Below, one piece after another: positions 1 to 33,216 of a stretch of 33,216 nt of DNA (position 1 is the first letter of the stretch; each line of letters opens with the position of its first letter). The translations under genes were made by a program, and so were the position numbers. This DNA comes from Deltaproteobacteria bacterium HGW-Deltaproteobacteria-3 (GTDB lineage: Bacteria > Desulfobacterota > Desulfobulbia > Desulfobulbales > Desulfurivibrionaceae): positions 1 to 33,216 of the forward strand of contig PHAW01000025.1 of NCBI GenBank assembly GCA_002841785.1. The letters run 5' to 3'. The notes beneath the pieces are model-generated. The model saw only the letters and a program-made list of their open reading frames with translations, searched no databases and had not been told where the DNA came from.

Positions 1-444
1 ATGGATTTCGCCACCAAGGAATTTTTGCGTTCGCAACGCTACTCCCATGTCTTTTCCGCGATCCAGATGGATATCGATTATTTCAAGAAAATAAACGATG
101 CCCATGGCCACGCGGTTGGCGACGAGGTTATCAAGGCCTTTACCGGCACCTGTCAGGAGGTTCTTCGGGAAAGCGACGTGTTGGGCCGGGTCGGCGGGGA
201 GGAATTTTCCATTATCCTGCCCGAGACCGGCAGGGAAGGGGCGTTGATCGTTGCGGAACGGATTCGCCAGGCCATCGCCGATTTGAAGGTAGGTGCGGAG
301 GATCGGATTATCCGTTTTACGGTCAGTATCGGGGTCACCCATCTCCGGCAAGAGGATGCCGGTCTGGAGGCTGTGCTGAGAAGGGCGGACGAGGCCCTTT
401 ATCTTGCCAAGAACGGGGGGCGAAACAAGGTGGTTACTGCCTGA
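1..444 (+). CDS. GGDEF diguanylate cyclase, C-terminal part (5' end outside window)
   Basis: This is the catalytic domain of a diguanylate cyclase, which makes cyclic di-GMP from two GTP. The 147 residues visible are nearly a complete GGDEF domain. The DxD-type segment MDIDYFKKINDAHGH lies at about residues 23-37 and the active-site signature GGEEF at 65-69. A product-inhibition I-site, RESD, lies at 56-59, exactly five residues before the signature, so enzyme activity and feedback inhibition are both expected. The frame is open at base 1, so the ATG there may be internal and any sensor domain lies outside the window. The gene ends six bases from the stop of the convergent methyltransferase gene. 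Confidence 0.9.
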   Translation: MDFATKEFLRSQRYSHVFSAIQMDIDYFKKINDAHGHAVGDEVIKAFTGTCQEVLRESDVLGRVGGEEFSIILPETGREGALIVAERIRQAIADLKVGAEDRIIRFTVSIGVTHLRQEDAGLEAVLRRADEALYLAKNGGRNKVVTA

Positions 445-450
445 TGGGTG

Positions 451-1089
451 TTATGGCGCCGACATTTTCCGCCAGATCGGCAGGGAGGGGCTGAGCCTTT
501 CGAAACGGCGATCCTGCGCGATGGCGTCGCTGTTTTTGTGGTTGGCGATGAGGAGAGCCCCTGTCTTCATGGAGTCTTCAATGAGTTTTTCAAAACGGAG
601 CTGCTGTTCTCGCCCGGAAAAGGGTCGGTAGTAGTAGATCACCTCGTACTCGCCGTAGCCTTCATAAGTCCAGATATCAGCCTGCGTGATTCTCTCTTCG
701 CCAATGAGCTTGGCCGCGGTCCGGTAAGGATATTCATCCTTTTCAAAGCCATACACCTCAAAGCCGAACTGCTCGGCAATGAGCAGCACGTTGCCGATGC
801 CGCAGCCCACATCGAGGAGACGAGGCGGTGGGGTGGTCGGATTCTCTCGGTCAAGTCCGAGGAAGGCGCTCACATAGGCCATTTGGGCAAAAACCTGCCT
901 GGTGTCCATGGCCACAAAAGGATATTCGCAGTTGGTGTCGTTGCGGGTTTCTCTGACGGCATCCTGGCTGTGAAATCCGACAAACCGGTTAATGATGTTG
1001 AAAAAAATATCGTTCTCTTCGTTTTTCATGAGTTTCCGGAAAGAGGGGTTGCAGGGGGAATGGATGGGATCGAAAACCGTGTATACCAT
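451..1089 (-). CDS. Class I SAM-dependent methyltransferase (small, substrate unknown)
   Basis: A protein of about 212 residues with a Rossmann-type methyltransferase core. The SAM-binding motif I is LLDVGCGIGNVLLIAEQFG, followed by an acidic strand end (YGFEKDE), and a later motif GALLIANHKNSD fits strand beta-5. The frame stays open upstream to 1293, but that extension lies over the amidohydrolase gene and is not protein-like. I chose the ATG at 1089, which has AGGGGGA about 16 bases upstream; an ATG at 1029 is the alternative. It begins 40 bases after the stop of the M20 amidohydrolase on the same strand, so the two may be cotranscribed. The substrate cannot be read from the sequence. Confidence 0.75.
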   Translation of the reverse strand: MVYTVFDPIHSPCNPSFRKLMKNEENDIFFNIINRFVGFHSQDAVRETRNDTNCEYPFVAMDTRQVFAQMAYVSAFLGLDRENPTTPPPRLLDVGCGIGNVLLIAEQFGFEVYGFEKDEYPYRTAAKLIGEERITQADIWTYEGYGEYEVIYYYRPFSGREQQLRFEKLIEDSMKTGALLIANHKNSDAIAQDRRFERLSPSLPIWRKMSAP

Positions 1090-1129
1090 GGATTGCCGAT
1101 GAAATCCCCCTGAAACTTGTGCGCAGCGC

Positions 1130-2323
1130 TTATGCTCTGTCGGGCACCGGACTGCGCAGTTCTTCCATGCGCTCCAGGACGCTGATTGCAGTTTGTGCCA
1201 GGAAGAGGGCGCCCGTGGGCAGTACCTGTTCGTCAAAGTCGAAGCGGGGGCTGTGGGCCGGAGCATCGTGCAGCTCGGTGTGCCTCGCGCCAAAGCGCAC
1301 CAGGCAGCCGGGGATCTTTTGTAGAAAAAAGGAGAAATCCTCTCCGCCCAGGCTGGGCAGAGGCTGGCCCTTTACCTTGTCCTGACCCACGATCTCAGCG
1401 GCCACCTCCGTGGCGATGCGGGCAGCAACAGGATCGTTGACCACCGGCGGATATCCTTCCACCAAGATGAAGGAGGTTTCCACCCGGTGTAGTTGCTCCA
1501 TGGCCTTGATCATCCGCTTAAGGCCGGCGATACAGACGGCGCGGGTCTCCGGGCTGGTGGTGCGGATGGTGCCCTCAAGAATCACCCGTGCGGCGATGAC
1601 ATTGGCTGCAACGCCGCCATGGATTTTGCCTATTGTGATTACGGCGGGCAGGCAGGGATGGACCTCGCGGGCGACGATGGACTGGATGCTGGCGATGAGC
1701 TGACCTGCCGCCAGGATGCTGTCCGCGGTTTCGTGGGGCTTGGCGGCATGTCCCCCCTGGCTGCCAATTTCGATGGAGAATTCATCGGTAAAGGCAGAGA
1801 TGAGTCCAGGCTGCACGACAATCTCGTTAAGTGCGTAATTGCGGTCGATATGCCCGGCAAAGATGGCTTCGACCCCGTCCAGGGCACCGTCGGCGATCAT
1901 GCCCTGCGCCCCCCCGTCGCCTTCCTCCGCGGGCTGGAAGATGAGGACCACCCGGCCAGGAAGTTCCGCCTCCTTTGCCTTAAGAAGTGCGGCTGCGCCG
2001 AGGAGCATGGCCACATGGCCGTCGTGGCCGCAGGCATGCATTACCCCCGGTGTTTCCGAGGCAAAGGGCAGGCCGGTTTGTTCGGTGATGGGCAGGGCAT
2101 CCATGTCTGCCCGTATGGCGACGCAGGGCGTGCCTGTTTTCTTGCTTCCCAGGCTGGCGACAATGCCTGTTCGACCCACCTGTTCCCGACAGGGGATGCC
2201 CAGTTCTCCCAGTTGCCCGGCAATAAAGCGTGCGGTGGCGAATTCGGCAAAGGCCAGCTCCGGGTGCCGGTGGAGATGGCGGCGAATATCCCGCATCCAA
2301 GCGATCTGCTGACTATTGGGCAT
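1130..2323 (-). CDS. M20D-family amidohydrolase (hippurate / N-acyl amino acid hydrolase type)
   Basis: A metal-dependent amidohydrolase of peptidase family M20 subfamily D, which releases amino acids from N-acyl or related amides in the cytoplasm. From the N-terminus one sees RRHLHRHPELAFAE, the metal-ligand segments ADMDALPI and HACGHDGH, the catalytic Glu pair in FQPAEEGDGGAQGM, an AGHI His, the LGGEDFSFFLQ segment, and a late ligand His in the segment before RFDFDE. The ATG at 2323 gives 397 residues, the usual family size. The frame is open up to an ATG at 2392, but the extra 23 residues are unlike the family, and neither start has a clear ribosome binding site. The true substrate is not determinable. 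Confidence 0.85.
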   Translation of the reverse strand: MPNSQQIAWMRDIRRHLHRHPELAFAEFATARFIAGQLGELGIPCREQVGRTGIVASLGSKKTGTPCVAIRADMDALPITEQTGLPFASETPGVMHACGHDGHVAMLLGAAALLKAKEAELPGRVVLIFQPAEEGDGGAQGMIADGALDGVEAIFAGHIDRNYALNEIVVQPGLISAFTDEFSIEIGSQGGHAAKPHETADSILAAGQLIASIQSIVAREVHPCLPAVITIGKIHGGVAANVIAARVILEGTIRTTSPETRAVCIAGLKRMIKAMEQLHRVETSFILVEGYPPVVNDPVAARIATEVAAEIVGQDKVKGQPLPSLGGEDFSFFLQKIPGCLVRFGARHTELHDAPAHSPRFDFDEQVLPTGALFLAQTAISVLERMEELRSPVPDRA

Positions 2324-2504
2324 TGGCAGGATTTTCAAGGGGTCTTTGTCTCGGAACTTGAAAAATGAGGTTGAACGGCCTGGTTGGGTCATGGCGCTGT
2401 TTTTTTTTACTTGCGACTTTGCGCCATTGCGTTATTTTCTCGTCGTTACAAGATCATCATAATTCGAACTTGACCGCTGTACATCATTAAAATTCATCTT
2501 TCTG

Positions 2505-3962
2505 ATGCCGATGAACACAGAATCATGCCCTGTGCAGACAAACGGGCAGGCTGCCGAGAATGGCCGGCCATGCCCCAGCAACGCGGACGATTTTTTCCAC
2601 CGGGCTCTTGACCTGCACCGGCAGGGTGAGGCAGACCCGGCGGTGTCCATGTATCAGCAGGCCATCGACCTGTGTCCGAAACATGTGGATGCCTGTTTCT
2701 ATCTGGCCCTTCTTCACCGTGCCATGGGGGCAGCGGAAGAGGCCGCCTTCTGGTTTGGCCGCGCCCATACCTTGTTGCCGGATGAGGCGACAATTGCCTA
2801 TGAGCTTGGCATAACCCGTTATTCCCTGGGACAGCAACAGATGGCCATCGAGCATTTCCATAAGGTTCTTGCTCTGGACGACACGCACTGGCAGGCGGCC
2901 TATAACCTGGGCACCGCCCATCTGGCCCAAGGCAACACCAACGAAGCCATCAATGCCTATCACCGGGCCGCGCAGCTCAATCCCCAGGATGCCGATATCC
3001 ATTTCAACCTCGGCCTGGCCTGCAAGAGGGCAGGGCGGCTGGAAGAGGCCAGGCAATCGTATCTCTGCGCCATGGAGATTGCCCCGGACGATGCGGAGGT
3101 GCATTACAATCTGGCTCTGGTCTACAAGGGGCTGGATTGCAAGGACGAGGCCATCGCCTCCCTGGAGATCGCCGTTGCCCTGCGCCCGGAATACGGCGCG
3201 GCCCACGGCAATCTGGGGGTACTCTATCTTGACCAGGACAGGGTTCCCGAGGCCATTTCCTGTTACCGCAGGCTCATCGATCTGGATCACAACGCGGCCT
3301 CGGCCCACCATATCCTCGCGGCCCTCACCGGCGAAACAACCGCCGTGGCCCCCTCGTCTTACATTACCGAACTGTTCGACAGCTTTTCCGGTCATTTTGA
3401 AGAGCGGTTGCTGGTTGATCTGGAATACCGCACCCCCTGGGAACTCAAAACTCTGCTGCTTGCTGATCCTGCCGGGCCTCAGCGTTTTGCCCGCCTTCTG
3501 GACCTGGGGTGCGGCACCGGGCTGGTGGGGCAGATTTTTCAGGAGATAAGCACCTGCCGGGTCGGGGTGGACCTTTCCCCGAAGATGGTGGAGGCTGCTA
3601 CGGCCAAGAAGGTGTATGATGAATTGGCGGTTGCGGAGATTGTGACCTTTCTTGAGCAGAACCAGGAGCCGTTCGACCTGATTGTCGCGGCGGATGTCCT
3701 GATCTATGTGGGCGAGCTGGACCGGATTTTCGCCACCCTGGCCATGGGGCTTGCGCCACAGGGCAGAGTCCTTTTTTCCACCGAGCAGATGGCAAAACAG
3801 GGCTACCAGTTGCGTCCCTCCGGGCGTTATGCCCATTCATTTTCCTATGTTGAGTCGGTGGCTGCCCGGCATGGCTTTCGAATACTTGCCACCAAATCCG
3901 CCAACATCCGCAAGGAAAAAGGCGCATGGATCCTGGGGGAGCTTTTCCTCCTCGGCTTTTGA
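2505..3962 (+). CDS. TPR-repeat protein fused to a SAM-dependent methyltransferase
   Basis: A 485-residue cytoplasmic protein. After a low-complexity N-terminus there are about seven consecutive 34-residue tetratricopeptide repeats (roughly residues 33-270), recognisable by phrases such as AAYNLGTAHLAQGN and VHYNLALVYKGL. A linker leads to a class I methyltransferase domain with motif I LLDLGCGTGLVG at about 331-342, an acidic GVDLSPKM strand, and FDLIVAADVLIYVGELD as the post-I region. TPR arrays bind peptides, so the enzyme probably methylates a protein or a protein-bound molecule, but the target is unknown. An ATG at 2511 is an equally good start, since no strong Shine-Dalgarno precedes either. 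The gene is divergent from the amidohydrolase. Confidence 0.85.
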   Translation: MPMNTESCPVQTNGQAAENGRPCPSNADDFFHRALDLHRQGEADPAVSMYQQAIDLCPKHVDACFYLALLHRAMGAAEEAAFWFGRAHTLLPDEATIAYELGITRYSLGQQQMAIEHFHKVLALDDTHWQAAYNLGTAHLAQGNTNEAINAYHRAAQLNPQDADIHFNLGLACKRAGRLEEARQSYLCAMEIAPDDAEVHYNLALVYKGLDCKDEAIASLEIAVALRPEYGAAHGNLGVLYLDQDRVPEAISCYRRLIDLDHNAASAHHILAALTGETTAVAPSSYITELFDSFSGHFEERLLVDLEYRTPWELKTLLLADPAGPQRFARLLDLGCGTGLVGQIFQEISTCRVGVDLSPKMVEAATAKKVYDELAVAEIVTFLEQNQEPFDLIVAADVLIYVGELDRIFATLAMGLAPQGRVLFSTEQMAKQGYQLRPSGRYAHSFSYVESVAARHGFRILATKSANIRKEKGAWILGELFLLGF

Positions 3963-4007
3963 CCCTTTTCCGTCATTTCGTTGCCCGTTTCAATTTTTCC
4001 CGTAAGC

Positions 4008-4032
4008 TTTTCCTGGCCGCTGCCCAGGAAAA
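4008..4032. terminator. Possible hairpin terminator after the TPR-methyltransferase gene
   Basis: A 9-bp perfect stem, TTTTCCTGG pairing with CCAGGAAAA around a 7-base loop, lies 46 bases after the TPR-methyltransferase stop. There is no run of T after the stem on the plus strand, so it is a weak candidate for intrinsic termination. Confidence 0.3.
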
Positions 4033-4037
4033 TATGA

Positions 4038-4068
4038 TTGGGATATTGCCCCCCTGCGGCTGTATACT
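4038..4068 (+). promoter_or_regulatory. Possible sigma-70 promoter for the traR/dksA-like gene
   Basis: A good -10 hexamer, TATACT (4063-4068), lies about 50 bases before the traR/dksA-like start. The best -35 candidate is TTGGGA (4038-4043), with a long 19-base spacer. It is plausible but not strong. Confidence 0.3.
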
Positions 4069-4118
4069 AAAAGAAAATGATCTCCATGCCGGCTGCTAAC
4101 ACAGAAGGGGGGACTGTT

Positions 4119-4471
4119 ATGACCGCACAGGAACTGGATCTGCTGAAAGAAAAACTCCTCGCCCTGCGTCAGGATGTCTTTCAACGCCTGCGGCGCCTCG
4201 ACGATGGCTGGCAAGGATACCGAATTTGAGGAGGAGGCGCAAAAGGCCGGCCTCTCCGAGCTCAATGCCTTGCTCGATGAGCGGGAAAAAGAGGAGATCG
4301 AGGCAATCGATCTTGCCCTGGATAAGATGGACGCCGTGCAGTATGGCAAGTGCGAAGGGTGCGGCACCGATTCCCCTGCAGCGGTTGCTGGCTTTGCCTG
4401 CTGCGCGTTTTTGCCTTGCCTGCTGCGCCAAGGCCGAGGAGAAAAGCAGGATTCCGGCCGCGCTTCCCTGA
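4119..4471 (+). pseudogene. TraR/DksA-family zinc-finger protein, broken by two frame changes
   Basis: Three short reading frames together encode one TraR/DksA-like protein of about 117 residues; this family binds RNA polymerase through its secondary channel. The start frame (ATG 4119, with AGGGGGG upstream) reads MTAQELDLLKEKLLALRQDV and stops at 4227-4229. The middle continues one frame over with FEEEAQKAGLSELNALLDE and the first half of the zinc finger, GKCEGCG. The end needs a further shift near 4365 and reads PLQRLLALPAARFCLACC, supplying the second cysteine pair. The first shift lies between about 4200 and 4225. Both are in the same direction (+1 insertions or -2 deletions), so they do not cancel. 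This is either a decayed gene or sequence error; the preserved zinc-finger residues point to recent damage. Confidence 0.75.
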
Positions 4472-4523
4472 GAGCAAGAAGGAGTTCCTATCCAAACAAG
4501 CTTTTTTATTGGGAGGAAGACAC

Positions 4524-5078
4524 ATGCAGGTACCTTTACAGATCACTTTTCGCAACATGGAAACCTCCGAGGCGCTTGAATCCTATATCCGCGAGCGGGC
4601 GGCAAAACTGGACAACATCTGTGAAAACATGGTCAGTTGCCGGGTTGTGGTTGAGGCGCCCCATAAGCACCAGCACAAAGGCGGCCTCTTCCATGCCAGT
4701 ATCGACATCACTCTGCCCAAGGAAACCATCGTGATCAACCGGGAGCCTGATCTGCACAAGGCCTACCATGATGCGCATGTGGTGGTGCGGGATGTCTTTG
4801 ATTCGGCGCAACGGAGGCTGCGGGATTTCGTCAGCCGGCAAAAGGGCGAGGTGAAGGTGCATGCGGAGATGCCCCAGGGGAAAATCACCGAGCTGTATCA
4901 CAATGAAGATTACGGTCGGATTCTCACCGCAGCGGGGGATGATATCTATTTCCACCGCAACAGCCTCATCAATGCCGACTTTGCCGGGCTCTCCATTGGC
5001 GACGAGGTGCGGTTTGTCGAGGAACAGGGGGACAATGGCCCTCAGGCGACCAGTGTGCGCGTGGCCGGCAAATCCTAG
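4524..5078 (+). CDS. hpf: Ribosome hibernation factor (HPF/RaiA-like) with C-terminal cold-shock-like domain
   Basis: A 184-residue protein. Residues 1 to about 110 resemble the S30AE domain of HPF/RaiA/YfiA, which binds the decoding centre of idle 30S subunits: the strand MQVPLQITFRNMETSEALES, helix IRERAAKLDNICENM, and the strand SIDITLPKETIVINREP. The C-terminal 65 residues, starting GKITELYHNEDYGRI and including DDIYFHRNSLINADF and VRFVEEQ, follow the pattern of a cold-shock (OB-fold) domain. The ATG at 4524 is set by an excellent ribosome binding site (GGGAGGAAGA, 4511-4520); the frame is open far upstream but without protein-like sequence. It stands between the broken traR/dksA gene and arfB, a small stress-and-translation group. 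Confidence 0.88.
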   Translation: MQVPLQITFRNMETSEALESYIRERAAKLDNICENMVSCRVVVEAPHKHQHKGGLFHASIDITLPKETIVINREPDLHKAYHDAHVVVRDVFDSAQRRLRDFVSRQKGEVKVHAEMPQGKITELYHNEDYGRILTAAGDDIYFHRNSLINADFAGLSIGDEVRFVEEQGDNGPQATSVRVAGKS

Positions 5079-5127
5079 CCCGGCGTTTTGAACGGAAAGC
5101 AGAACAACCCGATTTCGGGGAGTTGAG

Positions 5128-5541
5128 ATGGTACGGATTTCACAGACGGTTGATATCCCGGACAACGAGATCGAGATCACCGCCATCCGGGCCCAGGGGG
5201 CAGGGGGGCAGAACGTCAACAAGGTCTCCTCGGCCGTGCACCTGCGCTTTGATATCCGCGCCTCGTCGCTGCCGGATTTTTACAAGGAGAGGCTGCTGGG
5301 CTTGAGCGACCAGCGGTTGACCAAGGACGGCGAGATCATCATCAAGGCGCAGCAGTTCCGCAGCCTGGAAAAGAACCGGGCCGAAGCTCTGGAACGGCTG
5401 GGGGCGCTGATCAGGGGCGCGGTGAAGCAGGAGCGCAAGCGCAGGCCCACCAAGCCCTCCCGCGGCGCCAAGGAAAAGCGGTTAGAGGGCAAGGAAAAGC
5501 GGGGCAGGGTCAAGGCCATGCGCGGCAAGGTTTCAGAGTAA
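5128..5541 (+). CDS. arfB: Alternative ribosome-rescue factor ArfB (YaeJ), peptidyl-tRNA hydrolase
   Basis: A codon-independent release factor that enters stalled ribosomes lacking a stop codon and hydrolyses the peptidyl-tRNA. The 137-residue protein has the release-factor catalytic GGQ at residues 26-28 within [19 protein letters not shown]. It ends in a long basic tail rich in Lys and Arg, the part that enters the empty mRNA channel in ArfB. The length matches the family. The ATG at 5128 follows GGGGAG with proper spacing. It is 49 bases downstream of the hibernation factor gene and probably cotranscribed. It converges with the MoeA-like gene, leaving only three bases between stops. Confidence 0.93.
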
Positions 5542-5544
5542 CGG

Positions 5545-6570
5545 TTACTTGCCGAAGCCGCAAACCGGATAGGCGCAGGTCTTGCACTGCCGGCACAGTC
5601 CGCCATGCCCCAACAGGGCCATGTCATGCCGGGTGATCTTCTCGCCGCACAGCACCCTGGGCAGGATCAGATCAAACACTGTTATCTTGTGGAACATGCC
5701 GCAGGCAGGCAGCCCCAGCACCGGCACCGCCCCGATATACCCCACCAGAAACATGGCCCCGGGCAAAACCGGGGTACCGTAGACGATCTCCTCGGCACCC
5801 GCTCTGGCAATGCCCTGCCGGGTCACGTCATCCGGGTCCACGGACATGCCGCCGCTGGTGACGATGAGATCCGCCCCCGCATCCAGACACGTCTTGATCT
5901 CCGCACCAATGGTCTCGATATCGTCCGGGGCGAAGCGGACCGCAACCACCTCCGAGCCGAGTTTTTCCAGTTTCTTGCGCAGGACCGGTTCAAAGGCATC
6001 CTTGATCCGGCCATGGAACACCTCGTTGCCGGTGATGATCAGCCCGGCCTTGGCCTTTTTCAGTTGGGCAACCTTGAGGATTCCCCCGGCTTTTTGGGCG
6101 ATATCAACAGCAGCATTCACTATCCCTCGCTTGGAAACCAGGGGGATGAGCCTGGTTCCGGCGAGCTGTTCGCCCTTCTTGACCGGGGTATTGCTGTGCA
6201 GGGTGGCGCACATGACCTCTCCCAGCAGGTTGAATTGGTACAGGGACTCAATATCAACCTTGAGCAGTCCGTCGTGGGCCGCGACGATGTTGAGCTTGCC
6301 TTCCACCGGCTCGCCGGACACAGAGGTGCCTGAGCCCGCCAGGGCCTTGGCCATCAGTTCGGCCGCCTCGTTTTCATGGATGTCGTCGGGCCCCAGCTCC
6401 AGCACATAGATATTGTCCTTGCCGAGCCGCTGCAACCGCTCGACATCCTCCGCTTGAATGATGTGGCCTTTGCGAAAGGCGCACCCCTTGAATTCTTCGC
6501 TGCGGATTTCGGTGATGTCGTGGGGCAGGACCATGCCGACGGCCTGCTCAACCGGGATTGTTTTTGTCAT
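5545..6570 (-). CDS. Molybdopterin-binding protein (MoeA-like MoCF domain) with C-terminal cysteine cluster
   Basis: A 341-residue protein with the molybdopterin-binding fold of MoeA/MogA/MoaB proteins in its C-terminal half: the strand GLIITGNEVFHG, the signature DLIVTSGGMSVDPDDVT, and GTPVLPGAMFLVGYIGAVPVLGLP split over the following stretch. The N-terminal half is MoeA-like in position but divergent. The extreme C-terminus carries four cysteines, in CRQCKTCAYPVCGFG, suggesting a metal site not present in standard MoeA. The ATG at 6570 is preferred over upstream codons because homology begins at MTKTIPVEQAVGMVLPHD. It follows the FmdE gene by 26 bases on the same strand, so a joint role in molybdenum or tungsten cofactor handling is likely. 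The exact reaction is unknown. Confidence 0.82.
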   Translation of the reverse strand: MTKTIPVEQAVGMVLPHDITEIRSEEFKGCAFRKGHIIQAEDVERLQRLGKDNIYVLELGPDDIHENEAAELMAKALAGSGTSVSGEPVEGKLNIVAAHDGLLKVDIESLYQFNLLGEVMCATLHSNTPVKKGEQLAGTRLIPLVSKRGIVNAAVDIAQKAGGILKVAQLKKAKAGLIITGNEVFHGRIKDAFEPVLRKKLEKLGSEVVAVRFAPDDIETIGAEIKTCLDAGADLIVTSGGMSVDPDDVTRQGIARAGAEEIVYGTPVLPGAMFLVGYIGAVPVLGLPACGMFHKITVFDLILPRVLCGEKITRHDMALLGHGGLCRQCKTCAYPVCGFGK

Positions 6571-6596
6571 GCAGTGCTCCAATTGCCCAAGCAGGC

Positions 6597-7175
6597 TTAG
6601 ATGATTTCGTAATAACGGCCATGTGCACAAGGCTTGCAGAGTGGTTTACCCTCCTGCATTACCTCGCGGCAATCCTGCACCCAGTCCCCGCAACGCTCGC
6701 ATTGCACTCTGCGCTTGGGCCGGCCGGGCATGTCCTCTTCCGGCACGGAGATTCTGACCGGTTGCACCTTGAAAAGCTCATCCTCGGGCATGATCCGGTA
6801 GGCCTCCAACTGCTGCTTGTACTTGTCGCCGATTTCCGGGCAGTACTTTTTCGAGGTCTCCCGCGATTCCTCAAGGGCCGTAATCCGCACCGCCTTGCCG
6901 GTTTTAAGATTGACAAAGGTCGCGGCCATGATCCCGTAATCGAGCCATTTCAGGGAGCGTTTGCCCAGGGAACAGCCGGTGACGGTCTGGATGGCGTCGG
7001 TGGCGCAGCGGTCGATCTCCACCAGCACATAGAAATCCTTGCGCTGCCCCTTGGGATCGTCGATCCCGATCTCCCGCAGGCCGATCATGGACATGCGCAC
7101 CCCAATGACCTGGCCCGCGCAGATGTGGCCATGTATTTTTGTCGATTTTTCAAGAAGTTGTTCGAATGTTTCCAT
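6597..7175 (-). CDS. FmdE-family protein with C-terminal zinc ribbon
   Basis: A 192-residue member of the FmdE family, named after the E subunit encoded with methanogen formylmethanofuran dehydrogenase and found in many sulfate reducers beside molybdenum or tungsten enzymes. The N-terminal domain shows the family hallmarks KIHGHICAGQVIGVRM and the cysteine segment EIDRCATDAIQTVTGCSLGK. The C-terminus has a TraR/DksA-like zinc ribbon, CERCGDWV, with a second pair in CKPCAHG. The start at 7175 has CGGAG at about 10 bases. It is the first gene of a two-gene operon with the MoeA-like protein. There is no methanogenesis here, so the role is probably cofactor-related and unproven. Confidence 0.88.
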   Translation of the reverse strand: METFEQLLEKSTKIHGHICAGQVIGVRMSMIGLREIGIDDPKGQRKDFYVLVEIDRCATDAIQTVTGCSLGKRSLKWLDYGIMAATFVNLKTGKAVRITALEESRETSKKYCPEIGDKYKQQLEAYRIMPEDELFKVQPVRISVPEEDMPGRPKRRVQCERCGDWVQDCREVMQEGKPLCKPCAHGRYYEII

Positions 7176-7300
7176 GTGATTTCTCCGGTATTTCCGGCGG
7201 CCCTATGACCGACGCGAACCAATGCACACCTCCGACTGTAGGCGAAAGTCGAAAATTTTGCCAGAGAAAGTCAGGAATGAAAGAAAAAGCGTAGATGGGC

Positions 7301-7341
7301 CTCCGCACACTTCCAAACGGTCTCGGTGGAAGTGCGCGGAG
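7301..7341 (-). terminator. Hairpin terminator after the chemoreceptor gene
   Basis: An inverted repeat of 15 bases with one mismatch (arms 7301-7315 and 7327-7341, 11-base loop) lies 24 bases past the chemoreceptor stop. In minus-strand direction it is followed within about 12 bases by a T-rich stretch (CTTTTTCTTTC). It probably ends chemoreceptor transcription before the fmdE operon. Confidence 0.5.
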
Positions 7342-7364
7342 TGCGGTGCGGGGGCGGAGGGAAA

Positions 7365-9101
7365 TTATCCTTGGTTGCCTGGGTGAGAATCCCCGGTGAT
7401 AAGCCGTTCCATGTCGTCAACAAATTCCTTCATTTGGAGGGATTGGGCGTTGAGCTCCTCGGAAGCGGCCGCCGATTCCTCGGAAGTGGCCGCATTCTGT
7501 TGCGTCACCACATCCAACTCCGAGATGGCTTTATTGATCTGGACGATTCCGGATGCCTGTTCTTCCGTTGCCTTACGGATATGGCCGATAAGTCCACTGA
7601 CCTCGACCACGCTGGCCGCGGCCTCCTGAAAAACGTTACTGGTGTGAGCGACAAACTCCGATCCGGTTCGGACGCGGGCGACTGTTTCTTCGATAAGTTG
7701 GGCAGTATCCTTGGCCGCGGCGGCGGAACGTTGGGCCAGGTTGCGGACTTCCTCGGCGACCACCGCGAAACCTGCCCCTGCCTCACCGGCGCGGGCGGCC
7801 TCCACTGCGGCATTTAAGGCCAGCAGATTGGTTTGAAAGGCAATCTCGTCGATGGTTTTGATAATCCGTGAGGTCTGTTCGCTGGACTGTGATATTTCTT
7901 CCATGGAACGGGTGAGCTGCTCCATGGCGGAGCCGGCGTTACCGATGAGGTTGTCGGCCTTACGGACATGGTCGTCTGCGTTTCGGGTATGCTCTTCGCC
8001 CTGTTTTACCATGGCGGTGATCTCTTCCATGGTGGCGGAGGTTTCTTCCAAAGCGGCGGCCTGTTCCGAGGCGCCTTCCGCCAGGGTCTGACTGGTGGCG
8101 GAAACCTCGCTTGAAGCGGAAGCCACCTGCGCCGCGCCCTCGCTCAGGCCGAGGCTGATCTGGTGCAGGGGCGTAACCAGGGAGCGGACAATGAGAAAAA
8201 CGAGGCCTGCGGTGAGGGTCGTGCTGAAGATGAGGATGCCGAGGTTGATCATGCCCAGCCGTTTGACCGGAGCGTACATTTCCGAGTCGGGGGCGGTGGT
8301 AGCCACGATCCAGCCTGTTTCCGGGACGGTCTGGAAACCGACCAGCTTGTCGATGCCTTTAAAGGTGTAATGAATAAGCCCCTGGCGCTGGGCCAGCATC
8401 TCGCGGCCAAAATCAAACTGGCTCAGGTCGAGCTTGAGAATTTTATCCTTCTCCGGATAGGCGAGCATTTTCCCGGTTGAGTCAATGAGGTAGGCATAGC
8501 CGGAGGTGCCGATTCTGGCTGGATCGACAAAGCTTGCATTGCAGCTTGCCAGGTCGACCACGCCCAGGAGCGCTCCGGCAACCTTTCCGTTGGTCTTGAT
8601 AGGAGCAGAGATGACAAAAACAGGTTTTCCCGATCCTTTGCTGAGAATCACCTCGGAGATTACCTCCCTGCCGGACATGGAATCCTTAAAGTAGGGGCGG
8701 TCGGCGACATGCATGGTGCCGACGTGCTCGGGCAGGGATGAGGCGATAACGGTGCCGCTCTGGTCGGCGATGGCAATAAATTCATAAAAGTCCGACATGC
8801 GTTGCAGTTCGGTCAACTTAGCGTTGGCTCGATGGGCAGCGCTACTGTCGTCGGCCCCAGCAAGAAGGAGCCCACTAAAAATAGGGTCCGTGCTGTTGCC
8901 GCAGATGTCGAGTTTTCGTTCATGCAGCCAGGAGGTAATCTGTTTGGCGATGGAGTTGGAAACCTGGGAGGTCTGTTGGGAGATGCATTCTTTCAAGGCG
9001 GAAGCGGATTTGAAATAAGAGACTGCGCTGATGGTGCCCATACACAGGACAAGGACAACGGTGGTCGGGATCAGAAATCGATTGCGCAAACTGAGCTGCA
9101 T
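7365..9101 (-). CDS. Methyl-accepting chemotaxis protein with periplasmic dCache-type sensor
   Basis: A 578-residue transmembrane chemoreceptor. A first membrane helix (about residues 8-26, [19 protein letters not shown]) is followed by a periplasmic domain of about 240 residues with dCache features, such as [15 protein letters not shown] and [19 protein letters not shown]. The second membrane helix is [19 protein letters not shown]. The cytoplasmic signalling domain contains the conserved tip [20 protein letters not shown] and [16 protein letters not shown], which contacts CheA and CheW. The stretch between helix two and the signalling coiled coil is short, and I cannot recognise a full HAMP domain. 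The ATG at 9101 was chosen over 9113 because GGGGGG sits five bases before it. The ligand is unknown; the gene is single and divergent from the riboswitch-controlled Gate gene. Confidence 0.93.
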
Positions 9102-9306
9102 GACGCCCCCCATTTGTTTGGAATTTTACGTTAGGTGTTTATACCTATATTATTTCTGTTCTTCGTTTATCTCATGGCAGATGCGATTTTGCAATGAGAT
9201 TGACTGCGTTTGCATTGAAAAAGTAGCGGGTGGAAAAACCGAGGAGCTAATGCTGTTAAAGAAGATGGAAGAATGCTGGCAAAGTTTCGCAAAATATGCT
9301 AGAGAA

Positions 9307-9470
9307 CGGTTTCCAAGGTGCTCCATAAGGAGCTTAAACGGGAACCCCGTGCAAATCGGGGACGGGCCCGCCGCTGTAACCGGGGACGCGTTTCGCAAGC
9401 ACGCCACTGTTTTTTTAAATGGGAAGGCGCGAAACAAGGATGAACCGGAAGTCAGAAGACCTGCCTTGAA
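9307..9470 (+). ncRNA. Cobalamin riboswitch 1 (upstream of the Gate-domain membrane protein)
   Basis: An AdoCbl/B12-type riboswitch aptamer. It starts near AAGGTGCT and has the core CGGGAACCCCGTGCAAATC, the conserved CCCGCCGCTGTAACCGGGG segment around 9370, and the B12-box end GAAGTCAGAAGACCTGCC (closing at 9465). A TATGCT hexamer at 9295-9300 is a possible -10 but lacks a good -35. It is followed by two small repeats and a strong terminator (9539-9575), so control by premature termination when B12 is bound is the likely mode. Confidence 0.93.
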
Positions 9471-9472
9471 AA

Positions 9473-9525
9473 ATCATGTTGCATGATCGCCGTGGACAAG
9501 TGATCATGTAATGATCTGCCGTGGA
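9473..9525 (+). repeat. Tandem hairpin-plus-GCCGTGGA repeats in the riboswitch 1 expression platform
   Basis: Two near-direct repeats, 9473-9496 and 9503-9525, each have a small palindrome (ATCATG...CATGAT in the first; ATCATGTAATGAT in the second) followed by GCCGTGGA. They lie between the aptamer and the terminator and may take part in antiterminator formation. Confidence 0.5.
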
Positions 9526-9538
9526 TGAAACAGGGTCT

Positions 9539-9575
9539 CCCCGGATCGAGAAAATCGGTCCGGGGATTTTTTTTT
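9539..9575 (+). terminator. Riboswitch 1 terminator, overlapping the start of the Gate gene
   Basis: An 11-bp stem (one G-T pair), CCCCGGATCGA pairing with TCGGTCCGGGG across a GAAAA loop, followed directly by nine T. The next three bases are the ATG of the membrane protein gene. The GGGGA of the stem is also the only Shine-Dalgarno candidate for that ATG, so the hairpin could block both transcription and translation. Confidence 0.85.
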
Positions 9576-10550
9576 ATGCCGCTGGAACTGCATTTTATCA
9601 CCTCCCTCTGGGCACATTTGCTCTGGCCGTTGGCCAAGATCCTCTTCTGGATGTCCGTGGGATTGATCGCCGCCAATTTCATCGAGGCCCTCAACTGGAC
9701 GCATCGGTTGGCCTCCCTGTCCCGCCCCTTGGTTCGCCTGGGCAGACTTTCCCCCACCTCCGGGGCGAGCTTTTCCATGGCCTTCTTCTCCGGGGTTACC
9801 GCGAATACCATGCTGGCCGAGGCCTACGACAAAGGGCAGTTGAGCAAGCGAGAGTTGGTGCTTGCCAATCTCTTCAACGGATTGCCCCGTTTTTTTCTCC
9901 ATCTGCCCACGGTCTTTTTCCTCACCGCGCCGCTCATTAAAATGGCGGCCTTGCTGTACCTGGCGCTGACTTTTAGCGCGGCAGTGCTGCAAACCGTGTT
10001 GGTGGTGATCGGCGGCAGGTTGCTGCTCTCTCCACTCCAGGAGGTACAGACGGAGATCGCGGGCTTGGTCCGGGAAAAAACCGACTGGCGACAGGCCCTG
10101 GATAAAAGCATCAAAAGGTTTCGCAAAAGGATCAAGGGGCTCCTCTATTTCACCGTGCCCGTGTACATCCTGTTCTACTTCCTGAGCAAACATGGGGTGT
10201 TTGTCTGGCTGGAGAATTTTTTTGCCACCAAGGCCTGGTTTCTTGCCTGGCTCCAGCCGCAAAGCCTCGGCATTGTCATGGCCCATGTCACCGTGGAATT
10301 TTCCGCCGGTCTGGCTGCGGCCGGAGCCCTGCTGGCGGATAATAGCCTCAGTTATAAAGAGGTGGTTCTCGCTCTCTTGGCCGGCAATATTCTTTCCACC
10401 CCGATCCGGGCGGTGCGGCACCAATTCCCCTACTATGTGGGGATCTTTTCCCCGCGACTAGCCCTTGAGCTTGTGGGGGTCAGTCAGGTATTGCGCATGG
10501 GGTCCGTGGTTGCCGTTGGCCTGGTCTATTATTTTATGACCCTTGGTTAG
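9576..10550 (+). CDS. Gate-domain (nucleoside-recognition type) membrane protein under B12 control
   Basis: A polytopic inner-membrane protein of 324 residues made of two related halves, each with Gate-domain-like features. The first contains SGASFSMAFFSGVTANTMLA and LANLFNGLPRFFLHLP; the second contains LLAGNILSTPIRAVRHQFP and GIFSPRLALELVG. About eight hydrophobic segments are visible, with a charged cytoplasmic loop between the halves (about residues 160-190). Its own cobalamin riboswitch and its place just before the cobalamin operon suggest a role in corrinoid, precursor or cobalt transport, but that is inference; the substrate is unknown. I chose the ATG at 9576, since the membrane-protein sequence begins there; the frame is also open from an ATG at 9525, before the terminator hairpin. 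Confidence 0.8.
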   Translation: MPLELHFITSLWAHLLWPLAKILFWMSVGLIAANFIEALNWTHRLASLSRPLVRLGRLSPTSGASFSMAFFSGVTANTMLAEAYDKGQLSKRELVLANLFNGLPRFFLHLPTVFFLTAPLIKMAALLYLALTFSAAVLQTVLVVIGGRLLLSPLQEVQTEIAGLVREKTDWRQALDKSIKRFRKRIKGLLYFTVPVYILFYFLSKHGVFVWLENFFATKAWFLAWLQPQSLGIVMAHVTVEFSAGLAAAGALLADNSLSYKEVVLALLAGNILSTPIRAVRHQFPYYVGIFSPRLALELVGVSQVLRMGSVVAVGLVYYFMTLG

Positions 10551-10629
10551 ATTGAACCCGTATGATTTTCGTGTATTTTGTGAGGTGAATCGCCAGTTTT
10601 TTTGTAGAAACTACAAGTGTGTTGTCAAT

Positions 10630-10800
10630 AAGGCGCCCATTGGGCTTAAAAGGGAATCCCGCGCAAATCGGGAACGGTCCCGCCACTGTAATTTCCTCCT
10701 GCTTCCAGCGCGAAACGGGAATACCGGTTCTCAGGCCACTGCCCTCTGTCAAAAGGGTGGGAAGGCGAACCGGTTTTCAGGAAAAGTCAGGAGACCTGCC
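10630..10800 (+). ncRNA. Cobalamin riboswitch 2 (upstream of the cbiK operon)
   Basis: A second B12 riboswitch aptamer. It starts at AGGCGCCCATTGGGCTT, has the core AGGGAATCCCGCGCAAATC and CGGTCCCGCCACTGTAA, a variable arm at about 10700-10780, and ends in the B12 box AAAGTCAGGAGACCTGCC at 10800. It differs clearly from riboswitches 1 and 3, which resemble each other. It precedes the twelve-gene cobalt and ring-methylation operon and should repress it when cobalamin is plentiful. Confidence 0.93.
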
Positions 10801-10840
10801 TTGTTGATTTTTTTGCTGCAACCTTCGAGGAAAGGTTTCC

Positions 10841-10888
10841 GGCCTTGCGCGCAATGCAGATTACGCAGGGGGGTGCCGTCTTTTTTTT
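10841..10888 (+). terminator. Possible terminator or expression platform of riboswitch 2
   Basis: CCTTGCG (10843-10849) can pair with CGCAGGG (10865-10871), and an outer GGC can pair with GCC (10875-10877); a run of eight T follows at 10881-10888. The stem is imperfect, so translational control is the alternative. Confidence 0.35.
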
Positions 10889-10927
10889 GAAGGGAACTCG
10901 TCAACCTTTTAAAAGATGGAGAAGAAG

Positions 10928-11847
10928 ATGCGTTTGAAAAAAATGTCACACAATGCTGTTTGGTTGCTGGTCGCCCTGTTTCTGGCGCTTGGCGCTATGG
11001 CCATGAAAGTGCTTTGCCCGGCATCCTCAACATCCGGGATCAGGTTCAGGCATCCCTGCCCGGCGTTCCGGTGCGATTGGCCTTCACCTCGAACATCATC
11101 CGGAGGATCTGGCAGGAGCGGCGTAAGGACCCGGCCTATGCGGTGCAGCACCCCGAGGTGCCCACGGAGATCATCAATGTCAAGGGGCCCCTGGCCGCCA
11201 TCGCCGACCTGCAGGACGAGGGCTATGGTTACATCGTTGTCCAGCCGACCCATATCTCCAGCGGGGAGGAGTTTGCCGATCTGGCCTCCTATGTGCAGGG
11301 ATTAAACGCCATTAAGACCGTGAAGAAGCGGAACATGCCGTTCAGGAAGATCCTGATCGGACGGCCTGCCCTGGGAACCCACGGCATCGAGCACGAATAC
11401 CGGCACGATATCGAGCAGGTGGCAGCCGTTTTGGCTCCGGACGTGGAGATGGCCAAAAAGGCCGGGCGGGCGCTGGTCTATTTTGCCCATGGCAATGAGC
11501 ATTATTCCACCGGGGTTTATCTGGAGTTCGAACAGGTGATGCGCAAGCGGTATCCCGGGGTGCGCATCTATGTTACCATGGTCGAGGGCTTTCCGGATAA
11601 CGCCCGTCTTTTCGAGGAACTGGCCGCGGACAAGACCAGGAAGGTGCTGCTCAAGCCCTTCATGACCGTGGCCGGAGATCATGCCAAGAACGACATGGCC
11701 GGACCTGAGCCGGATTCCCTGAAAAGTCAGCTTGAGACACGAGGTGTCAACGTGGCGGCCTCCCTTGTCGGCCTGGGAGAATCCGATGCCTTTGCGGCGA
11801 TCTTTGCCAGGCACATCAAGGATGTCATGAGCGATGAAGGTCTTTAG
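10928..11847 (+). CDS. cbiK: Sirohydrochlorin cobaltochelatase CbiK (exported type), N-terminal reading frame disrupted
   Basis: CbiK inserts cobalt into sirohydrochlorin, the first committed step of the anaerobic cobalamin route. The ATG at 10928 (GGAGAAG upstream) opens a clear signal peptide, KKMSHNAVWLLVALFLALG, as in the periplasmic CbiK of sulfate reducers. The chelatase domain lies in a different frame, open from a TTG at 10960 to the stop at 11847: LNIRDQVQASLPGVPVRLA, then the His segments YFAHGNEHYSTG and FMTVAGDHAKNDMAG, which hold the two metal-site histidines. The first strand with its usual FGTS motif is missing, so about 12-20 residues appear deleted together with a frame change near 11000-11015. 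As read, signal peptide and enzyme are not joined. It is either damaged or mis-assembled. Confidence 0.8.
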
Positions 11848-11853
11848 GAACCC

Positions 11854-12885
11854 ATGAGGCAGAGCGGATACACCATATGGCTGCTGACCCTGTCCCTGGC
11901 GGCAGCCACCTGCGGGGCCATTGTCTATGCAACCGGCATGGGGCATATCGCGGTGTCCGGCGGTGATATCCTCCGGGTGATCGCGGCCAGGGTAACCTCC
12001 AATTCCGCCCTGCTTGCGGGTATTGACCCGGTGTTTCCCTTTGTGGTTTTCGATGTTCGGTTGCCCCGGATCCTCACCGCCACCCTGGTTGGCGGAGGGC
12101 TTGCCATGAGCGGCGTTATCTATCAGGGCATCCTGCTCAACCCGCTGGCCGACCCGTATACCCTCGGGGTCTCTTCCGGGGCGGCCTTTGGCGCGGCTCT
12201 GGCTCTTTTGGCCAACCTGACCATGATGGGACATTTTTCCGTGCCGCTTTTCGCCTTTGGAGGCGCGGCCCTCACCCTGCTGGTGGTGCTCTATCTCTCC
12301 AGCTTCAACGGGCAGATCTCGGCCAACACCCTGATCCTTTCCGGCGTCATTGTCGGGGCCATCCTGGCGGCCGGGATCAGCTTTTTAAAATATCTGGCCG
12401 ACGAGCAGGTGTCGGTCATTATCTTCTGGCTGATGGGCAGCTTCGCCTCCCGCACTTGGGCAGACGTGGCCGTGGTGGCGGGGGCGGTGCTCTGCGGCCT
12501 GGTCCTCTCCTTATTTTACGCCAGGGATCTCAACATCCTCAGCCTGGGAAGCAGATCGGCGGATACCCTGGGGGTTGAGAGCACCAGGGTGCGCTGGATT
12601 CTGCTCCTGGGCGCTTCCCTGGTGACGGCGGTCTGCGTGTCGGTCTCCGGGATCATCGGCTTCATCGGGCTCATCGTTCCGCATCTCATGCGTTTTCTGG
12701 TGGGGCCGGACAACCGGAAGCTGCTGCCGGTTTCCATCCTGGCCGGGGCTCTGCTCCTGCTGGTGGCCGATACCGTGACCCGGGCGGTGCTGCCGGTGGA
12801 GGTGCCCATCGGGGTGCTCACCGCCCTGATCGGCGGACCTTTTTTCTGCGTGATCTTTCGCCGGCGGCAGAGGAGAGCGATATGA
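11854..12885 (+). CDS. btuC: FecCD/BtuC-type ABC transporter permease (copy 1)
   Basis: The membrane subunit of a cobalamin/siderophore-type importer, 343 residues with about ten hydrophobic helices. Family marks include FDVRLPRILTATLVGGGLAM near residue 65, LNPLADPYTLGVSSGAAFGA, and the conserved GIIGFIGLIVPHLMRFLVGP followed by LPVEVPIGVLTALIGGPFF at the C-terminus. AGGA lies just before the ATG, six bases after the cbiK stop. Its stop overlaps the ATPase start (ATGA). Being inside a cobalamin biosynthesis operon next to an exported-type cobaltochelatase, it may import a corrinoid or a cobalt-tetrapyrrole intermediate rather than only B12; the sequence does not settle this. Confidence 0.92.
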   Translation: MRQSGYTIWLLTLSLAAATCGAIVYATGMGHIAVSGGDILRVIAARVTSNSALLAGIDPVFPFVVFDVRLPRILTATLVGGGLAMSGVIYQGILLNPLADPYTLGVSSGAAFGAALALLANLTMMGHFSVPLFAFGGAALTLLVVLYLSSFNGQISANTLILSGVIVGAILAAGISFLKYLADEQVSVIIFWLMGSFASRTWADVAVVAGAVLCGLVLSLFYARDLNILSLGSRSADTLGVESTRVRWILLLGASLVTAVCVSVSGIIGFIGLIVPHLMRFLVGPDNRKLLPVSILAGALLLLVADTVTRAVLPVEVPIGVLTALIGGPFFCVIFRRRQRRAI

Positions 12886-13673
12886 CCCCCGCCAGCGGCT
12901 TTGGACTGACCGGGGTGGACTTTGCCTACGGGGAGACCCAGGCCCTTGCCGGTCTGGATATCTCCCTTGCGCCGGGCAGATTTTACGGGATAGTCGGCCC
13001 CAACGGCTGCGGCAAGACCACCTTTCTCGACCTGCTCACCGGCGGCAAGTCCCCTGACCAGGGAAGCGTCACCTTTGAGAATCGGCCGGTGGCTGAATAC
13101 CGGCGCCGCGATCTGGCCAGGATGGTCGCCCTGGTGCCCCAGGATTTTGGTATCGATTTTGCCTTCACCGTGCAGGAGGTGGTGCTCATGGGCCGACATC
13201 CTCATATCAGCCGTTTTGCTTCGCCTGGGGCGGAAGATTGGCGTCAGGTGGACGCAGCCATGGAGGCCATCGGCATCAGTCATTTCAAGGACCGCTTTGT
13301 CAACGAGCTTTCCGGCGGGGAAAAGCAACGGGTCGTTGTGGCCCGCGCCCTGGCCCAGCAGACCCCTTATCTGCTCTTTGACGAGGCAACCTCCAGCCTG
13401 GATGTGCAGTACACCATGCAGATCTTCAACGTGGCCAAAAAGCTGGTGCAAGAAGAGGACCGGACCGTGATCGCGGTGATCCACAACCTGAATCTGGCCG
13501 CGGCCTACTGCGACGAGCTCATCTTCATGCAGAAGGGCACGGTGGCTGCCTGCGGACCCACCGACACGGTGCTGGACCCGGCCATGATCAAAAAGGTGTT
13601 CGGGGTGGAGAGCAGGGTGGCGTTTGACGAGTTCAGCAACACCCAACAGATATCTTTCCGCTACTGGAGTTAA
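12882..13673 (+). CDS. btuD: BtuD/FepC-type ABC transporter ATP-binding protein (copy 1)
   Basis: The nucleotide-binding subunit powering the adjacent permease, 263 residues. Walker A is GPNGCGKTT at about residues 43-51, the Q-loop is in LVPQDFGIDF, the ABC signature is LSGGEKQRVVVARALAQQ, and Walker B is YLLFDEATSSLD, followed by the switch His in AVIHNLNLAA. The start overlaps the permease stop by four bases, indicating translational coupling. The stop is followed within 5 bases by the first possible start of the binding-protein frame, where a palindromic repeat begins. Confidence 0.93.
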   Translation: MTPASGFGLTGVDFAYGETQALAGLDISLAPGRFYGIVGPNGCGKTTFLDLLTGGKSPDQGSVTFENRPVAEYRRRDLARMVALVPQDFGIDFAFTVQEVVLMGRHPHISRFASPGAEDWRQVDAAMEAIGISHFKDRFVNELSGGEKQRVVVARALAQQTPYLLFDEATSSLDVQYTMQIFNVAKKLVQEEDRTVIAVIHNLNLAAAYCDELIFMQKGTVAACGPTDTVLDPAMIKKVFGVESRVAFDEFSNTQQISFRYWS

Positions 13674-13694
13674 AATCGATGGCCTCGCAACGAA

Positions 13695-13782
13695 TCGTCA
13701 CTCCGGTGAAAACCGGTGTCCAGCCTTTCCGCACCTCCCCGGCATCCCGTCATTGCGGCTTTCGCCGGAATGACGGGATGCC
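13695..13782. repeat. Palindromic dispersed-type repeat at the 5' end of btuF
   Basis: Two hairpins lie between btuD and the btuF signal peptide. The first, about 13696-13716, pairs ACTCCGGT with ACCGGTGT. The second, 13741-13782, has perfect 14-base arms (GGCATCCCGTCATT and its complement) with a further inner CGGC/GCCG stem. The wording matches the common bacterial repeat whose translation gives PVIPAKAG-like peptides. The second hairpin is followed by TCGATTTTTGG and might act as an internal attenuator. Confidence 0.7.
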
Positions 13783-14785
13783 TCGATTTTTGGCTTTTCA
13801 CAAGTGCAGCTATATTGCGCCCGAAACAACTATACGTCTGCTTTTTTTTGTTCTTGCCCTGCTGGCCGGTTTCAGCCCGCATGCCCGGGCTGGCGCTGCT
13901 CCCGTCACCTTCCAGGACAGCGAGGGGAAAACCGTTACGGTGCCCCGTCCCTTTACCCGGATTATCTCGCTCTACCCGGCCCATACCGAAAACCTGATCA
14001 GCTTGGGACTCGGCAGTGAGATCATCGGTATTGAAGGCGGAAATGAGTGGCTACCCCAGCTCCGGGACAAGAAGCATTTCAGCTACCGGGAAGACCCGGA
14101 AAAAATCATTGGTGCCCGGCCCGACCTTGTTCTGGTCCGGCCCATGATCGAGCGCTCCGCACCGCAGTTGCTGGCAACCCTGCGCAAGGCGGGGATTACG
14201 GTGGTCTCGCTCCAGCCCAACACGGTGGAGGAGATTTTTGATTACTGGCGGGCTTTGGGGTTACTCACCGGCAGAACGCACCAGGCTGAGGAGATGGTTG
14301 CTCGTTTTCAGGCTGAGCTTGCGGCAATCCGGAAGATTGTCGCTAAGGTGCCAGAAAATGCCAGAACCAAGGTCTACTTTGAGGCCATCCACACCAAGAT
14401 GAAAACCTTTGCCCAGGAAAGCATTGCCATGTATGTGCTGCAACAGGCCGGGGGCGTCAACGTGGCCGCGGATGCCAGCCAGGTCCGGGAAACCAATATC
14501 GCCGCCTACGGCAAGGAACGCATCCTGGCCAAAGGTGCGGAGATCGAGGTTTTTCTCGCTCAGCAGGGACGGATGAATCCGGTAACCATCGAGACCATTA
14601 CCCAGGAGCCTGGATTTCAGGCGATCAAGGCGGTGCGCAACAACCGGGTTTTTTTTGTTGACGAACGTTTGGTTTCTCGACCAACCCTGCGGATTATCGA
14701 AGGAATACAGACCATAGCCGCGCTGCTCTACCCGGATCTTTTCCCGGGCACGACCCGAAAAAAAGGGGGTGCCGATGGCCGGTGA
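13778..14785 (+). CDS. btuF: Periplasmic cobalamin-type substrate-binding protein BtuF (copy 1)
   Basis: The periplasmic solute-binding protein of the adjacent ABC importer. The frame is open from 13679, but the first 33 codons lie over a palindromic repeat, so I place the start at the ATG 13778, giving 335 residues; neither start has a good ribosome binding site. A signal-peptide core IRLLFFVLALLAGFSPHARA follows. The mature protein has the type III binding-protein fold: KTVTVPRPFTRIISLYPAHT, SLGLGSEIIGIEGG, DPEKIIGARPDLVLVRP, and a late VRNNRVFFVDERLVSRP. It overlaps cbiA by 11 bases. The repeat has probably replaced the original translation start region, so expression level is uncertain. 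The ligand may be a corrinoid or a precursor. Confidence 0.85.
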   Translation: MPRFLAFHKCSYIAPETTIRLLFFVLALLAGFSPHARAGAAPVTFQDSEGKTVTVPRPFTRIISLYPAHTENLISLGLGSEIIGIEGGNEWLPQLRDKKHFSYREDPEKIIGARPDLVLVRPMIERSAPQLLATLRKAGITVVSLQPNTVEEIFDYWRALGLLTGRTHQAEEMVARFQAELAAIRKIVAKVPENARTKVYFEAIHTKMKTFAQESIAMYVLQQAGGVNVAADASQVRETNIAAYGKERILAKGAEIEVFLAQQGRMNPVTIETITQEPGFQAIKAVRNNRVFFVDERLVSRPTLRIIEGIQTIAALLYPDLFPGTTRKKGGADGR

Positions 14786-16166
14786 GCAAAGATCCGCCAT
14801 CCTGATTGCCGGCACCAGCAGCGGCTCCGGCAAAACCACCATCACCTTGGGACTGCTCGTCGCCTTGCGCAATCTGGGGTTGGCGGTGCAGCCCTTCAAG
14901 TGCGGGCCGGACTTTATCGATCCGGGCTTGCACCAGATGGCCTGCGGCCGGGTTTCCCGGAATCTGGATCTGTGGATGATGGGCGAACCGCAGGTGCGGA
15001 AGACCTTCGCCGCTGCTGCCGCTTCCGAAGCGGACATCTCGGTGATCGAAGGGGTAATGGGCATGTTCGACGGCCAGACCTCTTCCAGCGCAGCCCTGGC
15101 CAAGGCTCTAGGCGTGCCGGTGGTGCTGATCCTTGACGTGCGTTCCGCCGCGGAAAGCGTGGCTGCAATGCTCAAAGGTTTTGAAACGCTGATGCCCGAG
15201 GTGGCGCCGGTGGCGGTTATCCTGAACCGGGTTGCCAGCCCTCGGCATCTTGAACTGGTGAGCGGGGCCATTCGTAAGCATTGCCGGGCCGAGATATTGG
15301 GGCATCTGCCCCAGAACCTTGATTTTAGCATGCCTGCCCGGCATCTTGGCCTGTTCACCGGAGAGGAGCAGCCCATCAGCCCGGAGGCCCTGGAGACTCT
15401 CGCGGCAACGATCAGCGCCCAGATCAATTTGGAGCGCCTGCTGGAGTTGGCAGCAGGCGCGGCGTTGCCTTCTGGAGAGGCTGTTTCGGCCCGGCAGGAA
15501 AACAGGCCGGTGCATGCCCGGATCGGGGTGGCCAGGGACAGGGCCTTTTGCTTTTACTATGAGGACAATTTCGATCTGCTGCGGGCTGCGGGCGCGGAGC
15601 TGGTTTTTTTCAGCCCCCTGAAGGATCAGAACCTGCCCGAGGGATTGCACGGCCTCTACCTGGGGGGCGGCTACCCGGAGCTGTATGCGAGAGAGCTTTC
15701 CGGCAACCTCACCATGCGCCAGGCGATTTTTGATTGGGCTCAATCCGGCAAGCCGCTCTATGCCGAATGCGGCGGCTTCATGTACCTGACTGAAGGCATA
15801 GTTGGCGATGATGTCGGGGTGCTGCCCATGGCCGGGGTGTTTCCGGTGACGGCCCGCATGCGGAAAAAACGGGCCAGTCTTGGCTACCGCGAAGTTCGTC
15901 TTGAAAAGGATTGTTTCTTCGGTCCGGCTGGCATTGTGCTGCGGGGCCATGAGTTCCATTACTCGGTGATCGATGAAATGCCCGCCCATATCGAACGAGT
16001 TTATGCGGTGAACAGCAGTGTTAGCGGCGACGACAGCCGGGAAGGCTATCGGTATAACAATGTGCTGGGCGGATATCTGCATCTCCATTTCGGCTACAAC
16101 CCGCAGATGGCGGTTGAATTTGTCCTGGCTTGCCGGCCTGCGGGCAAATTGGGAGAGAAAAAATGA
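14775..16166 (+). CDS. cbiA: Cobyrinate a,c-diamide synthase CbiA (biosynthesis-operon copy)
   Basis: An ATP- and glutamine-dependent amidase that converts the a and c carboxylates of cobyrinic acid into amides. The 463-residue protein has an N-terminal dethiobiotin-synthetase-like P-loop (AGTSSGSGKTT, residues 12-22), the CGPDFIDPGLHQ and GRVSRNLDLWMM segments typical of CbiA/CobB, and VIEGVMGMFDG. The C-terminal glutamine amidotransferase domain has LYLGGGYPELYA, the catalytic Cys332 in AECGGFMYL, and its His in GYLHLHFGYNP. The ATG at 14775 is chosen over a GTG at 14769 because AGGGGG lies at good spacing. It overlaps both neighbours. A second cbiA lies in the uptake operon. Confidence 0.95.
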   Translation: MAGEQRSAILIAGTSSGSGKTTITLGLLVALRNLGLAVQPFKCGPDFIDPGLHQMACGRVSRNLDLWMMGEPQVRKTFAAAAASEADISVIEGVMGMFDGQTSSSAALAKALGVPVVLILDVRSAAESVAAMLKGFETLMPEVAPVAVILNRVASPRHLELVSGAIRKHCRAEILGHLPQNLDFSMPARHLGLFTGEEQPISPEALETLAATISAQINLERLLELAAGAALPSGEAVSARQENRPVHARIGVARDRAFCFYYEDNFDLLRAAGAELVFFSPLKDQNLPEGLHGLYLGGGYPELYARELSGNLTMRQAIFDWAQSGKPLYAECGGFMYLTEGIVGDDVGVLPMAGVFPVTARMRKKRASLGYREVRLEKDCFFGPAGIVLRGHEFHYSVIDEMPAHIERVYAVNSSVSGDDSREGYRYNNVLGGYLHLHFGYNPQMAVEFVLACRPAGKLGEKK

Positions 16167-16801
16167 ACAGTACCATCATGCAGATAGCCCCGGAAGCAAT
16201 CGAGGCGGAAAGCTTTCGCATCATCGCCGAAGAGCTCGGTCCCACCTCCTTTGACCCCAGAACATTCAAGGTGGTGCAGCGGGTGATCCATGCCACCGGT
16301 GATTTCTCCTTTGCCGAGAGCCTGGTTTTTCATCCCCAGGCCATTGACGCCGGGATTGCCGCGATCCGGGCCGGCCGGAATATCCTCACCGATGTCAACA
16401 TGGGAGCGGCTGGAGTGAGCAAGGGGCTGCTCGCCGCCTGGGGTGGCGCGGTGACCTGCAAGGTGGCTGACCCGGAAGTGGCGCGGATCGCCAAAGAGCG
16501 CGGTCTGACCCGTTCCGAGGTGGCCATTGAGAGAGGGTTGCAGGAAAATATAGGCATCGTTTCGGTGGGCAACGCGCCCACCGCCCTGCTCAAGGTGATG
16601 GACTGCTGGCAGGATATGGCGGCAGACCTTCGCCCCGGTCTGCTGGTCGGGGCGCCGGTTGGCTTTGTCAATGCCGCCGAGTCCAAAGAGTTGCTGAGCG
16701 AGAAGGTGTATCCATTCATCACCTGTCGGGGCCGAAAGGGCGGGACACCGGTGGCCGTGGCCATCGTCAATGCGCTGATCCGTTTGGCAGGGGAGAAGTA
16801 A
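16163..16801 (+). CDS. cbiC: Cobalt-precorrin-8 methylmutase CbiC
   Basis: Moves the C-11 methyl group to C-12, turning cobalt-precorrin-8 into cobyrinic acid. The 212-residue protein has the catalytic histidine in VIHATGDFSF (His43) and the family segments GRNILTDVNMGAAGVSK, GIVSVGNAPTALLKVMD, and a C-terminal CRGRKGGTPVAVAIVNALI. The ATG at 16163 (GGGAGAG upstream) overlaps the cbiA stop as ATGA. The product is the substrate of the CbiA encoded just before it. Confidence 0.95.
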   Translation: MNSTIMQIAPEAIEAESFRIIAEELGPTSFDPRTFKVVQRVIHATGDFSFAESLVFHPQAIDAGIAAIRAGRNILTDVNMGAAGVSKGLLAAWGGAVTCKVADPEVARIAKERGLTRSEVAIERGLQENIGIVSVGNAPTALLKVMDCWQDMAADLRPGLLVGAPVGFVNAAESKELLSEKVYPFITCRGRKGGTPVAVAIVNALIRLAGEK

Positions 16802-16808
16802 AGAACTC

Positions 16809-18029
16809 ATGGCGCGCAGGCTGCGAAGCGGATATACCACCGGTGCCTGTGCTGCTGCGGCGGCCAAGGCGGCAGTGCTGTTGCTCCTGGGTAGGCCCCG
16901 GCCAGATTCGGTGGAGATTCCCTTCCCGGATGGGAGCCGTCATGGTTTTGCTGTGCATCAATGCGAGACCAAGTCCGGGCACGCCTGGGCCTCGGTGCTC
17001 AAGGATGCAGGGGATGATCCGGATGTGACCAACGGCGCCGAGATCGTGGCCAGCGTTTCTTTTTTGCCGGAAGGAGCCTCTTGTCAAAATTCCCTCTCCC
17101 CCAGCGGGGGAGGGTTAGGGTGGGAGGGGGATAACCAGAGCGGCAGGTTGCAATTTCACCCACCCCCCAGCCCCCTCCAGTCAGCAGTGACAACGGCGAG
17201 GGAGGGGAAGTTAATTTGTGTCCGGCTGGAGCAGACAACCATCTTTCTCTGCGGCGGGGCAGGGGTTGGTTGGGTAACCAAGCGGGGGCTCGCCGTCATG
17301 CCCGGAGAGCCGGCAATTAACCCCGTGCCGCGTCGGATGATCCTGGCCTCAGTTTTGGAAGCCCTTGGGACAAAAGCGGGCAAGATCTTGCAGGTGGTGA
17401 TTTCCGTGCCCAGGGGCGAGGAACTGTCGGAAAAGACATTGAATAAACGGCTGGGCATAGTGGGCGGGCTTTCCATTCTCGGCACCACCGGCATTGTCCA
17501 TCCTGTGTCCGCCGAAGCCTGGACCGCGACGATCGAGGCCTCTCTGTCGGTGGCCAAAGAGGCAGGGCTGACAGAAGTGGTGCTCTCCACTGGCCGCACC
17601 TCGGAAAAGGGGGTGCAGACCCTGCTTGCCCTGCCGGAGGAGGGTTATGCCATGATGGGCGATTACCTGGAGTTCTCTCTGCTGGCTGCGGCCCGGATGG
17701 GTTTTTCTACCATCCATCTGGCCGGGATGTGGGCCAAGATCATGAAGGCGGCCCTGAAGATTCCCCAAACCCATGTCCGGCATGGAGCCCTGGAAGTGGC
17801 GGACGGGCTGGCGCTTCTCGCAAGGCTTGGGGCGGACTCGGCCTTGTTGGCGAGTCTCAAAGAGGTCAATACCGCCCGGGAGATTCATGAACGACTGCGG
17901 GAACAGGATCGGGACGATTTGATCCTGGCTGTTTGTGAAGCGGCGCGGCGCTATGCGGAAAAGGTTTCCGGTCTGGAGGTGCGGGTCTATCTGGTGAACA
18001 ACCATACCCAGGTGGAGCTGCATGTTTAA
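16809..18029 (+). CDS. cbiD: Cobalt-precorrin-5B (C1)-methyltransferase CbiD with an in-frame repeat insertion
   Basis: Methylates C-1 of the contracted corrin ring in the anaerobic pathway. The 406-residue protein begins with the CbiD signature RSGYTTGACAAAAAKAA and has SVLKDAGDDPDVTNGAEI, VGWVTKRGLAVMPGEPAINP, VPRGEELSEKTLNKRLGI and GGLSILGTTGIVHPVS. This is about 40 residues longer than usual. The excess is at about residues 91-134, a Ser/Pro/Gly-rich stretch (SLSPSGGGLGWEGDNQ) encoded by a palindromic repeat; flanking family sequence resumes normally afterwards. The insert sits before the VGWVTKRGL segment, probably in a loop. Whether the enzyme still works is unknown, but the frame is preserved. 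It overlaps cbiET by eight bases. Confidence 0.93.
   Translation: MARRLRSGYTTGACAAAAAKAAVLLLLGRPRPDSVEIPFPDGSRHGFAVHQCETKSGHAWASVLKDAGDDPDVTNGAEIVASVSFLPEGASCQNSLSPSGGGLGWEGDNQSGRLQFHPPPSPLQSAVTTAREGKLICVRLEQTTIFLCGGAGVGWVTKRGLAVMPGEPAINPVPRRMILASVLEALGTKAGKILQVVISVPRGEELSEKTLNKRLGIVGGLSILGTTGIVHPVSAEAWTATIEASLSVAKEAGLTEVVLSTGRTSEKGVQTLLALPEEGYAMMGDYLEFSLLAAARMGFSTIHLAGMWAKIMKAALKIPQTHVRHGALEVADGLALLARLGADSALLASLKEVNTAREIHERLREQDRDDLILAVCEAARRYAEKVSGLEVRVYLVNNHTQVELHV
17085..17219. repeat. Palindromic repeat inserted in frame inside cbiD
   Basis: About 135 bases, extremely G- or C-rich by turns, with imperfect inverted ends (CAAAATTCCCTCTCCC at 17085-17100 against the complement of 17201-17219). 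Inside are a hairpin (TCCCCC paired with GGGGGA, about 17092-17113) and complementary GGGAGGGGG and CCCCCAGCCCCC blocks. Wording and structure match the dispersed CCCTCTCCCC-type repeats common in bacterial intergenic DNA. Its length keeps the cbiD frame open. Confidence 0.75.
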
Positions 18030-19239
18030 TCTGATCCTGATAGGCGTAGGCAGTCAGGGACTCACCGGGGAACAGGGTGGGATGCTGGCCCGATGCGGAC
18101 TCATCGTGGGCGACATCCGCCATCTGGCTCTGTTGCCGGAGATGGCGGCGGAGAAACTGGCCATCAGTCCCCTGGCTCCAGCCCTGGAAGCTATCCGTCT
18201 CGGACTGGCCAGAGCGAATGTCGGGGTGCTGGCCAGCGGTGACCCCTTGTTTTTCGGCATCGGTCGCAGGCTGCTCAAGGAATTCGGGGCGGATCAACTG
18301 ATCGTTCTCCCGGCGCTCTCCACCATGCAGGAGGCGTGTGCCCGGTTCCATCTGCCTTGGGATGACATGAAGATGGTCAGCCTCCATGGCAGGAAAACCC
18401 TGCATGGACCCGGTCTGCTGCTTGGACGGGAGAAGACCTTTGCCTTCACAGACCGTCACAACACCCCAGCCTGTTTGGCCCGGCAGATGCTAGACTATCT
18501 GGAATTGATCGAAGACGAACCCATGCTGGCCGGGTGTCGGGTACATGTTGCCGAAAATCTGGGAACAGAGGAAGAGCGACTTTTTTCCGGAACCCTGGCA
18601 GAGGCGGCGGCACAGGAGTTTGCCGAGCTGAATGTGCTGATTCTCACCCGGCCGGGCGTGGAGAAGGAGAATGCCCCGGTGTTCGGGCTTACCGAGGATG
18701 AGATTGCCCACAGCCGTGGCCTGATCACCAAGGATGAGGTGCGGGCCGTAACCCTGCACGCCCTGCGGCTGCCAAGCACCGGGGTGTTCTGGGATCTCGG
18801 CGCCGGCAGCGGCTCCATCTCCGTGGCAGCGGCCCGCCTGCATCCGGGCTTGCACGTCTTTGCCGTTGACCAACAGGTCGAATCCATGGCCAACGTGAAG
18901 CGTAACATCCGCCAGTTCGGCTGTTACAACATCATCCCCATCCAGGGTGAGGCCACGGCTGTATTAAGCGACTTGCCTAACCCGGACCGGGTTTTTGTCG
19001 GCGGCAGCGGCGGCAAATTGTCGGCCATCATCGGCCTGGCTGCCGAGCGGCTGCCCATCGGGGGCAGGATGGTGGTGAACGGGGTGATCGGCCAAACCGT
19101 GGCCGAGGCGCCGCAGTGCATGGCAGATCATGGGCTCCTGGTTGATTTGACCCGGGTGCAGATTGAAAGAACGACTTTTCCAGAGACAGAACCGGGAAAG
19201 GCATTGAATTCCATAACCGTTATGACAGGAAGAAAATGA
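18022..19239 (+). CDS. cbiET: Bifunctional cobalt-precorrin-7 (C5,C15)-methyltransferase/decarboxylase CbiET
   Basis: A fusion of CbiE and CbiT, which together methylate C-5 and C-15 and remove the acetate carboxyl at C-12. Residues 1 to about 205 form a CbiE-type tetrapyrrole methylase: GVGSQGLTGEQ, GVLASGDPLFFGIGRRLLKE, FHLPWDDMKMVSLHGRK. From about residue 230 the CbiT methyltransferase follows: SRGLITKDEVRAVTLHALRL, the SAM motif FWDLGAGSGSISVAAARL, FAVDQQVESMANVKRNI, and DRVFVGGSGGKL. At 405 residues it matches CobL-type fusions. GGTGGAG precedes the ATG, which overlaps cbiD by eight bases; the stop overlaps cbiL as ATGA. Confidence 0.95.
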   Translation: MFNLILIGVGSQGLTGEQGGMLARCGLIVGDIRHLALLPEMAAEKLAISPLAPALEAIRLGLARANVGVLASGDPLFFGIGRRLLKEFGADQLIVLPALSTMQEACARFHLPWDDMKMVSLHGRKTLHGPGLLLGREKTFAFTDRHNTPACLARQMLDYLELIEDEPMLAGCRVHVAENLGTEEERLFSGTLAEAAAQEFAELNVLILTRPGVEKENAPVFGLTEDEIAHSRGLITKDEVRAVTLHALRLPSTGVFWDLGAGSGSISVAAARLHPGLHVFAVDQQVESMANVKRNIRQFGCYNIIPIQGEATAVLSDLPNPDRVFVGGSGGKLSAIIGLAAERLPIGGRMVVNGVIGQTVAEAPQCMADHGLLVDLTRVQIERTTFPETEPGKALNSITVMTGRK

Positions 19240-19961
19240 AGGGAACATTGTACATAGTTGGGGTGGGGCCGGGCGATCCGGAGCTCATGACCCTCAAGGC
19301 AGTGCGGATTTTGGAGCGTTGCGGGGTATGGCTTGCCCCTGCGGCGAAAAAAGACGGGGAGAGCACCGCCCTGGGCATCGTGGAAGGAGTGGTGGCGCGT
19401 GGGGACAAGGAGATCATCACCCACCATTTCCCCATGAAAAAAGTCCGCATGGGGCAAAGTCCGGACCCGGAGGTTAAAGAAGCCTGGGATGCGGCGGCGG
19501 CCCGGATCGTCGGCCATTTGCAGGCCGGCCGGGATGTGGCGTTCCCCACCCTTGGCGACCCGGCCATTTACAGCACCGGCTTCTATGTCTGCGAAACCCT
19601 GTTTGCCCTGGCCCCTGATCTGCCGGTGGTGATCATTCCAGGCGTCTCCGCCATCGGCGCTTCCGCTGCGGCCGCAGGCCAGCCGCTCTGCCTGGGGGAT
19701 GACCGGCTGGTGGTCATCCCGGCTACCTTTGAGAATGGCCGCTTGCGGGAAACCCTGGAGCAGTTTGATTCGGTGGTCCTCATGAAGGTGCATCGGGTCA
19801 TGGACCGGCTGGTGCCTTTGCTTACGGAGATGAATCTCCTGGACAAGGCCGTGCTGGTCGAGCGTACGAGCCAGAACGGCCAGCGGATCAGGCGCGATCT
19901 GACCACCGCCCTCCACGAGCAGCCCCATTACTTTTCGACCATCATCGTGAGGAAAACATGA
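19236..19961 (+). CDS. cbiL: Cobalt-factor II C20-methyltransferase CbiL
   Basis: A tetrapyrrole methylase that adds the C-20 methyl group to cobalt-factor II, directly after the CbiK step. The 241 residues show the family fold: LYIVGVGPGDPELMTLKAV at the N-terminus, the CbiL/CobI-type HHFPMKKVR segment, DVAFPTLGDPAIYSTGFYV, and IIPGVSAIGASAAAAGQPL. The length fits CobI/CbiL. The start and stop both overlap neighbours by four bases, so translation is coupled through the operon. Assignment over other methylases in this family rests on the PTLGDP and STGFY segments. Confidence 0.93.
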   Translation: MKGTLYIVGVGPGDPELMTLKAVRILERCGVWLAPAAKKDGESTALGIVEGVVARGDKEIITHHFPMKKVRMGQSPDPEVKEAWDAAAARIVGHLQAGRDVAFPTLGDPAIYSTGFYVCETLFALAPDLPVVIIPGVSAIGASAAAAGQPLCLGDDRLVVIPATFENGRLRETLEQFDSVVLMKVHRVMDRLVPLLTEMNLLDKAVLVERTSQNGQRIRRDLTTALHEQPHYFSTIIVRKT

Positions 19962-20752
19962 AAGAGACCACGGAACGCTTCACGGTCTTTTTCGTGGGGG
20001 CCGGACCCGGCGACCCGGAACTGATTACGGTCAAGGGCCGGCGTCTATTGCTGGAGGCGGATTGCATTGTTTACACCGGCAGTCTGGTGCCCGAGGCCTT
20101 GCTTGCCGGAGTAACCGGCATGGTGCATAATTCCGCCGGCCTGAATCTCGACGAGGTGATGGCTCTGGTGATCAGCGCTTGGCAGCAGGGGAAAAGGGTG
20201 GTCCGGCTCCATACCGGCGACCCCTCGATCTACGGGGCCATCAATGAGCAGATTTCCCGCCTGGTGGCCGCCGAAATCCCCTTTCAGGTGGTGCCTGGGG
20301 TGAGTTCTGCCATGGCCACCGCCGCAGCCCTGGGTAGCGAGCTTACCCTGCCCGAGGTCTCGCAGACCGTGATCATCACCCGGAGGGCAGGGCGGACCCC
20401 GGTGCCGGAGAAAGAAAGCCTGTCCTCCCTGGCAAGCCATCAGGCCACCATGCTGATCCTGCTCAGTGTCGGCATGATTGAGCAGGTCGTGGCCGAGTTG
20501 CTCAGCGGCGGCTATCCGCAGGATACCCCGGTGGCTGTGGTCGAGAAGGTGAGCTGGCCTGAGGAGCGAATTATCCGGGGCACCCTTGCCACCATTGCGG
20601 CCCAGGTCAAGGAGGCAGGGATCACCAAAACAGCGATCATCGCGGTGGGGGAGGTGCTGGCCAGCAGTGCTAGCGGCGGTTGTCCGCCTCCGTCCCTGTC
20701 CAAGCTCTATGACCGGCATTTTGCTCACGGTTTTCGGGATGCGGCCCATTAA
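19958..20752 (+). CDS. cbiF: Cobalt-precorrin-4 C11-methyltransferase CbiF
   Basis: Adds the C-11 methyl group to cobalt-precorrin-4. The 264-residue protein begins with VFFVGAGPGDPELITVKGRR, then shows the CbiF/CobM marks CIVYTGSLVPEALL, VVRLHTGDPSIYGAINEQ, VPGVSSAMATAAALGSELTL and VSQTVIITRRAGRTPVPE, and ends with the usual segment for subunit contact, VAVVEKVSWPEERIIRGTL. The start overlaps cbiL as ATGA. The stop is three bases before the cbiG start. Confidence 0.95.
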   Translation: MKETTERFTVFFVGAGPGDPELITVKGRRLLLEADCIVYTGSLVPEALLAGVTGMVHNSAGLNLDEVMALVISAWQQGKRVVRLHTGDPSIYGAINEQISRLVAAEIPFQVVPGVSSAMATAAALGSELTLPEVSQTVIITRRAGRTPVPEKESLSSLASHQATMLILLSVGMIEQVVAELLSGGYPQDTPVAVVEKVSWPEERIIRGTLATIAAQVKEAGITKTAIIAVGEVLASSASGGCPPPSLSKLYDRHFAHGFRDAAH

Positions 20753-20755
20753 GCT

Positions 20756-21760
20756 ATGAAGATCGGAATCCTCGCCATAACTACCGGCGGCAAGAGGCTG
20801 GCTGCCGAGTTGGCGGAAAAAATGCCGGAGGCTCTGGTGCTGCCGCAGGCAGATGGGGTGGCCCAGGCTCTGGCCGAACATTGGCAAGAACTGGACGGCT
20901 TTGTCTGCATCATGGCCACCGGCATTGTGGTGCGGGGTATTGCCCCGCTCCTGCAAGGCAAGGAAAGCGATCCCTGCGTGGTGGTGCTGGATGAGAAGGG
21001 GCGTCATGCCGTCAGCCTGCTTTCCGGCCATTTGGGCGGCGGCAACCATCTGGCCCACCAAGTTGCGGCGCTGCTCGGCGGTGAGGCAGTGATCACCACC
21101 GCCTCCGATACCTTGGGGCTTGCCCCCCTTGATCTCTGGGCCAGGGAGCAGAATCTGGTCTGTGAAAGCAAGGAGGGGTTGATCCAGGCCAGCGCCAGGC
21201 TGGTCAACACCGGCAGCTTGAGGATTTATGCCGAGGTGGCAATTCCCTCGCTGCCCCAAGGGCTGCTGGCGGTTCCCGGGCCGGAACAGGCCGATATCGT
21301 GGTTACCTCGCATCTTGGCGATTACGGTCCGGCCGTGGTGTTCCACCCCAAAAATCTGGTGGTCGGGGTGGGGTGCAACCGAGGGGTTCCCGTTGCGGAA
21401 CTCCGGCAGGCCTGCGAGGAGTTGTTTGCCGGGGAGAACCTGTCGCAAATGAGCATCCGCAATCTGGCCTCCATCGATGTTAAACAGGATGAAGTCGGGC
21501 TGCTGGCCTTTGCCGAGGAGTTGGCTGTAGGTGTAGATTTTTTCAGCAAGGACGAGCTGAACAGAGTTGAGAATGTAGCGGTTTCCGAGGCGGCGCTGCG
21601 GAACGTGGGCGCGATCGGCGTGGCCGAACCCGCTGCCCTGTTCAGCGCACAGAGCAATGATTTACTGGTTGGGAAAAGAAAATGGCGCAATGTAACCATG
21701 GCGGTGGCCCGGGCAAACTGTACGTTGTCGGAACAGGACCGGGCTCAGCAAGACATATGA
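20756..21760 (+). CDS. cbiG: Cobalt-precorrin-5A hydrolase CbiG
   Basis: Opens the lactone of cobalt-precorrin-5A and releases the C-20 fragment as acetaldehyde, which contracts the ring. The 334 residues contain both usual regions: the N-terminal half with KIGILAITTGGKRLAAEL, FVCIMATGIVVRGIAPLLQ, KGRHAVSLLSGHLGGGNHLA and ITTASDTLG; and the C-terminal half with LVVGVGCNRGVPVAELRQA and LASIDVKQDEVGLLAFAEEL. The last normal residues are WRNVTMAVARA; the tail after that (NCTLSEQDRAQQDI) runs over the start of cbiH. The ribosome binding site is weak, so translation may depend on cbiF. Confidence 0.94.
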   Translation: MKIGILAITTGGKRLAAELAEKMPEALVLPQADGVAQALAEHWQELDGFVCIMATGIVVRGIAPLLQGKESDPCVVVLDEKGRHAVSLLSGHLGGGNHLAHQVAALLGGEAVITTASDTLGLAPLDLWAREQNLVCESKEGLIQASARLVNTGSLRIYAEVAIPSLPQGLLAVPGPEQADIVVTSHLGDYGPAVVFHPKNLVVGVGCNRGVPVAELRQACEELFAGENLSQMSIRNLASIDVKQDEVGLLAFAEELAVGVDFFSKDELNRVENVAVSEAALRNVGAIGVAEPAALFSAQSNDLLVGKRKWRNVTMAVARANCTLSEQDRAQQDI

Positions 21761-22452
21761 CCCCCGCGGCGGGCGAGGCCCTCGGTGCAGCCGAGGTAAT
21801 CGTCGGCTACCAGACCTATCTCGATTTGATTCCTGAGTTTCTTGTGGATAAGGAGGTGTTGGCCTCCCAGATGATGAAGGAGGTTGACCGCTGCCGCAAG
21901 GCGCTGGACCTGGCGGCGCAAGGCCGTATCGTGGCGCTGGTTTCCGGAGGCGACCCCGGCATCTATGCCATGGCCGGGTTGGTTTTTGAGATGGCCCGCG
22001 AGCAGTCTGTTACCGTCGATATCGAGGTGATCGCCGGAATCGCCGCGCTCAATGCCTGCGCCGCCCGTTTGGGCGCGCCGCTCATGCATGATTTCGCCGC
22101 GATCAGCCTTTCCGACCTGCTGACCCCCTGGGAAAAGATTGAACGGCGGCTTGAGGCTGCGGCCTCGGCGGATTTTGTCGTGGTGATCTATAATCCGAAA
22201 TCGAAGAAACGGGCCGAGCATATCGTCAAGGCCCGCGAGATCCTGCTGGCCCACCGCTCACCGGAAACCCCGGTGGGCATCGTCACCGCCGCCACCCGCG
22301 AGAACGAACGGATCGTACTCACCACCCTGGGGAAGATGCTGGAGAGCGAGATCGACATGCAGACCACCATCATCGTCGGCAACTCCATGACCTTTGCCTG
22401 GCAGGGGTTCATGGTCACGCCCCGGGGATACGCGGCAAAGTATGCGTTGTAG
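21682..22452 (+). CDS. cbiH: Cobalt-factor III / precorrin-3B C17-methyltransferase CbiH
   Basis: Methylates C-17 and forms the delta-lactone in ring contraction, just before CbiF and CbiG act. The 256 residues show KLYVVGTGPGSARHMTPAA, EVIVGYQTYLDLI, the hallmark ALVSGGDPGIYAMAGLVFEM, IAGIAALNACAARLGAPLMH, DFAAISLSDLLTPWEKIERR and FVVVIYNPKSKKR. The ATG at 21682 has GGGAAAAG upstream and gives an overlap of 79 bases with cbiG in another frame. A later start would cut into the GTGPG SAM loop region, so the long overlap appears real. It is the last gene of the operon. Confidence 0.95.
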   Translation: MAQCNHGGGPGKLYVVGTGPGSARHMTPAAGEALGAAEVIVGYQTYLDLIPEFLVDKEVLASQMMKEVDRCRKALDLAAQGRIVALVSGGDPGIYAMAGLVFEMAREQSVTVDIEVIAGIAALNACAARLGAPLMHDFAAISLSDLLTPWEKIERRLEAAASADFVVVIYNPKSKKRAEHIVKAREILLAHRSPETPVGIVTAATRENERIVLTTLGKMLESEIDMQTTIIVGNSMTFAWQGFMVTPRGYAAKYAL

Positions 22453-22458
22453 AACGCT

Positions 22459-22500
22459 GAAAGCTATTAGCTGGCAGCTTTCTGCTAATTCACGCTTTTT
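22459..22500 (+). terminator. Possible terminator at the end of the cbi operon
   Basis: GAAAGCT (22459-22465) pairs with AGCTTTC (22476-22482), and six T follow at 22495-22500. The T run is rather distant from the stem, so the call is weak. The same stretch resembles the DNA just after the intact FtsX gene (about 32065-32098). Confidence 0.35.
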
Positions 22501-22690
22501 TGATCGCCGGCAGTAAAAGATGAGACTGCGCCAAGGGGGGGCGGAGCCGAGTGAAGTCTTTGGCCGGATAAAGGATCAGGACGTGGCCCATGACTGCTCC
22601 GGCAACGCCGCCTATCCCCTGACCAACACGCCTCGGTCAGGAAAATCTTCTTGATATGGCTCTGGCGGGGCATCAATGCTCCAAAGGTCG
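22490..22690 (-). pseudogene. Decayed remnant of the 3' end of an FtsX-type permease gene
   Basis: Read on the minus strand this stretch encodes, across frame changes, pieces that closely follow the C-terminus of the intact permease at 32094-33216. SHIKKIFLTEA matches IHIMKIFLAEA; after a shift, IGGVAGAVMGHVLILYPAKD matches MGGVAGVVMGHSLIHYLAKD, followed by FTRLR against FTLLR; the end LLPAIKKA and stop matches LLAIKEA and stop. By eye the DNA is about three quarters identical over 22540-22690. About 35 residues between FTRLR and the last residues are missing. It lies just downstream of btuD copy 2 and in the same orientation as the intact gene. Confidence 0.8.
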
Positions 22691-22716
22691 AGACTGGCGC
22701 AGCCCTCGGAACAGCT

Positions 22717-23514
22717 TTACACAACCTGAGAGTATTTCTGCGGAATCGGCGTAACGCGGGGCATTTGCCCCAGGGAATTTTTCTCGACCAGCATGGCGCA
22801 GCCATAACAGGCGCTCAGGCGCTCGGCAGTGAGCACCTCGTCCGGTGAACCCACCATTTCCGTCTTGCCTTGATTCAGAAGCAGCAACCGGTCGCCATAG
22901 AGGGATGCCAGATTGAGGTCGTGGGACACCATGATGACCGTGGTGCCTTTTTCAACCCGGAATCGTTCCATGAGATCCATGATCTGGATCTGGTGGGCCG
23001 GGTCCAGGGAGGCGGTGGGCTCATCGAGCAGGATGATCTCCGGCTGCTGGCAGAGCGCCCGGGCAATGATCACCCGCTGCCTCTCGCCGCCGCTCAACTG
23101 ATCAAGAGGGCGGTCGGCAAGATGGGCCACATCGGTAAAATGCATGGCCTCCCGGGCCAAGGCGTGGTCAGCTCCCCCCTCAATTCCCATAAGGCCAAGA
23201 TGCGGAGCTCGCCCCATGAGCACGGTTTCCGCCACGGAAAAGGGGAAGTCCAGGGAAATCTGTTGGGGCACCACGGCAAGCTTGCGCGCCAATTGCCGCC
23301 TGGTATAGCTGGTCAATGCTTTGCCGAGAATCTCTATTCTCCCGTGGGCAACGGGGAGAAGGTTGGCCAGCCCCTTGAGCAGACTGGTTTTGCCGCTGCC
23401 GTTTGGCCCGATGATGAGATAGAACTCCCCGCGGTGCACCTGCATGGAAATATCCTGCAGCACCTGCCGCTTGCCGTAATAGAGCGTGAGCCCCGTGACA
23501 GAGATCACTGGCAT
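22717..23514 (-). CDS. btuD: BtuD-type ABC transporter ATP-binding protein (copy 2, uptake operon)
   Basis: The ATPase of the uptake-operon importer, 265 residues. It has Walker A GPNGSGKTSLL, VVPQQISLDFPF with the Q-loop, the signature LSGGERQRVIIARALCQQ, Walker B IILLDEPTASLD and the switch His in MVSHDLNLASL. Its ATG at 23514 (GGAG about ten bases upstream) overlaps the end of the permease gene by ten bases if the permease's proper frame is followed. Because of the permease lesion, the ATPase frame is continuous with the first part of the permease, so automatic annotation may report one fused protein of about 578 residues. It is the last intact gene of the uptake operon. Confidence 0.92.
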   Translation of the reverse strand: MPVISVTGLTLYYGKRQVLQDISMQVHRGEFYLIIGPNGSGKTSLLKGLANLLPVAHGRIEILGKALTSYTRRQLARKLAVVPQQISLDFPFSVAETVLMGRAPHLGLMGIEGGADHALAREAMHFTDVAHLADRPLDQLSGGERQRVIIARALCQQPEIILLDEPTASLDPAHQIQIMDLMERFRVEKGTTVIMVSHDLNLASLYGDRLLLLNQGKTEMVGSPDEVLTAERLSACYGCAMLVEKNSLGQMPRVTPIPQKYSQVV

Positions 23515-24453
23515 CGGCGCGATCTCCACAGCAAGACGATGAAAAGCGGAGCCCCGATGAGGGCCGTGACAATACCCACCGGCATCTCGCCAGAAGTAGG
23601 CAGGGTGCGGGCCAGGAGATCGCAGAGGATCAGGTAGGAAGCGCCGCCCAGGATGCAGGCCGGCACGAGCAGCCGGTGGTCCGGCCCCAGCAGCCAGGCT
23701 CACCATGCAGGTGGTGACCAGCAACAGCAGCATGGTCAGCCGCCGCACGTCGATCCCCAGGCTGGCCGCGGATTCCCTCCCGGCCAGGAGCAGATTCAAG
23801 GGTTTCGCCAGCGCGAAAACAACGGCAAAACAGGGCAATAACGCCAGCAGCACCGGCAACCGGTCGAGGCCGGACATGGAAAGGTCGCCCATGAGCCAGA
23901 AGAGGATCTGGTGGACCTCCGAGGTTTGGGTAATGGAAATGAGAAACATGATGATCGCCCCGCAGAAGGCATTCATCATCACCCCGCCCAGGAGGAGGGA
24001 ATCCCTGCCCATGGAGGTGTTGCCCGAGATCAGGCCGACCACCAGGAGAAGAATCAAGAGGCTGCCCGCAAAGGCGGCCAGGGCCATGCCGGGAAAGGGG
24101 GAAAACCCAAGGAGCATGCCGCCTATTGCCCCAACCGCCGAGCCGCCCGAGATCCCGAGGATGTACGGCTCGGCAAGCGGATTGCGGAGCAGGGCCTGAA
24201 ACACCAGCCCGCCCAGGGAAAGGGTGGAGCCAACCGCCGCGGCCAGGATAACCCGGGGCAACCGGATCTTCCAGACAATAACGCTGAAGACCGATTGCGG
24301 GTCGGAGCTGCCGAAAACCGCGGCCAGCAGCTCGGGAATCCCGTTGCCGGATGGGCCGATTCCCATGCCGAGCAAGAAGCTTATTGCCAGCAGCCCGGCA
24401 AGCGCGATGGTCACCAGGGTGAGGCGAACGCCCAGACGAAGGTTATTGAGCAT
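23505..24453 (-). pseudogene. btuC: BtuC/FecCD-type ABC permease (copy 2), internal deletion and frame change
   Basis: The membrane subunit of the second corrinoid importer. From the ATG at 24453 the sequence is normal: KIRLPRVILAAAVGSTLSLG, LLRNPLAEPYILGISGGSA, SLLLGGVMMNAFCGA and SLGIDVRRLTMLLLL. At about 23684-23696 the expected IGFVGLIVPHLLR-like segment is absent and the frame changes. The true C-terminus continues in another frame (DHRLLVPACILGGASYLILC, LLARTLPTSGEMPVGIVTAL) to a stop at 23505-23507. About 20 residues are missing. As read, the first frame instead runs through unrelated sequence into btuD. Unless it is an assembly error, this importer lacks a functional channel subunit. 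Confidence 0.8.
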
Positions 24454-25348
24454 GCGCGGCTCCGAACAACTCGGGATGGAGGATGCGAAGCAGCGCCTCC
24501 ATCCCGTTAATGAGGCGCGGAGTCGGCCGGTCGAAGAGGTTGTCGTCCACCACATGCACCCGGCCTGAACGCACTGCGGAAAGCTGCGGCCACTGCTGCC
24601 ATTGCGCCTTCAGTTGCTCCGGTTTCTGTTTGCCGCCCATGGCGGTGACCACCACCACCTCCGGATCAAGGGACAGTATCTTTTCCCAACTCAAGCGCGG
24701 ATAGTCAACCGGCCCGGCCCCCAGATTGACGCCGCCGGCAATGGTGATCAATTCGTGGATAAAGGTTCTGGTGCCGGCGGTGACGATGGGAGGTGAGTAG
24801 AGCTGGAAAAAGACCCGTGGCCGGGAGTGGGTTGCAGCCACCTGTTGTCGCACCTTCGCAATGCGGCCGGACATCTCGGCAACAATCGCCTCGGCCCTTG
24901 CCTGCGCGCCGAGCACCCCGCCCACCCCCTGGATGGCTTCCATGATTCCCTTGATATCGCGCGGGTCGATGACGTACACCGGAATCCCGGCAGCTTCGAT
25001 TTTTTCCACCTGATGCTTGGGATTGCCGTCCCGGATACCGAGGCAGAGGTCAGGCTTGAGGGCCACGATCCGTTCAAGGTCCAGCCGCACATAGGAACCG
25101 ACCCTGGGGAGACTCTTGGCCTCGGCCGGGTAGTCGCTGAACTGGGTGGCCCCCACCAGCCTGGCACCCTGGCCCAGATCAAAGACGATCTCGGCCAGGC
25201 TGGGAGCGAGGGCAACGATGCGCTTGGGCGCATGGGGGATCGATACCGTCCGGCCGGCCTGGTCCACCACGGTGGCAGCGGAAATCAGCCCCGGAAAAAG
25301 CAGGGCAACAAGGAGGATGAGGGGGAAAACAGTGTTTTTTTGTCTCAC
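24443..25348 (-). CDS. btuF: BtuF-type periplasmic corrinoid-binding protein (copy 2)
   Basis: A periplasmic binding protein of 301 residues for the second importer. I place the start at the GTG 25348, preceded by GGGAGG and overlapping the cbiA stop as GTGA; the frame is also open to an upstream GTG at 25375. The signal peptide is VFPLILLVALLFPGLISAA. The mature part shows TVSIPHAPKRIVALAPSLAE, FDLGQGARLVGATQFSDYP, LERIVALKPDLCLGIRDGNP and VHVVDDNLFDRPTPRLING, typical of BtuF. The end overlaps the permease start by 11 bases. It is only distantly similar to copy 1 and to the binding-protein part of the CbiZ fusion, so the window holds three different BtuF-like domains. Confidence 0.92.
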   Translation of the reverse strand: MRQKNTVFPLILLVALLFPGLISAATVVDQAGRTVSIPHAPKRIVALAPSLAEIVFDLGQGARLVGATQFSDYPAEAKSLPRVGSYVRLDLERIVALKPDLCLGIRDGNPKHQVEKIEAAGIPVYVIDPRDIKGIMEAIQGVGGVLGAQARAEAIVAEMSGRIAKVRQQVAATHSRPRVFFQLYSPPIVTAGTRTFIHELITIAGGVNLGAGPVDYPRLSWEKILSLDPEVVVVTAMGGKQKPEQLKAQWQQWPQLSAVRSGRVHVVDDNLFDRPTPRLINGMEALLRILHPELFGAAHAQ

Positions 25349-26706
25349 TGTGCCTCCCGGCCGTGCCTGCGGCACAACTCGACGAGATGGGCGGCTGCCT
25401 CGGGGGTGGAGCCCAGATGCAGATGCATGTACCCGGCCAGGGTATTGTTCAGGCAGAAGCCTTCGGACCTGCCGTCATCGAGGCGATACATCCTCTCAAC
25501 CCGGTCGGGCATGGGGTCTGTCTCCGAATAGTGAAACTCATGGCCGAAAAGGCTCGCACCTTCGGGCCACAGGGTGTTTTTCGTAACCGTTGCCGTGCAA
25601 TAGCCGAGCCGCACCAGCCGTTTGTGCATCCGGGTTTTTACCGGAAATACCCCGGCCATGGGATATTCCGTCCCCTCCGCCGTAACCAGCGCCTCACACA
25701 GATACATGAAGCCGCCGCATTCGCCATAGATCGGCAGTCCAGCCTTGGCCTTGCGGCCAATCTCCTCCCGGAGGAAACAATTGGCCGCCAAGGCCTCCGC
25801 ATGGAGCTCCGGGTAGCCGCCGCCCAGGTACAATCCGTCCAGGTCGTCGGGCAACTTCGAGTCGGTCAGGGGGCTGAACGGAATCAACTCCGCGCCGGCC
25901 GACCGCAAAATATCAAGGTTGTCCTCATAATAAAAACAGAAAGCCGCATCCCTGGCAATGCCGAGGCGAACGCACGGCGCTGTTTTGCGTATTCCTTCCG
26001 GCGCGGAAATTTCGGGCAGGACCGCACCCTTCTCCCGCAACAGCGCGAGATCGACGTGTCGGGCCATGACATCGGCGATCCTGCCGAGCCTTTCCGTGGA
26101 AAGCGGTTCGTCGTGGTCCATGTGGAGACCGAGATGACGGCCGGAAACCAGAAAATCGTCATGCCGGGGAACCCCGCCCAACACCTCGGCCCGGCAATGC
26201 TCGCGCACTGCCCGGGCAAGCAGCCGGTAATGGCTATCGCTGCCAACCCGGTTGAAGATGACTCCGGTAATGGTGAGCTGCGAGTCAAAGGACTCAAAGC
26301 CATGCACCAGGGCGGCGATGCTCTCGGCGCAGGCGGAAGCGTCCACCACCAGCACCACCGGTAGGGCAAGGGTTTTGGCCAAGGCCGCAGTGCTGGCCTC
26401 GCCGCCGTCAAAAAGCCCCATCACCCCTTCGACAATGACGAAATCCGCAGCGCAGTGTTGGGCATAGCTCTGCCGCACAAAGGCTGGGGTGCACATCCGC
26501 AGATCCAGGTTGCGCGACACCCTCCCGCTCACCAGCCGGTGCAGGGTGGGATCAATGAAATCCGGACCGCACTTGAAATACTGCACCGAGGCGCCGTCCC
26601 GCACCAGGGCCGCGCCCAGTCCCAGGCTTAGCAGGGTCTTGCCGCTGTCGCTGTAGGGGGCCGCCAGGACGATGCCGCGCCCGGTTTTTCGCAAGGGTTT
26701 TTGCAC
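25345..26706 (-). CDS. cbiA: Second cobyrinate a,c-diamide synthase-like protein (uptake operon)
   Basis: A second CbiA-family amidase, 453 residues from a GTG start at 26706 with GGGAG upstream. It has the P-loop AAPYSDSGKTLLSLGLG, YFKCGPDFIDPTLHR, SGRVSRNLDLRM, VIEGVMGLFDGGEASTAAL, and in the C-terminal amidotransferase domain LYLGGGYPELHAEALAANC, the catalytic Cys330 in GECGGFMYL and the His in GYMHLHLGSTP. All catalytic parts look intact. It is clearly diverged from the copy at 14775, so it is not a recent duplicate. Being placed between tonB and btuF in a salvage operon, it may amidate imported incomplete corrinoids or another tetrapyrrole; that is inference. Confidence 0.92.
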   Translation of the reverse strand: MQKPLRKTGRGIVLAAPYSDSGKTLLSLGLGAALVRDGASVQYFKCGPDFIDPTLHRLVSGRVSRNLDLRMCTPAFVRQSYAQHCAADFVIVEGVMGLFDGGEASTAALAKTLALPVVLVVDASACAESIAALVHGFESFDSQLTITGVIFNRVGSDSHYRLLARAVREHCRAEVLGGVPRHDDFLVSGRHLGLHMDHDEPLSTERLGRIADVMARHVDLALLREKGAVLPEISAPEGIRKTAPCVRLGIARDAAFCFYYEDNLDILRSAGAELIPFSPLTDSKLPDDLDGLYLGGGYPELHAEALAANCFLREEIGRKAKAGLPIYGECGGFMYLCEALVTAEGTEYPMAGVFPVKTRMHKRLVRLGYCTATVTKNTLWPEGASLFGHEFHYSETDPMPDRVERMYRLDDGRSEGFCLNNTLAGYMHLHLGSTPEAAAHLVELCRRHGREAQ

Positions 26707-26711
26707 TGTTT

Positions 26712-27527
26712 TCAGCTCCCGGCCCGCAGGCTGAAACGCACCGGCACCCGGACCCGCATGGCCACGGGCTGCCCGTTGCGCCGGCCGGCGGAAAACCGCC
26801 AGGAACGCACCGCCGCGAGGGCCGCGGCGTCCAAGGATTCATGGCCGCTGCTTGCGGCAACATGCAGATCATCCACCCGGCCGGCAACGGAAACCAGCGC
26901 CTCAAGCTGCACAACGCCTTCCTGGCCAAGTTTCCGGGCCAGCCGGGGGTAGGGCGGCGGCGGATTGCTCTGGTAGAGTGGGTGGGCCAGCACCTCGCCG
27001 GTTGCTAAGCCTTCGTCTGTTCCTGCGACCGGATTGGCGGTGGGAGCGGTGCTGCCCAAGCCATCCCCTGCTTGGCGAGCAGTGGCGTCCATCGATGGCT
27101 CTGGCACCATGACGAATCCAGCCTCGGACTTGGCAGGCGGGGAGGATGAAGGTGAAGAAGTGGGCTCAGGAAGAACTGTATTATTGCCGTGTATCTCATT
27201 GCCAATTGGTTCTTTTATGTATTTTGCCGCGGTCGAATTTTTTGGGCGCGTTGCACCCGGAGCAACCGGTTCTCCTTCCTGCTGCACGGTAAACACCGAA
27301 ATCACCGAAGGGGGCGCCTGCTCCATGGGCAACAGGCGCCAGCCGATCAGAGAGATAAGCACCAGGGCCCCGTGCAATAACAGTGAGAACAGCAGCGCCC
27401 GCACGGGACCTCCGTTCCAAACAGCAGAGGCAAGCCAAGCCAGAGATACCGTGGTGGGCCGGATTTCGGCCGTACTCTGCCTGTCCGATTGCCCGGCGGT
27501 ATACAGCTCCAGTGCCCTTGATTCCAT
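26712..27527 (-). CDS. tonB: TonB-family energy transducer dedicated to the corrinoid uptake operon
   Basis: Couples the inner-membrane proton motive force to the outer-membrane receptor BtuB. The 271-residue protein has a single N-terminal membrane anchor, VRALLFSLLLHGALVLISLI (about residues 44-63), a proline- and serine-rich periplasmic linker (for instance PEPTSSPSSSPP) and a C-terminal TonB domain with the usual YPRLARKLGQEGVVQLEALV and ALAAVRSWRFSAGRRNGQPV. It ends in VRVPVRFSL close to the C-terminus. The ATG at 27527 lies two bases past the stop of the BtuF-CbiZ gene; the frame is open upstream, but that part lies over the fusion gene. No exbB or exbD is in the window, so these must come from elsewhere. 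Confidence 0.9.
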   Translation of the reverse strand: MESRALELYTAGQSDRQSTAEIRPTTVSLAWLASAVWNGGPVRALLFSLLLHGALVLISLIGWRLLPMEQAPPSVISVFTVQQEGEPVAPGATRPKNSTAAKYIKEPIGNEIHGNNTVLPEPTSSPSSSPPAKSEAGFVMVPEPSMDATARQAGDGLGSTAPTANPVAGTDEGLATGEVLAHPLYQSNPPPPYPRLARKLGQEGVVQLEALVSVAGRVDDLHVAASSGHESLDAAALAAVRSWRFSAGRRNGQPVAMRVRVPVRFSLRAGS

Positions 27528-27529
27528 TT

Positions 27530-29524
27530 TCAATCCGCACTCCCTTTTTCCCTGGCGCATACCCCATTGACCAGCGACTCCAAGGCTTTTGCCGCCAACG
27601 GGGGCAACCGGCCCTCGAGGAAACGCTGGTGCCATGGCTCAACCGCATGGCCAGCCAGGCGTGCAGCCACTGCCTTGGCCCAGAGTTCATGCCCTTGCGG
27701 ATCGGCAAGCCCTGCTTGGACCGCATCGCTCATGGCCAGCGAACCTGCCATGAACCCGGCATATTCCGGCTGCATGAGCGCATCCTCCACGGCGGCAACC
27801 AACTGCCGACGATCCAGGGAGCATTCCTCGGGCTCAAGGGGAAGCAGCGAGGCAAGATGTATCCGCCGCTCCTCCAACCGGGCAAAGATGGAACGGTCGG
27901 CGGTTATTCGGTTCTGTCCGGCGATGGCCTTGCGGACTCCATCATAGACTGCGGCGGCAATGAGTTCCCCCATCTTGGTGTGTCCGCCCGCGCCGTTGAT
28001 CCCGGGTCCCTCGCCCTGCACCACCAGAAGGTTGTCGGTGCCAGTGCCTGTGGCGGCAAAATGGGGGCTGTAGGTGCTGCGGATGTCCAGGTCGGTCAAG
28101 GCCGCAGTCTTGGCCTCGGTGGCGGTGATAATCGCCCGGCTCATGGCCTGTTCGCTCAATCGGGCGTTGGTGAGCAAGACGATATTGATGGTGCCGGGCT
28201 CGTAGAAGTTGCCGCTGTCCGTGGCCATGCGCATGGCATTGGTTTTGACACCCGCAGTGACCAGGGCATACACGGTGAGGTCGCGAAACGATTTTTCAGC
28301 CACGACCAGATGGTCCATGTCCGCTCCGGTGAACAGCAGGCTGGTCTGGGCGTCTGGCCGGGCCAGGGCCGCGGTCGCCGTCCGGCGCAAGCCGTCCAAG
28401 CCGCTGGTGTGGCCAAGCCCCCAGGAAGGCGGGGGGTAATAATGATTACCCACGCCCATGATGCCCTCCCGCATCCCCTCCAGGGTGGAGAGTATGCGCT
28501 GCGGCGTGGTGAAATCCACCACCAGGGTTTTGTTGATGAAATCGCGAATCCGGCTCTTCTGCACCAGTGCCTGCCGGACATAGGAAAGGGGCAGCGCAAC
28601 CGGCCGCGCCTCGAGCATTTGGTCCGGATACGCCTGGCGCGATGGATCGGAAAACTCCTGTTCGTATACCCGTGCCGCCAGCCAGGAGACAAAGCCGCCC
28701 ATGTTGACCCCTGCCCGGCAGGTGAACTCGCAGGGGAAGGAGAATACCCTTTTGTGTTTGACGGCCTCGATTTTTTGCAGGGCCGGGTTGGCAAGCACCG
28801 CCTCGGCGGCGTCCCCGCACACATAGATGGTCTGGGGATTGAACCGGACAATTTCCGCCGGACTCACCACGATGGCCTCCCCATTTCTGCCGAAACGGGG
28901 AGGGATTCCGCCGGCGCTCCGGATAAAGTCGTTTTGAAAAGAATCATCCCCCGGCGCCATGAGCTGCGCGACTCCCATGAGCCGCATCACCCGCTGGCGC
29001 TTGGCAGCGGGGATGGGCTCCACCTTGGCCCGGATCAGCGCCAACTCTGCGCGGATACCCGCGGCCAGAGTATCCGCCTCCTGCCCCCGGCCAAGCAGAC
29101 CGCCAAGATCGTGGAGCCGTTCAAGGGCCTGCTCCACCGAATGAACCGGAGAAAGCTCCACCACGGCGCACTGGTCTTGAAAACGTTTTTTCACCGTGCC
29201 GTGCAGGCTGGAGACCAGAAGCAAATCGGGACGAAGCGCCTCGATTCTTTCAAGGGAGGGGGCAGCAAAACCACCCACGATCTCTTTTTTTCTTAGGTTC
29301 ACCGGCAGGGTATCATGGCTGGTCACCCCAACAACTGCATCGCCAGCGCCCACGGCCACCAGCATCTCGGTGGCGGCGGGCACCAGCGACACCACCCGCT
29401 GGGGAGGATGATTCACCGGAAATCTTTCCTGCGCATCCCGCAGCGGATCCGCCCAGGCCGGGGCAGTTGCCCCGGCCCAGAGCAGCATGAACACAACAAT
29501 ACTAAAAACAGGTTTCATCCGCAT
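27530..29524 (-). CDS. cbiZ: Exported BtuF-CbiZ fusion: corrinoid-binding domain plus adenosylcobinamide amidohydrolase
   Basis: A 664-residue two-domain protein with a signal peptide (PVFSIVVFMLLWAGATAPAW). Residues about 35-290 are a BtuF-type binding domain: PQRVVSLVPAATEMLVAVGA, GFAAPSLERIEALRPDLLLV, and a late KRVFSFPCEF. Residues about 315-535 are a CbiZ domain: TLVVDFTTPQRILSTLEGMR, VGNHYYPPPSWGLGHTSGL, GTINIVLLTNARLSEQAMSR, and GTGTDNLLVVQGEG with the GAGGHTKMGELIA end. CbiZ cuts the aminopropanol arm of adenosylcobinamide and pseudo-B12 to leave adenosylcobyric acid. The last 120 residues (helical, unknown) have no clear match. It follows btuB by eight bases. With the signal peptide, cleavage would take place in the periplasm during uptake. 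Confidence 0.9.
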   Translation of the reverse strand: MRMKPVFSIVVFMLLWAGATAPAWADPLRDAQERFPVNHPPQRVVSLVPAATEMLVAVGAGDAVVGVTSHDTLPVNLRKKEIVGGFAAPSLERIEALRPDLLLVSSLHGTVKKRFQDQCAVVELSPVHSVEQALERLHDLGGLLGRGQEADTLAAGIRAELALIRAKVEPIPAAKRQRVMRLMGVAQLMAPGDDSFQNDFIRSAGGIPPRFGRNGEAIVVSPAEIVRFNPQTIYVCGDAAEAVLANPALQKIEAVKHKRVFSFPCEFTCRAGVNMGGFVSWLAARVYEQEFSDPSRQAYPDQMLEARPVALPLSYVRQALVQKSRIRDFINKTLVVDFTTPQRILSTLEGMREGIMGVGNHYYPPPSWGLGHTSGLDGLRRTATAALARPDAQTSLLFTGADMDHLVVAEKSFRDLTVYALVTAGVKTNAMRMATDSGNFYEPGTINIVLLTNARLSEQAMSRAIITATEAKTAALTDLDIRSTYSPHFAATGTGTDNLLVVQGEGPGINGAGGHTKMGELIAAAVYDGVRKAIAGQNRITADRSIFARLEERRIHLASLLPLEPEECSLDRRQLVAAVEDALMQPEYAGFMAGSLAMSDAVQAGLADPQGHELWAKAVAARLAGHAVEPWHQRFLEGRLPPLAAKALESLVNGVCAREKGSAD

Positions 29525-29532
29525 ATGGCTTC

Positions 29533-31578
29533 TTAGAACTCGTAGGAAAGAGAGGCAAAGACCGAACGGCCCGCGCCAGGGTATCCCTGCCGGGTGGTGC
29601 TTCCCAGAGTCTCATCGCGGAAGTTGGCTGTGTAGGTGTCATACCCGGCATCAAAAATATTGTTGCAATTGATGGCTGCCAGCCAGTGTTCCTGGAAACG
29701 CTGACTTATGCGCAGGTCGGTGGTTATGTAAGAATCCAGGGTCTGCTGAGGGTCGATTGCTGTGTCCGAGGCGTAGGAAGCGGGACGATCGTCCACATAT
29801 CGGACCACCACACCGGTGGTAAGCCCGGAAGGCAGAAAATAGTCGATCTGTCCCTTCAACAGATTGCGCGGGGTGTATTGGGCCTGCCGCCACATTCCGA
29901 CAGCCTGCTCTTCCTCCGCATTGGTCCTGGTATAGCCTACGCTCACCCTTACTGAATCCAGGGGCTTGGCCGTCACCCCCAATTCCCAGCCGGTGGCCTC
30001 GTAGGAATTGGTGTTTGAGGGAGTATATTTGTCCCCCCACGGACCGGGGAAGGCCGGATTTTGAGCCCAGTCGATCTTGTCATCGATGTTCCACTTAAAA
30101 TAGGTTGCCGAGGCAATCAGTTTCTTTCTCAGAAAGGATTGTTCCACCGTGAGGTCGCTGTGCCAGCCGGTTTCCGGCTTAAGATCGGGGTTGCCTCGCA
30201 CATAGGCGCTTTCCGGCCAGTAGAGGTCGTTCATGGTGGGCGCCTTGAAGTGCTTGCCATGGCCGAGCTTGATGCTGGTCGTCTCCCGGGGGGTCACCAC
30301 TGCGCCGAAACGGGGCAGGGTTTCGTGGCCGAACATGGAGTGTTCCTCATAGCGCAACCCCGCGAGCAGCTTCAGGTACTGGTTCGCCTGCCACTGTGCC
30401 TCGCCGTAGCTGCCTTGGGTGAAGACGTCATGCTGCGCCTCGGAGGTGGGTCCGGCCAGCGCCACCCCATAGGTATTCAGGGTGCCGACCTCGTTGGTGT
30501 AATCGTAATTGCGGTACTGACTGCCCACCAGCAGGGTAATCCCTTCCGGCAAGCGCATTTCCGCCGTACCCTCCAACCCCAGAACCTCGTTGGTGACCCA
30601 GGTTTCCTGGCCGGCGCCGGTTGCATTGTAACGCTGATAAAAATAATTTTCCATGTTCACCGCATCGCCCCGCAGGGCAAGGGTCAGCCAGGAAAGCGGC
30701 TGGCTTTTCAACTCCAGGGCAGAGTAAAAGTTTTGGTCACTGCCCTCGTTCACCAGGCTTGCGGCATCAGCGTTGTACATCCTGGTTCCATTGACAACAT
30801 GCTCCTGGGTGGTGTCGGGCGGCTTTACCCCCGGAACCCCGTATTCCCGGTCGATCCAGGCGCCATAGAGGCTGGCGGAGAGCAGCTTGTTCTTGTCGTG
30901 GACCAGCTTGAGGGAGGCGTCGTTATGGCGGAGGTCGCTGTTGTCGCGGAAGCCGTCGGTTTCCCGGCGGGAAGCGGTGAGATAATAGCCCAGGCCGTCG
31001 GCGACATACATGCCCTGTTCCGCGGAAAGCTCGTAATTGCCTTCGCTGCCGAAGCCGCTTCCCAGCTTCAAATCCAGCGTGTCCGGTTGGGGGTTCTTGG
31101 TGAGGATATTCACCGTACCGGCCATGGCGCCGGTGCCGTACAGCAGGGAACCAGGCCCCTTGACCACCTCAACCCGGTCGATGCTGCCCATGGGCAGCAG
31201 GCCGAAGTCGGCAGTGCCCAACGAGGGAGAATTGATGTTGATGCCGTTCAAAAATACCTGGGTGGCATCGCCGCCCATGCCCCGAATGTGGATCTCTTCG
31301 GTGGCCCCGCCGTAGTCGCCCCTGGTGCGCCAGTCAAGCCCCGGCTCGTTGGCCAGCAGCTCGCCGAGACTCCTGGCCGGCGCGTTCTCGATATCCCCGG
31401 CGTCCTTCAGGACCACGGCATTGGGCACATCATGCACGTTTTCCGCCGTCTTGGTCGCCGTCACCACCACCTCATCCATGACGATCTGTTTGTTGTCGGC
31501 TGCCTCTTGCCCTGCAGTGGCGAGACCGGGAACAGTCAGCAGAACCAAGGCCCAAGCCGGGTATGGTTTTTTCTTCAT
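29533..31578 (-). CDS. btuB: BtuB-type TonB-dependent outer-membrane corrinoid receptor
   Basis: A 680-residue outer-membrane beta-barrel that takes up cobalamin or related corrinoids using TonB. The ATG at 31578 has a perfect AGGAGGGG upstream; the longer open frame is rejected. A signal peptide, PAWALVLLTVPGLATAG, is followed by a TonB box (MDEVVVTATK), a plug domain with RSLGELLANEPGLDWRTRG, EEIHIRGMGGDATQVFLNG and SIDRVEVVKGPGSLLYGTGA, and a long barrel ending in a C-terminal Phe (FASLSYEF), as needed for barrel insertion. It is the first gene of the uptake operon, behind riboswitch 3. The combination with btuF, tonB and cbiZ supports a corrinoid rather than an iron-siderophore substrate. 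Confidence 0.93.
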   Translation of the reverse strand: MKKKPYPAWALVLLTVPGLATAGQEAADNKQIVMDEVVVTATKTAENVHDVPNAVVLKDAGDIENAPARSLGELLANEPGLDWRTRGDYGGATEEIHIRGMGGDATQVFLNGININSPSLGTADFGLLPMGSIDRVEVVKGPGSLLYGTGAMAGTVNILTKNPQPDTLDLKLGSGFGSEGNYELSAEQGMYVADGLGYYLTASRRETDGFRDNSDLRHNDASLKLVHDKNKLLSASLYGAWIDREYGVPGVKPPDTTQEHVVNGTRMYNADAASLVNEGSDQNFYSALELKSQPLSWLTLALRGDAVNMENYFYQRYNATGAGQETWVTNEVLGLEGTAEMRLPEGITLLVGSQYRNYDYTNEVGTLNTYGVALAGPTSEAQHDVFTQGSYGEAQWQANQYLKLLAGLRYEEHSMFGHETLPRFGAVVTPRETTSIKLGHGKHFKAPTMNDLYWPESAYVRGNPDLKPETGWHSDLTVEQSFLRKKLIASATYFKWNIDDKIDWAQNPAFPGPWGDKYTPSNTNSYEATGWELGVTAKPLDSVRVSVGYTRTNAEEEQAVGMWRQAQYTPRNLLKGQIDYFLPSGLTTGVVVRYVDDRPASYASDTAIDPQQTLDSYITTDLRISQRFQEHWLAAINCNNIFDAGYDTYTANFRDETLGSTTRQGYPGAGRSVFASLSYEF

Positions 31579-31732
31579 TGTACCCCTCCTGAATTGCCAT
31601 TGGAAGAGCGCATGGCTCTTTGAAAACCATCCCACTCTTTGATGAGAAAAATGGTTGCCTTACTGAAACTCTGTTCGTTTAACTGCATTGTCGTCCTCCT
31701 TTTGGAGTCCGGGGGGCATCCTTGCAAAGGAC

Positions 31733-31770
31733 AAAAAAAAATCCCCGGACCGATAAGTATCGATCAGAGG
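31733..31770 (-). terminator. Riboswitch 3 terminator
   Basis: On the minus strand CCTCTGATCGATA pairs with TATCGGTCCGGGG (13 pairs, one mismatch, short loop), followed by nine T. The 3' arm and T run (CGGTCCGGGGATTTTTTTTT) are the same as in the riboswitch 1 terminator. It lies about 155 bases before btuB, so control of the uptake operon is by transcription attenuation. Confidence 0.85.
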
Positions 31771-31840
31771 ATTTCCCGAATTATCCACTGTACCAGCAGC
31801 ACGCCTCACAGTCCACGGGAGGTATGCTATATAGTATCTC

Positions 31841-31995
31841 AAGGCAGGTCTTCTGACTTCCGGTTCGTCCTTGTTTCGCGCCTTCCCGTTCAAAAAAACA
31901 GTGGCTGTATTGCGAAACTCGTCCCCGGTTACAGCGGCGGGCCCGTCCCGGATTTACACCGGGTTCCCTATTAAGCTCTCTTCAGAGCACCTGAG
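31841..31995 (-). ncRNA. Cobalamin riboswitch 3 (upstream of btuB)
   Basis: A B12 riboswitch on the minus strand. It begins with CAGGTGCTCTGAAGAGAGCTT, whose first 20 bases fix the P1-P2 region, continues with GGGAACCCGGTG and CCCGCCGCTGTAACCGGGG, and ends in GAAGTCAGAAGACCTGCC next to 31843. It is nearly the same as riboswitch 1, including the variable arm with its T7 run. It controls btuB and probably the whole uptake operon. Confidence 0.93.
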
Positions 31996-32007
31996 ATATG
32001 AGCGTCA

Positions 32008-32035
32008 AATCTAGCGGATTCCCGATTAAAGTCAA
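32008..32035 (-). promoter_or_regulatory. Sigma-70-type promoter for riboswitch 3 and the uptake operon
   Basis: On the minus strand a TTGACT -35 (32030-32035) and a TAGATT -10 (32008-32013) are separated by 16 bases. Transcription would start near 32001, just before the aptamer, which is exactly where a riboswitch promoter is expected. Confidence 0.6.
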
Positions 32036-32093
32036 GAAATTTGTTGTTCCGCCGGCTTGCGCATATGGCTGTTAGCTGCGGGCTTACCGCTGA

Positions 32094-33216
32094 CTATGCT
32101 TCCTTGATCGCCAGCAACGGCTCCATCCGGGCCAGGCGCAGGATGGGAATGGCTGCGCCGATGAGACAGATGGCGATGCCGCCTGCCATGGCGATGAGGC
32201 CGATGGTGATGTTGCCCGTGGTTATGACCGAAACGGCACCAAGGGTGCGGAGCAGGGTGAAATCCTTGGCCAGATAATGGATCAGGGAGTGGCCCATGAC
32301 CACCCCGGCAACGCCGCCCATAGTGCTGATCAGCAACGCCTCGGCCAGAAAGATCTTCATGATGTGGATCTGATGGGCGCCGATGGCCCGGAGGATGCCG
32401 ACCTCCCGCCGCCTCTCGTTGGCAAGCACGGTGAAGGTTGACCAGGCAAGCAGCAGGGCGAGCAGCGAGGAGATGAGGATGGTGATGGAGAACACCCGGA
32501 GGATGTCCCCCAGGGTGTTTCGGACGTCGGCGCCGATGTCGCCCCTGGTCATCACCCCCACAGTGGGGTTGATGGTGCGGATATCCGCCACCACCTTGTC
32601 CGTCGACACCCCGTCTTTCACCTTGATGAAGATGATGGAGATTTTACCGGCCTGATAGCCGCCCGTTGCCTCGGGGGAGATCTTGTTCAGGTCGTCGAGG
32701 CGCATGAACACCCCATGGTCAAGGCCGGTGCGGGTCTGCTGGAGATGGCCGACCACCTTGACGCCCTTGCCGAAAAGGCTGGCCGTGTTGATCAGGCCGA
32801 GATACTCGTACACATAGCTGCCCACGTAAATTTCGCCCGGCTCCAAACGTTTGGGCCCGGTCTCCAGCCAGGGGACGACCACAAAATCCTTGTCCTGGTC
32901 AAAGACGATGACCTGCCCTTCATCGATGCTGCAACACCCGGAACTCAGGGTGTTGAGGTAGATATGGTAGGTCGCCTGCTTGATGTCGGGCAACTCGCTG
33001 ATGTCGTCGAACACGAACTTATCCATGTAAAAGCTCTTGATCTTGCTTTCCAGGATGAATTCCTCGGCGTTGCCCTTGGCCTCGGAGGGCACGATGACGA
33101 TATCCGCGCCGAGCCGTTTGCTTGCCTCCTCGATATCGTCTTCCACCGCCTTGTTAAAGAGCATGGCAAAGGTCAGCAGGGCGACGAGCAGACCAACCGC
33201 CAGCATGAGGATAAGG
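32094..33216 (-). CDS. FtsX/MacB-type ABC transporter permease (5' end outside window)
   Basis: The permease subunit of a MacB/LolCE-like transporter. A first membrane helix (MLAVGLLVALLTFAMLFNKA) is followed by a large extracytoplasmic domain with paired cysteines in LSSGCCSIDEGQVIVFD and VVPWLETGPKRLEPGEIYVG, then three C-terminal helices of the FtsX domain around VFSITILISSLLALLLAWST, ERRREVGILRAIGAHQ and MAGGIAICLIGAAIPILRLA. It ends with EPLLAIKEA. The frame is still open at the window end, so the ATG at 33206 is probably internal. The 'CC' domain type occurs in a family often linked to metal transport, though this is from memory. A remnant of its 3' end lies at 22490-22690. Confidence 0.88.
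   Translation of the reverse strand, partial: LILMLAVGLLVALLTFAMLFNKAVEDDIEEASKRLGADIVIVPSEAKGNAEEFILESKIKSFYMDKFVFDDISELPDIKQATYHIYLNTLSSGCCSIDEGQVIVFDQDKDFVVVPWLETGPKRLEPGEIYVGSYVYEYLGLINTASLFGKGVKVVGHLQQTRTGLDHGVFMRLDDLNKISPEATGGYQAGKISIIFIKVKDGVSTDKVVADIRTINPTVGVMTRGDIGADVRNTLGDILRVFSITILISSLLALLLAWSTFTVLANERRREVGILRAIGAHQIHIMKIFLAEALLISTMGGVAGVVMGHSLIHYLAKDFTLLRTLGAVSVITTGNITIGLIAMAGGIAICLIGAAIPILRLARMEPLLAIKEA

Follow-up and report, generated by a model that had tools for sequence, protein, structure and literature searches.

Predicted terminator hairpin of a cobalamin riboswitch directly abutting the start codon of a membrane-protein gene in a deltaproteobacterium

Riboswitch 1 leader and its downstream gene

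The window, namely the whole 33,216-nucleotide stretch of contig PHAW01000025.1 from Deltaproteobacteria bacterium HGW-Deltaproteobacteria-3, contains three RF00174 cobalamin riboswitches by covariance-model search (Table 1). Riboswitch 1 is a cobalamin riboswitch by its match to RF00174, which covers model positions 1-189 of 189 and reaches 121.6 bits (gathering score 31.5); its binding of a corrinoid is putative. The leader is followed by a predicted terminator hairpin, a T-run and the gene of a membrane protein.

Table 1. Coordinates of the features in the window
Feature	Position	Strand	Basis or remark
Cobalamin riboswitch aptamer (riboswitch 1)	9299-9482	+	RF00174, 121.6 bits, E 2.9e-30
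P13/L13 hairpin candidate, CGTGG loop could kiss L5	9483-9507	+	Ortholog alignment, enforced fold
Candidate antiterminator 5' arm (GATCTG 9513-9518, GGA 9523-9525)	9513-9525	+	Would pair with 9538-9547, nascent folds
Predicted intrinsic terminator, hairpin of 12 bp with a GAAAA loop	9538-9566	+	Consensus scan, fold
GGGGA, SD-like stretch in hairpin 3' arm	9562-9566	+	Duplex and motif scan
T9 run (terminator U-tract), ends at start codon	9567-9575	+	6-9 T in orthologs
Membrane-protein gene, start ATG 9576	9576-10550	+	Weak Gate match, PF07670, 23.0 bits
Cobalamin riboswitch 3 aptamer (comparison copy)	31825-32009	-	RF00174, 123.8 bits
3' terminator arm of riboswitch 3, with its T9	31733-31754	-	22 nt identical to 9554-9575; no start codon there

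The hairpin is composed of the arms TCCCCGGATCGA (9538-9549) and TCGGTCCGGGGA (9555-9566) connected by the loop at 9550-9554. The segment 9536-9575 folds with a free energy of -23.9 kcal/mol (z -3.8), which only 1 of 200 shuffled sequences equalled. The consensus scan by itself found five terminator-like sites in 9100-11200, with 4.1 expected. In an alignment of 36 distinct family leaders with related terminators, which derive from 38 of 75 riboswitches, compensatory changes occur in two of the ten consensus pairs of the hairpin. Altogether, the models predict an intrinsic terminator after the aptamer of riboswitch 1. The original prediction of a strong hairpin whose T-run ends exactly at an ATG is thus borne out, with T9 directly followed by the ATG at 9576-9578.

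The protein read from position 9576 has 324 residues. Its match to the Pfam family Gate is sub-threshold (23.0 bits, cut-off 29.6), so the gene name is tentative; a search of the protein against NCBIfam gave no match. Sequence comparison argues that ATG 9576 is very probably the true start. An alternative start at ATG 9525, or at GTG 9521, by which the hairpin would be translated as codons, has some appeal in that the frame from 9525 is open in the window and the orthologs G008, G012 and G007 keep the corresponding ATG in frame. However, the T-run varies in length, so the equivalent of ATG 9525 is in frame in four of the nine same-genus orthologs and out of frame in the other five. Moreover, in G003 a stop codon lies 48 nt upstream of the ATG, with no in-frame start codon between them, and the SD duplexes amount to only -2.8 kcal/mol for 9525 and -1.2 kcal/mol for 9521. 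The homologues outside the genus also begin close to 9576, most of them having an ATG no more than a few codons away (59 of 62 loci were examined, two of which, L043 and L057, have no ATG in the searched range). An upstream start is therefore highly improbable, and both candidates were rejected on frame and SD; the frame comparison across the nine orthologs agrees with the earlier assignment of the start to 9576.

Riboswitch 3 shares its terminator 3' arm and tail with riboswitch 1, and beyond them lies the first ATG that is preceded by a good SD, AGGAGG. Riboswitch 2 (10614-10930) has a weaker and less regular platform, and it may act on translation, as several of its orthologs have no recognised terminator. 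At one related locus (L142, G001:C93:68500-69600, - strand), the gene is absent, a search for it having given no match; there riboswitch 1, terminator included, is followed after ~65 nt by riboswitch 2, the two forming a tandem pair ahead of a cbiK-like gene.

Spacing between terminator and start codon among relatives

A search of 58 related genomes found the gene in 39, and nine of these 39 belong to the genus of the window, its own genome included. At eight of these nine loci of the genus, a T-run of 6, 7, 8 or 9 T adjoins the ATG, and the hairpin accordingly ends 6-9 nt from it (9 nt in the window). The ninth locus, G013, carries a 12-nt insert between T-run and ATG, and its gene is still open. 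The 29-nt hairpin is nearly invariant among these loci. Judged from the alignment, the conservation of the hairpin and of its adjacency to the start is beyond chance.

At the family level, 75 RF00174 matches were found in 27 genomes, and a terminator was recognised behind 66 of them, the remaining nine being dropped. The T-run touches a start codon in 11 of the 66 leaders, with the starts chosen automatically and some of them wrong (for example L166, by eye). These 11 comprise the eight leaders of the gene in the genus, in addition to L173, L180 and L181; only in the eight genus leaders was the abutting ATG judged to open the regulated gene. Where other genera of the family carry this gene, the T-run stands 7, 12 and 40 nt from the start (G023, G021 and G018, respectively); a spacing of zero thus characterises one gene in one genus. 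The original prediction had called this packing unusual, which holds within the family (8 of 66 leaders), but descriptions of this class of arrangement go back to at least 2007 (PMC2258182).

An ATG after a T-run is in itself not rare, as it occurs in seven of ten loci of another riboswitch group in the same genus. The simple rule that any T-run followed by ATG marks a start was rejected, since the leaders of the L173, L180 and L181 group have a 42-residue ORF about 34 nt further on with its own SD. The abutting ORF is only six codons long in four of the seven orthologs of this group with an abutting ATG, and in the group as a whole that ATG seems not to open the gene. The conserved 42-residue ORF (MKAQKQIISYRRRCNLIGQG...) stands behind a partial RF00174 match (model 47-167) at the loci L004, L173-L177 and L179-L182, and it has its own SD in all ten loci examined.

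A pattern search through 257 genomes of the order returned 14 matches in 13 genomes, nine of them being leaders of the gene. The other five (L106-L110), from other families of the order, have a similar terminator and a T7-ATG junction, with an ORF of only 13-22 residues.

Ribosome access to the start codon

The GGGGA in the 3' arm of the hairpin had been proposed as the only ribosome-binding candidate. It is indeed the sole SD-like stretch, as the 20 nt upstream of the ATG contain none of AGGA, GGAG, GAGG, AAGG and AGGT, and its computed duplex with the anti-SD tail of 16S rRNA (-5.7 kcal/mol) falls inside the spread seen at other starts of the window. By sequence comparison, however, an SD role of GGGGA is weak, with three results arguing against a dedicated SD. 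GGGG occupies the same place before the T-run in 31 of the 36 distinct related leaders, mostly far from any start and at a start in only eight of them. Outside the genus the gene is SD-poor: an SD core 4-mer precedes 17 of 49 starts (9.5 expected by shuffling), with a mean duplex of -3.5 kcal/mol, as against 42 of 50 starts and -7.7 kcal/mol for the other riboswitch genes of the family, and 46 of 89 and -5.3 kcal/mol for control ORFs from the same loci. These 49 starts are the 59 examined loci minus the seven genus loci and L043, L052 and L057. In addition, the insert of G013 moves GGGG beyond SD range and the gene is kept.

Read-through RNA of the nine orthologs, comprising the platform and 45 nt from the ATG, was folded to predict the state of this region. 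With the hairpin, the unpaired probability of GGGG is 0.000-0.001 in all nine. Upon masking the 5' arm it rises to 0.03-0.73 across the orthologs and is only 0.04 in the window sequence, in which GGGG stays largely paired; the model thus gives no clean release of an SD. Since in the genus the start codon of the gene immediately follows the U-tract, hairpin and tail occupy the place where the ribosome would land, and in these models the hairpin would cover the landing site.

We propose that the leader is probably a transcription-terminating cobalamin riboswitch whose hairpin also covers the ribosome landing site; termination, ligand control and the effect on translation are all inferred. Once the hairpin forms, RNA polymerase would be released in the U-tract just ahead of the ATG. 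On any read-through RNA that retains the hairpin, initiation would be hindered, either because GGGGA is hidden or because a stable structure stands beside the AUG. With the 5' arm held elsewhere, the U-run and the AUG region would be single-stranded and the gene readable.

It is quite possible, nevertheless, that the leader works by transcription attenuation only, with an SD-less start, a spacer lost by drift, and GGGG as merely the G-rich side of the stem. The GGGG shared by terminators, the poor SDs of the gene outside the genus and the displaced GGGG of G013 all speak for such a reading. Against it stands the adjacency kept in eight of nine genus loci; moreover, a stable stem ending 6-9 nt from the AUG would be likely to impede ribosomes whether or not there is an SD. 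A dual platform that dispenses with an SD and uses the U-tract as an SD-independent landing site, and on which B12 may turn the switch on, is unlikely as a whole; its B12-on option arises from the model described below, in which P13 and antiterminator do not compete. If the SD-less part were true, formation of the hairpin would take away the ribosome entry site along with the polymerase. The case also cautions against assuming that an SD-like GGGG within a terminator stem acts as an SD.

Possible ligand coupling and comparison with known systems

Between aptamer and terminator, the P13/L13 candidate is conserved in nine orthologs, and changes in its 3' arm mostly keep the pairing, as seen in the alignment by eye. 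By analogy with the corrinoid riboswitches treated in PMC10653944, an L5-L13 role is inferred for 9483-9507. Further downstream, the candidate antiterminator strand appears in many predicted nascent folds. Over 34 leaders its duplex does not stand out from shuffled sequence (at the median, 233.5 of the 500 shuffles were as good), and for this reason it is kept as a candidate only. A near-repeat, ATGATC-GCCGTGGAC / ATGATCTGCCGTGGAT, lies at 9483-9497 and 9511-9526, with one copy falling within P13/L13 and its counterpart within the candidate antiterminator strand.

P13 and the antiterminator do not overlap. In folds with P13 enforced and the aptamer left out, computed for 33 of the 38 leaders after five with no recognised P13 were dropped, the antiterminator probability increased by more than 0.1 in 11 leaders and decreased in two, so in this model P13 does not oppose the antiterminator. 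This compatibility would fit a switch in which B12 binding stabilises P13 and frees the ATGATC copy at 9511-9516, such that the antiterminator forms and the gene is turned on. To our knowledge, nearly all cobalamin riboswitches repress, which counts against B12 activation; the scheme also relies on a secondary-structure model that omits the aptamer and on an antiterminator that the shuffles do not support. We thus consider it improbable, even with the precedent of an activating corrinoid riboswitch documented in PMC10653944.

The P. megaterium metE corrinoid riboswitch (PMC10653944) resembles riboswitch 1 in its cobalamin aptamer, L13 hairpin and terminator-type platform. In metE the 3' side of P13 is itself the antiterminator strand, whereas in riboswitch 1 the candidate strand comes after P13. 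The predicted folds accordingly do not fit a repressing platform of the metE type, on which the 3' side of P13 would pair with the 5' terminator arm and thereby exclude P13; in these folds the antiterminator strand is 3' of P13 and compatible with it.

The layout as a whole has known counterparts. In the dual expression platform of Barrick and Breaker (2007), as set out in PMC2258182, the terminator is so near the gene that its 3' side contains the ribosome-binding site, and 10 nt is the cut-off for the distance between hairpin and start codon; the same paper notes that transcription attenuation may be over-represented in delta/epsilon-Proteobacteria. The distances in the window and the eight genus loci fall within this cut-off, and riboswitch 1 has GGGGA, a candidate ribosome-binding site, in the 3' side of its hairpin. 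It differs from the platform so described in that GGGGA would be a weak SD, the gene family is SD-poor and the tail touches the ATG.

The experimental precedent for dual control, by analogy, is the attenuator of pT181 repC, for which PMC5435934 reports measured dual control, with repression rising from 85% to 98%. Both cases have a single terminator hairpin with an SD-like stretch in its 3' half. Particular to pT181 repC, in the same account, are AGGAG, a near-canonical SD placed 12 nt from the start, the control by antisense RNA and the location on a plasmid.

Compared with these systems, as far as the cited texts describe them, a terminator set against a start codon is a known, uncommon design, and the present case, with its candidate ribosome-binding site, probably joins the dual class. 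It would add a well-conserved deltaproteobacterial case to the riboswitches with dual transcriptional and translational control, and its relatives, with 0, 7, 12 and 40 nt from terminator to start, constitute a natural spacing series for the translational part.

Follow-up and report, generated by a model that had tools for sequence, protein, structure and literature searches.

Architecture and genomic context of the fusion gene

On the minus strand of the window (the entire 33,216-nucleotide stretch of DNA analysed here) a single intact open reading frame was seen at positions 27530..29524. It encodes a protein of 664 aa in which a signal peptide, a substrate-binding domain (SBP), a CbiZ domain and a helical C-terminal domain follow one another. 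The N-terminus, MRMKPVFSIVVFMLLWAGATAPAWA with D as the next residue, was recognised by inspection as a Sec-type signal peptide (residues 1-25, 29450..29524, cleavage after AWA). The second part is a class-III substrate-binding domain (approximately residues 40-300, 28625..29407), assigned from its predicted fold and from a Peripla_BP_2 match at residues 44-263 (88.2 bits, E 7e-25; Pfam cut-off 27.5). The CbiZ domain (residues 338-530, 27935..28513) matched PF01955 with 181.5 bits and an E value of 2e-53 (Pfam gathering cut-off 27). Both domains are far above the curated cut-offs, and the proposal of an earlier note on this DNA, that one chain carries a binding domain together with CbiZ, was confirmed. 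Pfam found no ABC_tran domain in the chain. The helical C-terminal domain (residues 541-664, 27533..27904) had no match to any Pfam family when this tail of about 120 residues was searched alone.

The gene is part of an operon on the same strand, in the order riboswitch, btuB-like gene, fusion gene, tonB, cobB/cbiA, btuF and btuCD. The cobalamin riboswitch (31825..32009; Rfam RF00174, 123.8 bits) stands at its head. The btuB-like gene (29533..31635) encodes a TonB-dependent receptor with a Plug domain and a TonB_dep_Rec barrel (TIGR01779 161.7 bits, under its 599.7 cut-off); it lies directly upstream of the fusion gene, and tonB (26712..27635, PF03544) lies directly downstream, in agreement with the placement between btuB and tonB described earlier. 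The listed ATG of tonB overlaps the fusion gene, and its true start is probably further downstream. Next come cobB/cbiA for cobyrinic acid a,c-diamide synthase (25345..26706; NF002204 475.8 bits, above cut-off), a separate BtuF-like binding protein that is the probable BtuCD partner (24443..25375; PF01497), and btuC and btuD in one frame (22717..24555), with BtuC cut at 234 of 311 FecCD positions. Since btuC and btuD occupy separate or overlapping frames at other loci, this single frame is likely to be a frameshift or a sequencing error.

When we examined the loci with at least 5 kb on both flanks, we observed btuB at 30 of 33, tonB at 24 of 33 and a separate btuF at 23 of 33. A cobalamin riboswitch was present at 7 of 8 other loci, and in L118 and L125 it was located directly ahead of the fusion gene.

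The plus strand of the window carries two further cobalamin riboswitches, a second btuCDF set, and the genes cbiK, cbiA, cbiD, cbiET, cbiL, cbiF and cbiG. With these corrin-ring enzymes, the organism probably synthesises corrin rings itself. CbiB, CobS and CobT are encoded elsewhere in the source genome. An adenosyltransferase was not found in this genome (85% complete); as 24 of the 27 family members searched have one, the absence is probably due to incompleteness. Also on the plus strand, a 341-aa membrane protein with no Pfam match (9525-10550) lies directly 3' of a cobalamin riboswitch (9299-9482), and is a candidate corrinoid or cobalt transporter.

The fusion recurs in sulfate-reducing Desulfobacterota

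Related fusion ORFs numbered about 120, or 101 once duplicates were removed, all with the same domain order. In a class-wide search, CbiZ was detected in 65/258 genomes, and most of the matches with open frames of 650-780 aa were the same fusion. We also carried out a species-level scan using one genome per species; among the best 80 of 511 relatives (the 511 not all necessarily being fusions), 79 were SBP-CbiZ fusions and 1 was cut by a contig end. The hosts were nearly all sulfate-reducing Desulfobacterota, and included Desulfonema magnum, Desulfosarcina widdelii, Desulfosarcina cetonica, Desulfogranum marinum, Desulforhopalus singaporensis and Desulfofustis glycolicus. Since cultured organisms show the same domain order, among them D. 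magnum and D. widdelii with complete genomes, this order is not a product of chance or misassembly, and the SBP-CbiZ fusion is confirmed as a real observation. When 61 CbiZ domains were placed in a tree, the fusions sampled formed one group in 94% of bootstrap trees (with modest branch support, 95/49), and several neighbours of this group were long branches.

Evidence for export to the periplasm

The signal peptide was evaluated across the family using a heuristic that looks for a start codon, a positive n-region and then a hydrophobic core. A signal-like N-terminus was seen in 96/96 fusions with a complete 5' end, the remaining 5 of the 101 being cut at a contig edge. The earlier note had held that the fusion is exported, had suggested looking for the same domain order with a signal peptide in protein databases, and had named homologs without the signal peptide as evidence against it; every complete fusion retrieved has one.

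The periplasmic location was further supported by three observations that go beyond signal prediction alone. Firstly, in L029, L063, L111, L113 and L134 the chain is SBP-CbiZ-Cter-SBP, which places CbiZ between two periplasmic-family domains, and in L111, L113 and L134 this chain ends directly before btuC. Secondly, the CbiZ domains of the fusions are depleted in cysteine, with 0.37 Cys per 100 aa as compared to 2.86 in non-exported long CbiZ proteins of the same class. Thirdly, L051 encodes an exported stand-alone CbiZ (5953-6813 on the plus strand, 287 aa, signal peptide MNKRVLWILIFLLIPSVVMA), which lies downstream of a btuB-like gene and is without a binding domain.

The CbiZ domain retains its conserved residues and has a DmpA/OAT-like predicted fold

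Alignments indicated that the residues common to CbiZ of other phyla (GTIN, the TEAK region and GTGTD) are kept in the CbiZ domain of the window. T469/E470/K472 and GTGTD are retained in the fusions, and 83 fusions show no variation at the positions conserved across the CbiZ proteins of other phyla. The motif GT[IV]N was present in 61/61 CbiZ rows compared, with the Gly-Thr invariant in all of them. The mean conservation was also the highest for CbiZ among the three domains (0.72, as compared to 0.61 for the SBP and 0.49 for the tail). The loss of catalytic residues, which the earlier note had regarded as grounds for abandoning its proposal, was thus not seen.

A PDB sequence search with a CbiZ profile found no homolog of solved structure. 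We used a structure model covering residues 314-664 (mean pLDDT 90.5), in which CbiZ resembled the fold of DmpA, NylC, ThnT and ornithine acetyltransferase (OAT). The best match was Nyl50 (Z 14.1, 3.6 A, 181 aligned), followed by NylC (Z 13.3), ThnT (13.0), OAT (12.2) and DmpA (11.8), with the next unrelated structure at 6.6. CbiZ is therefore predicted to share the S58/OAT superfamily fold. Enzymes of the DmpA/NylC/ThnT/OAT type self-cleave, freeing an N-terminal Ser or Thr, and the mutants named in PDB titles include N266/T267 of NylC, T282 of ThnT and S250 of BapA. The CbiZ stretch that corresponds to the S58 cleavage site is G-T-I-N-I. In the model, a very-low-confidence loop (model residues 118-128) comes before it, and a strand and then a long helix come after; S58 sequences show a comparable arrangement (EG-SIIVVVATD).

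A comparison of CbiZ with S58 using hhalign gave a weak, local match that was not significant (probability 2.9, E 0.015, 80 columns), with the nucleophile motifs in register. Outside the fusions, many CbiZ rows have no Thr at +7 of the S58 motif. The CbiZ domain is thus like peptidase family S58 and OAT in its predicted fold and in the register of the G-T/G-S motif, but differs in having no significant sequence-profile relation to them, and self-cleavage of CbiZ is a prediction. Since the profile match is weak, it is the fold and the motif register that point to Thr445 of the GTIN motif (28190..28192) as a candidate self-released N-terminal nucleophile, with self-cleavage at Gly444/Thr445.

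The binding domain has mostly lost the importer-docking glutamates

The SBP domain is predicted to fold like haem- and B12-binding proteins (2r7a, Z 26.4; BtuF 1n2z, Z 23.1, 239 aligned, 2.5 A). The fusion did not reach the NCBIfam cut-off for the BtuF equivalog (PRK03379, 54.8 vs 234 bits), and the neighbouring BtuF was also under it (146.7). F86 of the window protein occupies the place of W66 in E. coli BtuF, and Phe or Tyr is found there in 99/101 fusions; according to PDB titles, this Trp66 has been mutated in cobinamide-bound structures.

We then compared the positions of the two glutamates with which BtuF docks on BtuC in BtuCDF, E72 and E202 in the E. coli protein. Both were present in 48/52 partner BtuFs and in 5/5 C-terminal SBPs of the long fusions, as compared to 15/101 N-terminal SBPs of the fusions. 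The window fusion does not have the pair, showing Glu and Ala instead. As the fusion's own SBP has mostly lost this pair, direct delivery to BtuCD by the fusion is improbable, and contact with the importer would probably be made by a BtuF, either separate or fused at the C-terminus. The designation of the N-terminal domain as BtuF-like in the earlier note is therefore correct for the class-III fold and the Peripla_BP_2 score, but does not extend to the paired docking glutamates.

The domain also differs from BtuF in three cysteines, C236, C265 and C269, which are invariant in the approximately 101 exported fusions. Most partner BtuFs have no counterpart of C236 and C265; a counterpart of C269 occurs in 23/52. 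These residues could possibly form a disulfide, or provide a thiolate near the cobalt.

The C-terminal domain

The structure search took CbiZ and the tail jointly, and the CbiZ matches filled the list. When anchored by CbiZ, the tail aligned end to end with the tails of long CbiZ proteins lacking a signal peptide; when the tails were compared without this anchor, they did not match (probability 0.4), and the homology is only suggestive. The earlier note had proposed that this domain docks to BtuB, TonB or the importer. We consider such a role unlikely, as CbiZ proteins that are not exported have a tail that is probably homologous. A general accessory domain of CbiZ is the likelier role, because, with this anchor, the tail aligns with those of long CbiZ proteins that have no signal peptide.

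We also evaluated a PgpA-type alpha-ribazole phosphatase as a candidate identity for the tail, and this received no support (hhalign probability 0.3). CbiS (NF038002), in which CbiZ is joined to an alpha-ribazole phosphatase, is like the fusion in having a second domain after CbiZ, and 83/83 fusions match it weakly. However, the window fusion scores 71.9 bits, under the cut-off of 250, and its tail has no detectable relation to PgpA-type sequences.

A proposed route for periplasmic trimming of corrinoids

We propose that the fusion is an exported corrinoid amidohydrolase that trims corrinoids in the periplasm, with import of the product through BtuF-BtuCD and rebuilding inside the cell; we hold this to be the probable explanation, with confidence somewhat above even. 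A corrinoid would enter via BtuB, and the N-terminal binding domain would capture it in the periplasm. There, hydrolysis by CbiZ of the amide bond to the aminopropanol arm would yield cobyric acid, which would pass to the BtuF encoded downstream (or, in some species, on the same chain) and be imported by BtuCD. Inside the cell, CbiB, CobS and CobT would rebuild the organism's own cobamide; their presence in the genome means that imported cobyric acid could be rebuilt in this way. The riboswitch would make the operon respond to cobalamin.

Several points count against this explanation, among them the weak profile match of CbiZ to S58 and the adenosyltransferase that was not found in this genome. 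The CbiZ enzymes studied so far work on adenosylated corrinoids. ATP for adenosylation is not available in the periplasm, and periplasmic corrinoids are likely to be non-adenosylated. Further, with the enzymes of de novo synthesis encoded in this region, remodelling would not be needed for auxotrophy.

A more detailed version of the same proposal is that sulfate reducers remodel cobamides outside the cytoplasm using a secreted, self-cleaving Thr amidase of the DmpA/OAT fold, which is carried on a corrinoid-binding domain with a conserved site of three cysteines and removes lower arms in the periplasm, with BtuF-BtuCD importing the cobyric acid. We advance this version tentatively, as one that may well not hold in full. 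If it is true, the first remodelling step precedes import and CbiZ joins a known catalytic superfamily.

The periplasmic step could instead be restricted to salvage, such that only incomplete corrinoids (cobinamide) are cut and complete cobamides go on to BtuF intact. The substrate first associated with CbiZ is cobinamide, and the operon evidence is identical for this and for the main explanation. Selectivity would also be expected, since the R. sphaeroides enzyme cuts pseudocobalamin and not cobalamin (PMC7733943). However, in the 61-domain tree the nearest non-fused relative is the CbiZ of D. mccartyi (its branches being long and its placement uncertain), and many cobamides can serve for remodelling in D. 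mccartyi (PMC7733943). On balance, we judge restriction to cobinamide to be unlikely.

It is also conceivable that the CbiZ domain merely binds or shields periplasmic corrinoids, as two corrinoid-related domains are fused here and catalysis is a prediction. If the role were binding alone, a relaxed active site would be expected, but the cross-phylum CbiZ residues are invariant in the 83 fusions and CbiZ is the best conserved of the domains, which makes a non-catalytic relay quite improbable.

A third alternative is that the fusion replaces BtuF, with its own SBP docking on BtuCD and CbiZ trimming the corrinoid at the importer. Although the Peripla_BP_2 domain is of the haem/B12 class and btuCD is in the operon, the docking pair is rare in the fusions as compared to the partner BtuFs, and a separate BtuF is encoded in the window operon and at most of the long-flank loci. 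In the chains that include a fused BtuF, this BtuF forms a second, C-terminal SBP, which has both glutamates. Replacement of BtuF is thus very improbable.

That the signal peptide is misleading and CbiZ is cytosolic as elsewhere, a reading suggested by the characterised enzymes and by the fusion of CbiZ to the cytosolic ATPase BtuD in Cytobacillus (L149), can practically be set aside, given the signal peptide in all the complete fusions, the one or two periplasmic-family domains attached, the cysteine depletion and the exported solo CbiZ.

Comparison with known CbiZ systems

CbiZ has an established place in cobamide remodelling, which has been studied as a cytosolic process, and to our knowledge the characterised CbiZ enzymes have all been treated as cytosolic. 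The CbiZ proteins of M. mazei, R. sphaeroides and D. mccartyi (adenosylcobinamide amidohydrolase, PF01955) share with the fusion the same invariant residues and a gene adjoining those for corrinoid uptake; in contrast to these, the fusion is exported, lies behind a binding domain and has a helical tail. The BtuD-CbiZ fusion of Bacillota resembles it in that CbiZ is physically tied to a corrinoid importer. The two are mirror images, as CbiZ is on the cytosolic ATPase in BtuD-CbiZ, whereas in the exported fusion it is on the periplasmic side with the binding domain. A coupling of CbiZ to corrinoid uptake has already been suggested (PMC7733943). In the literature searched we found no description of an exported CbiZ or of an SBP-CbiZ fusion, and an earlier mention in two key papers on R. 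sphaeroides CbiZ is possible.

The occurrence of secreted SBP-CbiZ in many sulfate reducers suggests that foreign forms of B12 are trimmed between the membranes before import, and not inside the cell. If the first cut is indeed periplasmic, the cell could accept any corrinoid that BtuB admits and keep unusable lower ligands out. The removed arms could be released to neighbours, which is relevant to how anaerobic communities share cobamides. For CbiZ itself, the predicted fold suggests a catalytic mechanism that can be tested, with Thr445 as the candidate nucleophile.

Chelatase genes near the fusion

The cbiK cobaltochelatase gene of the window (10916-11847, plus strand) was also examined. A signal-peptide-like stretch, MRLKKMSHNAVWLLVALFLALGAMA, opens the frame from 10916, and the CbiK body follows after a shift of frame; this break may be an assembly error. 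An intact CbiK with a signal peptide, adjoining btuCDF, was seen in L102 (13252-14271). The presence of an exported CbiK beside an exported CbiZ suggests additional periplasmic corrin chemistry. In L116 (9896-14814), the fusion and btuF are separated by genes for a CobN/Mg-chelatase-like protein (about 1350 aa) and for a CbiK-like protein. L085 (4488-9211) has CbiK and a 1319-aa ORF at the corresponding positions, the latter similar in size to the L116 protein, and ORFs of similar size were also present in L112, L123 and L135. The arrangement in L116 and L085 resembles the CbiZ-transporter-CobN operon of Dehalobacter (PMC4285132).
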